A stretch of DNA of 64,000 bases from contig CALSVI010000002.1 of the NCBI GenBank assembly GCA_943840615.1, forward strand, positions 62,001 through 126,000, read 5' to 3'. This DNA is from an uncultured Luminiphilus sp. (GTDB lineage: Bacteria > Pseudomonadota > Gammaproteobacteria > Pseudomonadales > Halieaceae). Both the position numbers and the translations under genes were made by a program. This document shows, piece after piece, positions 1 through 64,000 of the stretch (position 1 is the stretch's first letter; every line of letters starts with the position of its first letter). Below the pieces are notes generated by a model. It was not told the DNA's origin and ran no database searches. It was given only the letters and a program-made list of their open reading frames with translations.

Positions 1-95
1 CCACTTGGGTCCTGTAACCCATCGGCATCGGCCAGTCGCCATTTGATGGCGGTATTGCCCACATCGAGAAGCAGCCACGGTGCCGGGGCTTTCAT
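1..95 (-). CDS. coaX: Type III pantothenate kinase, N-terminal fragment
   Basis: The first 31 residues are visible, reading leftward off the window edge. They hold the motif LLLDVGNTAIKWRL at residues 7-20, which is the ATP-binding DxGNT signature of type III pantothenate kinase (first step of coenzyme A synthesis). The start ATG (95-93) overlaps the birA stop as ATGA, so the two genes are translationally coupled. The birA-coaX order is common in gammaproteobacteria. Only the N-terminus can be judged. Confidence 0.85.
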   Translation of the reverse strand, partial: MKAPAPWLLLDVGNTAIKWRLADADGLQDPS

Positions 96-897
96 GGTGC
101 GCCTCCAATCTGGAGCAAGCTGGCCTCACCGCCAGCCACCACAGACTGGCCTGATGCCGTATTGACCAGCAAAGCGCCGCCCTCATCGATGCCCGCGGCA
201 ATGCCCGTCACCGGCGGCACGCCATCCACGACAACCGACCGGCCTTTAAGGTAATCCCAACGCCGCCAGCGCTGCAGCCACTCTCCCATGCCATATCGAT
301 CGACTTCTGTCAGGCCTTCTGCCAACTGGCTGAGCAGTCTGCCCGCCAACTCATTCCGATCGATATTTGCGCCGATTACCGTGCGCAGGTCTGTCCAGGG
401 ACGGCTAATAGCATCACCTTCACCCATCGGCATATCGACATTGAGTCCGATTCCCATAATGACCGCTGTCGACCGCTATCCTCGCCCACCATCTCAACCA
501 ATATCCCGCCTAGCTTGCGGTCATCGTGAAAAAGATCATTGGGCCACTTAAGCGCCAATTCAGCGCCGTAGTCAGTCTCGACGGTCTCGGCAATCATCGC
601 GCCGATGGCCAGGCTGAGTCCGGACAGCGTCTGCAGAGGCCGCTCGAAACTCCATCCCAGCGAGCAGTAGAGGTTGGCGCCCGCCGGGCTGTGCCAAGTG
701 CGGCCCCGGCGCCCACGACCCTGAGTCTGCTCCTCTGCCAACACCACAGCACCGTGGAACGATCCACCCTGTCCGCGCTCGCGCACCACATCGTTGGTCG
801 ATCCGACTGAGTCACGGACGGCCACACTCAGCAACGGCGCAGACACGGGCGTCAGCGAGGCGACAATGTGGGCAACGTCGAGCGGCGGAGCATTCAT
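92..897 (-). CDS. birA: Biotin--[acetyl-CoA-carboxylase] ligase (one frameshift)
   Basis: BirA activates biotin with ATP and attaches it to the biotin carboxyl carrier protein. The first frame carries DSVGSTND and the biotinyl-AMP loop GRGRRGRTW, then LKWPNDL and KLGGILVEM. The downstream frame continues with the family motif IMGIGLNVDMP and the C-terminal SH3-like domain. The join is near 465-470, where one base appears to be missing after the codons for SGR; the total length (806 nt) fits one lost base. There is no N-terminal winged-helix domain, so this is the short form that cannot act as the biotin repressor. It overlaps coaX by 4 bases. Confidence 0.9.
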
Positions 898-1015
898 ATG
901 ACCGCATCATACCTTCCGTCCAGCCGCTTCACGCGAATTTGTCTCGCCTACTTTACAGCTCGCGTTACCTGTCATCATGGATCATCACGAGCGCACAGCG
1001 GCCTCGAACAGGGAT

Positions 1016-1369
1016 ATGTCCATGCCGATCGTCACACCACGCCTACGGGAACGCCTGCGCTTGCTCGCAATGCTCCTAGCGTTGACGATTGGCATCATGC
1101 TGGTCGCCCAACTCTGGCGGCAGCCGCTGAGCGAGGCAAGCTTGGCAACGGCAGGCCGCGGCGTGCTGTTTATTTTGCTCTCTCTTGGACTCATGGGTAC
1201 CCGGCGACTGAGCGTGGGGCTCACTGCATTGCTATGCAGCGTCTCAGTGCCCGGCTTACTTGCCGTCAATGACACGCCGCAACTGTCCGACGGACTGGAG
1301 ATAATGACCTTGCTGCTGTGTGCGCGGACTGCTGCTGGTCCCCTCGGTCAAAGCACAGCGAGAGGCTAA
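1016..1369 (+). CDS. Small integral membrane protein, DUF2069-like
   Basis: This is a short protein of about 115 residues with three to four hydrophobic segments (around residues 13-28, 40-55, 62-80 and the C-terminus). Layout and length resemble the DUF2069 membrane family, but I recognise no strong motif. The ATG at 1016 or 1022 is preferred over 977 because an AGGGAT sequence precedes it. Near 1318 the next frame gives a more natural hydrophobic end (VRGLLLVPSVKAQREAK) and stops at 1385 in an ATGA overlap with the next gene, so a frameshift is likely here too. Function unknown. Confidence 0.55.
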   Translation: MSMPIVTPRLRERLRLLAMLLALTIGIMLVAQLWRQPLSEASLATAGRGVLFILLSLGLMGTRRLSVGLTALLCSVSVPGLLAVNDTPQLSDGLEIMTLLLCARTAAGPLGQSTARG

Positions 1370-1381
1370 AGATCGACCAAT

Positions 1382-1856
1382 ATGACGGTTGCCCGCGCCC
1401 TGCTGACCACCCCCCTAGGCACCCTGACGCTGGAGGCCAGCGAGCGAGGGCTCACCGGGCTGCAGTTTGCCCATCGACACAAAATGGGCGCAGATAGCCC
1501 GGGCAGCAACCCGATCCTCACCTTGGCAAAGCGTGAGCTGAATGCCTACTTCGCACAGCGCCTCACCCGCTTCACTGTCCCCCTCGATTGGCAGAGGAAC
1601 GCCCTTTCAGGAGTCGGTGTGGGAAGCCCTTCTCGACATACCCTTCGGCGAGACGGTCAGCTACGGGGAGATTGCCAGAGCCATTGACCGACCTCAGTCC
1701 GCCAGGCCCGTTGGCGGTGCCGTGGGCCGCAACCCGCTCCCGATTATCGTGCCCTGTCATCGCGTGATCGGCAGCGACCAAACCCTCACCGGCTTTACCG
1801 GAGGGCTCAACATTAAAGTGGCTTTACTCGAACTCGAAGGCCGACGAATCGACTGA
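1382..1856 (+). CDS. ogt: Methylated-DNA--protein-cysteine methyltransferase (one frameshift)
   Basis: This suicide enzyme moves the alkyl group from O6-alkylguanine to its own cysteine. The second frame holds the DNA-binding helix-turn-helix ([24 protein letters not shown], shown here only as landmarks 1604-1675) and the active site VPCHRV with the acceptor cysteine. The first frame supplies the N-terminal domain [13 protein letters not shown]. The frames join at about 1595, where one extra A after CAG breaks the family string GTPFQ; the length of 475 nt fits one inserted base. Ada C-terminal domain is an alternative name, but no AdaA part is present. Confidence 0.88.
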
Positions 1857-1858
1857 GC

Positions 1859-2092
1859 TTACGCATTGAGGTCGGGAATCATCTCGTCCTTCAACCGCTG
1901 AATCGATTCCTTTAGCCGCAGCTTCTCTTTCTTCAGGCGCTGCACCAACAGCTGGTTCTGCCAGGGTCGCGATTGGAGTTCGACGATTTTCTGATCCAGC
2001 GTGCGGTGCTGCGTTTGCATCAGTGCCAACCGCTCAACCGGCGAGAGATCCTCGTTAGCCGCCGATTCATCTGGTCCCACGCGTTCTGTCAT
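1859..2092 (-). CDS. YdcH/DUF465 family small coiled-coil protein
   Basis: This is a 77-residue, highly charged helical protein. It has the DUF465 pattern: HRTLDQKIVEL in the middle, then LVQRLKKEKLRLKESIQRLKD and the ending MIPDLNA. The family is widespread and its role is not established. It runs convergently against the preceding methyltransferase gene with only 2 bases between the stops. Nothing recognisable lies in the 148 bases between its start and the cysQ stop. Confidence 0.8.
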   Translation of the reverse strand: MTERVGPDESAANEDLSPVERLALMQTQHRTLDQKIVELQSRPWQNQLLVQRLKKEKLRLKESIQRLKDEMIPDLNA

Positions 2093-2240
2093 GCACTACC
2101 CTACTGTCGCCTGAGCGTGAATCTAACTGGGGATGGGTGACACTGACAAGCATCCCGCTAATGAAAGCCCGACTCGATGCCCGCCAATCAATAAGCTTTC
2201 GCCACCCCACACGATGTGCTCACAGGCGCGATGACCGAGA

Positions 2241-3134
2241 TCACAGATCCGGGTCAGGGATCAACTCGAGATAATCAATCTGCCTGTCACCGGCGGCCAC
2301 GAACTTAGGGGCTTTCAGGCTATCCCATTGGTTATAGCGAATCGGCGCGCCCTCGAGCGTGGTGACCCGCCCCCCTGCGGCACGAACAAGTGCATCGCCC
2401 GCCGCCAAATCCCACTCGTAACAGGGCGACGTCCGCGGATAAATATCGGCTCCGCCCGATGCCACATCGCAGAATTTGAGGGCACTACCCGCATTGAGCC
2501 GCACTGCCCCCTCTGCCAGCTCAGAGAGTCGGTTCAGCATGACCTGAACACGCTCCTCACGATGGCGCGCACTGGCCGACATCACCAGCTCGGTGCTGCG
2601 ATTCAGCGAGCGAGTCGTCAATCTTTCGCCCTCTTCACTGGAGAACAGCGGATAACGCCATGCGCCCCACTCAGGCACACCCAGATCGATGTGGCCACGA
2701 TTGGGCGCTGCAATAAGACCCAGCACGGCTTCGGCGTCGACAATCAGTGCAATGTTCACCGTGAATTCCCCAGTGGCCTCGAGAAACTCGCGAGTGCCGT
2801 CCAGCGGGTCGATCATCCAACACACCGGCCACTCCCGGCGGCCAATTAACTGTTCGAGGGTCGATTCTTCAGACAGGATGGGAATCTCGGGTGTCAGGTC
2901 TTGCAAGGTCTGACAAATCAAACGATGGGAAGCATGGTCGGCTTCAGTGACGGGACTGGCGTCAGACTTTTGGCTGACCGCCACCTCGCCTAGGACGGCA
3001 TATAAATCGAGAATGCACTGCGAGGCGTCTGCGGCGAGCGCCCTCAGTGCAGTAATGAGAGCCGGCAACGTCAGTTTTGTCTCCCGCAGCGTCGCATCGA
3101 GGCCGGGGTTGCCGCTATAGTGAGGTTCGTTCAT
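2241..3134 (-). CDS. cysQ: 3'(2'),5'-bisphosphate nucleotidase CysQ
   Basis: CysQ removes the 3' phosphate from PAP, a by-product of sulfate assimilation. It belongs to the inositol monophosphatase family of metal-dependent phosphatases. Metal ligands are visible as SEE (residues 88-90) and DPLDGT (109-114), with the second signature YEWDLAAGDAL near the C-terminus. The start at 3134 (MNEPHYSG) gives 297 residues, somewhat longer than E. coli CysQ; upstream in-frame sequence reads into the divergent gene. Only 19 bases separate its start from that of the divergent yrfG. Confidence 0.92.
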   Translation of the reverse strand: MNEPHYSGNPGLDATLRETKLTLPALITALRALAADASQCILDLYAVLGEVAVSQKSDASPVTEADHASHRLICQTLQDLTPEIPILSEESTLEQLIGRREWPVCWMIDPLDGTREFLEATGEFTVNIALIVDAEAVLGLIAAPNRGHIDLGVPEWGAWRYPLFSSEEGERLTTRSLNRSTELVMSASARHREERVQVMLNRLSELAEGAVRLNAGSALKFCDVASGGADIYPRTSPCYEWDLAAGDALVRAAGGRVTTLEGAPIRYNQWDSLKAPKFVAAGDRQIDYLELIPDPDL

Positions 3135-3153
3135 TGCGACAGGGTAGCACCCG

Positions 3154-3859
3154 ATGGCAATCACTGTGACCTCCAGTCTATCGGTAGAAGGCGTCGACTG
3201 GTCCAAACTCGATACCATTTTGCTCGACATGGACGGCACGCTTCTCGATCTGGAGTTCGATAATCTCTTCTGGGGCACCGTGATTCCCGGCGAGTGGGGC
3301 CGTCAGCGAGGGCTCGACGTTAAGACCAGCCAGGAAACGCTCGCGCCTCTTTTTAAAGATCGAAAGAGGCAAGCTGAACTGGTACTGCCTCGATTTCTGG
3401 AGTCGCACACTCGAACTGGACATCCTGACGATCAAAGCCGGTTATACCGACGGCATTCGCTGGCGCCCTCAGGCGGAGACCTTTCTGCGACATTTACAGG
3501 CGAGCCACCTCGACGTGGTGATGATCACCAACGCCCACCCCCTCACACTTGATATGAAGGCCGAGCGGCTTCCACTGGCTCAGTGGTTCGACGCCATGAT
3601 CAGCTCTCACCAGTATGGTGCGCCCAAGGAAACGCCAACCTTCTGGGATACGCTGATGACAGAGAGACCGTTCGACCCCCAGCGAACCCTGTTTGTCGAT
3701 GACTCGGAGTACGTCCTCGATTCAGCGCAGGAATTCGGCATCGCACACCTACTGACATTGCGGCAGCCCGACTCTTCCTTGCCGGTAAGGCTCACAACGC
3801 GTTTCCCGGCCATCCATCACTTTGAGGAAATCCTCGACGGGTTACCCGACATTGACTGA
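3154..3859 (+). CDS. yrfG: HAD-family GMP/IMP nucleotidase YrfG (one frameshift)
   Basis: This is a haloacid dehalogenase-like phosphatase of the YrfG type. Motif I is LLDMDGTLLDLEFDN, motif II is ITNAHP and motif IV is LFVDDSEYVLDSA. Between about 3357 and 3515 the correct sequence lies in the neighbouring frame (KLNWYCLDFWSRTLELDI, a close match to the family). The join falls in the run TTTTTAAA at 3350-3357 and the length of 706 nt implies one inserted base. It is followed by hslR with an 8-base overlap. Confidence 0.88.
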
Positions 3860-4259
3860 CAGCGAACACGGCAGCAACAAGGTCCGCATTGACAAATGGC
3901 TCTGGGCGGCACGGTTTTTCAAAACCCGAACACTGGCTAAAACGGCGATTGAAGGCGGCAAGGTACAGCTTGCGGGGCAACGAGTGAAAGTCTCTAGGGA
4001 AGTCATCCCGGGCGATGTGTTACGAATTCGACAGGGCTGGGATGAGCGCGAGGTGCTGATCAAAGCCGTCAGCGAACAACGCCGCGCCGCACCAATTGCC
4101 CAGGCCTTGTATGAGGAGACCGAAACCAGCCTCGACCGACGGGCCCGTGCCGCAGAAGCACGGAAAGCGGCAGGCACCTTGGCACGACCCTCGCAGCGGC
4201 CCGGTAAGCACGAACGCAAAGCGCTGGAACGCCTGCGGAAACAGTTCGACCCCTCCTGA
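3852..4259 (+). CDS. hslR: Heat shock protein 15, S4-domain RNA-binding protein
   Basis: Hsp15 binds free 50S subunits carrying a nascent chain and helps recycle stalled ribosomes. The S4 domain begins VRIDKWLWAARFFKTRTLA and continues IEGGKVQLAGQRVK; a basic C-terminal tail (RPGKHERKALERLRKQ) follows, as in E. coli HslR. No ATG is available near the N-terminus. A TTG at 3852 gives the expected nine or so residues before the S4 domain and overlaps the yrfG stop by 8 bases; a longer TTG start at 3822 is possible. Confidence 0.87.
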   Translation: MTDSEHGSNKVRIDKWLWAARFFKTRTLAKTAIEGGKVQLAGQRVKVSREVIPGDVLRIRQGWDEREVLIKAVSEQRRAAPIAQALYEETETSLDRRARAAEARKAAGTLARPSQRPGKHERKALERLRKQFDPS

Positions 4260-4291
4260 TTTAGCGCGACGCTCCCGCGGGGAGTTGGGGT

Positions 4292-6209
4292 ATGATCGTT
4301 GGCATGATTGAAGATCTGCCGACAGTTCGACCCTCTACACCGCTGCTGGATAGCCTATCGACTGACCTCGATGGACTGGGCCAACTCGAGAGCCATGAGT
4401 TGGTTCGCCTGGCGGAAGAGCTGCGGCACGATCTCTTGTATTCTGTGGCAGGCACCGGCGGGCATTTTGGTGCGGGGCTGGGCGTTGTCGAACTGACCGT
4501 GGCGCTGCATCACGTTTTCAATACACCCCACGATCGCATTGTGTGGGATGTCGGTCATCAGACCTACCCGCATAAAATTCTCACGGGGCGGCGTGATCGC
4601 ATGGGCAGCATGCGGCAGATAGAGGGCCTGTCGGGCTTTCCCAAGCGCTCCGAAAGCCCTTTCGATACTTTCGGGGTTGGACACTCTTCAACCAGCATTT
4701 CTGCCGCAATGGGCATGGCCTTGGCGGCACAAAAACAGGGTATTGATCGCAAAGTCATTGCCGTCATCGGTGACGGTGCCATTACCGGTGGCATGGCCTT
4801 TGAGGCGCTGGCCCACGCCGGACATGAGCGCCCCAATATGCTGGTCATCCTGAATGACAATCAGATGTCGATCGGGCATAACACCGGCGGTCTGGCCACC
4901 TACTTTGCCAAGATCTGGGCCAGCAAGACCTACACCGCCCTGCGAGAAGGCTCCAAGAAAATTCTGGGGCACGTTCGCGGCGCGTGGGACCTGGCTAAAA
5001 AAACCGAAGAACATATGAAAGGCATGGTGGCACCGGGCACCATGTTTGAGGAGCTGGGTTGGCACTACATCGGCCCATTGGATGGTCATGACCTACCCCA
5101 GCTCGTCAGCACACTCAAAGTCATGGCAGACCTCAAGGGCCCCCAGTTCCTGCACATTCGCACGGTGAAAGGCAAAGGCTTCGCCCCGGCGGAGCGAGAC
5201 CCCGTCGGCTACCACGCGATCAATAAATTAGAACCGGCAAAAGCTGCCAAGTCGGCAGTCCCCGTCAAGCCGAAGGCACCCAAGTATCAGGATGTGTTTG
5301 GCCAATGGCTCTGTGATCTCGCGAAGGTAGATAACCGCGTTGTAGGCATTACTCCTGCCATGTGCGAGGGATCCGGGATGGTCCAGATACGCCAAACAAT
5401 TCCCTGACCGGTTTTACGACGTGGCCATCGCTGAACAGCACTCGGTGACGTTAGCAGCTGGCATGGCTTGCGATGGGTTGAAGCCCGTGCTGGCGATCTA
5501 CTCAACTTTTCTGCAGCGAGGCTACGACCAACTGATACATGACGTAGCCCTCCAAGAGCTGGATGTCACGCTGGCGATCGATCGAGCCGGCCTGGTCGGT
5601 CAGGATGGCCCCACCCATCACGGCACCTTTGATCTGTCTTATCTGCGTTGCATTCCTAACATGGTGATTGGTGCGCCCAGCGACGAAAACCAATGCCGAA
5701 AAATGCTGCAAAGCGCGTGGCTGCATGAGGGTCCTGCCGCGGTCCGCTATCCCAGAGGCGAGGGAACCGGCGCCGCCATCGACGCAGGGCTACCCACAGT
5801 AGAAATCGGCAAGGCCAGCGTGGTCAGGCAGGGTACCGGGATTGCCATCCTGAATTTCGGGGTGCTCCTCGACCAGGCGCTCCTCGCTGCAGAGACGCTC
5901 AACGCGACGGTAGTGGATATGCGCTGGGTGAAGCCTCTCGACGCGGCTATGATTCTCTCCCTGGTAGAACAGCACGACATGCTCATCACCCTAGAAGAAA
6001 ATGCCGTCGCAGGCGGCGCAGGCAGTGGAGTGGCCGAATTCCTCGCTGAATCCGGCGTCGTGTGCAATCTGCGCCATATTGGCATCGCGGATCATTTTAT
6101 CGCTCATGCAGGACAAGGTGAATGCCGACAACTCGCAGGGCTGACGGCGGAGTCGATCATCGCTGCAGCGCAAAGCGCAACCGAACCAAACAGCCAGCAG
6201 GCTCTCTAA
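4292..6209 (+). CDS. dxs: 1-deoxy-D-xylulose-5-phosphate synthase (one frameshift)
   Basis: Dxs condenses pyruvate and glyceraldehyde 3-phosphate in the first step of the MEP isoprenoid pathway, using thiamine diphosphate. Residues 58-64 (HFGAGLG), the cofactor motif GDGAITGG from residue 160, and LNDNQMSIG are in the first frame. The pyrimidine and transketolase C domains ([44 protein letters not shown]) are in the second. The reading frame breaks at about 5387, where one extra A splits the family string [17 protein letters not shown] lies 7 bases before the ATG. As dxs is normally indispensable, the break is unlikely to be biological. Confidence 0.95.
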
Positions 6210-6236
6210 CTCACTATCTCCGGGAAGTACGCAAGC

Positions 6237-6482
6237 GTGGCAAAGTCGAGCAAAGATCAACCCTCCCCCAGCATCACACAGCAAATGGCAGAGCTGAGTG
6301 ATTTGGTTGAGCAACTAGAAGACCCCGAGATCGAGCTGGAGGCGGCTTTGGTTCTGTATGAAAAGGGCGTCCAGCTCAGCAGCAGTATTCAGAAAACGCT
6401 GGAATCGGCAGAACAACGAGTTGCACAGGTTGCCGCAGACGGGTCGTTAGTCGAGGAGGACAACTCGGCGGCAGAGGGCTGA
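6237..6482 (+). CDS. xseB: Exodeoxyribonuclease VII small subunit
   Basis: XseB is the small helical subunit that assembles on XseA to form exonuclease VII. This 81-residue acidic protein has the family core MAELSDLVEQLEDPEIELEAAL followed by YEKGVQLSSSIQKTLESAEQRV. The start is GTG, with GGGAAG about ten bases upstream. It lies 27 bases after dxs and 7 bases before ispA, so the three are probably one transcript. The order dxs-xseB-ispA differs from the xseB-ispA-dxs order of E. coli. Confidence 0.92.
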   Translation: MAKSSKDQPSPSITQQMAELSDLVEQLEDPEIELEAALVLYEKGVQLSSSIQKTLESAEQRVAQVAADGSLVEEDNSAAEG

Positions 6483-6489
6483 CGCCGTC

Positions 6490-7320
6490 ATGGAACCTTT
6501 CGCCTGGCTGTCCTGCCCCGACCCCCGACTCGCAAGCGCACTTCGTTATCTTGCCCAGCACCCGGGCAAACAACTCCGCAGTCGCCTCACCCTCACCTGC
6601 GCCGAAGTGGTGGCGGGAGAATCCGTGCCTGCGGCGGTGATGGCTGGCGAAGCGATCGAACTACTCCACACTTACTCACTCGTTCACGATGACCTCCCTG
6701 CGATGGATGATGATGACCTGAGAAGAGGCCAGCCAACGCTGCATTGCGCCTTTGACGAAGCCACGGCCATTCTGGCAGGGGATGGACTGCAGGCCGCTGC
6801 GTTTCAGAGGCTGATCGACATCGAGTCGGTGAGCGCGGAGCAACGGCTTGAGATGCTGCGGGTGGTCAGCACGGCGGTTGGCTTTCACGGCATGGTGGGT
6901 GGTCAGGCGCTGGATTTGGCTGCCGAGCACCGGGCGGTGCCGGTGGCCCAATTGCGGGAGATCCATCACCTCAAAACCGGAGCGCTGATCTCGGCTGCCG
7001 CTGAAGTGGGGGCCATCTGTGCCAACGCCTCAATGGAGCAACGCCAAGCAGTGGTGCGGTTTGCCAGCGCCGTCGGACTCGCCTTTCAAGTGACTGACGA
7101 TGTGCTGGACGTTACTAGCGACAGCGCCTCGTTGGGAAAAACCGCTGGCAAAGACGAACGGGCAGAGAAATCGACCTACGTCAGCACCCTCGGGTTAGAG
7201 GGGGCAAAACAGGAAGCGGATCAGCTGCTAGCCGAGGCACTCAATGCGCTGACTGATTTTGGAGAACGAGCGGAACCCCTTCGCCTTCTCGCCCGGAAGA
7301 TGGTGCATCGCGAAACATAG
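6490..7320 (+). CDS. ispA: Farnesyl diphosphate synthase (polyprenyl synthetase)
   Basis: This enzyme adds isopentenyl diphosphate to allylic diphosphates to make farnesyl diphosphate. The first aspartate-rich motif DDLPAMDDDDLRRG is at residues 67-80 and the second, FQVTDDVLDV, near residues 196-205. Both are complete, as is the substrate motif GKQLRSRLTL at residues 26-35. Its 276 residues are slightly short for the family (about 295), mostly at the N-terminus. It is convergent with pgpA, with 28 bases between the stops. Confidence 0.93.
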   Translation: MEPFAWLSCPDPRLASALRYLAQHPGKQLRSRLTLTCAEVVAGESVPAAVMAGEAIELLHTYSLVHDDLPAMDDDDLRRGQPTLHCAFDEATAILAGDGLQAAAFQRLIDIESVSAEQRLEMLRVVSTAVGFHGMVGGQALDLAAEHRAVPVAQLREIHHLKTGALISAAAEVGAICANASMEQRQAVVRFASAVGLAFQVTDDVLDVTSDSASLGKTAGKDERAEKSTYVSTLGLEGAKQEADQLLAEALNALTDFGERAEPLRLLARKMVHRET

Positions 7321-7348
7321 GTTCACACAAGACTGAGGTCATATTGCC

Positions 7349-7873
7349 TCAGGGCGTCGTCACGGCCATTAATAGCAACGTCATACAGCCGCCTGCCATT
7401 AACCCGGCCGCCAGGTCATCCAACACAACGCCCCAAGCCCCGGGCACGCGACGCTCTAGCACCTCAACTGGCCAGGGTTTAACGATGTCAAAGACGCGAA
7501 ACAGTGCCAAAGAGCCCAGCAACAAAAGTCCGCTCGGCAAGGGAAAGGTCAATACGGTCATGGGAATCAACAGTGTCAACCAGACGCCGACCACCTCGTC
7601 GATCACGATCGCGGGATGATCGATGACACCCCAGCTTTCGCCCGCGCGACTGGCTGACCAAACCGCTAACAGCACCGCAAGCAGCCAGGACCACCAATGC
7701 CAGCTAAGGGATACTCCCAATGTGCCCGCAAGACACGCCGCGGCGAATACACTCCCGACGGTTCCGGGGGCAATGGGCGATAGACCCGTCCCGCAACCGC
7801 TGGCAACCCATGTTGCGATATTCGTGATGCCTGCCTTGGTTGGGTTGTCGGTGTCAGTGTGCAAAGTGGTCAT
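7349..7873 (-). CDS. pgpA: Phosphatidylglycerophosphatase A
   Basis: PgpA dephosphorylates phosphatidylglycerol phosphate at the inner membrane. The 174-residue protein has the family landmarks GTGLSPIAPGTVGS near the start, VIDEVVGVWLTL in the middle and FRVFDIVKPWPV with PGAWGVVLDDLAAG toward the end, plus several hydrophobic spans. The ATG at 7873 overlaps the end of thiL by 20 bases; a longer upstream reading has no family similarity. It ends the nrdR-rib-nusB-thiL-pgpA cluster. Confidence 0.93.
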   Translation of the reverse strand: MTTLHTDTDNPTKAGITNIATWVASGCGTGLSPIAPGTVGSVFAAACLAGTLGVSLSWHWWSWLLAVLLAVWSASRAGESWGVIDHPAIVIDEVVGVWLTLLIPMTVLTFPLPSGLLLLGSLALFRVFDIVKPWPVEVLERRVPGAWGVVLDDLAAGLMAGGCMTLLLMAVTTP

Positions 7874-8780
7874 AGCCGGCTCGTTCGGGAACGCGGTCAC
7901 AGGATATCCCGCTTCCCGAAACAACACGACCAATTTGAGTGCAACCCGCTGGCAGGGGCGTGTTGCAGGGCAACGCAAATAGCAACTCATAATCGTCACC
8001 GCCCGCCAGCGCCCAATCCTTTGCCTGCCGCATATCGACGACCGAGCACAGCGCGTCTGACAAAGGCAGCAGACTGCTGTCGACCTCGATCGCTACGCCG
8101 CTGCACGTTGCAAGGTGCCCCGCATCCGCGAGCAATCCGTCCGAGATATCGATACAAGCCGAGGCGAGATCTCGCAGTGTTTGGCCCAAAGTCAGGCGCG
8201 CGACGGGCCTGGTAAAACGAGCCGCCAGAACGCCCGAGATGCTAGCGTCAGCAACCGACAGATCGCCTTTCAGGATCTCCAGGCCGGCCGCCGCATCACC
8301 CAGCGTGCCGCTGACACACAGACGATCTCCCGGCTCCGCTCCACTCCGGGCCATAAACTGATCAGCAGGCGTCGACCCCATCACCGTCACGGTGATCGCG
8401 AGCGGTCCCCTCGTGGTATCCCCCCCCACGAGCGGCAGCCCTGTCTCTGCGCAGACGGTCCCGAGACCGGTCGAGAAATCCCTCAGCCATGCACTATCTG
8501 CCTCGGGAAGAGTTAATGAGAGCAAAGACGCCATGGGAACCGCGCCCATCGCCGCGAGATCACTCGCAGCAGCCATCACGCTCCGGTAGGCAATATCCGA
8601 AGCGGGAAGATTGGCCAAGAAATGTGCGCCCTCGAGTGCGGTATCCGTTGAAATCTGGAGTACGTGTCCTTCGGGTATCTGGAGGACCGCAGCATCATCA
8701 CCCATACCGAGCCGAACTGCCGCGCCCTCCCCCAAACCGGTGAAGTAGTTCTGAATCAGTTCGAATTCACTGCTCGTCAT
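7854..8780 (-). CDS. thiL: Thiamine-monophosphate kinase
   Basis: ThiL phosphorylates thiamine monophosphate to the active cofactor thiamine diphosphate. Visible motifs are GMGDDAAVL near residue 26, STDTALEGAHF, the catalytic and metal segment VGGDTTRG, CIDISDGLLADAGHL, and GGDDYELLFALP near the C-terminus. The ATG at 8780 shares one base with the nusB stop (TGATG). At 308 residues it is close to family length and complete. Confidence 0.95.
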   Translation of the reverse strand: MTSSEFELIQNYFTGLGEGAAVRLGMGDDAAVLQIPEGHVLQISTDTALEGAHFLANLPASDIAYRSVMAAASDLAAMGAVPMASLLSLTLPEADSAWLRDFSTGLGTVCAETGLPLVGGDTTRGPLAITVTVMGSTPADQFMARSGAEPGDRLCVSGTLGDAAAGLEILKGDLSVADASISGVLAARFTRPVARLTLGQTLRDLASACIDISDGLLADAGHLATCSGVAIEVDSSLLPLSDALCSVVDMRQAKDWALAGGDDYELLFALPCNTPLPAGCTQIGRVVSGSGISCDRVPERAGYDHFAH

Positions 8781-9226
8781 CAACGTTCTTGCGCGTGTTC
8801 CACCGTTCGCAGATCCCGCGCCACCTTGTCGAGCACACCATTGATATACCCATGTGAGTCCGTTGCACCAAATTTCTTTGCCAGCGCCACCGCTTCGCTG
8901 ATGACCACTTTGTAAGGCACGTCTATTCGGTCTCTCAACTCGAAGGTACCCAACCGCAGCAGATTTCTCTCAATCGGGTCGAGCTCATCCAGCGTTCGAT
9001 CCAGCACCGGATCAAAAAGGGCTTCGAGGGCCTCGACATGCGCTGCCACCCCCTTCAGTACCGCACTGAAATAGTCGCCATCAGTATGCTGAAAATCGTT
9101 ATCAACGCGAAATTCCGCCTCGATATCAGTCACGCTCGCCCCGGAAAGAGTCCACTGATAAAGCGCCTGTAAAGCAAAGTGCCGAGCTTTGCGCCGCTGC
9201 GCCGCAAGGGCGTTTTGCTGAGCCAT
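8780..9226 (-). CDS. nusB: Transcription antitermination protein NusB
   Basis: NusB pairs with ribosomal protein S10 on boxA RNA to prevent premature termination in rRNA operons. The 148-residue helical protein has the classic strings RRKARHFALQALYQW, ELDPIERNLLRLGTFEL, YKVVISEAVALAKKFGATDSHGYINGVLD (9 kb region 8850-8940) and the short C-terminal tail. Start and stop each share one base with neighbours ribH and thiL, showing tight coupling. Confidence 0.95.
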   Translation of the reverse strand: MAQQNALAAQRRKARHFALQALYQWTLSGASVTDIEAEFRVDNDFQHTDGDYFSAVLKGVAAHVEALEALFDPVLDRTLDELDPIERNLLRLGTFELRDRIDVPYKVVISEAVALAKKFGATDSHGYINGVLDKVARDLRTVEHAQER

Positions 9227-9708
9227 CAGTCGCGCATCGTCCGCAGCAGACTCACCATCTCGACCGCACTCATGGCAGCCTCGGCACCTTTGTTCTCATC
9301 GTCGTCACCTGAACGTTCCTGAGCCTGCGCGAGCGTATCCACCGTCAGCACGCCAAATGCCACCGGCTTGCCAGACGCTAACGCCACAGCACCGATGCCG
9401 CGGGTGCACTCACCCGCCACATATTCGAAATGCGGCGTGCCGCCGCGAATCACCGCGCCCAGCGCGATGACGGCATCGCAGTCTTGGCGCTCGGCGGCCG
9501 CCTGACAGGCCAACGGAATCTCGAACGCGCCGGGCACATGAACCACCCGGACTTTCTCTGCAGGAACTCCGGCATCAGACAATGCCCGCATCGCGCCGCC
9601 GAGCAGGCCATCGACGATCTCCTCATTCCAACGCGTGATCACGATCACGTAACCGCCGTCATGACCGGACGCCCGTGTGAGTGAATTGTCGATCCCTTTA
9701 CCAGACAT
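9226..9708 (-). CDS. ribH: 6,7-dimethyl-8-ribityllumazine synthase
   Basis: RibH makes lumazine from the pyrimidine intermediate and dihydroxybutanone phosphate, the penultimate step of riboflavin synthesis. Motifs are [39 protein letters not shown] (with the catalytic histidine) and [15 protein letters not shown]. The ATG at 9708 was chosen because upstream residues have no family similarity. At 160 residues it is of normal length. It lies 13 bases after the RibBA-like gene. Confidence 0.95.
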
Positions 9709-9721
9709 GAATGGTGATTCC

Positions 9722-10846
9722 TCAGTGATCTGCGGGTGCTTCGGGTGGCAAGGCGAAATCGACCACCTCCAGACCAAAACCCGCGAGTGCATTGTACGTC
9801 AGCGGCGCACCCATTAATCGGATCTGACCCACACCGAGGTCGCGCAAGATCTGCGCGCCCATGCCGATCTCATTGTAAGCGTCCTGACTACTCGCCGTGT
9901 CACCTTCAGGTTCACCCAGCAGGCGATCAATGCCTTGCAGCAGATCCTCGGCCGTTTCGGGTTTACTCAGGAGCACCAATACACCGCTCTCGGACTCAGC
10001 AATAGCCTTGAGACTGGCGTCGAAGGACCATGACGCGTGCCCATCGAGGGTCGTACCGACCAAGTCACGAAACACCGCTGTGACATGCACGCGCACCAGT
10101 GTCGGCGTTGCCGATTGAATCTTTCCTTTCGTCAGTGCCAGATGAACGCGACCCTGCGTCGTGTCCTGATACGCGGTCACCTCAAATACGCCGTAGCGAC
10201 TTTCCAATCGTCCTCGGCGGACCGCGCTGATCGTCTTTTGGTTGGCCAACCGATAGGTCACCAGATCTGACACCTGACCCACCACCAGCTGGTGCCGATC
10301 AGCAAAATCCGCCAGATAGTCGGCCCCCGCAACGGCGCCCTCGCTGTCCAACACCTCAGTGAAGACCGCCGACGGCAATAAGCCTGCGAGTGTGGTCAGG
10401 TCTATCGCCGCCTCGGCAGGAGCAGTGCGCGTCAGCACCCCGCCCACAGCCGCCGCAATCGGGAAAATATGCCCAGGTTGCACGAGATCGGCCGGCTGGC
10501 TCGCTGCATCGACCGCCACCCGCACAGTCCTCGCACGGTCTGCTGCAGAAATGCCCGTATCAATGCCGGTGGCGGCTTCAATCGACAAGGTAAAAGGCGA
10601 CATGGAATCATCACCCTCTACCATTAAAGGGAGTTCCAGCTCCTCGCACCGCTGGGGCGTCAAAGCCAGACACACCAGCCCGCGAGCCTGGCGCGCCATG
10701 AAAGCAATATGACTCGACTCGCAGTGCTCTGCCGCCACCACGACAAAACCCGTCATGCCGCCCGCACTGTTTTCATTTAACAGCAGGCAGCTGTGCCCGT
10801 GCCGCAATTCGCTGAGGACCTTGTCGATTTCGGCATAATCTGTCAT
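9722..10846 (-). CDS. RibBA-like protein with degenerate active sites in both domains
   Basis: The 374-residue protein aligns end to end with proteobacterial RibBA: a dihydroxybutanone-phosphate synthase (RibB) domain to about residue 200 and a GTP cyclohydrolase II-like (RibA) domain after it. The RibA half lacks the zinc cysteines ([15 protein letters not shown] where a CxxGD motif would sit), as in the known RibBX variants. Unusually, the RibB half is also altered. The acidic Mg-binding loop (DDEDRENEGD in relatives) is replaced by [10 protein letters not shown] at residues 24-33, and the histidine of the AGHTEA motif is Pro143. C59 of RGLVC and PGHIF are kept. The frame is intact and the gene is in operon with ribE and ribH, so catalytic loss is inferred from missing residues only. 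Confidence 0.85.
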
Positions 10847-10853
10847 GACAGCT

Positions 10854-11462
10854 TCACTCTGCCAGCGGCTGATCAAACTGCATCAGTCGCTCCAGATAGC
10901 GCGCGATCACGTCGACCTCTAGATTCACCGGACTCCCCGTCTGATATTCACTGAACACGGTCTCTTCCCAAGTTTGCGGGATGATGGTCAGCTCGAAGCT
11001 GGCGCCCTCCACCTGATTAACGGTGAGGCTGGTACCGTCTACACAAATACTGCCCTTCATGGCGATGTAACGCGCCAACTTTTCAGGGGCCGCCACCCGC
11101 ACGCGCCAAAATCGCGCGTCCTCGGTGACGCTCTCGATTCGCCCGACGCCGTCAACGTGTCCGCTGACCAAGTGTCCACCAAGGGGTGTGCTGAGTGTGA
11201 GCGACGTTTCCAGATTCACCACATCGCCCACACCCTTGGTGCCCAAAGTAGTGAGCGACAGCGTCTCGGGAGAGACATCTGCCCAAAAACCGTCACCGGG
11301 TAACTCAGTTACCGTCAGGCAGACGCCGCTGCTCGCAATGCTATCGCCCAACGACACGTCAGCCAGCGGCAGCTTGCCTGTCTCAATGCGAAGCCGGATG
11401 TCCTGCTCGCCCGATTCAATCTGGGCAATGCGGCCAACGGCCTGAATGATTCCTGTAAACAC
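10854..11462 (-). CDS. ribE: Riboflavin synthase, alpha chain
   Basis: This enzyme dismutates two lumazines into riboflavin. The two internally repeated lumazine-binding domains are clear: MFTGIIQAVGRI and SSGVCLTV in the first half, then GHLVSGHVDGVG and VDGTSLTVNQV in the second. The start codon is GTG. It lies 7 bases before the RibBA-like gene and 34 bases after ribD. I see no FMN riboswitch upstream of any rib gene here. Confidence 0.95.
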   Translation of the reverse strand: MFTGIIQAVGRIAQIESGEQDIRLRIETGKLPLADVSLGDSIASSGVCLTVTELPGDGFWADVSPETLSLTTLGTKGVGDVVNLETSLTLSTPLGGHLVSGHVDGVGRIESVTEDARFWRVRVAAPEKLARYIAMKGSICVDGTSLTVNQVEGASFELTIIPQTWEETVFSEYQTGSPVNLEVDVIARYLERLMQFDQPLAE

Positions 11463-11496
11463 GGTGACTCCTGATCTGATGTACTGCCGTGCAGCG

Positions 11497-12612
11497 CTAA
11501 CTCGCGCTGCGCCCGCTTCCCGGGGTCGCCATGATACGCAGATCTGCGCCGAGACGGGTCACATCCATGATGTCAAATTCGGGGGCCTCAGCCAGAACAT
11601 CAATGCTCATATTCGCCATCGGACGAGCCGAGTCTCCCAAAATTTTAGGTGCCTGATACAAAATAAGCTGATCCACCCAAGCACCCTGAAGCAGGGCACC
11701 CGAGAGGGTCGGGCCCGCCTCAACCAAAATGTCGTTGTACGCCTGCTCTCCGAGGTACGCTGCCCAAGCACCCAGATCCACCCTGCCCATTGGATCAGCT
11801 GGCAACTGGCACAGCGAGTTTGCCTCACTGCCATGGACGCCCTCGGTGGTGACAATCACGGTTGAAGCGCCCTCTAAAATGCGTGCATCGGCTGGCATCC
11901 GCCCTCGAGAATCGAGCACCATTCGCGCAGGGGCGTGCGCAAGCGCGCGCGTCCTTGCCTCATCCTCTAGCGGCAGCTCATCGGGGCGCAGCGTCAGACG
12001 ACAATCATCTGCCAGCACCGTACCGACGCCGGTTACGATTAAATCGGATTGCGCCCGCAAAAGCTGCACGTCGCGCCGGGCGGGCTCGCCCGTAATCCAC
12101 TGGCTTTCCCCCGACGCCATCGCCGTGCGCCCATCAAGAGATACCGCCAATTTAAGCGTGATACGGCCGTACCCGCGGCGCATCCGGAGAAGAAAACCGG
12201 CCAGATCCTGCTCCACCTGTTCGGCACCCATCCCCAGATCCACCTCAATACCGGCGGCCCGCAGTGCGGCCATACCGCGCCCCGCGACCTGCGGATTAGG
12301 GTCTTCCACAGCGATCACCGCGCGGCGGATGCCGGCGGCGATCAAGGCCGTGACGCAGGGCCCCGTCGCGCCCTCATGGCTACAGGGCTCCAGCGTGACG
12401 TAAGCCGTGGCGCCCTTTGCATCCCCCGCAGCCTCCAGCGCCATCACTTCCGCGTGGGCTTGGCCAGCAGGTTGGGTAAATCCCGTGGCGATAACTTCAT
12501 TGCCGTGAGCAAGCACACAACCCACAGGTGGATTGGGTGCCGACCAGTAACGCGCCTGCCGGCCCACCTCGATCGCGCGCTCCATCAGCACGCGATCTTG
12601 CGCGTGATTCAC
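11497..12612 (-). CDS. ribD: Riboflavin biosynthesis protein RibD (deaminase/reductase)
   Basis: RibD deaminates and then reduces the product of GTP ring opening. The N-terminal zinc deaminase shows HAEVMAL and the zinc cysteine motif [11 protein letters not shown] (about residues 53-88). The C-terminal reductase starts at [22 protein letters not shown] and ends with [12 protein letters not shown] and [13 protein letters not shown]. The GTG start overlaps the nrdR stop as GTGA, so the pair is coupled. Its 371 residues are typical. Confidence 0.95.
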
Positions 12613-13082
12613 GGTGTCGCGTCCTGGCTCGGCTCAGCTTCCAACGATTCGATGGCATCCCGGAACTCAGCCAGGTCCTGAAAGCTGCGGTAAACCGATG
12701 CGAAGCGCACATACGCCACCTGATCCAGCGCTTTGAGCGACTCCATTACCCGTTCACCCACCTGCAAGGACTTGACTTCCCGCTCACCGGTGGCGCGCAG
12801 ACGATGCTTTATCTGGTCAATTTCTGCCTCGATGCTTTCGACCGACACCGGCCGCTTTTCCAGCGCCCTGAGCAGCCCCGCACGGAGTTTCTCCTCATCG
12901 AAGGGTTCGCGACTGCCGTCTTGTTTGATGATGCGCGGCAACACAAGCTCGGCTGCCTCGTAGGTCGTGAACCGCTCAGTGCAGCTGAGGCATTCACGGC
13001 GGCGTCGCACCTGAGCCCCCTCTGTCACGAGGCGAGAGTCGATGACCTTGGTTTCGTCGGTACTGCAGAAAGGGCAATGCAT
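12609..13082 (-). CDS. nrdR: Transcriptional repressor NrdR
   Basis: NrdR senses ATP/dATP and represses ribonucleotide reductase genes. The N-terminal zinc ribbon MHCPFC (with the paired CLSC at about residue 31-34) and [17 protein letters not shown] are followed by an ATP-cone domain ([18 protein letters not shown]). At 157 residues it is of normal length. Together with glyA upstream, it begins the nrdR-ribD block common in proteobacteria. Confidence 0.95.
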
Positions 13083-13115
13083 GATCTGAAGAGCGCCCTT
13101 GAGACGCTCACTCCC

Positions 13116-14414
13116 TCAGCGCGTGTAGACCGGCATCTTGGCACAAAGCGCTTTGACCTGCTCGCGCACAGCGGGAATGATTTCCCCTGAGGTCCCTGCC
13201 TCCAGCGAAGCCAGCACGTCACAGATCCAGCCCGTCAATAACTCGGTTTCTTCCACTCCGAATCCTCGGGTGGTGATCGCGGGCGTGCCCAATCGCAGGC
13301 CGGAGGTGACAAACGGCGAACGTGGATCACTGGGTACCGCATTTTTGTTCACTGTAATGTAGGCATCACCCAATGCCGCGTCCGCATCTTTGCCTGTGTA
13401 CTCTTTGCCAATCAGATCCAGCAGCATCAAATGGTTGTCAGTACCACCCGAGACAATCTTGTGCCCTCGCTCGATAAAAGTCGCGGCCATTGCCTGAGCA
13501 TTGCGAATCACCTGTTTTTGGTAGTCGACAAAGTCAGGCGCCATCGCCTCTTTGAACGCCACGGCCTTGGCGGCAATCACGTGCATCAGCGGTCCACCCT
13601 GAGCGCCGGGGAAGATCGCCGAGTTGAATTGCTTCTCCAGCGCTTCATTGGCCCGCGCCAAAATGAGGCCTGAACGGGGGCCGCGCAGGGTTTTGTGCGT
13701 CGTCGTGGTCACCACGTCAGCGTAGGGGATGGGGCTGGGGTAGACACCCGCCGCCACCAGCCCGGCCACATGGGCCATATCGACCAGTAAAAATGCGCCC
13801 ACTTCGTCGGCGATCTCACGAAACTTGGACCAGTCGAGCACCCGGCTGTATGCCGAGAATCCGCCAATGATGAGCTTGGGCTTATGCTCTAGCGCCAGCT
13901 CACGCACCGCGTCGTAGTCTATGAGGCCGCTGGCCTGATCAATGCCGTATTGCACGGCATGATAAATCTTGCCCGAAAAATTGACTGAGGCGCCATGCGT
14001 CAGGTGCCCTCCGTCGGCGAGGCTCATACCCAATACCGTATCGCCCGGCTTTAATAAGGCCTGAAAAACCGCAATATTGGCGCTCGAGCCCGAATGGGGC
14101 TGAACGTTGGCAAAGTCGGCGCCAAACAAAGCCTTGGCACGCTCTATCGCCAGCGTCTCTGCCTTATCAACAAACTCGCAGCCGCCGTAATAACGCTTGC
14201 CGGGATAACCCTCAGCGTATTTATTGGTCAGCACAGAGCCCTGTGCCTCCAAAACGCGCGGGCTGCAATAGTTCTCTGACGCGATGAGTTCGATGTGCTC
14301 CTCCTGACGCACTGTCTCAGCACTCATGGCTGACCACAGCTCGGCATCAAAGGCTTCGATGGTCTGTGTGTCGCGGTCGAGGTACTGCGACAAATGGGTG
14401 GCAGCTTGGTTCAT
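13116..14414 (-). CDS. glyA: Serine hydroxymethyltransferase
   Basis: GlyA interconverts serine and glycine with tetrahydrofolate, using pyridoxal phosphate. Landmarks are [13 protein letters not shown], the substrate loop [15 protein letters not shown], and the cofactor lysine in [30 protein letters not shown] lies near the C-terminus. The protein is complete at 432 residues with an ATG start. It is divergent from ugd, with a 166-base intergenic region, and lies 33 bases upstream of nrdR. Confidence 0.97.
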
Positions 14415-14508
14415 GGTGGCATCCTGCAGAGTGAGGCCGGGCGCGCCGACCTGCTTGGTTTTCGATGTGGGGCGAATGGTAGCGGAACGCAGCCCCGGCG
14501 TCAGGCTT

Positions 14509-14536
14509 TTGTCATTGTGACACTACAAACTGTAAT
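14509..14536 (+). promoter_or_regulatory. Candidate sigma-70 promoter for ugd
   Basis: TTGTCA (14509-14514) and TGTAAT (14531-14536) each differ by one base from the consensus hexamers and are separated by 16 bases. The predicted transcript would start about 38 bases before the ugd GTG. Predicted by eye only. Confidence 0.45.
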
Positions 14537-14580
14537 GGGTTTACGTTTACGATATTCGGATTGGATTAGGGGGAAAGACT

Positions 14581-15924
14581 GTGCGAATCAGTATCTTCGG
14601 CAGCGGCTACGTAGGGCTCGTGCAGGCGGCGGTATTCTCCGAGGTCGGGCATCAGGTTATCTGCATGGATATCGATCCCGCCCGAATCGAGCAGATTCAG
14701 GGGGGAGAACTCCCCTTCTTCGAACCGGGCCTGAATGACCTCATACAGGCGGGTGTGGCGCAAAAAACGCTTCGGTTTACCCACGACACGAGCGACGCGG
14801 TCGAGGGCAGTGACTATTTATTTATCTGTGTCGGGACGCCCGCCCTAGCCGATGGCAACGCTGATCTTCAGTACGTGATGGCTGTTGCAGAGGGCATTGC
14901 TACCCACATGACGGCCCGCAAGGTGATCGTCAATAAATCCACCGTGCCCGTCGGCACCGCGGATCAAGTGTCCGCGTGTATTGCCGACGGCCTTGCAGGC
15001 CGGGGCGTCGACCTGCCTTTTGAAGTGTGCTCCAACCCGGAGTTTCTGAAAGAGGGTTCGGCGGTCGCCGACGCTCTCAGACCGGACCGAATTATTATTG
15101 GGGCCTCCTCCGACAGCACTGCCGAGGAGTTTCGGCGGCTGTACGACGCCTTCAACCGCAACCATGACAAAATGATGTTCATGGACCCCCGCAGTGCCGA
15201 ACTCACCAAATACGCGGCCAACGCGATGCTGGCAACCAAAATCAGCTTTATCAACGAAGTCGCCAACATCGCCGAGGCGGTCGGCGCAGACATAGAGTCG
15301 GTGCGCCAGGGAATGGGGTCGGACCCCCGCATTGGGTACCAGTTCATCTATCCCGGGGCCGGGTATGGAGGATCCTGCTTCCCCAAGGATGTTCAGGCCC
15401 TCGACTATCTCGCTAAACAGAGCAACACCGGCGCTCAGATTCTGCCGGCCGTGCACAGCACCAACGAGCGTCAGAAGCAAAAACTCGCCCATCACGTAAC
15501 CTCTCGATTCGGCTCCAGCCTTGCGGGGCGCACCATCGCTGTCTGGGGGCTCTCTTTTAAGCCCAATACCGACGATATGCGTGAGGCGCCCAGCAAAAGC
15601 TTGATTGAGGCCGTTTGGGCTGCTGGTGGAACCGTTCAGGCATTCGACCCACAAGCCATGAAGGCCTGCGAGCGACTCTATGGAGAACGCGCGGACATGG
15701 TCTATTGCGCTTCCAAGGAAGCGGCCCTTGATAGCGCAGACTGTCTGGTTATCTGCACCGAATGGAAAGCCTTCAGGACCCCCGACTTTGAGGACATCAG
15801 GGCGCGGCTTGCTTCCCCCGTCATTATCGATGGCCGCAACCTCTACAACCCCGCCCACATGGAAGCACTCGGTATCGAGTACTACGGGATTGGACGAGGA
15901 CTGTCTGTGCAGAGGCAGGCTTGA
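14581..15924 (+). CDS. ugd: UDP-glucose 6-dehydrogenase
   Basis: This NAD-dependent enzyme oxidises UDP-glucose to UDP-glucuronate, a precursor of surface polysaccharides. The Rossmann motif is FGSGYVGLVQAAVFSEVGH at residues 6-24. The catalytic cysteine is in YGGSCFPKDVQAL, and the C-terminal domain has GLSFKPNTDDMREAPS. It has 447 residues and a GTG start preceded by a strong AGGGGG ribosome-binding site. No polysaccharide genes adjoin it; GDP-mannose dehydrogenase is less likely given the overall motif set. Confidence 0.93.
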   Translation: MRISIFGSGYVGLVQAAVFSEVGHQVICMDIDPARIEQIQGGELPFFEPGLNDLIQAGVAQKTLRFTHDTSDAVEGSDYLFICVGTPALADGNADLQYVMAVAEGIATHMTARKVIVNKSTVPVGTADQVSACIADGLAGRGVDLPFEVCSNPEFLKEGSAVADALRPDRIIIGASSDSTAEEFRRLYDAFNRNHDKMMFMDPRSAELTKYAANAMLATKISFINEVANIAEAVGADIESVRQGMGSDPRIGYQFIYPGAGYGGSCFPKDVQALDYLAKQSNTGAQILPAVHSTNERQKQKLAHHVTSRFGSSLAGRTIAVWGLSFKPNTDDMREAPSKSLIEAVWAAGGTVQAFDPQAMKACERLYGERADMVYCASKEAALDSADCLVICTEWKAFRTPDFEDIRARLASPVIIDGRNLYNPAHMEALGIEYYGIGRGLSVQRQA

Positions 15925-16083
15925 GCAGCGCACCGATCGCAACCTATAGCCACCGCCCTACCATCCAGATTCAACGAGCAAGATCGGCCTCGATTCAGTA
16001 GACTTCGGTCGCTAACGTGCGCTCGGTATCGAGCGTCTTCATCAGGGAATATCCCTCGACAACAGCACAACCGGAGTGAGTCT

Positions 16084-17748
16084 GTGGCGCAATACGTCTA
16101 CACCATGAACCGGGTCGGTAAAATCGTCCCGCCAAAAAAAGAAATTCTGAAGGATATTTCCCTGTCTTTCTTCCCGGGCGCCAAAATCGGCGTGCTGGGC
16201 TTAAACGGGGCAGGCAAATCCACGCTCTTGAAAATCATGGCCGGTATCGACACGGACATACTGGGTGAAGCGCGTCCACAGTCGGATATCAAGATCGGCT
16301 ATCTGTCTCAGGAGCCGCAGCTCAACTCGGACAAAAATGTGCGCGGCAACGTGGAGGAAGGCGTGCAGGAAGCGATCGACGCGCTCGCTGGTCTGGAACA
16401 ACTCTACGCCGACTATGCAGAGCCCGATGCCGATTTTGATGCGTTAGCCAAGGAGCAAGCCAGACTGGAGGACGTCATTCAGGCAAAGGACGCGCACAAT
16501 CTCGATACGCGGCTCGACATTGCGGCCAATGCTCTGCGGCTCCCCCCCTGGGAGGCAAATGTCGATCTGCTCTCCGGCGGCGAGAAGCGGCGGGTAGCGC
16601 TCGCGCGACTGCTACTTTCGGAGCCGGACATGCTGCTCCTCGACGAGCCGACAAACCACCTCGACGCCGAGTCAGTGGCATGGCTTGAGCATTTTCTGGA
16701 GGACTTCCCCGGCACGGTCGTTGCCATTACCCACGACCGTTACTTTCTCGACAACGCTGCCGGCTGGATTCTGGAGCTGGACCGTGGCCGCGGCATTCCC
16801 TACGAGGGGAACTACTCGGCGTGGCTAGAGACCAAGGAAAAACGTTTAGAGCAAGAGCAACGTCAGGAGGCCTCGCATCAGAAAGCGATCAAGGCCGAGC
16901 TGGAATGGGTGCGCTCCAACCCGAAGGGCCGGCAGGCTAAAAACAAGGCGAGACTGCAGCGATTTGAGGAGCTCAACTCACAGGAATTCCAGACGCGTAA
17001 TGAGACAAACGAGATCTACATTCCGCCGGGCGCAAGGCTGGGTGACAAGGTGATCGAAGTGAGCGGCTTACGGAAAACCTTTGACGAGCGGCTATTATTT
17101 GAAGACGTCAGCTTCGTCGTGCCCAAAGGCAGTATCGTTGGCATTATCGGTGCTAACGGCATGGGCAAGTCGACGCTGTTCCGAATTCTCATGGGCCTCG
17201 AGACGCCTGATGGTGGCAACGTCACCGTCGGCGATACAGTGGAACTTGGCTACGTAGATCAATCCCGTGATGACCTCGATGGCAGTAAGACCGTCTGGGA
17301 AGAAGTATCGGATGGTCTCGATATTATCCGGATCGGGAATTACGAAGTGCCCTCACGCTCCTATGTAGGCCGCTTCAATTTCAAAGGGTCCGATCAGCAA
17401 AAATTTGTCAAAGATCTCTCTGGTGGAGAGCGCAACCGCCTGCATTTGGCCAAACTCCTGAAACAAGGGGCCAATGTGCTGCTGCTAGATGAGCCCACCA
17501 ATGATCTCGACGTGGAAACGCTGCGGGCGCTCGAGGAAGCACTGCTGGCCTTTCCGGGTTCCGCGATGGTGATTTCCCACGATCGATGGTTTCTTGACCG
17601 GGTCGCCACGCACATTCTGGCCTACGAGGATGACGGGAATGTGGTTTTCCACGAGGGAAACTACTCAGAGTATGAGGAAGACCATCGTCAGCGTGTGGGT
17701 GCCGATGCCGCAGTCCCCAGCCGGGTGAAACACCGCAAACTGAAATAG
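16084..17748 (+). CDS. ettA: Energy-dependent translational throttle protein EttA (ABC-F)
   Basis: EttA binds the ribosomal E site and gates entry into elongation according to the ATP/ADP ratio. Two ABC cassettes are present without membrane spans. The Walker A motifs are GLNGAGKST and GANGMGKST, and the signatures are LSGGEKRRVALA and LSGGERNRLHLA. The tail and linker match EttA, beginning QYVYTMNRVGKIVPPKKEI. It has 554 residues and a GTG start. The 159 bases between ugd and this gene show nothing recognisable. It is convergent with the PP2C gene, 3 bases apart. Confidence 0.96.
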   Translation: MAQYVYTMNRVGKIVPPKKEILKDISLSFFPGAKIGVLGLNGAGKSTLLKIMAGIDTDILGEARPQSDIKIGYLSQEPQLNSDKNVRGNVEEGVQEAIDALAGLEQLYADYAEPDADFDALAKEQARLEDVIQAKDAHNLDTRLDIAANALRLPPWEANVDLLSGGEKRRVALARLLLSEPDMLLLDEPTNHLDAESVAWLEHFLEDFPGTVVAITHDRYFLDNAAGWILELDRGRGIPYEGNYSAWLETKEKRLEQEQRQEASHQKAIKAELEWVRSNPKGRQAKNKARLQRFEELNSQEFQTRNETNEIYIPPGARLGDKVIEVSGLRKTFDERLLFEDVSFVVPKGSIVGIIGANGMGKSTLFRILMGLETPDGGNVTVGDTVELGYVDQSRDDLDGSKTVWEEVSDGLDIIRIGNYEVPSRSYVGRFNFKGSDQQKFVKDLSGGERNRLHLAKLLKQGANVLLLDEPTNDLDVETLRALEEALLAFPGSAMVISHDRWFLDRVATHILAYEDDGNVVFHEGNYSEYEEDHRQRVGADAAVPSRVKHRKLK

Positions 17749-17751
17749 AGC

Positions 17752-18576
17752 TCAGTCGGGGTAGACCCTCGGCAAATCGGCCGGGTCTCCGTCCGGCCCC
17801 GACCAGCGTGCCAGGATCAGCGTCACATTATCGCTGGGGCGCTTTGCCAGCGTCGCCTCCATAACCTTGCGTGTGGCGGCCTCTGCGTTTGCGACAACGG
17901 TGAGGAGACTGCAGATCTCCTCCGCACTAAGGGTATTGGTGACGCCATCAGAAGCCAGCATCAGCCATTCTCCAGAGCGCAAAACGCCCTGGTTTCGCCC
18001 GAGCCGCAGCTCTCCTACCGGCGTCACACCCAGCGCCTGGGTCAGGACATGTTTACGCGGTTGCTCCCTAGCGCCAGACGCAGTCTGAATTCCCTGACTC
18101 GACCATTCGGCTACCTCGGAGTGATCGCGCGTCAGCCGGTAACAGCAGCCTGACCAGTAACTGCGCGCACTGCTGTCTCCCACCCAGACCAACTGGAAGC
18201 GCGAATCTGACCACTGCGCGGCTACGATCGTCGAGCCCATGCCGCCCGTTACTGCTCTGAGCCTGGCCTCCTTTGCGATCGCCGCGGAGGACCCGCTTAC
18301 GGCACGTTCCAAAGGTAACCCCGCGAGCAAGTCGCTATGCGTGGACTGGCAGGCCAATTCGGCGGCCAGCCCCCCCCCCTTCAGACCACCCACGCCGTCA
18401 GCGACAAGGAGCAGGTGATGCGCGGGGTCCACTAAAAACCGGTCCTGATTCTCCTGTCGCCCTCCCCGATGCGTCATCGCCGCGACATCGAGCGCTGATG
18501 ACAGCATTTGGCAGTGATAAGGCCGATCTGACTCAGCCTCGCCGGAGCAGTGCACTGCTGTTGGGTTAGCGGGCAT
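17752..18576 (-). CDS. PP2C-family protein serine/threonine phosphatase
   Basis: This is a metal-dependent PPM/PP2C phosphatase expected to reverse Ser/Thr phosphorylation in the cytoplasm. All metal-binding aspartate motifs are present: RGGRQENQDRF, LLVADGVGG, GMGSTIVAAQW, WVGDSSARSYW, LMLASDGVTN and PSDNVTLILARW. No membrane span is visible. The start is uncertain (18588 GTG, 18576 ATG or 18507 ATG); residues before about 18490 lie outside the conserved domain. It is the last gene of a same-strand run with a kinase, a caspase-like gene and a surface protein, so it probably counteracts that kinase. Confidence 0.88.
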   Translation of the reverse strand: MPANPTAVHCSGEAESDRPYHCQMLSSALDVAAMTHRGGRQENQDRFLVDPAHHLLLVADGVGGLKGGGLAAELACQSTHSDLLAGLPLERAVSGSSAAIAKEARLRAVTGGMGSTIVAAQWSDSRFQLVWVGDSSARSYWSGCCYRLTRDHSEVAEWSSQGIQTASGAREQPRKHVLTQALGVTPVGELRLGRNQGVLRSGEWLMLASDGVTNTLSAEEICSLLTVVANAEAATRKVMEATLAKRPSDNVTLILARWSGPDGDPADLPRVYPD

Positions 18577-18597
18577 AGCGCTCAGCACTATGAGACG

Positions 18598-20986
18598 TCA
18601 GAACGCCTGGTCCCAGCGCAAGCCGAGGGTGTAACCCCGGTGCTGGTAGCCGTCGCGGGCAGCGGTAATGCGATAGCTGGCAAAACCCGAAAAGCCATAG
18701 GAAAATTGGCCGGCGAGGTTAAATGAGGCATCCCAGTATTGCCCATCCAGAACTTCGCGCCGGATACCCATCTCTTGCCCAAACCCTTCAAGATCATTCG
18801 CCAGAAGCGTCGAAGTGACGGAATCACCGCGATTGGATTCACTCACAAAGTGGAGCATCACTCCCGGAACTAACACACCAAAATCGGTCAGCCACGCGTA
18901 ATCAGCCTGCAGGCCAAGGCGCAATATCGATTTCTCAAAACGACTTCCACCGACCGCCATCTCCCACGCCTTTGAAGAGCCTTCCAGCGCCTCTTCTTGA
19001 TAAGCGTCAATCTCACCGTCGAGGTAGAAATAGGATGCCGTCGGACCAAGACGCCAACCCGCGGTATTGAGCATATACCCCAGATTGACCGCCGCCGTCA
19101 TGTGGTCGCCTCCAGTAGCACCGCGGTAATCTGAAGAAAAGCTTCCGCCCGCGTCAACGTACGCCACTTGTCGACTCATGTCGTAATCGTCGTCCGCCCA
19201 TCCCAATTGCAAATCGAGAAAGCCTGCATCGCTGAACTGCCAGCCGCCGTAAAGCGTCAAAGCGGTGGTCTCCGAGTCACTTGTCGCATCGGCATAGTCG
19301 GTCTCAGTTTCTGCGATGCTGACCGCCAGACCTGCGTATAAATCAGGGGTAAAACGATAGTCAGCACCCGCAGTGAGTGACCAGGAGTCCTCGTCGTACT
19401 GGCGACGGGCGTCTGTATCGCGCCGCTCAGTCACATCCAGATCGCCCTGCAGATAAACACCCCAATTGCCAAAATCAGGGACCTAACTCGCCCATTCCTG
19501 CCTGGTCAGCGGCCTCCTCAAGTAACGCCCCGGGTAAGGCCTCACCGGCAAAATTCAGGGACAGCCCCGCGAGGCTCACGCCCCGGCCCCCGCCACTCTT
19601 GATTCGGCCTAGTCGTTGAGTAAGTTGTTGGTGATGCCGGGAGGCTGTCTCGATGACCGCGTCAATGCGGTTAGCCAATAGCTGTGGCGAAATGCCTGCA
19701 AAGCGGCTACCTGTTGATCTGAGGAGCTATCACTCGACTTTAAACTGCACACGCTGCGAGCAGATCTTGCTGACCTGCCGTCAGTGCTTGCTGATCTCCC
19801 TCCATAATCAACCGAGGGCAGGCATCATCGATAGCCCCGCACAGAGTTCGATCGTCCTCAGAAAGACCTCTAGCTCTACAAGATCCTCGCCTAGATTAGC
19901 CAGCTCTTCTGCACCACAGAGCAACCGTTGTTCATCTGCCTATTTCCCGTGTCTGTCGCAACGCAGCTGTCGCTTGAATTAGGAACTCCGTCACCATCAT
20001 CGTCTCGCTGCCCTCGCTGCAACCGATGGAATCAGCCGATTCGCCGGTGGGCGTTGCAGGACACTCGTCAAGCAAATCGCTAACACCATCCAAATCTGTA
20101 TCTTTTTGATGATGTGCAGCAACCTTCAGCATCCACGCTTCTCCCCGGCGTCGCCGGACAGAGGTCGACGCGTCCTTAACGCCATCCGAATCCGTGTCCT
20201 TCTGCGATGCTGAACAACCGTTCGATTCGACCAATTCCCCAGCAAGCGTAGCTGGGGCACTGATCGGCAGTGTTACCGACCCGTCGCGTCCTCATCGATT
20301 TGCGCCTCAGAACAACCTTTTTTGTTAACGATCTCTCCGGCATTGGTATCTGGGCATTGATCGCGCTGATCGACCACACCGTCGTCGTCCGTATCAATTT
20401 CATCCTCTGCGCAGCCGTTAGCATCAATCTCCAACCCTGGTGTGGCACTGTATAGGGGCACAGATCAGTATCATCTGGCACCCCATCCCAGTCTGTATCA
20501 GCTGGGAGGTCAGATCCTGAGTCGAACCTCACAACCCGAGCCATCGACGACAGTCACCCGCGGCGTACTTGGACACTGGTCTACACCGTCGTAGACGCCG
20601 TCACCGTCGCTATCATTGTTCAACGGCAGTTTTTCGAAAGCAGCGTTTAGGGTCGTAGGCGGAATCGAGCTTGGGTATGGCCCAAGCACCAACACGAGAT
20701 TGCTGCCCTGCGGGCTGCCGTCCACAGTCCAACCTGCAAATTGGTAGCCGCTATCGGGGCTTGCAGTGAAGGTGGCAGAACCGCCTTGAGTATCAGTCAC
20801 ATAGTCAGTGACACACGAATCCCGACAATTTTGTAGATAGTCAATCTCCCTGACGCCTGCGATGTTGACCGTTCCAGTGTCCACAGGCGATACATTTACC
20901 GTAATCTGCGCCTGCGACATCGCCGATAATAGAACCCCACTGGCGGCCGCCAGTGACAATAAAATTGTTCGACTAATGCGGTACAA
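18598..20986 (-). pseudogene. Secreted Ca-binding-repeat/autotransporter beta-barrel protein, broken by about a dozen frameshifts
   Basis: Read through the frames, this gene encodes in order: a signal peptide (LLSLAAASGVLLSAMSQAQ), a bacterial repeat domain with GYQFAGWTVDG, and several thrombospondin type 3-like Ca-binding repeats. Examples of the repeats are NDSDGDGVYDGVDQCP, ADTDWDGVPDDTDLCP, IDTDDDGVVDQRDQCP and KDTDLDGVSDLLDECP. A helical region with LTAGQQDLLAAC follows, and the C-terminal autotransporter-type barrel ends in WDQAF. The first 460 and last 840 bases are open, but between about 19478 and 20525 the frame changes roughly twelve times. The start is TTG with GGAG nine bases upstream, overlapping the caspase-like gene by 14 bases. 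It may be a decayed gene or a badly sequenced one; motif preservation favours sequencing error. Confidence 0.75.
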
Positions 20987-22520
20987 AATAAAAGTCTCCT
21001 ACGGCGTCACCGGCGCCTTTAATCGCCTTAAATTGCACGTCCAGGGCACCCGGGTTCAACTGCTCACGAATCGCGAGGAACAGCGCCGGGGCTGGGAGTA
21101 TTTCGTTATTAGCCTCAAGCGCCTCTAATACAGCATCCGCAAAAATCGACTGATCACCCGACTGATCCGATACCGGAAAATCTTGCCCCGAACTGATCAA
21201 CAGACGGGACCGATTCTCGTGCCGAATCGCCAGATAGCGGTCACTGGTAAATAATTCTGGCGAGACAGCAAGGAAAAAAGTGGGCGTGTCCGCAAGCAAA
21301 CCCGAGAAGGATGAGTCAGCAATCACAAGAACCCGGCGCGCTGGCAGGCGTGCGAGATGCGCACCAATTTGCCCCACCGGAACCCAGTACGTGTCGATAG
21401 GGGGGCGCTGTGCGTTGACCGGCAACCAGTAACCGATCTGCATCTGCTCGTCAGTGCGCTCGTTGCCATACCCTGCGTAATAAATCAGCAAGTTGTCATC
21501 GGGACCCAATGTTTCGTGTAACTGATTGAGCGCAGCCAACACACTAATGTTGTCCGCGTTGTCGATACGGGTGACTTCGAAGCCGTAACGCTCCACAAGC
21601 ACTTCGCTCACCCGCCGCGCATCATTCTTAGCGCTCGACAGCGCTGTCAAGAACTGGTGCTCGGAATTGCCAATGACGAGCGCAAAGTAGCGTCCGTAAT
21701 CACGCCCGTCTGAAGACACAGATCCCGCATTGCCCAGCGATGCCACTACCGGCAGTACTTCCCCCGAGACATTCACGGGGGAATCCTCAATGCGCGCAGC
21801 AAGGGAATCGCGATCCGCCTCGGCAGCCTCTGCCCGAGCAGCCATCGCTGCGGCACGGTCCGTCTCACTTTGCAGCGCCTCGCGGGCTGCGTCTGCAGCA
21901 GCGGCGAGCTGCGCATTCTCGGCCTGCACGGCCGCCAGGGCGGCTTGTGTATCGGCGGCGGCAGCGGTCGACTCAGCCTGAGTCAATAGGGCTTCCCCGT
22001 CGGGAATGCCCCAGGCCTGTCGGTATAGATTGATTGCCATGACCGGATCACGCCCAACACCGCGGCCGGTATCGTAAAGGCTGGCGAGATTCACCATCGC
22101 GGGCTTGAAATCTGCAGCAACCGCTCGCTCATACCAATACTTGGCCATCACATAGTCGGACGCGCGGCCCAACCCTTGCTCAAAGATCTCTCCAACATAG
22201 TTCATCGCCTGAGCATCGCCGGTAGAGGCGGCGTCGAGCCAGACAGTGAGAGCGCTTTGATAATCAGCGCGGTCCCATTGGGTGTACTCGCCACCGCGGA
22301 TGGCACAGTCCTGTGCCGTGGTGCGAATCGGTCGTCGGGGTGTCATGTAAGTCGTGTTGCCCAGCCGTCTTACCTGACCCGGCAGCAGACAGTCGACAAT
22401 ATAAAACTTAGCCGCCTCGGCTTCGGCAGCAGTTTGCTCCTCGGCCAGGGGTTTGAAGTTAATAGCGGCACTCACACTCAATGCCACCACCAGTAACGCG
22501 CGATTCCATCCTTGGGGCAT
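20973..22520 (-). CDS. Exported caspase-fold (C14-like) protein with Sel1 repeats, catalytic dyad lost
   Basis: The 515-residue protein has an N-terminal hydrophobic export segment (residues 7-24) and Sel1-type repeats at about 99-170. An Ala/Glu-rich coiled coil follows at 176-246, then a caspase-family domain from about 275 (YFALVIGNSEHQFLTALSSAKNDA). Family members have a catalytic histidine in YAGHG and a cysteine in DSCYSG. Here the sites read YYAGYG (Tyr351) and ADSSFSG (Ser404), so both are replaced. The domain is otherwise well preserved (QIGYWLPVNA, ARRVLVIADS). It lies 59 bases after a transmembrane kinase gene and overlaps a surface-protein gene. The likely role is a non-catalytic binding or sensing module; that is inference. 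Confidence 0.85.
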   Translation of the reverse strand: MPQGWNRALLVVALSVSAAINFKPLAEEQTAAEAEAAKFYIVDCLLPGQVRRLGNTTYMTPRRPIRTTAQDCAIRGGEYTQWDRADYQSALTVWLDAASTGDAQAMNYVGEIFEQGLGRASDYVMAKYWYERAVAADFKPAMVNLASLYDTGRGVGRDPVMAINLYRQAWGIPDGEALLTQAESTAAAADTQAALAAVQAENAQLAAAADAAREALQSETDRAAAMAARAEAAEADRDSLAARIEDSPVNVSGEVLPVVASLGNAGSVSSDGRDYGRYFALVIGNSEHQFLTALSSAKNDARRVSEVLVERYGFEVTRIDNADNISVLAALNQLHETLGPDDNLLIYYAGYGNERTDEQMQIGYWLPVNAQRPPIDTYWVPVGQIGAHLARLPARRVLVIADSSFSGLLADTPTFFLAVSPELFTSDRYLAIRHENRSRLLISSGQDFPVSDQSGDQSIFADAVLEALEANNEILPAPALFLAIREQLNPGALDVQFKAIKGAGDAVGDFYFVPH

Positions 22521-22579
22521 GGTTTTCCCTACCGTATTGGTCGGCCGTCTTTCAGGATACGACTTCCGCGACCGCGGCG

Positions 22580-23995
22580 CTACCGCACAAACTGCGCCGC
22601 GGTGACGGCGCTTACAAGTTGCTCCAGCTCGCTCTGCTGCGCCAGGTAAGCATTGCTCTGCATGGCTTCAAGCGAAGGCAGCAGCAGTGCCGCCATCTCT
22701 GGGCTGCGGGCATCCGCAAATAGCACCGCGACCCGCTCTACCATGTTGTCCAAAGCTTCCACCGCGTCGGGGTTCCAAGGGTGCAGTAACCAGGCAGCGT
22801 CAAAATAGCGCAGGGCGCCGTCGATATCGCTGATGTCGAGGTGCGCGTAGCCCTGATCAAGGCTGTTACTGAAATCCAGCTGAGTCGCTACGGGTAACTC
22901 AGAAAACGGCACCTCGGGTCCAACCGGCGCGAGAGATTGGTAGACCCAACCGCCAGAGACCAGCACCAGCAGCACCGCCAAGCCCGCCAGTAACCGGTTT
23001 CGCTGTGCACTGCCCTGAAACAGGACCAAAAATTGACCCGCATCCTGCGGTCGAGCCTCGCGAGTGAGTCGCAGTGCCCGCAATAAAGCCTTTCGTTCCC
23101 GCTCACGCCAGGCCTTGGCCGTGCCAGTCGGTGTGAGGTTTTCGGTTAACGCTGCATCCGCCGACGCCCCCCCATAAGCATGCTCAGCTGTAAACAGCCA
23201 CCAACCAATAAGGCCGAGAGCATAGACATCGTCCGCAGGGTGGGGTTCGGTGTTGCCGATCAGCATCTCGATCGACGCAAAACGTCGTGTCAGAGCGCCC
23301 AGACGACCCGCATCATATTGATCCGTCTGCTCTGCCTCCTGAGTGAGCCGTGCAATACCAAAATCGAGCACCTTGACGCGACCTGAGGCCGTGACAAATA
23401 CGTTGTCGGGCTTCAGGTCGCAGTGCACCACTCCCTGACTGTGTGCATAAGCCAAACCTTCAGCAAATTGTCGCACCAGATCAGACCGGTCAAAGGCCTT
23501 ACCCAAGCGTTGCTCCAATCGGTCCAACCGCGATAACGGCTCGCCGTCCAAGAGTTCCATAGTCATGAACACACGATCGCCATCGCGATCAAAGTCATGC
23601 ACGGTAATCACGTTGGGGTGCGCCAACTGCTGGGTTTTGCGCGCCTCGCGCTGCAAAGAAACCAGCGCATCCGGATGCTCGCTAAAGGCCGCACTCAAGA
23701 ACTTGATGGCTACGTGACTGTTCGGGTCATCGGCTTCGGCGCGTCGTAAATCGATCGCCGTAAAGACGGTGCCCATTCCACCGGCGCCCAGCTGCTCAAG
23801 TAGGACAAAACGGTCGCGGATCAGCAAACCCTCATCACGCGCACGACCGACGAGCACCTCAAGATTGTCTTGTGCCTGATGCATATCAAGCGAGGCAGTC
23901 AACGCTCCTCGCTGAATTCGGCCCGCCACTTCGGTCACAAAAACCTCGGTCGGATCTGAGGAGATCTGAGTGAGATCCTCGGAGGGATCGCTCAC
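22580..23995 (-). CDS. Transmembrane Hanks-type serine/threonine protein kinase
   Basis: The kinase domain spans about residues 64-325, with glycine loop LGAGGMGTVF (69-78), VAIKFL lysine 98, HCDLKPDNV (191-199) and DFG (211-213). The HRD arginine is a cysteine, making it a non-RD kinase, and the APE motif is degenerate (ASIEMLIG). One membrane span follows at about 335-354. The remaining 115 or so residues, predicted periplasmic, look TPR-like and helical. The GTG start overlaps the radA stop as GTGA. The exported caspase-like, surface and PP2C genes follow on the same strand. Confidence 0.9.
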   Translation of the reverse strand: MSDPSEDLTQISSDPTEVFVTEVAGRIQRGALTASLDMHQAQDNLEVLVGRARDEGLLIRDRFVLLEQLGAGGMGTVFTAIDLRRAEADDPNSHVAIKFLSAAFSEHPDALVSLQREARKTQQLAHPNVITVHDFDRDGDRVFMTMELLDGEPLSRLDRLEQRLGKAFDRSDLVRQFAEGLAYAHSQGVVHCDLKPDNVFVTASGRVKVLDFGIARLTQEAEQTDQYDAGRLGALTRRFASIEMLIGNTEPHPADDVYALGLIGWWLFTAEHAYGGASADAALTENLTPTGTAKAWRERERKALLRALRLTREARPQDAGQFLVLFQGSAQRNRLLAGLAVLLVLVSGGWVYQSLAPVGPEVPFSELPVATQLDFSNSLDQGYAHLDISDIDGALRYFDAAWLLHPWNPDAVEALDNMVERVAVLFADARSPEMAALLLPSLEAMQSNAYLAQQSELEQLVSAVTAAQFVR

Positions 23996-25369
23996 TGGCA
24001 GGCCTCTAACGCCTCGGCGAGGCGCGAGACCGGAATGACCTTAAGGCCGGATATGGCCTTTTTGGGCGCATTGCCCTTGGGCACAATGGCGAGCTTGAAA
24101 CCGTGCTTGGCCGCCTCAGACAGGCGCTCCTGTCCACTGGCCACGGGTCGAATTTCCCCCGACAGACCCACCTCGCCAAAAACCACCCAATCCCGTGGCA
24201 AGGGTCGATCCCGAAGACTCGATACCACCGCGAGCAGCAGTGCCAAATCGGCCGACGTCTCCATCACCCGGACACCGCCCACAACGTTGGCAAATACATC
24301 CTGATCACCCACCTGAATCCCGCCGTGGCGATGCAGCACTGCCAGCAACATTGCCAGCCGATTCTGCTCAAAACCCACGGTGACGCGCCGGGGATTGCCC
24401 AGAGAACTGTCATCCACCAGCGCCTGTATCTCAACAGTAACAGGGCCGGGTACCCTCCCAGACGACCACAACGGTGGTGCCGGGCGCAGTATGTTCCGAA
24501 CGATCGAGGAAGATCGCTGAGGGGTTAGTCACTTCGCGCATACCGGTGTCAGTCATGGCGAAAATACCCAGCTCATTGACCGCGCCAAAGCGATTTTTCT
24601 GGCCCCGCAAAGTCCGGTATCGGGAGTCGTGATCGCCCTCAAGCAAAATGGAGCAGTCGATCATGTGCTCGAGCACCTTGGGGCCGGCAAGACTGCCATC
24701 TTTGGTCACGTGGCCCACCAGAATCAGCACGGTACCCGTCTGCTTCGCGTAACGCGTCAGTTGTGCCGCGCAATCACGCACCTGCGACACACTCCCCGGA
24801 GCCGAGGTTAGCGTCTCGCTGTGCACCACCTGAATCGAGTCGACCACCAAAATTTTGGGCTTCAGGGATTCCGCCGAAGACAGAATCGTATCGACATCAG
24901 TCTCTGCCATGAGCTGCAGCTGATCAGTGGGCAGGCTGAGACGGTTGGCACGCATCGCAATCTGCTCCGGAGATTCTTCCCCGGTGACGTACAGCGCAGA
25001 GTGTTCCGACGCAAGGTAACAAAGCGTTTGCAACAGCAGTGTACTTTTGCCGGCTCCCGGGTGGCCGCCAATCAGTATGCTGGAGCCCGGTATAAAACCG
25101 CCTCCCAACACCCGATCAAACTCATCAAAACCCGAGCTCAGGCGCGGCAAGTCCACCACGGCCACCTCCTCGAGTCGCTTTACGGTGGCCACGCTGCCCG
25201 CAAAACCGGTTCGACCTGTCGCGCGCTTACCTGATGATTTTCCCGCAGGCGCGCTGAGGCGAATTTCCGACAGGGTATTCCACGCATGACACTCACCGCA
25301 CTGACCCTGCCACTTGGGGAAATCTGCCCCACAGTCATTGCAGACAAATGCGGTTTTTGCCTTCGCCAC
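23992..25369 (-). CDS. radA: DNA repair protein RadA (one frameshift)
   Basis: RadA is a RecA-like branch-migration ATPase acting in recombination. The N-terminal zinc finger has cysteines at 10, 13, 24 and 27. Walker A is GGHPGAGKST (101-110) and the RadA signature is GQKNRFGAVNELG. The C-terminal Lon-protease-like domain (VTVEIQALVDDSSLGNPRR, VVGGVRVMETSADLA) is in the next frame. The join is at about 24442, where one extra base follows the codons for EGTRP; the length of 1378 nt fits. It overlaps the kinase gene by 4 bases, so it may head that transcript. Confidence 0.93.
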
Positions 25370-25458
25370 GCGAAACTCTCCGGAAACTGATGGTAATTGC
25401 TGTATTGGTAGAGGTAAGTCGGTATCCTATCAGACCGCTTGCCCTGCACCGCATCATA

Positions 25459-26538
25459 ATGCCATCCGCTTCACTCATTCCTGATCGACAACTGACCTTC
25501 TCTCCCGAACTGGCCGAGATCATCGGGCTGGAAGAGGCGGTCTTGCTGCAAGAGCTCGGCGCACAATTGACCGACCGGGATGAATGGACCCCCCTGTCTC
25601 TGGAGTCTCTCCAGCAAAACCTCTCTTTTTGGTCGGTAGACCATATTGCCCTGCTGATCGATAAGCTGGTGACACTGGGAATCGTTAATCGGGCTCCCGG
25701 CGGCAACGCCGATACGGTTGTTCTGAGCGCAGCAGCCGCAACCAATAGCATGCAGCAAGCCACTGCGGTGACATCGCACAACTTAGCCAGTGCATCAGAC
25801 AGCCTTTGGCAACCGAGCGATGCGTTGCAGGAGCTACTGTCACTCAATCACGGCATTCCGAGGTCTTTCGTCGACCAGGCCAAAGCGCAGTTTGTCCCGG
25901 CTCAAGGGAGTGAAGTCGACACCCAATTTCGCCAATATATTTTGGGACGCTGGCGCGATACACAACGGCTCGAGACCCGCCAGCAGTCATCACAAGCGTT
26001 TGAAATTGCGGCCCCTGCACCATTCGGTCGAGACTGGACACCTAATCAGGATGCTCTGGAGATACTGGAACAAGCGGGTATTGATATCGTTTTTGCCGAA
26101 TCGGTGCGGTCTGAATTCATTCTTTATTGGAGTGAGCGTGGCGGTCCACCCAAGGAAGTGAACAGCCGTTTTGTAGAACACGTGCGCCGTCGCTGGCTGA
26201 AGCACACAAGCCAGATACAGCACAGCACGGAACCCACGCGCATCCCCCGCAACTGGCAGCCAGATGTATCGGTCTATGAAACACTGCGCCTCGCCGGCAT
26301 TGATGAGCAGGATGCACGCGCACTGCTACCCGAATTTGTGATGTACTGGATCGACAGCAACGAGGTCCACACCTCGTGGAATAGTAAATTCCTGCAGCAC
26401 GCCAAACGCCAATGTCGTGGCGCAGGATATGGAGATCAGGATGGCGGAGAAAAAGGACGCGGCAACGCTGGCGGAAGCCATCGCTCAAAAGACCGAAGTC
26501 TCAGCGACGACCTCACCGACACCAGCTGGGCTAACTGA
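25459..26538 (+). CDS. DnaT-like ssDNA-binding primosome protein
   Basis: The C-terminal half carries two DnaT-type DNA-binding domains with the pattern W-P-D/N, L-x3-GI-x5-A, F-x2-YW and W-x3-F-x-H-x-R. The first is WTPNQDALEILEQAGI to FVEHVRRRW, the second WQPDVSVYETLRLAGI to FLQHAKRQ. The N-terminal half resembles a winged-helix replication protein (IGLEEAVLLQELG, VDHIALLIDKLVTLGIV). The ATG at 25459 is chosen since earlier residues lack family character. The last 40 residues are Gly/Arg/Ser-rich and overlap the next gene in another frame, suggesting a frameshift at about 26412. It is divergent from radA. Confidence 0.78.
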   Translation: MPSASLIPDRQLTFSPELAEIIGLEEAVLLQELGAQLTDRDEWTPLSLESLQQNLSFWSVDHIALLIDKLVTLGIVNRAPGGNADTVVLSAAAATNSMQQATAVTSHNLASASDSLWQPSDALQELLSLNHGIPRSFVDQAKAQFVPAQGSEVDTQFRQYILGRWRDTQRLETRQQSSQAFEIAAPAPFGRDWTPNQDALEILEQAGIDIVFAESVRSEFILYWSERGGPPKEVNSRFVEHVRRRWLKHTSQIQHSTEPTRIPRNWQPDVSVYETLRLAGIDEQDARALLPEFVMYWIDSNEVHTSWNSKFLQHAKRQCRGAGYGDQDGGEKGRGNAGGSHRSKDRSLSDDLTDTSWAN

Positions 26539-27118
26539 CCCATCCGAGCCACCGGATTCGCAGCTGGTTGAGGCTATCAATCAGGTTTTTGCGCTATTTC
26601 GGCTCAACTACCACAACCAATACTACGCGGCCTGGTCAGACGCCGAGCAGGTGAAGCAGGTCAAACGGCTCTGGCTGGAGGCCCTCGATGCCTATCCGAC
26701 CGCCGTGATATTGCGCGCTGCCCAGCACGCGATCGAGCATAGCGACTATCTGCCTACTTTGAATCGAATGATTGAGGCTTGCCGACATTGCTTGAGTGAC
26801 CTTGGCCTACCCGCGCCCTACGACGCTTATCGCGAGGCCTGCCTAGCACCGTCACCCAAAACCGACGCGGCCTGGCGACACCCTGCAGTCTATTTGGCGG
26901 GACGTGACAGTGACTGGTTTTTTCTGGCTAATGAGTCGGAATCAAAGACTTGGCCTGTCTATCGTGACCACTACGAGCGATGGGTCAGCCGTGCGGCCCG
27001 CGGAGAGCCACTTGAAGGTCCCGAGCGCGTTGCGCTGACCGCGCCAGATGAAGCACTCCCGAGCAAAGACGAGCAGGTGACCCATCTCTCAAGACTGAGA
27101 AAAGAAGTGGGGCTGTAA
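26441..27118 (+). CDS. Lambda P-like replication protein (possible DnaB helicase loader)
   Basis: The 225-residue protein resembles the lambda replication protein P family. An acidic linker precedes a helical core with FALFRLNYHNQYYAAWSD, KRLWLEALDAYP and HSDYLPTLNRMIEACR. Phage P recruits host DnaB to the origin. The ATG at 26441 has GGAG six bases upstream; an in-frame GTG at 26417 is possible. It follows the DnaT-like gene and is convergent with the HPt and dnaB genes. No other phage genes are near, so it appears to be a resident chromosomal gene. Loader activity is inference. Confidence 0.7.
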   Translation: MAEKKDAATLAEAIAQKTEVSATTSPTPAGLTDPSEPPDSQLVEAINQVFALFRLNYHNQYYAAWSDAEQVKQVKRLWLEALDAYPTAVILRAAQHAIEHSDYLPTLNRMIEACRHCLSDLGLPAPYDAYREACLAPSPKTDAAWRHPAVYLAGRDSDWFFLANESESKTWPVYRDHYERWVSRAARGEPLEGPERVALTAPDEALPSKDEQVTHLSRLRKEVGL

Positions 27119-27130
27119 ACCTTCTTCGAG

Positions 27131-27484
27131 TCAGTCGCTCACCAGCCACGCCTCAATAGCCTCACGAAGACGTTGCGCCTGATCCAGCAAGATCTGATGT
27201 TTGATTGTCATCACCGGCGCATCTGCCTCGGCACAGGCCTGCTCAAGCTCGCGCGCTGCCGCGGAAAGTAGCAGCGCATGCAAGTTGGCACTGGTGCCCT
27301 TTATGCGGTGAGCGAGCAGACGTAACGCCTCTGCGTCACCCGCTGCGACCGCTTGCTGACTCGCCACAACATCTGCGCTCAGCTCTTCAATAAACGCAGA
27401 CAGCAGTGTAGTAACGATCTGCCGGTCTCCCCCAAGCATCTCGAGTAGTGCAGTGAAATCGATGGGCGCAACCGGTTGATTCAT
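27131..27484 (-). CDS. HPt (histidine phosphotransfer) domain protein
   Basis: This is a stand-alone phosphotransfer domain of 117 residues, helical, with the phosphoacceptor motif AHRIKGTSANL (His59). Such proteins relay phosphate between a hybrid kinase and a response regulator in the cytoplasm. The ATG at 27484 removes an unrelated N-terminal extension. It lies 53 bases downstream of dnaB on the same strand and convergent with the P-like gene. No cognate kinase or regulator is nearby, so its pathway cannot be named. Confidence 0.83.
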   Translation of the reverse strand: MNQPVAPIDFTALLEMLGGDRQIVTTLLSAFIEELSADVVASQQAVAAGDAEALRLLAHRIKGTSANLHALLLSAAARELEQACAEADAPVMTIKHQILLDQAQRLREAIEAWLVSD

Positions 27485-27537
27485 CGACAAACCCTCAGGC
27501 ACACCCGCCGGTCTGTGCCGGGGGCGCGGAGGCGCGA

Positions 27538-28869
27538 TCAATAGCCCGCATAGTCGTCCCGGGCGAGATTCTCAAAACGCGTGAATTCCCCCTGAAAGGC
27601 CAACCGGCAAGTGCCAATCGGGCCATTTCTTTGCTTGCCAATAATAATCTCTGCGACGCCTTTTTCCGGCGAGTCTTCGTGGTACACCTCGTCGCGGTAG
27701 ATAAACATCACCACATCGGCATCCTGCTCAATGGCACCGGATTCACGCAGGTCAGAATTCACAGGGCGTTTGTTGGGGCGCTGCTCCAGCGCGCGATTCA
27801 ACTGCGAGAGCGCCACCACCGGACAACGGAATTCCTTGGCGATGGCCTTCAGATTACGGGAAATCTCCGAGATCTCCGCTGTCCGGCCGTCGGCCGCTCC
27901 GGCAACGCGCATCAGCTGCAGGTAATCGACCATGATCATGGCGAGATCACCGTGTTCTCGTGACAGCCTGCGCGATCTAGCCCTGATTTCCGTAGGGGTG
28001 AGTGCCGGCGTGTCATCGATAAAGATCGAAGTGTCCTTGAGCTTCGCCATGGCGGCAGACAATTTTGGCCAGTCATCCTGCTGCAGCTTACCCGTGCGCA
28101 GTCGTGACTGATCGATTTTGCCGAGCGAGGACATCATTCTGACCACCAGCTGCTCAGCGGGCATCTCCATCGAGAAGACCAAAATCGGCTTTTCGGTATT
28201 GGCCGCGGCGTTTTCAACCAGATTCATCGCAAAACTGGTTTTACCCATAGAAGGTCGGCCCGCAACGATCACCAGGTCGGAGGGTTGCAGACCCGATGTT
28301 TTTTTATCCAGATCAATAAACCCAGTGGTCAGGCCCGTGATATCGCCGCCGGTATTGTAGAGTTCCTCAATGCGCTCAAGCGCACCGGTCAGCAGCGGCG
28401 CCATGGCGAGGGGCCCACCGGATTTAGGACCGCTCTCTGACACCGTCATGATGAGCCGCTCAGCCTCATCAACCAGCTCCTCGGCACTGCGGCCCTCGGG
28501 GTTAAAACCCGCTGTCGCAATATCCTGAGCAGCGCCAATCAGTTTGCGTAGCAGAGCACGCTCGCGCACTGCACGGGCGTAGGCGCTGACATTGGCAGCA
28601 GTCGGCGTCTGCTCGACAAGCTCTGCGAGATACGTGTGCCCTCCCGCGGCATCGAGCTCGCCGGTGGCGAGCAAACGATCGGCAACGGTAATCACATCGA
28701 TCGGTTCGTTGCGGTCAACCAAAATGGCAATCTGGCGAAAAATCGCCCGGTGTTCAGGCCGGTAGAAATCGCTGGCATCCACTAGCTCGGCAATCGCGTC
28801 CCAGCTCTCTGGCGCCAATAAAATGCCGCCAATGACCGAACGTTCAGCCTCGACCGATTGGGGTTGCAT
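27538..28869 (-). CDS. dnaB: Replicative DNA helicase DnaB
   Basis: DnaB is the hexameric 5'-3' helicase at the replication fork. The N-terminal domain begins PQSVEAERSVIGGIL. The RecA-like motor has Walker A GRPSMGKTSFAMN, MVDYLQLM (Walker B) and SQLNRALEQRPNKRP. It ends with DADVVMFIYRDEVY. The ATG at 28869 has AGGA seven bases upstream; a TTG at 28914 would add 15 residues, nearer to E. coli DnaB. It follows rplI, the usual order after the S6-S18-L9 operon, but is separated from it by a hairpin. Confidence 0.95.
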   Translation of the reverse strand: MQPQSVEAERSVIGGILLAPESWDAIAELVDASDFYRPEHRAIFRQIAILVDRNEPIDVITVADRLLATGELDAAGGHTYLAELVEQTPTAANVSAYARAVRERALLRKLIGAAQDIATAGFNPEGRSAEELVDEAERLIMTVSESGPKSGGPLAMAPLLTGALERIEELYNTGGDITGLTTGFIDLDKKTSGLQPSDLVIVAGRPSMGKTSFAMNLVENAAANTEKPILVFSMEMPAEQLVVRMMSSLGKIDQSRLRTGKLQQDDWPKLSAAMAKLKDTSIFIDDTPALTPTEIRARSRRLSREHGDLAMIMVDYLQLMRVAGAADGRTAEISEISRNLKAIAKEFRCPVVALSQLNRALEQRPNKRPVNSDLRESGAIEQDADVVMFIYRDEVYHEDSPEKGVAEIIIGKQRNGPIGTCRLAFQGEFTRFENLARDDYAGY

Positions 28870-29077
28870 GCGGATCCTGGAAATATCCGGATCCTGAGAT
28901 TTAACCGACTCCAAGGTGCCGCCTTGTCTTGTGCCTATTCGACCGGGTGGGTATCGCGAAGCGCCGATGCCCAATAACCGCCGGGCTGACTAGATTACCT
29001 GCGACCGATGCGATCCGCCAGCAAGGATCCGCCAAACGGTCAGAAGTCCCCCGGGGCAACAAGCAGGTGAGCAGACA

Positions 29078-29097
29078 GCGGGGCGAGACCGCCCCGC
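29078..29097 (-). terminator. GC-rich hairpin downstream of rplI
   Basis: On the minus strand GCGGGGCG and CGCCCCGC form a perfect 8-base-pair stem around a 4-base loop, 7 bases after the rplI stop codon. No T-run follows, so it may be a factor-assisted terminator or an mRNA 3' stabiliser. Confidence 0.5.
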
Positions 29098-29103
29098 CAA
29101 CGA

Positions 29104-29553
29104 TTATTCGGCGACGATGTGGATCGCCACAGAGGTCGATACCTCTGCATGAACCTGAATCATGATTTCGAACTCGCCGAGCTCACGAATCACACCTTCG
29201 GGCAGACGCACCTCGGCTTTATCCACTTCACAGCCAGCGGCGACGAGCGCCTCAGCAATGTCGCGGGTTCCCACAGAACCAAACAGCTTACCCTCTTCGC
29301 CCGCCGTGGCGGCAATTTCGACGGCACCCAGCGCAGCCAGCGCCTCGCCTCGAGCCTGTGCCGTGGCCAGCGTCTCCGCGGCTGTCGCTTCCAGCTCGGC
29401 GCGTCGTGCCTCAAACTTGGCGACATTATCTTGCGTCGCCGGAACGGCTTTACCGTGCGGAATCAGGAAATTTCGGCCGTAACCGGGCTTGACATCAACC
29501 TTGTCGCCCAGAATACCGAGATTGCCAATGTTTTCGAGCAAAATGACTTCCAT
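29104..29553 (-). CDS. rplI: 50S ribosomal protein L9
   Basis: L9 binds 23S rRNA and spans to the L1 side of the large subunit. The start [19 protein letters not shown] and the loop [16 protein letters not shown] are diagnostic. The C-terminal domain ([28 protein letters not shown]) is complete at 149 residues. It is the last ribosomal gene of the rpsF-rpsR-DUF2232-rplI cluster. Confidence 0.97.
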
Positions 29554-29612
29554 CGTTTTTTCCTCTGCTGGCCGAGTGATCGGCCGACTGCTATCAATGC
29601 CTGCTCTCCGGA

Positions 29613-30494
29613 TTAAACTCCGTCAGAGCCCTTGCCAGTAGGACCCGACCATCTGGCCCTGAAATCAACGAATGCGTCGATCACAACGCATCCAACCCAC
29701 ACCCACTTCACCGGATCGAGCACGATCCACAACACGTACATCAGGGTCAACCAACTGACCCCTTTGCCTGCATGGGCCGCGTAGGCGTGCACCACTGCAA
29801 AGCCAACCATCGTCAACGGCAACACTGCCGCCGCGCTCCAGACCATCCAGTCTGGCCCCATCCACCATAGGATGGCGGCCAATCCTGCCATCGCCACCAC
29901 CGCACCAGTGGGCAACCGCAACGCCCGAAACTCTTCGCCAAAGCCCCCCGGGTTATAGAGGGCCGCCTGCCAGTAACGTCCCAACAACAGGCTCAACAGC
30001 GCGATGACCGCACTCCCTGTCGCCAGCAACGCTGCGACCTGCGGGACCGCCAGCGCATTGAACATCAGCTCTTGCGATCCCTCTTGCTGAAGATCTTCCT
30101 CCAGCTGGGCAAGGGCCTGGTTAAAGGTAGCCACCAGATCCTCTAAAAAGACACCATTCAACAGTGTCAGTGCCAAGCCGCTCAGCATTGCCAGCGGCAC
30201 GCTGGCCATCACGGCTAAAGAGAGGTTCACGCTCTCCCGCAAAACGACTGCCAGACCGTAGGTCCCCAGCAGCAACATGGCGCTGCCAGTGTCACCCGTC
30301 ATGGCGGTAATGACAGCCGCGGGCAAAAACGCCCACAGTACCAACCAGCCGCCGGAGGCCGTCCCCTTTCTCAGGGTCACCAGTGCAATCGCTGCCGCAC
30401 TGATCCAGCCAAATAACAGACTGCCCGACCCCAATACCGCGATGCCGAGCGCCTGCCACCGGCCGCGCATGATAAATTCAGCGAGGCCGCGCAT
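29613..30494 (-). CDS. DUF2232 family integral membrane protein
   Basis: This is a 293-residue polytopic protein with about eight hydrophobic segments and a cytoplasmic-looking acidic loop ([15 protein letters not shown]). The C-terminal landmark is [15 protein letters not shown] followed by further spans. A DUF2232 gene between rpsR and rplI is a recurring arrangement in gammaproteobacteria. Its function is not known. It starts with ATG 9 bases after the rpsR stop. Confidence 0.8.
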
Positions 30495-30503
30495 CAGTAA
30501 CGC

Positions 30504-30731
30504 TTAGTTATGAGCGTCGGTGTAAGGCAGCAAAGCAAGGTAACGCGAACGCTTAACCGCAGTCGCCAACTGACGCTGATACTTCGCTTTCGTGCCGGTG
30601 ATGCGGCTCGGCACAATCTTGCCGGTCTCAGAAACGTACTGCTTGAGTGTCTCCAGATCCTTATAGTCAATCTCGGTGACGCCTTCGGCAGTGAAACGAC
30701 AAAACTTTCTACGTCGAAAAAATCGTGACAT
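30504..30731 (-). CDS. rpsR: 30S ribosomal protein S18
   Basis: S18 sits on the platform of the small subunit beside S6. The 75-residue basic protein has [13 protein letters not shown] and [27 protein letters not shown] (landmarks at the start and residues 21-47), then [15 protein letters not shown]. It is complete and intact, lying 3 bases after rpsF. Confidence 0.97.
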
Positions 30732-30734
30732 GAC

Positions 30735-31212
30735 TTATTCCTCGCTGGCTTCTTCGGTGGGTGCTGCTGGCTCTTCCGCCACCTCAGCAGGCGCTGCTTC
30801 CTCAGCAGGCTCTTCTTTTGTCTCTGCCGATGCCCGGCGCGAGTCATTGTCCTGGCGCTCCTGATACCGCGCCTTGCGCTCCTTGTCCTCGCGCTCGGCT
30901 TTCATAATCAGTGACTCTTCAAGCACCGCCTCATCGCGACGAATCACAAGATTACGAATCACGGCGTCGTTATAAGCGGAACGTCGTCGTCAGCTCTTCC
31001 ATCGCGTCGTTGGAGGCCTCGACATTCATCAGCACGTAGTGCGCTTTGTGGATTTTATTGATGTGATAGGCCAACTGACGTCGACCCCAATCTTCCAGAC
31101 GATGCACGGTACCGCCATCTTTGGTGATGACGTTGCTGTAACGCTCAATCATTCCGGGAACTTGTTCAGACTGATCCGGATGGACCATGAACACAACTTC
31201 GTAGTGTCGCAC
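30735..31212 (-). CDS. rpsF: 30S ribosomal protein S6 (one frameshift)
   Basis: S6 pairs with S18 in the small subunit. The first frame reads [17 protein letters not shown] through YVLMNVEAS and MEELTTTFR. The text resumes one frame over as [17 protein letters not shown]. The break is one extra T at about 30974-30975. After residue 110 comes a long Ala/Glu/Pro-rich acidic tail ([17 protein letters not shown]), typical of some gammaproteobacterial S6 proteins. The start is GTG with GGGAG eight bases upstream. Confidence 0.95.
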
Positions 31213-31371
31213 TCGCGTACTCCCTATGGTTTAAAGCCACCCGTCAAACGGTGTGGCAAGGAGGATGGGCCTGTTTAGCGCCCGACCAAATTTTGAGGTG
31301 CGGAGTCTACAAAGGCCTTTAGCGCTTTGCAACGGGCAAGTTTGGCATTGGACTGGGCTGGCATCTGACGA

Positions 31372-32122
31372 CTAGCCGCCTCGCTGTCGCAAGGCTTCAA
31401 ACAAACAAACACCGGCTGCCACCGAAACATTGAGGCTTGAAACCGACCCCGCCATCGGTAGCTTGACCGTGAAATCGCAGAGATCACGAGTCAGGCGCCG
31501 CATACCTGCCCCTTCTGAACCCAGGACCACGGCACAGGGGCCGGTCAGATCCCGCTCATAAACGGTCTCTGCCGCGTCGCCCGCCGTGCCAATCAATCCA
31601 GACCCCCGTCTGTTTAAGCGCTTCGATCGTCCTGGCCAGATTGGTAACCCGCACCCAGGGCACCGCTTCGGCCGCACCGCTAGCCACCTTCCGCACGACA
31701 TCCGTGACATCTGCGCTCTTGTCTTTGGGAAAAATCACGGCAGTCACCCCGGCAGCATCCGCACTGCGCAAGCAAGCGCCCAGGTTATGTGGATCAGTCA
31801 CACCGTCCAGAATCAATAACAGGGGCGAAGGCGCGTCCGCGACCCGCTCCATAAGATCAGCCTCGCTGATCATGCCTGCCGCTTCGTGCTGCACTCCCGG
31901 ATGAAGCACCGCCACGACACCCTGGTGGCGCCCACCGACCCGCGTATCCAGATCCGACCTGGCGCAAGAGACGACGGCGACCCCCTGATTGCGGGCCAGC
32001 TCACAAATCGCCTGCATGCGTTTGTCCCGGCGATCGTCTTGCACCTGCAGCGTAGCGACCCGACTCGGTTCTCGACGAATCAAACTCTCGACGGCGTGAT
32101 ACCCAAATACCGTGTCGGTCAT
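31372..32122 (-). CDS. rlmB: 23S rRNA (guanosine-2'-O)-methyltransferase RlmB (one frameshift)
   Basis: RlmB methylates G2251 in the peptidyl transferase centre. It is a SPOUT enzyme with an N-terminal substrate-binding domain (FGYHAVESLIRREPSRV). The trefoil-knot motifs are LDGVTDPHNLGACLRSADAAG, then VLGSEGAGMRRL and LPMAGSVSSLNVSVAAGVCLFEALRQ. The last two are in the neighbouring frame. One extra base at about 31597 splits the string VWLIGTAGD. It lies 3 bases after rnr, as in E. coli. Confidence 0.94.
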
Positions 32123-32125
32123 CGG

Positions 32126-34607
32126 TCAGCGTTTGTTTTTTCGCGCCGGGCCGCGCTTCGCAGAGGGCGCCTTACCCGACTTCGAGGACTTTCGGGGCTT
32201 GGGCGGCTTGGCAGACCTAGATCCCTTTGAGGCTTTAGAAGCATCTTTAGCCGCTTTACCCGCCCCGCCTTTCGCGTCTCGACGACCCTCGGTTTTGCCG
32301 CGCTTTGGCCCGCTTTTATTGCCGGAGTCTTTAGATCTGCGCGACCCCTTTCCCTTTGACGGCGGTGAGCCTGCGAGCTCCAGATCAATCTTGCGGTCAT
32401 CAAGATCCACGCGAGCGACTCTGACCGTCACCGCGCCACCCAGCTGAAAGACCTGCCGGGTTCGCTCCCCGATCAGGCGCTGCTTGACCTGATCAAAGTG
32501 ATAGTAATCGCCCGGCAATGCGCTCACATGCATCAGGCCCTCGATATAGAGGTCATTCAACTCCACGAAAACACCGAAGTTGGTTACCGCAGCAATCACG
32601 CCGTCAAATTCCTCATCGATTCTGTCTTTGAGAAACTCGCACTTCAGCCAAGCGTCGACCTCCCGGGTCGCATCATCGGCGCGGCGCTCGGTCATCGAGC
32701 ACTGCTCGCCCAACGCCACCATCGCACCCGTATCGTAGGGGTAGATTTTTTCGCGCTTGATCGCGCTAGCCCCTTTCACGCGCTTGATATGGGCGCCTTT
32801 TTCGCGGCCTCGGATCGCCGCACGAATCGCGCGGTGCACCAGCAGGTCGGGGTAACGCCGAATCGGCGAAGTGAAATGCGCATACGCTTCGTAGTGGAGG
32901 CCAAAGTGGCCGGCGTTTTCGGGCTGGTAAACTGCCTGCGAAAGCGATCGCAACAACATGGTCTGCACAATATGGGCATCCTCGCGGCCTTCCACGGCGC
33001 CCAATAACGACTGATAGTGCTCGGGCGTGGGCTTGAGCCCGCCCGGCAGGTCTAGCGACAGTTCTCCTAGAAACGCCCGAAGATTCTCGAGCTTCTCGGC
33101 ACTGGGACCCTCGTGCACCCGAAACAAGGCCGGCTGCTCAAGCCCGTCGAGAAACTGCGCTGTCGCCACGTTGGCAATCAACATGCACTCTTCAATCAGT
33201 TTGTGAGCATCGTTGCGGTGCACCGGCTCGATTGCCTGAATTTTCCGCTGCTCATCAAAAAGAATACGCGTCTCTTGGGTGTCAAAATCAAGCGCGCCAC
33301 GTCGTACTCTGGCACCTCGCAAAACCGCATAAAGCCTGTGCAACCGGCTGATCTCCTCACCCCGCTCGGCGGGCACATGGGGACTCCAGCCTTGCTCTAT
33401 GACCGCACCCACATCGGTGTAAGTGAGCCGGGCGTGAGAGTGAATGACCGCCTCATAAAAACAGTAGTCCTGCAGCTCACCGCTGCGGCCTATCTGCATA
33501 TCACAAACCATGGCAAGGCGGTCGACCTCGGGCTTTAGCGAGCACAGACCATTAGAAAGCACCTCGGGAAACATCGGCACGACCCGCTCGGGAAAGTACA
33601 CCGAATTACCCCTGATGCTCGCTTCCTCGTCGAGGGCCGAGCCAACGGGCACGTAGTGCGACACATCCGCAATCGCGACCCGAAGCTGGAATCCGCTCTT
33701 GTTCTCCTCGCACCAGACCGCGTCGTCGAAGTCTCTGGCATCCTCTCCGTCGATGGTGACAAACGGCGTGTCCCGCAGATCGACCCGATGCGCTTTATCG
33801 GGCTCGGCGGGCTCTTCATCCAGTGCGCCGGCCTCGCGCAACACCTCGTCGGGCCACTCCCACGGGATACCGTGGGCGCGGATCGCCACATCAATCTCGA
33901 GCCCTGGATCCAGATGATCGCCAAGCACCTCGTCGACTTCCCCCTTGGCCCCCAGCTTGGCCGAGGGATAGTCGGTCAGCGTTGCCGAGACCAGCTGGCC
34001 ATGACGCGCGCCGCCCTTCGCCTTGGGAGGAATCAGAATGTGATTGCGAATGCGGGTATTGTGCGGCAGCAGAAAGCCAATGCCGCTCTCTTCCATGTAG
34101 CGGCCAACCACCTTGGTGTGAGCCCGCGTGAGCACCTCAACAATTTGGCCTTCTGAGCGGCCCCGGCGATCCAGCCCGGCCACCGCAACCAGCACTTCAT
34201 CACCATCAAAAACCTGATACATCTCGCGGGCCGACAAAATACAGATCGTCACCCCCTTCGAGCGGGCGTGCAAAGCCGTAGCCGTCGCGGTGCCCCATCA
34301 TCCGGCACCGCAGCAAGTCCATGCGCTTGGGCACGCCATAGGCACCGCGTCTGCCGGAGATAATCTGCCCTTCGCGCTGCATCGCACGCAGGCGCTTACC
34401 CAGCGCATCGAGGTCGCGCTCCTCACTCAGACCCAGTTGCTCCGCAATGCTGCCAAAGCCAACGGTGCGTCGCGGCTTCAATAGACGCCAGAATGACTTC
34501 GCGACTGGGAATCGGATGCGCATAGCGGTCTCGCTCCCGAGCAGCGTGGGATCAGGGTTGGTCTGTGCGGTGTTGTTTTTGCGGCGTGGCGCCAAAAGGG
34601 AGTCCAA
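32126..34607 (-). CDS. rnr: Ribonuclease R (three frame changes)
   Basis: RNase R is a processive 3'-5' exoribonuclease. The catalytic RNB domain shows the metal-binding string ITIDGEDARDFDDAV-like VTIDGEDARDFDDAVW, then RDLL-type YPDLLVHRAIRA. An S1 domain (EFDGVIAAVTNFGVFVEL) and a Lys/Ser-rich tail follow. The N-terminal winged-helix part lies in another frame, joined at a TTTT run near 34234-34237 (one extra T). A second disturbance at 34467-34548 scrambles about 27 residues: the frame beside it reads DRYAHPIPSREVILASIEAA, the conserved N-terminal text. The start is uncertain; TTG at 34607 is used. Confidence 0.9.
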
Positions 34608-34704
34608 TGGCTGGAATCAGCCGGCGGGAAATCAGTCGGCATTATAAACCGTAAATACCGCGCAGACTGCGCGGGTTTTAGCGCCTGACAAGGCAGGGTG
34701 GAAA

Positions 34705-34733
34705 TTGACAGGCACGGGTCGAGGCAGTAGTCT
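34705..34733 (+). promoter_or_regulatory. Strong sigma-70 promoter of tRNA-Leu
   Basis: A consensus -35 TTGACA (34705-34710), a 17-base spacer and TAGTCT (34728-34733) precede the tRNA by about 34 bases. A GC-rich discriminator (GCGCGGCC) follows the -10, as in stringently controlled stable-RNA promoters. An inverted repeat CTCTGAT/ATCAGAG (34741-34756) lies in the leader. Confidence 0.75.
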
Positions 34734-34766
34734 GCGCGGCCTCTGATTCATCAGAGATTTCCCGCT

Positions 34767-34853
34767 GCCCAGGTGGTGAAATTGGTAGACACGCTAGCTT
34801 CAGGTGCTAGTGCTCGCAAGGGCGTGGAGGTTCAAGTCCTCTCCTGGGCACCA
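34767..34853 (+). tRNA. tRNA-Leu (anticodon CAG)
   Basis: This 87-base tRNA has a 7-base-pair acceptor stem (GCCCAGG with CCTGGGC) and discriminator A. The CCA is encoded. The anticodon stem-loop is CTAGC-TTCAGGT-GCTAG, giving anticodon CAG. A long variable arm (TGCTCGCAAGGGCG region) and T-arm GGTTCAAGTCC mark it as a class II leucine tRNA. Its last 22 bases overlap the 3' end of the convergent CNNM-type gene. Confidence 0.97.
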
Positions 34854-35899
34854 TCTTCCTTTTTCTGAAGCTCCACGCTCTTCAGCCGATCGCGATGCTT
34901 ATCTCTCGCCAAGGCCTGCATGTCTGTTACCGCGTCACTTTCGTCCACGATCTCTCTGCCCAACAGCGTTTCGATCGCATCTTCCAACGTCACGATGCCC
35001 GCAGTTTGACCAAATTCATCCTCTACCAGGAAGAGATGTGCTTGCTCGCTAATAAAGCGGTCTAACAGTCTGTATACCGGCAGCTCTTCTGGTACGCGTG
35101 CAACCGGTTGAGCAAAGTTGGCGATGGGCTCAATGCCTTTACCTTCCCGCTCGGCCTCAAAAAGATCGACACGGATCACTTTGCCCGTGACGTTGTCGGT
35201 AGAGTCGCGGTAGATCGGTACGCGGGTGAACTGGCGGGTAGCGTCGAGATTTAACGCCTCTGAAACCGTGGTCGACTCCTCCAGCATATGGACCACTGTT
35301 CTCGGTGTCAGAATCTCACTGGTTTGGGTTTCATTTAGCTGAAGAAGATTGACCAGATAATCATTCTCCTGCGCTTTCAACGCTCCGTCTTTACGCCCCA
35401 GAGAAGCGAGCGCCACAATCTCCTCACGCGTAATTTCATCCTTATGGCCCTTGCCCAGCAATTTTGTCAGACGTGTCGACACCCACACCAAAGGATAAAC
35501 GAGGCGCACCAGCCAGCTAATTGTCCGCGCGGCGGGCACCGCCAATTGCCGCCAATAATTAGCACCCAGCGTTTTTGGGATGATCTCGGAGAAATACAAA
35601 ATCGCCAGGGTTAGCAAAACGGCAATCAAGGTCTCTGCCTCAGGACCGAAGACCCGCAGGGCCTGCGCTCCGACGCCCGCAGCGCCCATGGTGTGAGCAA
35701 AGGTATTGAGAATCAAAATACTGGAGAGCGACTCATCGAGGCGGTCTCTGACGACTTGAATCGCACGACCCGATTTGGGGCGCTCCTGAGTCAATTGCTC
35801 AAGATAACTGGGGGTAATAGACAGAAGCACGGCTTCGAGTACCGAGCAAAGAAACGAGACGCCGATGGCGATGGCAAGATAAGTCAGCAATAACGTCAC
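34832..35899 (-). CDS. CNNM/DUF21-CBS membrane protein (CorC/HlyC-type transporter)
   Basis: The 355-residue protein has an N-terminal DUF21 domain with about four membrane spans (to about residue 140), including the family string LYFSEIIPKTLGANYW. A CBS pair follows (LTPRTVVHMLEE, RVPIYRDSTDNVTGKVIR, FGQTAGIVTLEDAIETLLGREIVDE). Such proteins are linked to Mg2+/Co2+ efflux. The usual C-terminal CorC_HlyC domain is absent. The start is GTG. The stop lies inside the tRNA-Leu gene, so the last seven codons are antisense to the tRNA 3' end. Confidence 0.88.
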   Translation of the reverse strand: MTLLLTYLAIAIGVSFLCSVLEAVLLSITPSYLEQLTQERPKSGRAIQVVRDRLDESLSSILILNTFAHTMGAAGVGAQALRVFGPEAETLIAVLLTLAILYFSEIIPKTLGANYWRQLAVPAARTISWLVRLVYPLVWVSTRLTKLLGKGHKDEITREEIVALASLGRKDGALKAQENDYLVNLLQLNETQTSEILTPRTVVHMLEESTTVSEALNLDATRQFTRVPIYRDSTDNVTGKVIRVDLFEAEREGKGIEPIANFAQPVARVPEELPVYRLLDRFISEQAHLFLVEDEFGQTAGIVTLEDAIETLLGREIVDESDAVTDMQALARDKHRDRLKSVELQKKEDGAQERT

Positions 35900-36094
35900 G
35901 GCTTGCTCGCTGGTGGGATTGTCGAATCGCTCGTGATCACTCGCTTACTCTTGGCAACAGTTAAGCCGACAGTGTAACCAGACCCCCGTGTGTTTTCGAC
36001 GCTACACGCTGTGACGATACGGATCTCGTCCTGCGACAAGATAAAGCCGCAGCCCGCACCGAATGCCCGCGCCGACAACCCTTATTTAGGGCTC

Positions 36095-36490
36095 TTAATC
36101 CCCGCCGAACGCGCTCAGCCGAGCGTCGACCTCGCACCAATGCGGCGCGCTCTCCGAAAAATACGCTACCTGCGGTGCAAACTGGGTTTGGTCATCGAAA
36201 GTCATGGCGTTCACCGAGGCCACACCCAAGGCATCAGATTGCACCATGATCTGAGTGCCACAGGTCTTACAAAAGTGACGAATCACCTCCCGGCCCGACC
36301 CCGGATCATAGGAAAAGAGTGTCATTTCTCCCCTCACCAGCCGAAAATCTGACGGCGCGACCGCGTAAGAGGTCCAGTGGGAAGTGCCACCAACGGTTTG
36401 ACAATCGGTGCAGTAACATAAACCCTGCATCTGTGACTCGGCGAGCAGCTCGTACTGCACCGCTTTACAAAAACACCTACCCGTTATCAT
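36095..36490 (-). CDS. GFA (glutathione-dependent formaldehyde-activating) family zinc protein
   Basis: This 131-residue protein has the zinc-binding cysteine pattern of the GFA/CENP-V fold: GRCFCKAVQYE near the start, GLCYCTDCQ around residue 24-31, and FCKTCGTQIMV around 73. Family members are loosely tied to formaldehyde or thiol chemistry, but specific activity is unproven for most. It is monocistronic; the 195 bases upstream toward the CNNM gene hold nothing recognisable. Confidence 0.85.
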   Translation of the reverse strand: MITGRCFCKAVQYELLAESQMQGLCYCTDCQTVGGTSHWTSYAVAPSDFRLVRGEMTLFSYDPGSGREVIRHFCKTCGTQIMVQSDALGVASVNAMTFDDQTQFAPQVAYFSESAPHWCEVDARLSAFGGD

Positions 36491-36553
36491 CGCGATCTCG
36501 TTCTCTTTTGGGTGATCATTATCGAGCCGCCGCCCCGCTTGCTCAGCAACACA

Positions 36554-36946
36554 CTAGGCATCGAAGAGCACCCCGTGCATGACGCGTTCTGGCCACAACG
36601 TCAATAAGCCCGTCACCAATAGAGCCAGCACATAGAGAAGCTGCATCCAAATTTTATGCCGCACGATATTCCCCTGTCGGGCGAAGTAGATTGCCATCGC
36701 CAAAGAAAATAGCGTCCAGGCACTGAGCAGATGGATGGGGCTGAATGCCCCCCAGAGCCGGATTTCACTGATCAGAAACGAGGAGCAGGCCACATAGGCC
36801 ATCAAGCCCACCCAAGACCAACCGAGCACGCGATGGCGTCTGGTGCCTTTTACCGACGCGAGCTGAATGCCACCCAATATCACAGCCATCATGGCCATCA
36901 CTGCATGGCTGGGTATAGGCCTCGCCTGACTGAACAATAGGTCCAT
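36554..36946 (-). CDS. DUF2306-like four-helix membrane protein
   Basis: This hydrophobic protein of 130 residues has four predicted membrane spans. It contains HAVMAMMAVILGGIQL, KGTRRHRVLGWSWVGLM and SPIHLLSAWTLFSLAMAI with conserved histidines, a layout seen in DUF2306 proteins. The function is unknown. The ATG at 36946 is used; a TTG at 36961 is possible. It lies just downstream of two other small membrane-protein genes on the same strand, probably co-transcribed. Confidence 0.7.
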   Translation of the reverse strand: MDLLFSQARPIPSHAVMAMMAVILGGIQLASVKGTRRHRVLGWSWVGLMAYVACSSFLISEIRLWGAFSPIHLLSAWTLFSLAMAIYFARQGNIVRHKIWMQLLYVLALLVTGLLTLWPERVMHGVLFDA

Positions 36947-36962
36947 GCCCGCCAAGGTCAAA

Positions 36963-37100
36963 TCAGGGTTGCTCAGGCGGGTCGCTATCCTCAGGGCGAC
37001 TCGGCGGCTCAGGGCGTTTTGACACCATCCAGCGATTAATCAAAATCATGCAGCCCGTGACAACCACTACGAAGCTCAACGTAATTAACATAAATAGCAT
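36963..37100 (-). CDS. 45-residue single-span membrane protein
   Basis: This is a small reading frame: MLFMLITLSFVVVVTGCMIL, then NRWMVSKRPEPPSRPED and a short acidic, proline-rich end. It has one N-terminal membrane span and a cytoplasmic-type positive flank after it. AGGA lies nine bases before the ATG. It fits exactly between two membrane-protein genes (12 bases after one stop, 16 bases before the next ATG). No family is recognised; the translation signal and spacing are the support. Confidence 0.55.
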   Translation of the reverse strand: MLFMLITLSFVVVVTGCMILINRWMVSKRPEPPSRPEDSDPPEQP

Positions 37101-37112
37101 CGTGATCTGTCC

Positions 37113-37598
37113 TCAGTCGACGGTGCGTTTCAACCACATCCACTGTGCCAGCACACCGACGACAAACGCGGCCAGAAATGCCGAGTGAAAATTTTGCACC
37201 AACGGCGCATCAAGCGAATCCACAAAGGGATCGCCCACGGGTAGGCGCCGCAGAAAATCGGTAATGGCGGGCAACATGTGAAACAGCACGGTGGCGCTGT
37301 AGGCGCCGGTCTGTAAATACACGGACCACTTACCAAAGGGCTTCAACGTCTCCAACACATAGCCCGCCAAAAGCGCCGTCAGGGTGAGCACTGCCAAAAT
37401 ATGCCCTACACCGAAGCCGCCCTGGTTATAAATGGCCAGCGCAGAACCCGCGACCACCAGCGTGATCAAAAGATAGGCGCGACCCGACGCATCTGATGAT
37501 CGAATCATTTTATGCTGGTAGAGCGCGGAGGCGGCCGTAATGATCGCGATCACACCCGTGATGGTGTGAAACCAGCCGAGCAAAGTCATTGGAGGCAT
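37113..37598 (-). CDS. Four-span membrane protein of unknown function
   Basis: This 161-residue protein has four predicted membrane spans (about residues 5-25, 42-60, 66-88 and 135-155). Histidines sit at span ends (WFHTITGV, GHILAVLTL, VLFHMLPAITDF, QNFHSAFLAAFVVGVL), a pattern seen in haem- or quinone-associated and DUF2306-type proteins. I do not recognise the family firmly. It starts the three-gene small membrane-protein group 37598-36554. Confidence 0.68.
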   Translation of the reverse strand: MPPMTLLGWFHTITGVIAIITAASALYQHKMIRSSDASGRAYLLITLVVAGSALAIYNQGGFGVGHILAVLTLTALLAGYVLETLKPFGKWSVYLQTGAYSATVLFHMLPAITDFLRRLPVGDPFVDSLDAPLVQNFHSAFLAAFVVGVLAQWMWLKRTVD

Positions 37599-37715
37599 CA
37601 GTAATATCCTATTTCAGTTTGCAATGACCTTGATAGCCGGGAAGACATCAAGGAATGACGCAAGGGCACTCGAGTCTATTGAGCGCGCCCTGATGTGGCA
37701 AGGGTTCACTCTGCT

Positions 37716-38576
37716 TCAGTCGGGTGGAGCAAAGGCCTGGGAAAATTGCTGCACGAAGGATTCCAAATCCATGGCGGGGCGATCCAGTAAATCGGCGGTA
37801 GTCGAGCTTTGTTCCTCCAGAGATCCCGCAGCGATCTCGGCAAACAGCTCGCAGACGGCGTCGAGCTGCCAGGCTGATTGTATGAATTGCTCCAACACGG
37901 CTCGAAATGCAGCCGAGGTTTGTTCAACGTAGCGGATCTCGCGCTGCAGTACCCCACCCATACGTTGTGCCACCTCGTGAAAATCCATGAGTGAAGGTCC
38001 CGTCAGTCGGTACACCTGCCCCGCGTGACCAGCCCCTGTCAGCGCCACGGCAGCCACCTCTCCCACGTCCCGGGCGTCAATCATGGCGGTCTTCGCGCCG
38101 CCAAGCGGCAGAGAAAAACTGCCAGTACGGCTGATCGATGCGGCGTACATCAGCATATTTTGCATGTAATAGTTAGGGCGCAGAAACGTCCAGTCCACGC
38201 CCAAACCGATAATGTGTTGCTCAGTGTCGTAATGGTTTTTGGGCAGCGCCGCTGTGGCCTCCGGTGCCGCCTCCATAGAAGACACCTTCACCAGATGTGA
38301 TACCCCCGCATCGGCCGCCAGGCTGGCGAATTGACGCTCCAGACCGGCCTGATCGGGATGATTACCCATAACAATGAGGGCGCGGCTGATTCCCTGCAGG
38401 GCTTCACCCATGCTGGCAGGGTCGGCGAGATCACCTTGCACGACCTGAACATCCGGGCCTGCCACCGCCATCTTCTCCGGGTCACGCACCAGAGCCCGGA
38501 AGGGCACTCCTGCCCGAGACAGTGCTTTACCCGCGGCAGTGCCGACACGCCCCGTGGCACCTGTCAGTAAGATCAT
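37716..38576 (-). CDS. NmrA-type NAD(P)-binding Rossmann oxidoreductase
   Basis: This 286-residue atypical short-chain dehydrogenase begins MILLTGATGRVGTAAGKAL, the dinucleotide-binding loop. It contains the family segments LVRDPEKM, QGDLADPASM, HLVKVSSMEA and FLRPNYYMQNML. NmrA-like proteins include quinone reductases and redox-sensing regulators; no catalytic YxxxK is evident. The ATG at 38576 has GAGGGG upstream; the longer upstream reading has no family similarity. The 117 bases downstream (37599-37715) hold nothing recognised. Confidence 0.85.
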   Translation of the reverse strand: MILLTGATGRVGTAAGKALSRAGVPFRALVRDPEKMAVAGPDVQVVQGDLADPASMGEALQGISRALIVMGNHPDQAGLERQFASLAADAGVSHLVKVSSMEAAPEATAALPKNHYDTEQHIIGLGVDWTFLRPNYYMQNMLMYAASISRTGSFSLPLGGAKTAMIDARDVGEVAAVALTGAGHAGQVYRLTGPSLMDFHEVAQRMGGVLQREIRYVEQTSAAFRAVLEQFIQSAWQLDAVCELFAEIAAGSLEEQSSTTADLLDRPAMDLESFVQQFSQAFAPPD

Positions 38577-38701
38577 ATTCCCCTCGCGGTCATCATCCGG
38601 CGGCGCAGTTTGATACGCTGTGCGCTGACGAAAACAGGTTGCAGAAAACGATGTCGAGATGCGTCTCACCCGCGCATCGACAGCGCTCAGGGGACCATAG
38701 C

Positions 38702-38992
38702 ATGTCTCGCTGTTCACCGACCGCATCAGCGGTCGGCTCCAAAACACTGCGCCAGGCTCGGTTATTGCCCGTTTACCTCGCTTGGGCGTTGTCGGGTTGT
38801 GCGATGCAGCCCGACAGCCCGCAAGCCCAGCTCTATCCCGAAAATCAGCAACCCCATTTCAAAACCTTTGCCGCCCGGGTGGGTGGCACCTATCACGAAC
38901 GCGAACTACAAAAGCACCAGATCATCGATATCTACCGAGAACCGACTCCCGACGAAGGCCTTATGACGGATGAATGTGTGGTGCGAGAATGA
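38702..38992 (+). CDS. Putative small lipoprotein
   Basis: This 96-residue protein has a signal sequence ending in the lipobox ALSGC (cysteine 33), so it is probably lipidated and anchored in a membrane. The mature part is about 60 polar residues (ARVGGTYHERELQKHQIIDIYRE) without a recognised domain. Its stop overlaps the start of the DUF1643 gene as ATGA. The function is unknown. Confidence 0.6.
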   Translation: MSRCSPTASAVGSKTLRQARLLPVYLAWALSGCAMQPDSPQAQLYPENQQPHFKTFAARVGGTYHERELQKHQIIDIYREPTPDEGLMTDECVVRE

Positions 38993-39487
38993 CAGGCAGT
39001 GCTATCTCAACCGCAGGCGCTGCGGGATTTTCCCGCTGCCGACGCTACCGGTATTGGCTCCGCAGAAGTTGGGACACCACCCTTCCCCAATGTGCTTTTA
39101 TCGGCCTGAACCCTTCTACCGCAGATGCCGATACTGACGACCCTACGTTGCGGCGCTGTGTCGATTTTGCAAAGCAATGGGGGTGCGGATCACTGCTGCT
39201 CGTGAATCTCTTTGCGCTGCGAGCGACCGACCCTCGCGCACTGACCACGGTGCCGGACCCTATCGGCCCGCGGGCCAACATCTGGCTGCGCCGCGCAAAG
39301 CACGAGTCAAAATTGCTCGTTGCCGCCTGGGGTAACGGCGGGCATGCTCCAGAACCGCGGCCATACCGTGGCCACGTTGCTCGGCGCTTTACAGTGCCTT
39401 GGCGTCACCGCGCAAAACATGCCGCGACACCCTCTCTATTGCCCAAAGAATATGCCACTCATTCCATTCCTGAATCGCGACCTTTAA
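38989..39487 (+). CDS. DUF1643 family protein (one frameshift)
   Basis: DUF1643 is recognised by FIGLNPSTADADTDDPTLRRC-like text (IGLNPSTADADTDDPT), then WGCGSLLLVNLFALRATDP and LLVAAWGNGGH. The C-terminal half, NRGHTVATLLGALQCLG and MPRHPLYCPKNM, lies in the next frame. The break is one extra base at about 39352, and the length of 499 nt fits. The family is of unknown function. The start ATG is embedded in the stop of the lipoprotein gene. Confidence 0.82.
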
Positions 39488-39685
39488 GTCGCGACTAATG
39501 CGCCGCGCCGTCGGCGCTAACCTTGCGTGAATATCGACAACAGCAAAGCAGTTCTGACCAATACCATCCTTTTCGGTCGGCAAGCTGGTTCTCGCTTTTG
39601 ATTTGGGTATTCTGATTGACCGGGGCGACGGACTGCCCACGAGGGGCCCAAAGGGGCTAGAAGATTGATTTACACGGAGGTAGAG

Positions 39686-40225
39686 ATGAAAGATTTTGCA
39701 ACACCGCACACCAACGCCAGCTTCAGCAGAAACAACAGCAACAGCAACAGCAACTCGGATTTTCCCCTTTACCTACACAAAGTACCCGGCCGAGACCGGC
39801 CGCAGCTGGCCAATCCCTGGGACTCGCTGACGCGCGCCTCACACCGGCCCATACCCGAGATACCCGCAGAGTTGTCGGTTCGTATTTCGGGCCGTGCCCC
39901 ACACGAGCTATCGCGGACCACACTCTATGTCACGGACCTTCTGCTCTGTGGCGACCTGCTGCGGCTGCGCTCTGAAGAAGTCGCTGACACCCTGCACATC
40001 AGCCCAACCACACTGCGTCGAAGGCTTCGTGCTGACGGTACCAACTACCAAAGTATTCTCGACCATGTGCGGCGGCATCGTTGCACCGTCATGCTCGAAA
40101 AGCGCTGGTTACCCGGCAAGTGTGTGGCGTGGGAGCTCGGCTACGCCGAAGTGAATAGCTTCTATCGAGCGTTTCGACGCTGGACCGGGCATAACTACAG
40201 TGACTTAAAGCAGCTGTTCGTCTAG
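39686..40225 (+). CDS. AraC-type helix-turn-helix protein without a sensor domain
   Basis: The C-terminal 100 residues form an AraC-family DNA-binding domain: VADTLHISPTTLRRRLRADGTNYQSILDHVRR, then the second helix-turn-helix CVAWELGYAEVNSFYRAFRRWTGHNYSDLK (both seen between 39970 and 40210). The N-terminal 75 residues are too short for a usual AraC sensor and begin with an Asn/Ser run. The ATG at 39686 has a strong GGAGGT site five bases upstream. The 198 bases before it hold no other feature I recognise. Confidence 0.8.
   Translation: MKDFATPHTNASFSRNNSNSNSNSDFPLYLHKVPGRDRPQLANPWDSLTRASHRPIPEIPAELSVRISGRAPHELSRTTLYVTDLLLCGDLLRLRSEEVADTLHISPTTLRRRLRADGTNYQSILDHVRRHRCTVMLEKRWLPGKCVAWELGYAEVNSFYRAFRRWTGHNYSDLKQLFV
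39731..39754 (+). repeat. AAC/AGC triplet repeat in the AraC-type gene
   Basis: A short microsatellite of alternating AAC and AGC triplets encodes NNSNSNSN near the N-terminus. Length change in units of three or six would alter the linker but keep the frame. Confidence 0.8.
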
Positions 40226-40289
40226 CTATACGGCCCTTCATCGTTTCAGCACCGGGTATTCAGACGACCCCAATACCTCGGAGCGAAGG

Positions 40290-41081
40290 CTATACCTGAC
40301 TGTCGCCCTCGGGGGACGCGAAGTAGCCGAGCCAAGCGTAAACCCGATAGCCGACCCACTCATGGATAGCACGAGTAGAGCGGGAGAGGCGCTCGGCCGT
40401 GGGTAACCAGCCGGGAACTGGGCCGATAATCGAGGGCGTTTGGTGATCGGTTGCCACGGCCGTCACAATGAAACCCTGACTGGTAAAGGCGGCTGCGGCA
40501 CGGCGCATGTGACTGGCGCTGGTGACCAACAAGATGTGCTCGATACCGCGACCTTGCAGTAGCGCCCGCGTGTACTGTGCGTTCTCCCGCGTCGTGCGGC
40601 TGTCGGGCTCCTGTATCAACGGCGCTGCGGGAAGACCCAGGCTGCCCCACTTCTGCGCCATCATCACCGACTCGGGGAGGCCTCCGGAAAGCGTCGTACC
40701 ACCCGATAGCACGACCAATGGCGCCTTTTGAGCTCTGTAGAGTGTTACGCCTCGCCAGAGGCGATCGGCGGCCTGATTAAAGTCGCCCCCGAGACCAAAG
40801 CGCGATTCCCCGTTGATCCCCCCACCGAGTACCACGATCGCCTCCGCCTGGGGTAACTCCTCATCGGCAAACGCCGGGTAGGCAGCCTCAAGCGGCCCTA
40901 AAAGACCCGACGCACCCCACTCCGTGGCGCAGCAATACAACCATAGCGTGGCTATCAAAGTCAGCGTATTCGCCCTGCCGCGCGCGCCACGCAACCGCAT
41001 TAACATCGCAACTATCAGAAGAAACAGGCTGAGCGACAGGGGATAAATCAGCAGTGAAAGCGTCTTGCTGACTAGCAGCAT
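40290..41081 (-). CDS. DUF218 (ElyC/SanA/YdcF-like) membrane-anchored protein
   Basis: This 263-residue protein has two N-terminal membrane spans and a DUF218 domain: AEAIVVLGGGINGESR, PLVVLSGGTTLSGGLPES, DSRTTRENAQYTRALL and LLVTSASHMRRAAAAF. E. coli ElyC and SanA relatives are linked to envelope integrity. It starts 3 bases after the purA stop, so it ends the hflK-hflC-hisZ-purA run. Confidence 0.87.
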   Translation of the reverse strand: MLLVSKTLSLLIYPLSLSLFLLIVAMLMRLRGARGRANTLTLIATLWLYCCATEWGASGLLGPLEAAYPAFADEELPQAEAIVVLGGGINGESRFGLGGDFNQAADRLWRGVTLYRAQKAPLVVLSGGTTLSGGLPESVMMAQKWGSLGLPAAPLIQEPDSRTTRENAQYTRALLQGRGIEHILLVTSASHMRRAAAAFTSQGFIVTAVATDHQTPSIIGPVPGWLPTAERLSRSTRAIHEWVGYRVYAWLGYFASPEGDSQV

Positions 41082-41084
41082 CTC

Positions 41085-43549
<2,465 letters not shown>

Positions 43550-43620
43550 CGTGTCATTCCGCCAGGATGTAGTGCCGCAGAAAGCGCTCGGCGAGAGAAT
43601 ACCACAGGGGAGCGGGGCTG

Positions 43621-43647
43621 AGTCCGGGCGCAACAGCCGCCCGGACT
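43621..43647 (-). terminator. Ten-base-pair hairpin between hflC and hisZ
   Basis: AGTCCGGGCG and CGCCCGGACT pair perfectly around a 7-base loop. On the gene strand the hairpin follows hflC and precedes hisZ, but no T-run comes after it. It may cause partial termination or protect the upstream message. Confidence 0.45.
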
Positions 43648-43674
43648 TATTTCAGATCAGATCAGTCGCCGGAA

Positions 43675-44535
43675 TTAGGATTCCGAAGGTACTTGAAAAA
43701 CTCGACTGTCGGGCTGCAGCAGCATGACGTCACTACCCGCGTTGAAGGTGTCACGGTAAGCCTGCAGGCTGCGAGTGAAAGAGTAAAACTCGGGATCCTG
43801 ATTAAAGGCTTCGGCGTATATCCGGGTCGCCTCTGCATCCCCGTTACCGCGCACAATTTCAGCGTCGCGGAACGCGTTCGCTTCGATCACTGTCACCTCT
43901 CGGTCAGCCGCTGCACGAATACCCTCCGCCAATTCCTTGCCCTCGGATCGGAGTTCCCTGGCCTCTTTCTCACGTTCCGCATTCATTCTCCGATAAACGG
44001 ATTCCGAAACATCGGGCGGCAGGTCAATTTTCTTGACCCTGACGTCAATGACCTCGACACCCAGTTCTTCGTTCGCCACTTCATTAAGCTGCGCGGTGAT
44101 AGCCAGCATTAGCTGGTCACGCTGTCCCGATACCACCTCTTGGACCGTGCGAACCGCCACCTGGTTACGCAGGCCATCATTAATACGCTGAGCAAGGAGC
44201 CCTGCTGCGCGGTTCTCCTCACCATTCGTGGCGGTGTAATACTTCGCGGTATCCGTCACCCGAAACTTGGCGTAAGAATCAACAATGAGCGCTTTCTTTT
44301 CCTGCGTAAAAAAGCGCTCGGGGCTGCTATCTACCGTGAGGATGCGACCATCGAATTTGCGCACATTATTCACGAACGGAATTTTTAAGTGCAGGCCCGG
44401 CCTCAGATCCGGATCCACCACTTCACCGAACTTGAGCAATACGCCGCGCTGCGTCTCTCTGATGACGTACAAGCTGTTTGACAGCACGACCACCACTACA
44501 GCAACGAGAATCCCTACCAGTGTTTGCTTGGTCAT
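43675..44535 (-). CDS. hflC: Membrane protease modulator HflC
   Basis: HflC forms with HflK the large SPFH cage around the FtsH protease. An N-terminal membrane span (LVGILVAVVVVVLSNSLYVI) is followed by the SPFH domain (ETQRGVLLKFGEVV, GLHLKIPFVNNV). A long helix with GVEVIDVRVKKIDLP and REKEARELRSEG comes next. The start MTKQ (44535) lies 3 bases before the end of hflK on the same transcript. Its 286 residues are normal. Confidence 0.95.
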   Translation of the reverse strand: MTKQTLVGILVAVVVVVLSNSLYVIRETQRGVLLKFGEVVDPDLRPGLHLKIPFVNNVRKFDGRILTVDSSPERFFTQEKKALIVDSYAKFRVTDTAKYYTATNGEENRAAGLLAQRINDGLRNQVAVRTVQEVVSGQRDQLMLAITAQLNEVANEELGVEVIDVRVKKIDLPPDVSESVYRRMNAEREKEARELRSEGKELAEGIRAAADREVTVIEANAFRDAEIVRGNGDAEATRIYAEAFNQDPEFYSFTRSLQAYRDTFNAGSDVMLLQPDSRVFQVPSES

Positions 44536-44537
44536 GA

Positions 44538-45695
44538 TCAACGCCCTCCCCGTCGAGCCGCTGCTGCGTCAATATCGCGACGCAGCTGCTCCGATACCTG
44601 ATCGACAATCTCGCGCATATCACGCTCGTTCACCCCGGCGCGGCCGGCCGCACTGCGCGCTTGGCCCGCGTTGGGGACCATCTTATCGAGAGGAAGGTAG
44701 AGCACATTATTGCCACCATCGACGTCGACCATCACCTTATTGGTGTTAGCAAAGACTGACTGCACCGAATCGATATACAGCCGCTCGCGGGTGACCTCTG
44801 GCGCCTTGCGGTATTCGGTGAGCAGCTGCGTGAAACGCTGCGCTTCACCCGTTGCCTGAGCGATCACCTGATCTCGATAGGCATTGGATTCCTCTAATAC
44901 CCGCTGCGCGGCACCGCGTGCCTCGGGAACAATGCCGTTGGCGTAAGACTGCGCTTCGTTCTTCACCCTTTCCTCGTCCTCACGCGCCTTGATCACGTCA
45001 TCGAAAGCGCCCTGAACCTGTGAGGGGGGCTTGGACTCATCAATATTAATCTTGGAGACCTGAATACCGGTGGTGTAATCCCTCAGATACTGTTGCAGTC
45101 TGTCTCGCACCTCGAAACCAATCGCTGCTCGGCCCTCAGTGAGCGCAAGATCCATAGTCGTGTCTCCGACCACATGCCGAAGCGCGCTTTGCGCGGCATG
45201 CTGCAAAGAGACCTCCGGGTCGCGAACCTGAAGCACGAAGGCCTGCGGGTCGGCAATCACGTATTGCACAGACATACTCACTTCGACAATATTCTCATCC
45301 TGGGTGAGCATTACCTCGCGCAGACCGGAGGCACGAACTTTCGTGGTATTGACCGTAATCACCTCATCAATGAGCGGCGGATTCCACTGCAGACCCGGTG
45401 TGAGCGTAGAGTGGTACTCACCAAACCGGAGTACGACCGCGCGTTCTTGCTCGTCGAGCTGATAGAACCCCATCAACCCCCACACCAGCAAGATGCCGCC
45501 GAAGACCATGCCCAATAGAGCGCTGGAAACACCGCCCTTGGCAGGGCCACTGCCACCCCGGCCGCCTCCAAACATGCCGGCAAGGCGTTGCTGAAGCTTT
45601 TTGAAGGCCTCGTCAAGATCTGGCGGACCCTGATTGCCTCCGCCCCACGGGTCACGTGGGCCTTTATTACCGCCCCCGGGCTCATTCCATGACAT
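44538..45695 (-). CDS. hflK: Membrane protease modulator HflK
   Basis: HflK is the partner of HflC. The Gly/Pro-rich N-terminus (SWNEPGGGNKGPRDPWGGG) is typical, followed by a membrane span at about 60-80 and the SPFH domain (QLDEQERAVVLRFGEYHSTLTPG). The C-terminal helical rod includes ANGIVPEARGAAQRVLEESNAYRD. The ATG at 45695 gives 385 residues and removes an unrelated extension. Confidence 0.95.
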   Translation of the reverse strand: MSWNEPGGGNKGPRDPWGGGNQGPPDLDEAFKKLQQRLAGMFGGGRGGSGPAKGGVSSALLGMVFGGILLVWGLMGFYQLDEQERAVVLRFGEYHSTLTPGLQWNPPLIDEVITVNTTKVRASGLREVMLTQDENIVEVSMSVQYVIADPQAFVLQVRDPEVSLQHAAQSALRHVVGDTTMDLALTEGRAAIGFEVRDRLQQYLRDYTTGIQVSKINIDESKPPSQVQGAFDDVIKAREDEERVKNEAQSYANGIVPEARGAAQRVLEESNAYRDQVIAQATGEAQRFTQLLTEYRKAPEVTRERLYIDSVQSVFANTNKVMVDVDGGNNVLYLPLDKMVPNAGQARSAAGRAGVNERDMREIVDQVSEQLRRDIDAAAARRGGR

Positions 45696-45746
45696 AAGTG
45701 TGTTCCTCATTAACAGTCTGGACAGTCTAACAAACCCCAGCACAAG

Positions 45747-45772
45747 TTAGGGTTTTGATAGGAAAACCCTAA
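45747..45772 (-). other. Perfect 10-base-pair inverted repeat between hflX and hflK
   Basis: TTAGGGTTTT and AAAACCCTAA flank a 6-base loop. It lies after the hflX stop and about 50 bases before the hflK start on the minus strand. It lacks the GC-rich stem plus T-run of a standard terminator, so it could equally be a weak terminator, an mRNA processing site or a protein-binding palindrome. Confidence 0.5.
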
Positions 45773-45804
45773 AGCCTATTCATTTCCTGCCGATAAGGCA
45801 CCGA

Positions 45805-47055
45805 TCAGGGATTTAATCGGCGCCAGTCAGCCAGCGGTAGACGCACGTGTAGCCGGCTGCTGCCATCGGGCTCCCATTCTTCTTTACAGACCGCGCCCAT
45901 TTCATAAAGCGCTGCGCGCAGCCGCGCTCGATGAGGATCGAGGGTAATCTCCTCGTCAAATAATGCGCGTGACAATCGCTCTCTTACCGCCTCAAACAGC
46001 AAATCAATCCCCTCGCCGGTGACTGCTGACAGGTAGACCGCCACCGGTGTGCCCGCCTCATCGCGCACGATACGCGCGGGCTGTTCGAGCAAATCCAGCT
46101 TGTTGAACACGATCAGCTGCGGCAGCCCATCGGCCTTGATCTCGCCCAGCACTGCCTCGACATCGGCCATTAACTCGTCGCGATTAGCGGCCGAGACGTC
46201 TACCACATGAAGCAACAAACTCGCGTTAGCGGTCTCTTCCAGGGTGGCCTTAAAGGCTTCCACCAATGTGGTGGGCAAATCCGAAATAAACCCCACCGTA
46301 TCCGCAAACAACACTGGCCCGAGGTGCTCGATATCGACTCGGGCCAACGTCGGATCCAGCGTGGCAAACAACTTATCTGCTGCGTAAACCTCTGATGCAG
46401 TAATACGATTAAACAGCGTTGACTTGCCGGCATTGGTATAGCCCACCAGCGACAGTACGGGCAGCTCTGCCCGCCGCCGCGCGCGGCGGCTCTGTTCACG
46501 CTGGTTGCGCACTCGCTCTAACCGGCCCTGAATAGATTTAATTCTGGCTCGCAATAACCGGCGGTCGGTTTCCAACTGGGTTTCACCCGGCCCGCGCAAA
46601 CCAATGCCGCCCTTTTGCCGCTCCAGGTGTGTCCAGCCGCGCACCAGCCGGGTACTCATATGAGTCAGTTGAGCCAACTCGACCTGCAACTTGCCCTCGT
46701 GTGTGCGAGCACGCTGCGCAAAGATGTCCAGAATCAATCCTGTTCTGGCAAGCACCCTGCAGCACAGGATCTCCTCCAGGTTGCGCTCCTGACTCGGGCT
46801 GAGCGGATGATTAAAAATCACGAGCTCGGCCTCGTGCTCACGGCAGGCACTCGCAATTTGTTCAAGTTTCCCCTCTCCCACAAACGTGCGGGCGTGTGGG
46901 GCGCTCCGTGACCCGGTAATGGTCGCTACGGGCTCTCCGCCAGCGGAAGCGACCAGCTCCTCGAACTCCAAGAGGCTCAGGTCACGATCGGTTCCAGCCA
47001 GCTGCAACTGCACGAGCACAGCACGCTCACCGCCCTGATGACGCTCAAAGAACAT
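45805..47055 (-). CDS. hflX: Ribosome-dissociating GTPase HflX
   Basis: HflX splits stalled or heat-damaged ribosomes. The N-terminal domain (VGEGKLEQI, NHPLSPSQERNLEE) and the GLRGPGETQLETDRRLLRARI motif precede the G domain. G1 is GYTNAGKST, G3 is DTVGFISDLP and G4 is NKLD. The 416-residue protein has an ATG start 37 bases after the hfq stop, in the standard hfq-hflX-hflK-hflC order. Confidence 0.96.
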   Translation of the reverse strand: MFFERHQGGERAVLVQLQLAGTDRDLSLLEFEELVASAGGEPVATITGSRSAPHARTFVGEGKLEQIASACREHEAELVIFNHPLSPSQERNLEEILCCRVLARTGLILDIFAQRARTHEGKLQVELAQLTHMSTRLVRGWTHLERQKGGIGLRGPGETQLETDRRLLRARIKSIQGRLERVRNQREQSRRARRRAELPVLSLVGYTNAGKSTLFNRITASEVYAADKLFATLDPTLARVDIEHLGPVLFADTVGFISDLPTTLVEAFKATLEETANASLLLHVVDVSAANRDELMADVEAVLGEIKADGLPQLIVFNKLDLLEQPARIVRDEAGTPVAVYLSAVTGEGIDLLFEAVRERLSRALFDEEITLDPHRARLRAALYEMGAVCKEEWEPDGSSRLHVRLPLADWRRLNP

Positions 47056-47092
47056 GAAAAGTCAGGAGCGCCCGCAAGAGCGCGCTAGGTCA

Positions 47093-47338
47093 TCAATCTT
47101 CAGCTGACGCCTCATCATCGGCAGCGGGCAGGCGCACGTTGCGCGCGGGCACGACGGTAGAGATAGCGTGCTTGTAGACCATCTGCGAGACGGTGTTTTT
47201 CAACAGCACCACAAATTGATCAAAGGACTCGATCTGACCCTGCAGCTTGATGCCGTTGACCAGGTAAATCGAGACGGGGACTCTTTCCTTGCGCAGCGCG
47301 TTGAGGTAAGGGTCTTGTAAGGTATGCCCTTTCGACAT
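47093..47338 (-). CDS. hfq: RNA chaperone Hfq
   Basis: Hfq is the hexameric Sm-like protein that pairs small RNAs with mRNAs. It has [46 protein letters not shown]-type text (Sm1) and the Sm2 signature [12 protein letters not shown]. The C-terminal tail is short and acidic. An AAGGAG site sits five bases before the ATG. A terminator upstream separates it from miaA, so it probably has its own promoter. Confidence 0.97.
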
Positions 47339-47430
47339 GGTTACTCCTTGGTTTCACAATCAAAGTTTTAACAATCAAAAATACGGCGCTCTTAACGAAA
47401 GCGCGTTACGGTCGCCAAGACGTTAGCGAC

Positions 47431-47453
47431 AAAAAAACTCCACCGAGGTGGAG
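47431..47453 (-). terminator. Rho-independent terminator downstream of miaA
   Basis: On the minus strand CTCCACC and GGTGGAG form a 7-base-pair stem with a 2-base loop as drawn, followed at once by seven Ts. It lies about 32 bases after the miaA stop and about 90 bases before hfq. Confidence 0.88.
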
Positions 47454-47484
47454 TGTCCATATTCTACTACGATCCGGACGTCAG

Positions 47485-48468
47485 CTAAAAGTTCCGCATG
47501 AACGCCTGAACGCGGGCATGCCAGAGGGTGCCGGGGCCGTCAGAAGCCGCTGTATCACTCGGAATCTTGGCTTCTACGGCGCTGCTGGGACTTTGGACTA
47601 GGCGACCCCTTTCATCCGTCAATAGCCAAGTCAGATCTGGCCAACTCCGGAGCCAGGTCAGTTGGCGTTTTGCAAGCTGACGGGTTGCCGCCAAAATCTT
47701 TTCGCGGCACTCCGCCAGGTCAATTTCACCGTCAAAAAAAGACCATACCTGCCGATAACCCACGGCGCGTATCGCCGGCAGATCGGTATGCAAGCCATTG
47801 CGGTCATAGAGACTCCTGACCTCCTCTAGCAGCCCTGCGTCAAACATCGCATCAAGGCGAGTCGCGATTCGCGCATGCAAGACACTGCGTTCCTGGGGGC
47901 AGAGGGCAATGCACTCGTATTCATCGGAGCCCCGCATAGACACACCCTGCTGCCAATCACTGAGCGGCTTACCGGTACCCCGATACACCTCCAGCGCGCG
48001 GCAAATTCGCTGACTGTGGTTGGGGTGAAGGCGCTCGGCAGTGACCGGGTCGACCGTTGCAAGTTGTTGGTGGAGCGCTGGCCAACCCTGCTTCCGAGCT
48101 TCGGCCTCAATGTCTGCTCGCACCTGCGGGTCGATAGCGGGCACATCATCGAGCCCCTCAATCAGCGCCCGAAAATAAAGCAGGCTGCCGCCGACCAGAA
48201 TCGGTTGACGCCCCCTACCCCGGATCTCTTCCATGCAGTGCTTCGCATCGCGGGCAAAGTCGGCCGCGGTGTAGGGATCCATGGGGTCACGCACGTGCAC
48301 CAAATGATGTGGGTAGTTCGGTTTTGCGGCCCCGATCGACAGTCCCCGGTAAACCAAAGCTGAATCCACGCTGATGAGCTCGGCATCAAAGCGCTCGGCA
48401 AGCGCTTCGGCCAAGGCTGACTTACCCGACGCCGTCGGGCCCATCAGTGCCAATACAGGGTCGGTCAC
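47485..48468 (-). CDS. miaA: tRNA dimethylallyltransferase
   Basis: MiaA transfers a dimethylallyl group to A37 of tRNAs reading UNN codons. The P-loop is MGPTASGKSALAEAL at residues 9-23. Further motifs are DSALVYRGLSIGAAKP, LVGGSLLYFRALIEGL, HPNHSQRICRALEVYRGTG and AIRAVGYRQVWSF. It has 327 residues and a GTG start, 2 bases after the mutL stop. Confidence 0.95.
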   Translation of the reverse strand: MTDPVLALMGPTASGKSALAEALAERFDAELISVDSALVYRGLSIGAAKPNYPHHLVHVRDPMDPYTAADFARDAKHCMEEIRGRGRQPILVGGSLLYFRALIEGLDDVPAIDPQVRADIEAEARKQGWPALHQQLATVDPVTAERLHPNHSQRICRALEVYRGTGKPLSDWQQGVSMRGSDEYECIALCPQERSVLHARIATRLDAMFDAGLLEEVRSLYDRNGLHTDLPAIRAVGYRQVWSFFDGEIDLAECREKILAATRQLAKRQLTWLRSWPDLTWLLTDERGRLVQSPSSAVEAKIPSDTAASDGPGTLWHARVQAFMRNF

Positions 48469-48470
48469 GG

Positions 48471-50285
48471 TCAGCGGCCACGCAGAAACAGTTTATCCAG
48501 ATCGGTCATTCCCAATTGCACCCAGGTCGGGCGACCGTGGTTGCACTGACCGGAGCGCTCAGTCTCCTCCATGTCTCGCAACAGCGCATTCATCTCGGGC
48601 AAGGTGAGCCTACGGTTGGCCCGCACCGATCCGTGGCAAGCCATGGTTGACAACAATTCATCGAGGGAACTGGCAATCCGGTCGCTAGTCCCAAATTCAA
48701 GCAGGTCAGAGAGGACATCGCGCACTAGCAGCTCGGCATCGGCGTCTTTGAGCGCAGCGGGGAGCTCTCGGCAGATCACGGACTCCTCACCCACCGCCTC
48801 TACGAGTACACCTAGCGCTGCCAACTCTTCTGCCTGCTCTGTGGCGATCGCTGCTTCCCGGTTAGAGACCGCCAGCGTCAACGGCACGAGCAGCGGTTGG
48901 CGGGTAATACCGCTGCCGTCTCGAGCCTGCTTGAGTCGCTCGTAGGTGATCCGCTCATGGGCTGCATGCATGTCGACCAGGACCAAGCCCTGCTGGTTCT
49001 CCGCCAGAATATAGACGCCGTGGAGTTGCGCTACGGCAAAGCCTAACGGCGGGATGTCGGCTGTGCCATCCGTGAACTCGGGCTGCGGGACCGTGCTGTG
49101 GGGCTGAAACGGTGAAGACTGAAAACCACCGGCGCCACTGGCTGGCCAGGACCGATCACCCCCCGATGCGGCTCCCATATTCCCGGCGGCGAAAGAGGGT
49201 GAACCGCCTACCGCCAAGCCCATACTCGACTGCAGCGCCCCCGTGTCGCTATCGGCCTGCGACATCACCGCGGCAGCCTGGCCCGGCCGGACATCGGCCA
49301 GCGCACGCGAGAGCGTGCCGAACAGAAAATCATGAACGCCCCGGCTATCGCGGAAGCGCACCTCGTGTTTCGTCGGGTGCACATTCACATCCACCCCTGC
49401 CGGGTCCAGCTCTAGAAACAAAACAAAAGCAGGGTGCCGTCCGTGGAACAAGACATCGCGATACGCTTGTCTGATCGCATGGGACACCAGCTTGTCGCGG
49501 ATGACCCGGCCGTTGACAAAAAAGTACTGCAGGTCAGCCTGACTGCGTGAGAACGTGGGTTCCGCCACCCACCCCCAAAGCCGCAGCGGCCCGGCCTGTC
49601 GCTCGATAGCCACGGTGTGCTCGGCGAATTCCCGGCCGCAGATAGTTGCGATCCTTCGAGTGCGCTCACTCTCGGCCATCGCCGCGTTGAGCTGCAGGGT
49701 TTGTTTGCCGTTGTGGCGCACTGAGAATGCGACATCGGGTCGAGATAGCGCCTGACGCTTGATCACCTCATGGACATGGCCAAACTCGGTTTTTTCGGTG
49801 CGCAAGAACTTGCGTCGGGCTGGCGTGTTGTAAAACAGGTCACGCACCTCGACGGTAGTGCCTCGAGGGTGCGGCGCGGGGCGAACCGATACCGACATCT
49901 CACGACCTTCGCACAGCGCCTGCTGACCGTGAGCCGAGTCGCCCCTCGTATTAGAAGTCAACGCCAACCGTGACACCGACGCGATAGAGGCAAGCGCCTC
50001 GCCGCGAAAGCCCAGCGAAGCCACCGCCTCAAGATCCTCGATAGAGTCGATCTTGCTCGTCGCGTGACGAGCCATCGAGAGCGCAAGATCGCTCTCACCC
50101 ATCCCCGTTCCGTTATCCCGAATTCTCAACAGTCTGCTACCACCCGCCTCGACATCGATATCGATTCGGGTTGCGCCAGCATCTAGGCTGTTTTCAACCG
50201 CCTCCTTCACAACGGACGACGGCCGTTCCACAACCTCACCGGCAGCGATCTGATTAGCAAGACGAGGTTCGAGAATACGAATCAC
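48471..50285 (-). CDS. mutL: DNA mismatch repair protein MutL
   Basis: MutL links mismatch recognition by MutS to strand incision. The GHKL ATPase part has [36 protein letters not shown] and [10 protein letters not shown]. The C-terminal part carries [20 protein letters not shown] and [10 protein letters not shown], which match the endonuclease motifs of mutH-independent MutL proteins. The GTG at 50285 is preferred over TTG at 50291 because GGAGG lies seven bases before it. It has 604 residues. Confidence 0.95.
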
Positions 50286-50287
50286 GC

Positions 50288-51667
50288 TCAACCCTCCGGA
50301 ATCAGCAAAGTCTGGCCCACAAAGATTACGTCACGGCCGAGGCCATTACTTCGCTTGATCGAGGCAACTGTCACACCGTAGCGCTCGGCTATTTCGGATA
50401 GTGTATCGCCCGCGACGATAGTCACTTCGCTGCCCCCCTTCTCGCGTTGCCAGGCAAGTAGCGTGCCCGGTGGCGGTTGGCGTGCAAACCAGCTCTGGAT
50501 ACCTCGCCGGATTGCCCGCGCCATTTTGTCCTGATAGGCAGGGGTCGCCAACCGCTCCGCCTCGCCGGGATTGGAAATAAAACCGGTCTCGATCAGTAAT
50601 GATGGCACATCGGGGGATTTGAGCACGGCAAATCCCGCCTGCTCGACGCGCTTTTTGTGAAGACGCGCGACACCGTCGATCTGCTCAAGAATGAGGGCGC
50701 CCAGATTCAGACTGGTATCCAGCGTGCCGGTCATCGACAGATCCGCCAATACGCCTGCCAACATGGGATCCATCTCTCCCAGCTCGACACCCCCCACCAG
50801 ATCCGCGGCATTCTCGGTGTCAGCCAAATATTGCGCGGTAGTAGAGGTGGCGCCCCGCGTCGAGAGCGCATACACCGAGGCGCCATGCGCCGACTTTTCC
50901 CGAAACGCATCAGCATGAATCGACACAAACAGGTCAGCCTTGAGGGCACGCGCACGATCTCGACGACTTTTTAGGCTCACATAGTAATCGCCGGTGCGCA
51001 CGAGCACGGGTTTGAAGCCGGGTATCTTTGCCAGCTGACCCTCCAAGCGGCGAGCAATTTGCAGTACCACAGATTTCTCCCGAAGCCCGCCCGGACCCGA
51101 GGCGCCCGGGTCCTCACCGCCATGCCCGGGATCGATCGCTATGACGATATCGCGGCGACTCTCTAACGACGCTACGGACAGTACGGGTCGAGGCGCCACC
51201 AACTCGGTGTCATCGAATAAATCGATCACCACGCGATACCCTGTCGTTTCGTTCGGGGGCAACAAAAAGACCGAGGTCCGCACCGCTGCAGCGAGATCAA
51301 AGACCAGCCGCAGATCGGTACCTTTGCGGACACCAGAGCGAAGTTGGCGAATAGGCGTACCTTCAAGCGGCAGTGGCTTCAAACTTGTGCCTAATTGGCT
51401 GCTGGCAAGATCCACCACAAAACGGTCGGGGTTAGCCAGCGACAGGGTGTTGAACTCGGCCAACCCGGACAGATCGAGCACTACCCGGGTGTGATCGGGC
51501 GCTCGCCACAGTCTCACCGCCTCCACGTCGGCAGCACGTGCTGCCGGCATTGAACTCACCACCACGACTGCCGCGATAGCCATGCCCGCGAGTCGCCGCA
51601 AGCGTTGAACGCCGCGCAGCGGGTCCGCGATCTCATCGTCCTCGGGGCGCTTCAGACACATCGCCAT
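50288..51667 (-). CDS. amiC: N-acetylmuramoyl-L-alanine amidase (AmiC/AmiB type) with LysM
   Basis: This periplasmic cell-division amidase removes peptide stems from septal peptidoglycan. An export segment ([17 protein letters not shown]) is followed by an AMIN domain (about residues 48-130). The zinc amidase domain shows [24 protein letters not shown] and [14 protein letters not shown]. One C-terminal LysM repeat ([21 protein letters not shown]) binds glycan. AmiB is an equally good name by position (tsaE-amiB-mutL in E. coli). The ATG at 51667 overlaps nothing and sits 1 base from the tsaE stop. Confidence 0.9.
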
Positions 51668-51668
51668 A

Positions 51669-52139
51669 TCAGCCCGATAGCGCTTCAAGTAATGTCTTGC
51701 TGTGAGCGCTCAGACTGGCAACCCGCCCGGAGCCCTCGGGTGTGAGCGTAATATCCAGCGTGGGCAGGGGCAGCTCATTTTCGGCGCGCTCTGGCCATTC
51801 GATCAACAGAATGCCCTGCGCAGAGAGATAATCGTCCACTCCAAGATATGTCAGTTCCTGGGCATTGCCCAGCCGGTATAAATCGAGATGAAAGACCGGC
51901 CCATCCCGCATGGCTTCATAAGGCTCGACCAGCGTGTAGGTTGGGCTCTTTACCGAGCCTGTATGGCCTCTCCCGCGCAAAAAGCCGCGGCTGAATGTGG
52001 TCTTGCCCGCACCCAGCTCACCGCGCAGGAACACCACTTGGGGCACCGCCACGTAGCGTGCGAGTCGGTCACCCAGCGCTAGGGTCGCCTCCTCGTCTTG
52101 AAGGGCAATTTCACAGTGGTGGGTCAAAGTCCGGGTCAT
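51669..52139 (-). CDS. tsaE: tRNA threonylcarbamoyladenosine biosynthesis ATPase TsaE
   Basis: TsaE is the ATPase that supports TsaB-TsaD in making t6A37 in tRNAs reading ANN codons. Its Walker A is RGELGAGKTTFSRGFL, followed by VKSPTYTLVEPYE and HLDLYRLG, with IEWPERA near the end. It has 156 residues and an ATG start. It is divergent from queG with 46 bases between the starts, and is followed directly by the amidase gene. Confidence 0.95.
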   Translation of the reverse strand: MTRTLTHHCEIALQDEEATLALGDRLARYVAVPQVVFLRGELGAGKTTFSRGFLRGRGHTGSVKSPTYTLVEPYEAMRDGPVFHLDLYRLGNAQELTYLGVDDYLSAQGILLIEWPERAENELPLPTLDITLTPEGSGRVASLSAHSKTLLEALSG

Positions 52140-52185
52140 ACATCAAGTGTAACGCGCTCGGCCGGGCATCTGTCACAATCTCACC

Positions 52186-53268
52186 ATGACCGTTCCCACC
52201 ACTATCGCCAACGACCAGTCACCGGCGCCCGACGCTGCGCTGCTGGACCGTATTCGCACCTGGGGAGGCGAGCTCGGTTTTCAGGCGGTGGGCTTTACCG
52301 GCATCGAACTTTCCCAGCACCAAGACTACCTCGCAAAATGGTTGGCGGCGGGTTACCACGGGCAGATGGACTGGATGGCCCGTCACGGTGATAAACGAAG
52401 CCGTCCCGAAGCGCTGGTGCCGGGAACCTGTACCGTCATCACCGCACGAATGGATTATCTACCCGAGGGCGAAGACCCTGAGACCGTGTTGGCGTCTGCA
52501 GACAAGGCTTATATCTCTCGTTACGCGCTGGGTCGCGACTATCACAAGCTCATGCGCGCCAGGCTGGCCAAGCTCGCTAAACACATTGAAACGCAGCTCG
52601 GACGCGGCCAGTACCGGGCGTTTGTCGACAGCGCTCCGGTGCTGGAACGCGCCTTGGCTGAAAATGCCGGTCTGGGATGGATTGGCAAGAACACCATGTT
52701 GCTGAACGACAAAGCGGGGTCCTGGTTCTTCCTAGGCGAGATCTACACCGATATTCCGCTTCCGGCTGACTCGCCGCAAGAGACCGAGCACTGCGGGAGT
52801 TGCCACGCCTGCCTCGATATCTGTCCGACCAATGCCTTTATCGCGCCCTGGGTGCTCGACGCTCGCAAGTGCATTTCCTACCTGACGATCGAGCACGACG
52901 GCGTGATTCCTGAAGCGCTGCGGCCCGCAATGGGCAACCGAATTTATGGCTGTGACGACTGTCAGCTGGTTTGCCCTTGGAATAAATTTGCTCAGCGCAC
53001 CGCCGAGCCCGACTTTGCACCGCGACACGGCTTAGATGACATTGATTTACTCGACTGCTTTGGCTGGGATGAGTCGACCTTTCTTGCACGCACTGAAGGC
53101 TCAGCGATTCGGCGGATTGGCTACGAACGCTGGCGGCGAAATGTAGCCATCGCGCTGGGCAACGCAGCATCCAGCGACGCCATCAAAGCAGCGCTGACGT
53201 TAGCGCTCGAGGATCCATCCGACATAGTGCGTGAACACGTGCAGTGGGCGCTGGCTCAGCACCCCTAA
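52186..53268 (+). CDS. queG: Epoxyqueuosine reductase QueG
   Basis: QueG performs the last step of queuosine tRNA modification, a cobalamin- and 4Fe-4S-dependent epoxide reduction. The N-terminal domain has YHGQMDWMARH and DYHKLMRARL. The two iron-sulfur cysteine clusters are CGSCHACLDICP and YGCDDCQLVCPWNKF. HEAT-like repeats end the 360-residue protein (RRIGYERWRRNVAIALGNA). It is convergent with orn, 11 bases apart. Confidence 0.95.
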   Translation: MTVPTTIANDQSPAPDAALLDRIRTWGGELGFQAVGFTGIELSQHQDYLAKWLAAGYHGQMDWMARHGDKRSRPEALVPGTCTVITARMDYLPEGEDPETVLASADKAYISRYALGRDYHKLMRARLAKLAKHIETQLGRGQYRAFVDSAPVLERALAENAGLGWIGKNTMLLNDKAGSWFFLGEIYTDIPLPADSPQETEHCGSCHACLDICPTNAFIAPWVLDARKCISYLTIEHDGVIPEALRPAMGNRIYGCDDCQLVCPWNKFAQRTAEPDFAPRHGLDDIDLLDCFGWDESTFLARTEGSAIRRIGYERWRRNVAIALGNAASSDAIKAALTLALEDPSDIVREHVQWALAQHP

Positions 53269-53279
53269 GTGCCGGAGAC

Positions 53280-53825
53280 TCACTCCACCCGCAAAAAATG
53301 CGTGCGGTAGTGACGCAGCTCCTCAATCGATTCCCGAATATCCGCAAGCGCCTGGTGCATGCCTTGCTTGGGTGCCAAGGGAAGATCCGGTCGCCAGCGC
53401 TGCATCAAGATTTTCAGGGTGCTGACATCGAGATTGCGGTAGTGAAAGAATTTTTCGAGGTCGGGCATATAGCGCGCCATAAACCGGCGGTCCTGACAGA
53501 TGGAATTCCCGCACATGGGAGAGTGACCCTCGGGCACCCAGCGGCGCAAAAAATCCAGCGTCATGTCAGTGGCCAGCTGCTCCGTAATCTCGCTCGTTCT
53601 AACACGATCTGCCAATCCAGAGCCGATGTGGGTTCGGGTATTCCATTCATCCATCGCATCAAGCTCTGCCGGTGCCTGATGAATCGCAATTACCGGGCCC
53701 TCGGCCAGCACTGTCAGATTGGAATCCGTCACGATGGTCGCGATCTCGATGACCCGGTGCACGTCGGGGATCAAGCCGGTCATTTCCATATCCACCCAGA
53801 TCAGGTTCTGGTTACTGACCGCCAT
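53280..53825 (-). CDS. orn: Oligoribonuclease
   Basis: Orn degrades 2-5 nucleotide RNAs and pGpG and is usually essential in gammaproteobacteria. The DEDD exonuclease motifs are [36 protein letters not shown] and [18 protein letters not shown]. The ATG at 53825 has AGGAG upstream and gives 181 residues; the longer upstream reading is not family-like. It is divergent from rsgA, the normal arrangement. Confidence 0.96.
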
Positions 53826-53923
53826 CTGTTTGCTCCTCTTTTGCGCGACCCGATTTGCATCGTTGCGGCGTCGCCCTCTCAGGAACCTGCGCCAAGTCGT
53901 GTTGGGTGACATACACTAGCACG

Positions 53924-54881
53924 ATGACAAAGCGTCGCCTCACCGATCAACAAGCGCGCCGAATACAGGCTCAGCGCTCCCACTCGGGCCAACAGTCCCC
54001 TGAGACAGGACAGGCGGGCTTGGTAATCGCCCGCTATGGCAAACAAGCGCTGGTCGAGGCTCGCTCGGGAGAGCGCATGCTGTGTCATCTTCGCGCACAC
54101 CTCGAATCCCCGGTGGCAGGTGATGAAGTGCTGTGGCTGCCGGCAGAGGAAACTGGCGTCATCGACGCATTGATTGCGCGACGCAATGTGCTTGCTCGGC
54201 CAGATGTGCAAGGACGGCTGCGGCCGGTGGCCGCTAATATTGACCTCATGCTGATCGTGTTCGCTCCGGAACCCGCTCCGCAGGCGAATTTACTGGACCG
54301 CTATCTGGTCGCTGCGGAAGACATGGGGGTGGAGGCCCTATTGATACTCAACAAGGCCGACTTACTCAAAGACGACCAACTGCCGCAGCAACTGGCACGG
54401 TATGCCTCCCTCGGTTACCGCACGCTGACCACGCATCACGAACTACCCGATCTAAAGGCGCTCACCGCCGTCATCGCTGATCGCACGCTTGGTGTTAGTG
54501 GGGCAGTCCGGTGTGGGGAAATCGTCATTAATACAAAGACTGCTGCCAGACGCCTCTATTCGTGTCGGCGCACTGTCGGAGGTCGCCCATAAAGGCCGCC
54601 ACACCACGACCACCGCGGAGGTATTTCATCTCCCGGGGGGCGGCCGACTGATCGATTCACCCGGTGTTCGGGATTTTGGCCTGACCCATGTATCGCCCGA
54701 CGCGGTTGCGACTGGCTTCACAGAGTTCAGGCCTTACCTTGGCCACTGCCGATTCCGTGACTGCCAACATCAGAGTGAACCGGGCTGCGCCGTGAAAGCA
54801 GCCATCGAAGCCGGGGAGATCCGTATCGAGCGCTTCGAGAGTTTTTGCCAAATTGTGGCCAGTCTTGACGCCAGCGGTTAG
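53924..54881 (+). CDS. rsgA: Small ribosomal subunit biogenesis GTPase RsgA (one frameshift)
   Basis: RsgA is a circularly permuted GTPase that acts late in 30S assembly. An N-terminal OB fold ([15 protein letters not shown]) is followed by LILNKADLL (G4). The G1 loop [29 protein letters not shown] and the zinc motif [18 protein letters not shown] lie in the neighbouring frame. One extra base at 54490-54492 makes the break. The ATG at 53924 begins [14 protein letters not shown], a family-like start. The gene ends in a 4-base overlap with convergent psd. Confidence 0.94.
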
Positions 54882-55732
54882 TGGTGGCCCGCTGGCGCAT
54901 CGATGGTGAGCGCCGAGCGAACCTTAACGGCGTCACCCACTTGATTGGCCCACTGCAAATCCGCCGCTTCTGTCACCAGCACCACCGTCGAGCCCAAAAA
55001 AAATCGCCCCATCTCCTGACCCGCTTCCAGCAAGGGCGCTTCGTCAACCTTCCATACCTGTTCGCGAATCGCTCCAGCACCGGGGGGTTCCCGCCCTCCC
55101 CAGACCGTAGCGATACCCGCGACGATCATGGCGCCTACCATGACCACCGCAACGCTCCCCCGATCTGTCTCAAAAAAACAGACCAGTCGCTCGTTGCGGG
55201 CCAGCAAGCCGTCAACGCGTTCTACCGTCGCAGCATTGACAGAGAACAGGTCTCCAGGAATGTAGCGCGTCCTGACCAAATGTCCCCGGATAGGCATGTG
55301 AACCCGGTGATAATCCCGCGGGGAGAGGTAGGTGGTGGCAAAACAGCCCTTGGCAAAGCGGCCGGCCTCTTCCTCACTCCCTGCCAGCAGCGCCCGCACG
55401 CTATAGGTCCGACCTTTGGCTTGTACCAATTGCGACGATGAAAGGGCGCCGCACTGGCTCAGCACGCCATCTGCGGGATGGCACCATTGGCTGTCCGCCA
55501 GTGGCCGCACGCCTTCGCGCAACGATCGCGTGAAAAAGGCGTTGAAGTGGGGAAAATCTTCACTTGAAGAACAGGTCGCTTCGGTAAGGTCAATATCGTA
55601 TCGAGCCATAAAGCGGCGGATGAGAAAATCTTTGAGCCACATCGGTCGCTCAAGTTGGGCCAGTCTGCCAACAAGACGCGAAAGCAAGTGCTGCGGCAAA
55701 ATTGCCTGCAGTGCAGTCATTACAGATTCCAT
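54878..55732 (-). CDS. psd: Phosphatidylserine decarboxylase proenzyme
   Basis: Psd makes phosphatidylethanolamine and self-cleaves to form a pyruvoyl group. The cleavage motif LGST is in [11 protein letters not shown] near residue 245. Other landmarks are [27 protein letters not shown] and [16 protein letters not shown]. The ATG at 55732 (MESVMTAL) gives 284 residues; starting at 55720 is also possible. It is convergent with rsgA, as in E. coli. Confidence 0.95.
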
Positions 55733-55763
55733 AACGGTAGTGTAACCTAGGCCTACCAGTGCG

Positions 55764-56844
55764 ATGAATTCAGCTATGACTACCCAGCCCCGTACATTAC
55801 TGCTGTCACTATTAACAGCCCTTGCAGTCGCCTTGTCCGCCACTATTAGCCGCGCTCAAGACGACATGGGAGCGGAGGCCGCGCCTGTGGAGGCGGAGCT
55901 GAACGCCGCCAGTGCAGCGGCGCCCGACGACGACACATTAGGCGATGAGGTCATTGAGTCTGAAGAAGACTGGATCGAGGGTGGTCACCAGTACGCTACC
56001 CGCAAAGCCAACGAAATGACGCAATGGGTGGACAACTTTTTCGGCAACGACGAGCGTGATCTTGAACAGGCGGACTCCCGGCTACGGTTACGAACTATTT
56101 ACAACTGGGACGAACGGCTGGATAACGAGGTGAAGTTTCGGCTCGGCGGCAAGGTCAGCCTGCCTCAGATTTCCAAGCGACTCGATCTGGTTTTCCGCGG
56201 CGAAGATATGGACGACTTGAGTAACGATGGCGTTGAGGATCCCTCTGAGGATCGCATCGGACTGCAGTTACAGGTAGGCCCAAAAGACATTCGTAAGCAT
56301 CGTTTTGATCTGACCGTTGGATTCGGCAGCTCCGGCCCCAAGCCGGGCGCTAAATATGTCTATCAGGATGCGTTTGCCGAGGACCTGAACTTCCGCTTCA
56401 CCCAGCGCTTTACCTATGATCTAGGTGAAGGCGGTTATGGCTCTTCGCGCTTCGTACTCGATAAAGCCCTGCGCGAGCGAGAACTGGTGCGCGCCTACAC
56501 TCGTTTCCTGTACGGAGAGAAAACCGATGGCACCGAGTGGTCGACCAGCTTGTCCTACGCCCGCGGCTGGCAAGGAGACAGCGGGCGCGTCGGAGCGACT
56601 TGGCTGTATCTAGGTGCCGACGGTCAGACCGAACCCTACGATTTTGTAAAGAACTACAAAGTGGGCCTTAGACTGCGCAGGCAGGCCTATCAAGACTTCG
56701 TATTTCTGGGAGGTTGAGCCCAGCTACAACTGGCGGATCGATGAGCCCTATTTTGACCGCGAGGGCGCCTGGCGTATCGAGTTACGACTCGAGTTTCTGC
56801 TGTTCGACAATCCCACCGAAACGGTCGAGCGGCAAATCCGCTAG
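55764..56844 (+). CDS. Predicted exported, probably outer-membrane beta-rich protein (one frameshift)
   Basis: A clear signal peptide (LLLSLLTALAVALSATISRAQ) is followed by an acidic linker (about residues 33-70). About 280 residues of alternating polar and hydrophobic strands come next: LRLRTIYNWDERLDNEVKFRLGGK, then GLQLQVGPKDIRKHRFDLTVGFG. The end, WEVEPSYNWRIDEPYFDREGAW to VERQIR, lies in the next frame after one extra T at about 56703. The pattern suggests an outer-membrane barrel. I do not recognise a named family. It is divergent from psd with 31 bases between the starts. Confidence 0.65.
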
Positions 56845-56881
56845 CGTATGGCGCAGCTCCGCGAAGGGGCCACAATAAGTG

Positions 56882-58320
56882 CTATAGATTCTCTTCAGCG
56901 AAGGCAGCCAGACGCGACCGCACAATGCCGTTCACGTGCATCACGCCCGCGTGGGGATAATTTTTAACCTTTTCCACCAGATAAGTGAGTCCCGATGTCA
57001 GGGGCGAGATGTACTTGTTATCGATCTGTGCGAGGTTTCCCAACACCACCAATTTGGAATCTGCCCCCACACGGCTGATGATCGATTTCAGCTGGAACTG
57101 GGTCAGTCCCTGAGCCTCATCGATCACGATATAAGCGCCGTTAAACGAGCGACCACGCATAAAGTTTAGTGATTTAAACTGAATATTGGCGCGCTCCTTC
57201 ACGTATTCGATGCTGCCGTTAGAACATTCGTCCGCGCCATGGAGAATCTCCAGGTTGTCGTCGAAAGCCGCCAACCAAGGCGCCATCTTTTCTTCTTCGG
57301 TGCCGGGCAAAAAGCCAATTTCCTCGGCGATCGGCGGGGTAGATCGCGCAACAATGAGCTTGTTGTACTTGCGCTGTTCTAAAATAGCGTGCAGTCCATA
57401 GGCGAGGGCCAACAGGGTCTTTCCTGAGCCCGCAGGTCCAGTGAGGACTGTCATATCGACATCTTCGCTATCCAGCAGGCGCATCGCCATCGCCTGCTCC
57501 AGATTGCGGGGCGCCAGGCCCCAAAAGCGCTGGTTCATCAGATGATCGCGACTGTCGACTGCCAAGTAAACATAGTCCTCATCGACATGATCCACGTAGG
57601 CAATAAATGCCTGCTCGTCGTAAACAAATTGATTGGGATAAGCGTCGGGCAGCTCGCTTCGCGGTATCCGGTGTAGCGTGAGATTCTCTTCACGAACCGT
57701 ATCGACTTGTTGGATGCTGGACCAAAAATCTCCGGCAAAGCAGCCGTAGCCGGTCGACAACAAATCGATGTCATCGAGCACACGGTCATGGCGATAATCT
57801 TCGACGTGCTCCAGCCCGGACCCCTTGGCCTTGATCCGCATATTGATGTCTTTGGTCACGAGGCACACAAAGGCTCCGGGATGATCCGCACTCAGACGGA
57901 GCGCCACATTAATGATGCGGTTGTCGTTCGCCTGATCCTCATTGGTATTGAGAAACGGCACCTCGGCGTCATCGGCAATCAGCTGGTCGGGGAAAATCGC
58001 TAACGCGCCGAGACGATTTTCATCCAGATTGGACCCCGGGATATCCACCCCTTTTTGGATCTGCTGCGGCGAGGCGTTCCCACCACCTTGTCAATCAGCT
58101 GAATAGCAATACGCGCCTCACGGCTGACGCTTTTATCGCGGCGATCCTTGATGTGATCGAGTTCCTCAAGAACCGTCATGGGAATCACGACCTGATGTTC
58201 GGCGAACGCGGTGATCGCGGTTGGATCGTGCAACAGCACGTTGGTGTCGAGTACGTAAATCTTGCGATGTGCCGGTTCAAGCTGAGTGATTTCGGGGGTC
58301 TCGGCTGCAGTCAGCGGCAT
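56882..58320 (-). CDS. PIN-domain PhoH-family ATPase (one frameshift)
   Basis: The N-terminal PIN ribonuclease-like domain has [26 protein letters not shown] and [12 protein letters not shown] with [12 protein letters not shown]. The C-terminal PhoH P-loop ATPase has [37 protein letters not shown] and [18 protein letters not shown]-PhoH proteins are described as RNA helicase/RNase enzymes. The two frames join at about 58079-58081, where one base is missing in a CCC run between VVG and [15 protein letters not shown] lies six bases before the ATG. Confidence 0.92.
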
Positions 58321-58712
58321 GTAATCTCCTCGCAGGGCAAGTTAAAAACCAGATCGGTCGGCCGCAACATCGCGGTTACGGATTCCGATGATGTCATCAT
58401 TGTAGGCAAAATTTCGGGGTGAAAAGCCCTCGGCGCACTGACGGCGCTTGGGGGAGTCTGCTGAAGCGGCCTCGGATGACCAGCTTGTATCGGCACAGAC
58501 GGCGACCTACTCTCCAAATTTCGGGCACCCTCAGTAAACCGATGTGCCAAGGCTCTGTCAACGACTCTGCGAAAAAAACCGGGCTACGCTTTGTCCTGAC
58601 AGCGGCTCAGAAGTTCGATAGCATCGTGTAGCACTTAGGAACGTTGCGGTGACTGCTAACCAGTCTCAGTAGCAAAGCGATAATAACGATACTCCAGGAG
58701 CCGATACCGGCC
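58321..58712 (+). other. 392-base intergenic region with no gene recognised
   Basis: This lies between divergent genes (PIN-PhoH and the RNase II-family gene). No reading frame on either strand looks coding. A GATAAT hexamer near 58680 and CAGGAG near 58696 could belong to the promoter and leader of the downstream gene, but no good -35 is seen. Confidence 0.4.
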
Positions 58713-60779
58713 ATGCTCGATCGCAATGCGATGGCGCAGCTCAAAGATCTTCGAGAAGAACTCGAGGCACAGAACGAGCACGTCGAAGCCACTGTAAAAG
58801 GTACCCAGCACCGCTACGGATTTGCGGTGACGGCCGACGGCCGAGAAGTATTTATCCCGCCCGATGAGATGCTCAAGGTATTACCGGGCGATAAAGTCGC
58901 GATCTGTATCAGGCCTGCAACGCCAATAAAGGGCAAGCAGGACAAGCCCGGGCGCACCGTCGCGGAAATCGAACGCCTGATTGAATCGGGGCTTGATGAA
59001 TTTGTAGGGCACGTGGTGCAGAAAGGTAAAGCCACCTTCGTGGTACCCGACCTCGCTGCGCTTTCCCGTTGGTTATTCATTCCACCCCATGCCCGCAACG
59101 GCGTGGCCCCGGGAGACTTGGTTGCCTGCGCCCTGTTACGCCACCCCATCAAAGACGGTAAACCCTCAGCAAAGATCTTGAAGAAACTAGGCAACGAGCG
59201 CACACCCGGCATCGAGAATCAGTATTGCGCCGCCCGCGCCGGACTTGCCGAAGCTTGGAGCGACAAGTCGGCTCAACCGCTAGTCGATGCCGCGTCAGCG
59301 CAAAAACCATTGGAGGACAGCTCACGCCTCGACCTGAGCGCTTTACCCTTTGTCTCGATTGACGCCGCGCGGACTGTAGACATCGACGATGCGCTGCATG
59401 CCGAAGTCACAACCAACGGCTGGCAGCTCTCCGTTGCGGTCGCGGATCCCACTGCCTATCTGTCGGATGTAGAGGGTCTGCCCGCGCTCCTCGCCGATCG
59501 CGGCGCGTCCGTGTATTTCCACGGCGACGTCATTCCGATGCTACCCGAGGCCATTACTCAGGGACTGTGCGCGCTGGCCGAGGACGTGCCGCGGCCTGCT
59601 GTGGTGTGTCAGATGCAGATATCGGAAACTGGTGAAATCGAGCGCTTTGAATTTCACAAAGCGATCATTCGCTCCCATGCAAAGCTTGCCTATTCAGCTG
59701 TCGATCGCTACGTCACGGGTAACAGTGACGACCTGATCGCTCACGCCAACCCCCTAGAGGCTCTGGTGCAGGTGTATCGCACACTGCGCGAGCGGCGCGA
59801 ACAGCAAGAGCTGGTGATGGAAGAGCGCCGCGAATACCGATGGATTCTCGGTGAAGACAAACAAATCTCAGAAATCGACGGCTACGACAAGCTGGCCTCA
59901 CAGCATCTGGTTGAAGAATGCATGATCGCGGCTAACAAATGCGCTGCAAGATTTCTCCGTGATGCGGCGGCCCCCGGTCCCTTTGTGGTTCATCAGGGGT
60001 TTCGGGCAGACCGCACTGAAGAGGCGACGACCTTTTTGGAGAAACACCGCGCGGATCTGAAAGATACAGCGCTGAACACCCTGGAAGGATATCGCGCCAT
60101 ATTGGCTGATCTCGGGCAAAAAGAGCACGAGCTGCCTTTAAGAGGCATGGTCAATCGCCTGCTGTCTCGCGCCATACTGAGCGATCAAGCGGGACCGCAT
60201 ATGGGTCTTGCTACCGAGGCCTACACCAACTTCACATCGCCACTGCGCAAAGCGCTCGACTTTTTTGTGCATCTGCAAATTTCGGCCTGCCTGGCAGGTG
60301 AAAAAGCCGCCCACTATCCGGTGGAGCAGCTGCCGGTTATTACCCGCGCTATCGGCCGCAGTCGGGAGGCCGTCGCGGCGGCAAATCGACGCCTGACTGC
60401 GCGCTATCTCAACAAGTTGAAGGCCGACGGCCAAACTCGATTTGCAGGAAAAGTCAGTCACATCACAAGCTCGGGCTTTACCGTCAAGCTCGACGGCAAT
60501 GGACTCGAGGGTCTGGTGGATTTGCGACCCGAGGAAGAAAAATTCAGTTTCGACAAGTGGACCATGAGCCTGACGAGCACCACTCGACGCTTCGGGTTGC
60601 TGCAGCCGGTAGAGGTCGAATTCGGCGATGCGCCAGCAGACGGCGATTACCTGGCGCTGTTCTCATTGACCAAGGGGTGCGGACTCAAACCCCCGAAAGA
60701 TCCCAAACCGGATACTGACCATTCAGGCGCCGAGGTGCCCGACGACTCCGCGAGCGCGACCGTCTCTCAAAGCCTATGA
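58713..60779 (+). CDS. rnb: VacB/RNase II family 3'-5' exoribonuclease
   Basis: This 688-residue protein has an N-terminal cold-shock-like domain (YGFAVTADGREVFIPPDEM) and the RNB catalytic domain with FVSIDAARTVDIDDALHA, in which the metal-binding aspartates are kept. LVEECMIAANKCAARFL, EAYTNFTSPLRKALDFFVHLQIS and a C-terminal S1-like domain follow. RNase II is the best match (AARTVDIDDA rather than the RNase R string). It is the second enzyme of this superfamily in the window. The stop overlaps the cinA start as ATGA. Confidence 0.88.
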   Translation: MLDRNAMAQLKDLREELEAQNEHVEATVKGTQHRYGFAVTADGREVFIPPDEMLKVLPGDKVAICIRPATPIKGKQDKPGRTVAEIERLIESGLDEFVGHVVQKGKATFVVPDLAALSRWLFIPPHARNGVAPGDLVACALLRHPIKDGKPSAKILKKLGNERTPGIENQYCAARAGLAEAWSDKSAQPLVDAASAQKPLEDSSRLDLSALPFVSIDAARTVDIDDALHAEVTTNGWQLSVAVADPTAYLSDVEGLPALLADRGASVYFHGDVIPMLPEAITQGLCALAEDVPRPAVVCQMQISETGEIERFEFHKAIIRSHAKLAYSAVDRYVTGNSDDLIAHANPLEALVQVYRTLRERREQQELVMEERREYRWILGEDKQISEIDGYDKLASQHLVEECMIAANKCAARFLRDAAAPGPFVVHQGFRADRTEEATTFLEKHRADLKDTALNTLEGYRAILADLGQKEHELPLRGMVNRLLSRAILSDQAGPHMGLATEAYTNFTSPLRKALDFFVHLQISACLAGEKAAHYPVEQLPVITRAIGRSREAVAAANRRLTARYLNKLKADGQTRFAGKVSHITSSGFTVKLDGNGLEGLVDLRPEEEKFSFDKWTMSLTSTTRRFGLLQPVEVEFGDAPADGDYLALFSLTKGCGLKPPKDPKPDTDHSGAEVPDDSASATVSQSL

Positions 60780-62044
60780 CCGACACCGACATTCACCTGC
60801 TCCTCACCGGCGACGAGTTGATGAGCGGCGATACCATCGACAGCAACTCAGCCATGATCGCGCAAGCGCTCGCCGCACGAGGCCAGACCATTGCTGAAAA
60901 GATCACGCTGGGAGATGACCGAGGACGACTGGTAGCAGCGCTCAAACGGACAACCCACAACGCCGCTGTCATGGTCATGAACGGCGGACTGGGGCCCACA
61001 CAGGATGACCTCACCGCAGAACTGGTGGCAGCCGCAGCGGGTGTGCCGCTAGCGCTGAACCCACAGGCTGAAAAACACGTTCGCGACTGGTGCGCTGCGC
61101 GCAGCATCGAACCCAATGACGCCAATCTCAAGCAGGCCTGGCTGCCAGAGGGCGCGGCCATCATCCACAACCCTCGCGGTAGCGCGGTTGGCTTTGCGCT
61201 TCAAGTCAACAAAACGCTCGTCCTGACCACTCCGGGCGTACCGGGAGAGCTCCGCGCCATGCTGCCCGAGGTCTGTGAGCGTATTACCGATGCGATCGGT
61301 GGCGGGGCCGTGCATCGAGTGCGTCTGCAGACATTTGGCATTGGAGAGTCAACTGCGCAGGCTCTGATCGACGAGGATCCCGCGCCGTGGCCGGAGGGTG
61401 TGGTGCTGGGCTTTCGCGCGGGCATACCGCAACTCGAAATCAAACTCACCAGCGCTTCGCTATCACCCGACGTGGCGCATTGCCGGGCGACGCTGGAGCG
61501 ACTGATCGGGGATCACATCCTTGGCGAGGACGACACTACCCTCGCGGGAGCCCTGCAAGAAACGCTTCGGTCCCAGGGAAAAAAAATGGTCGCAGCCGAG
61601 TCCTGCACCGGTGGGCTGATTGCCGCCATGATGACCGCTGAGCCGGGCGCCTCGGCCGTATTTGAGGCCGGCTTCGTGACGTACGCCAATTCCATCAAGC
61701 ATTCGGTACTCGGCGTTGATCGCGCCACGCTGGAGAACGAGGGCGCCGTCAGTGAACCGGTAGTGAGACAGATGTTGAGCGGCGCGCTGACACGATCGGG
61801 CGCAGACATCGGTATTGCGGTCTCGGGGATCGCCGGCCCTGACGGCGGCTCAGACGATAAACCGGTGGGCACCGTGTGGTTGGCTTGGGGCACCATGACC
61901 GACATGCAGACACTGAAAACGATCTTGCCCACCGATCGGGCCATGTTCCAAAAGCTGGTCGCGGCAGCCGGACTCGACCTGATCCGCCGGCAGTTATTGG
62001 GTCTACCAACACTACCCCACTACTTTAGTCGTCGGGCGATTTGA
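60776..62044 (+). CDS. cinA: CinA-family protein (MocF and NMN deamidase domains)
   Basis: This is full-length CinA. The N-terminal molybdopterin-binding-like (COG1058) domain shows LLTGDELMSGDTIDSNSAMIA and MVMNGGLGPTQDDLT. The C-terminal PncC nicotinamide-nucleotide amidohydrolase domain shows MVAAESCTGGLIAAMMTAEPGAS, GFVTYANSIKHSVLGV and GIAVSGIAGPDGGSDDKPVGTVW. The latter recycles NMN to NaMN. It has 422 residues, starts in a 4-base overlap with the preceding exoribonuclease gene, and is convergent with pdxH. Confidence 0.93.
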   Translation: MTDTDIHLLLTGDELMSGDTIDSNSAMIAQALAARGQTIAEKITLGDDRGRLVAALKRTTHNAAVMVMNGGLGPTQDDLTAELVAAAAGVPLALNPQAEKHVRDWCAARSIEPNDANLKQAWLPEGAAIIHNPRGSAVGFALQVNKTLVLTTPGVPGELRAMLPEVCERITDAIGGGAVHRVRLQTFGIGESTAQALIDEDPAPWPEGVVLGFRAGIPQLEIKLTSASLSPDVAHCRATLERLIGDHILGEDDTTLAGALQETLRSQGKKMVAAESCTGGLIAAMMTAEPGASAVFEAGFVTYANSIKHSVLGVDRATLENEGAVSEPVVRQMLSGALTRSGADIGIAVSGIAGPDGGSDDKPVGTVWLAWGTMTDMQTLKTILPTDRAMFQKLVAAAGLDLIRRQLLGLPTLPHYFSRRAI

Positions 62045-62066
62045 GCGTCACCCGCGGCAATCGTAT

Positions 62067-62704
62067 TCAGGGTTGTAGCCGGGAGATCTGCCAGCCCCCA
62101 TCAACCGTGATCTGATAGCGAAACCGGTCGTGCAGGCGATTTTCACCACCTTGCCAAAACTCCCAGACTGCAGGCACCAATCGATAACCCCCCCAGTGTG
62201 GCGGGCGCGGGATCGGATCCTCGCCAAAACGCTCAGTGACGTCAGTGAGCTGCTGCATCAGGGCGTCGCGACCTTCAATGGGATGGCTCTGAGCAGACGC
62301 CCAGGCACCCAGCTGGCTGTCGCGAGGCCGCGACGCAAAGTACGCATCCGATTCCTCATCGCTGATCCGCGTTACCGAGCCGGTGACCGATACCTGCCGA
62401 TCCAGTTCATTCCAGGGAAATAACATGGAGGCCTGCTCACACGCGTCCAGCGCCGCGGCCTTGCTGCTGTCGTAGTTGGTGTAAAACACCAGGCCGCGCT
62501 CATCGACCCCCTTCATTAACACCATGCGCTGGCGGAGTGTGCCGTCGGCCTGTCGGGTTGCCAGCGCGCAGGCAGTCGGGTCAGCCAGTTCCGCGCTGAT
62601 GGCCTGTTCTTGCCAGAGGATAAATTGTGCAACCGGTTCGGTGCTAGGTCACTGCGGCGGAGGCCCCCCAGAGTGTATTGACGTCGGTGTTCGCTAAAAC
62701 GCAT
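62067..62704 (-). CDS. pdxH: Pyridoxine/pyridoxamine 5'-phosphate oxidase (one frameshift)
   Basis: PdxH uses FMN to make pyridoxal 5'-phosphate. The second frame has RMVLMKGVDERGLVFYTNYDSSKAAAL, ASMLFPWNELDRQVSVTG, PRDSQLGAWAS and the C-terminal WEFWQGGENRLHDRFRY, with RLQP as the end. The first frame gives MRFSEHRRQYTLGGLRRSDLAPN. The true continuation PVAQFILWQEQAISAEL is one frame over, after a missing C at about 62633-62635. The length of 638 nt fits one lost base. Complete protein about 212 residues. Confidence 0.93.
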
Positions 62705-62839
62705 GGCATCTCAAAAAAGGTGAAACTGCCTAAAGTGTAGCGCAGGTGCTTGCCTGAGGGGTCGCCTGCTGTGATAGCCTCACGCACCCTTTTTGCCCGC
62801 TATGCGTATACAACGGTTATCCAACGCCGAGACCACCCT

Positions 62840-64000
62840 ATGTTAATCAAATCGCTCCTTAGTAGGACTGCTCTTAAGCCCACTCGCTGCCGCACAAAGC
62901 ACGCTGCCCACGGTGCCCGTCAGCGAGGCGCCGATCATCGATTATCAAAATCGCTTCCTGCCCGCCTATGGTCGCCTAGGCATGGTGGTCAGCCCTGAGA
63001 CGCTCGCCGGTGAGATTGGTCTCAACGTGCTGAAGCAGGGCGGTAACGCTATCGATGCCGCCGTGGCGACAGGTTTTGCGCTGGCCGTCACGCTACCTCG
63101 GGCCGGCAACATTGGCGGCGGCGGCTTCATGCTGATTCATCTCGCCGAAACCGATGAGCAGGTCTTTATTGACTACCGCGAGACAGCACCGGCCGCGGCA
63201 ACGCGAGACATGTTCCTGAAAGAAGACGGCTCTGTCGATGAGGCAAAAGCCTACTTCTCCCATCAGGCCGCAGGCGTACCGGGCACGGTAGCGGGCCTCG
63301 TTCACGCGCAGGAGCGCTACGGCAAGCTCTCACTCAAGGAAGTGATTCAACCGGCGATCGATCTCGCCAAAAAAGGGTTTGATACGCCGTTGGCTTTGCA
63401 TATGAGCCTCAGCGCTCGCGCTGAGCGCCTTGCCAAAAACGAGGAGGCCAAGCGCATCTACCTGCAAGGCGGTGATGCGGCGCCCTCCCCCGGCACGCTA
63501 TTCCAACAGGCCGACTTGGCGCGCACGCTAACGCGTATCCGCGACAAAGGGGCTGACGGCTTTTACACCGGCGAGACCGCCGCACTCATCGCGGGCGACA
63601 TGGCGGCCAATGATGGTCTGATCACCACTCAGGATCTCGCCAACTACCGCGTGCTGGAGCGCCCGCCAGTCAGGGGCACCTTCCGCGACTTCGAGATTGT
63701 CTCGGCGGCACCGCCCTCGTCTGGCGGCATTCATATTCTGCAGATGCTCAATATCCTCGAGCCCTACCCGCTGGAGTCCTATGGCCACAACAGTGCCGCC
63801 TACCTGCACCGGGTGATCGAGAGCATGAAGCTCGCCTACGCCGACCGTAGCCGCTACCTCGGTGATCCGGACCAGACGGTGATTCCCATCGAGGCACTGA
63901 TCAGCAAAGACTACGCCGCCGAACGCCGCGAATTGATTGCTGCCAATCAGGCCAAGACCCCAGATGAGATCGGCCCCGGCAACCCGGTGCCGAGTGAGAG
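62840..64000 (+). CDS. ggt: Gamma-glutamyltransferase, 5' part (one frameshift, runs off the window)
   Basis: Ggt cleaves glutathione and other gamma-glutamyl compounds in the periplasm. After a signal peptide (MLIKSL then LVGLLLSPLAAAQS) comes GRLGMVVSPETLAGEIGLNVLKQGGNAIDAAVATGFALAVT, followed by GNIGGGGFMLIHL and IDYRETAPAAA (seen at 62975-63190). Later come HQAAGVPGTVAGL and SAAPPSSGGIHILQML. One extra C at 62857-62858 breaks the signal peptide from the body. The catalytic Thr and small subunit lie beyond the window end. It is divergent from pdxH across 135 bases. Confidence 0.92.

Follow-up and report, generated by a model that had tools for sequence, protein, structure and literature searches.

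A transmembrane kinase, a pseudocaspase and a surface barrel encoded side by side in Halieaceae: a possible cut-down form of a conserved signalling unit of the envelope

Envelope-reading Ser/Thr kinases are known mainly as controllers of type VI secretion systems (T6SS). The 64,000-nucleotide stretch of DNA analysed here (the window), from an uncultured Luminiphilus sp., carries a transmembrane kinase gene beside genes for a caspase-like protein, a surface protein and a phosphatase. This raises the question of whether the four genes form an envelope-spanning signalling unit, as a preliminary description of the sequence had suggested. The window lies on contig C2 of a genome (G000) that comprises 2.09 Mb in 19 contigs and is 82% complete.

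All four genes are on the minus strand. The transmembrane Ser/Thr kinase (22580..23995) matches Pkinase at 5.8e-34 (Pfam). The Sel1-repeat pseudocaspase (20973..22520) has Peptidase_C14 (4.9e-15) and Sel1 (2.7e-12) matches, and a hydrophobic N-terminal stretch gives it an exported look, in line with the export signal proposed for it. The autotransporter-type surface protein gene (18598..20986) contains a PF03797 barrel (1.7e-31) and is frameshifted, and the PP2C-type phosphatase (17752..18588) matches PP2C_2 at 1.8e-10 (Pfam). Two flanking genes are placed outside the unit: radA (23992..25369, minus strand), which is also frameshifted and was recognised from open reading frames, Pfam and comparison with sister genomes, and a convergent ettA-like ABC-F gene (16084..17748, plus strand; open reading frames and Pfam). 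The ettA gene also flanks the corresponding locus in G146, G147, G148 and G152. The reported spacing is accurate: radA and the kinase gene overlap by 4 bases, the kinase and caspase genes are 59 bases apart, the caspase and surface genes overlap by 14 bases, and the short gap before the PP2C gene measures 9 bases. The five-gene run is thus real in its genes and spacing, but the surface gene and radA are not single open reading frames in the assembly. Profile searches of the 82% complete genome give one Pkinase match and one C14 match, and the two genes are adjacent. Promoter and terminator scans return matches at shuffle (chance) level. Beyond radA, DnaT-like and lambda P-like genes stand beside dnaB (25348-27118 and 27538-28974), an order kept in several relatives.

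The surface protein gene consists of pieces in different frames, with open reading frames at 20510-20986, 20176-20544, 19932-20234 and 18598-19434. The first piece comprises a predicted signal peptide, as had been claimed, and InlB-type/TSP_3 repeats, the last contains the barrel, and broken repeats lie between them. In a nucleotide alignment with the sister locus L030, eleven one-base indels, besides some longer ones, fall between about 20530 and 19480. The radA gene is split in two frames (24431-25369 and 23992-24471). In L030 the surface protein is whole (828 aa, L030:4033-6519) and radA is in one frame, starting at the contig start. In sister L070 radA is whole (458 aa), and in sister L110 the surface protein is open over the 570 aa present before the contig stops. 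Codon-model segmentation of the window shows the broken region, and is compatible with either assembly error or decay. The description of this protein as a Ca-repeat autotransporter is right as to family, with PF03797 in the window and four TSP_3 stretches in L030, and needs correction in that the gene is not one open frame in the window. Its predicted signal peptide, repeat passenger and C-terminal barrel resemble those of other PF03797 autotransporters; signal and barrel are in different frames in the window and in one polypeptide in L030. It differs from these autotransporters in being tied to a kinase-caspase pair. The passenger varies among lineages (TSP_3, InlB B-repeat, Calx-beta or Ig-like), while the barrel is common to them, which would suit a sensor whose outer portion changes.

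The kinase domain covers residues 64-287 and is predicted to be cytoplasmic. Hydropathy places a single hydrophobic span at about residues 335-353, followed by a tail, and the alignment of relatives shows the catalytic motifs intact; motifs, span and tail all agree with the preliminary description. The tail has a conserved VPF..LP motif (alignment A2) and a weak similarity to TPR_16 that is below the cut-off (E 0.056). Pfam scans of the whole window kinase, and of its tail alone, give no vWA match.

Homologues of the caspase occur in 45 of 140 genomes of the family (E 1e-10, the weakest of them matching in the Sel1 part only), in 52 of 390 of the order (E 1e-30) and in 25 of 370 of the class (E 1e-40), G000 being included each time. 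The neighbourhoods cover 20 of the 45 other-family genomes in the order list and 20 of the 24 genomes other than G000 in the class list. After 10 of 63 caspase rows were dropped for a short flank or a short protein, 53 loci including the window were counted. Within 5 kb of the caspase gene these contain a kinase (45 loci), a barrel (32), a hydrolase (29), an FHA protein (11), a PP2C (10), a conduit marker (8) and TagH (6). Genes were called as longest open reading frames, which missed the caspase of G145 and the kinases of G048 and G058, so two of the eight loci without a kinase label do have a kinase beside the caspase. At the class level, the kinase is nearby in 14 of 20 loci, the barrel in 13 and the hydrolase in 10. 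The precise order kinase-caspase-surface-PP2C is present only in the window and L030 among the loci examined.

The density of these genes was compared near and far from caspase genes, an imperfect control, the far set being everything beyond 5 kb in the fetched loci, which were chosen around caspase genes, plus the rest of the window. The kinase reaches 0.69 per 10 kb near and 0.09 far (about 7-fold), while the barrel (0.52 vs 0.03) and the hydrolase (0.49 vs 0.03) are enriched 18- to 20-fold. PP2C and FHA genes show no enrichment, with near and far densities alike; the far set is biased here by conduit operons that had been fetched deliberately. General membership of PP2C and FHA in the unit was rejected on this result, the near density being no higher than the far. 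PP2C relatives are present in 55 of the 140 family genomes. The neighbour counts and the density control indicate that the association is not due to chance, and a conserved partnership of kinase, caspase, barrel and hydrolase is well supported. The co-occurrence of four gene families foreseen in the preliminary description accordingly stands for the kinase, caspase and barrel, which are neighbours in family, order and class, and fails for PP2C, which is found in 10 of 53 loci. Independence from radA is borne out, as the kinase-caspase-barrel sets of relatives are mostly without radA alongside. The genes are not scattered in relatives, an outcome that had been named as speaking against a unit; the kinase is near the caspase in the great majority of loci.

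The hydrolase is encoded by a gene of about 280 codons, usually between the kinase and caspase genes and on the opposite strand. Its alpha/beta-hydrolase matches are weak and mostly under Pfam cut-offs. GxSxG is present in all 24 members of its cluster; 17 of them, read from uncurated starts, also have a lipobox-like motif. In the window lineage no hydrolase gene lies between kinase and caspase, the window locus having only the short intergenic gap there. The remaining proteins are constrained between sisters: the kinase, caspase, PP2C and barrel have amino-acid identities of 82-86%, 65-75% and 79% with dS saturated or near-saturated, and synonymous sites have reached saturation for caspase, barrel and other pairs whose proteins are still 65-86% identical. 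Where dS is estimable, dN/dS between sisters is 0.037 for the kinase and 0.081 for PP2C. Purifying selection of this kind, with low dN/dS and kept protein identity, argues against long-standing decay of kinase, caspase and PP2C.

The C14 domain comprises residues 279-489 of the window caspase-like protein. Both catalytic positions are replaced, His by Tyr and Cys by Ser, in the alignment of relatives and in a profile alignment to metacaspase-4 and GSU0716, where the dyad positions align with the catalytic region. The window dyad was read with the catalytic residue identities that we assume for these two proteins. The term pseudocaspase was therefore well chosen: an orthocaspase, as an active C14 peptidase, requires the His-Cys dyad, whereas the window protein is a pseudo-orthocaspase by definition, a C14 p20 domain with Tyr-Ser in its place. 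In a tree of 57 caspase proteins, a branch supported at 100/100 separates all 12 rows without His-Cys from the remaining 45, each of which has His-Cys. Of 16 family genomes with the window caspase type, 15 have Ser, Ala or Thr in place of the cysteine when partial rows are counted; the sequence of the sixteenth, G124, ends at a contig end before the cysteine position. Seven retain the histidine (G010, G040, G042, G048, G088, G092, G145), five have Tyr there (G000, G014, G058, G061, G091) and three Trp (G146, G147, G148). Since the state of the histidine varies, loss of the cysteine is the common feature of the clade. At the class level, His-Cys is present in all 20 readable proteins of the 20 loci, one further partial protein being unreadable. 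As read from these alignments, the window pseudocaspase clade within Halieaceae has lost its catalytic cysteine. A caspase unable to cut would act as a coupler in this clade, and the intact His-Cys of the other 45 rows suggests that related units may cut something.

Pseudo-orthocaspases and repeat-bearing caspases have precedents. One survey classes 858 of 9,994 orthocaspases as pseudo, finds 90% of these in Alphaproteobacteria and Cyanobacteria, and proposes a link to photosynthesis (PMC6426788). Those of the survey are thus mostly found elsewhere, while the present clade is gammaproteobacterial, has Sel1 repeats and is tied to a kinase. Sel1 repeats are already known in bacterial caspase homologues (PMC3501461). 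A photosynthesis link was not upheld within the family: PF00124 is present in 3 of 16 pseudocaspase genomes vs 50 of 124 others, a trend in the opposite direction (Fisher p 0.11).

Relatives of the unit adjoin two kinds of machine. In four genomes of the same genus (G015, G109, G116 and G117; loci L033, L073, L074 and L075), the kinase, the hydrolase and a His-Cys caspase lie inside a T6SS locus that also holds TssJ and a TagH-type FHA protein. TssC occurs in seven of the 140 family genomes, and these four are the ones of the same genus among them. The remark that no secretion genes are present is thus true of the window and does not extend to these four genomes. The other three genomes with TssC are G046, G075 and G076, where the caspase is absent at 1e-10, so the T6SS does not need the unit. 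TssC (PF05943) was not found in the 82% complete G000.

The second machine is a putative multihaem electron conduit, a name based on its haem motifs and domains. The locus of G010 (same genus) runs kinase, kinase, hydrolase, caspase, barrel, a FAD/cNMP/Fer4 protein, a membrane protein, a decahaem protein, an HbpS-like protein, a protein with no match, a further protein with ten haem motifs, which also has LVIVD repeats, a c554-like protein with four haems, PP2C and FHA. The PP2C of relatives belongs to this multihaem-cytochrome operon. Against NCBIfam, all conduit proteins are far under cut-offs except for a doubled-CXXCH domain. A conduit operon ending in PP2C and FHA is also seen at L111/L112 (G152), L113 and L114, in addition to L032/L104 (G010). 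The conduit marker occurs in 12 of the 16 pseudocaspase genomes vs 5 of 124 other family genomes (Fisher 1.3e-10, kinship uncorrected); it is missing from the window genome, its sisters G014 and G124, and G042. The pseudocaspase pair and the conduit are together in five of the 12 (G010, G048, G146, G147, G148) and apart in seven, on different contigs or about 1 Mb away.

The interval between ettA and radA was compared among genomes. In G146 and G148 it comprises a kinase paired with a His-Cys caspase, conduit genes, and another kinase paired with a pseudocaspase. G147 has the same content, with glyA, ugd and ettA on one side and the lambda-P-like gene and dnaB on the other, its radA being unlabelled by the gene caller. 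G152 has ettA, PilZ, FHA, PP2C, seven conduit genes and radA, and the kinase and caspase are absent between them. The window interval has the kinase, caspase, surface and PP2C genes only. On the simplest reading of these gene orders, the window version would be the cytochrome-linked form minus its cytochrome genes, hydrolase and FHA gene, an apparent loss in the window lineage. The window locus is without conduit, hydrolase and FHA genes, and the apparent output genes seem to have been lost in the lineage. The conduit marker, the FAD/cNMP/Fer4 protein, is absent from G000 at E 1e-60. The one FHA match of G000 is on contig C15 (L198:395-1039) and not at the window locus. In the part of contig C15 read, no kinase or conduit gene lies beside it, and by eye two hydrophobic stretches precede the FHA domain of its product.

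These data can fairly be read as an envelope-spanning signalling unit, because kinase, caspase and barrel adjoin in many relatives, mostly without radA. The original proposal needs qualifying: the surface gene is broken here, PP2C is not a general member, and the hydrolase partner had gone unseen. We put at about even the chance that these genes are a cut-down version of a conserved signalling unit of the envelope, a surface-to-cytoplasm phosphorylation switch with the pseudocaspase as non-cutting coupler. The usual form would comprise a transmembrane Ser/Thr kinase, an exported Sel1-caspase, a GxSxG hydrolase that is usually lipoprotein-like, and an autotransporter barrel whose outer part can change. 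The localisation of the proteins, their contacts, the direction of the signal and the output are given here as we infer them. An event at the surface barrel would pass to the periplasmic Sel1-caspase protein, which would touch the outer tail of the kinase and set its activity. PP2C would reverse the phosphorylation, and the FHA protein, where present, would read it. The output may be set by the neighbouring machine, which in relatives is either a T6SS or a multihaem electron conduit, and in the Halieaceae clade to which the window caspase belongs the non-cutting caspase would serve as coupler. AlphaFold models are uninformative, with mean pLDDT 39.7 for the caspase (2 sequences) and 37.6 for the kinase (3 sequences). 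More tentatively, this could be a plug-in surface-sensing phosphorylation unit spread across Gammaproteobacteria and wired to differing contact-dependent machines, a T6SS or an extracellular electron conduit, in which the Halieaceae caspase, its cysteine lost, became a pure coupler and the window lineage retained the sensor once the conduit had gone.

Other explanations account for part of the evidence. The run may be a decaying and functionless remnant, in which the conduit was lost and the signalling genes are now following. The missing conduit, hydrolase and FHA genes, the lack of a conduit marker in G000 and the many indels in the surface gene are in line with this. We regard it as unlikely, as the kinase, caspase, PP2C and barrel remain constrained between sisters, the surface gene is whole in L030 and in L110 as far as the contig runs, and the housekeeping gene radA is broken in the same assembly, as assembly error would do. 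Homologous kinase, hydrolase and caspase in same-genus T6SS loci could instead point to an orphan T6SS threonine-phosphorylation pathway. This is improbable for a genome in which TssC was not found (82% complete), a kinase without a vWA domain and a caspase that lies outside the T6SS clade in the tree.

A caspase-driven cell death or regulated proteolysis module is suggested by the C14 domain and by the intact dyad in the rest of the tree. It is distinctly improbable for the window, where both catalytic residues are replaced, in a type whose cysteine is missing from every family genome in which that position can be read, and where PADLOC matches the kinase domain only, as a generic kinase. Anti-phage defence was also considered and rejected, PADLOC returning nothing for the caspase, the PP2C or the L030 surface protein. 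That the genes are unrelated and neighbours by chance could be argued from the restriction of the exact four-gene order to the window and L030. The neighbour counts and density control contradict this, as does the adjacency of the only kinase and caspase genes detected in G000, and it is hardly credible.

Among known systems, the reduced signalling unit preferred here is closest to PpkA/PppA/Fha1, the threonine phosphorylation pathway of the T6SS (PMC12133291 and PMC3224232), whose kinase PpkA has a vWA domain outside the cytoplasm (PMC3224232). The likeness comprises a transmembrane Ser/Thr kinase with an extracytoplasmic part predicted by hydropathy, a putative cognate PP2C encoded alongside it (window 17752-18588), and relatives of the unit within T6SS loci and beside FHA genes. 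In contrast, the window kinase tail is without the vWA domain, the unit has a caspase-type protein, a hydrolase and an autotransporter, the window locus is without an FHA gene, and no TssC was found in G000. With no vWA domain, no FHA gene at the locus and no T6SS found in the 82% complete genome, the unit would work like PpkA/PppA and not be a member of that pathway. The vWA-MoxR and related conflict systems described in PMC7159879 combine caspase and kinase domains. The window shares caspase-type and kinase domains in one system with those described there; it differs in that no vWA or MoxR domain is found in ten window proteins scanned and in the predicted export signal on its caspase. Searches of the open-licence PMC literature gave no paper on a kinase-caspase-autotransporter set and no description of the Halieaceae conduit operon.

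If the signalling reading is true, the occurrence of the unit beside both T6SS and multihaem electron-transfer genes would point to a single general sensing device whose outputs can be exchanged. The cysteine-loss clade would provide a natural comparison between versions of one device that cut and versions that do not, and would give bacterial caspase relatives a role outside cell death that is directly testable. As a separate observation on the organism, G000 has two photosynthetic reaction-centre matches, to L/M-type genes on contig C4, and the organism is probably an aerobic phototroph.
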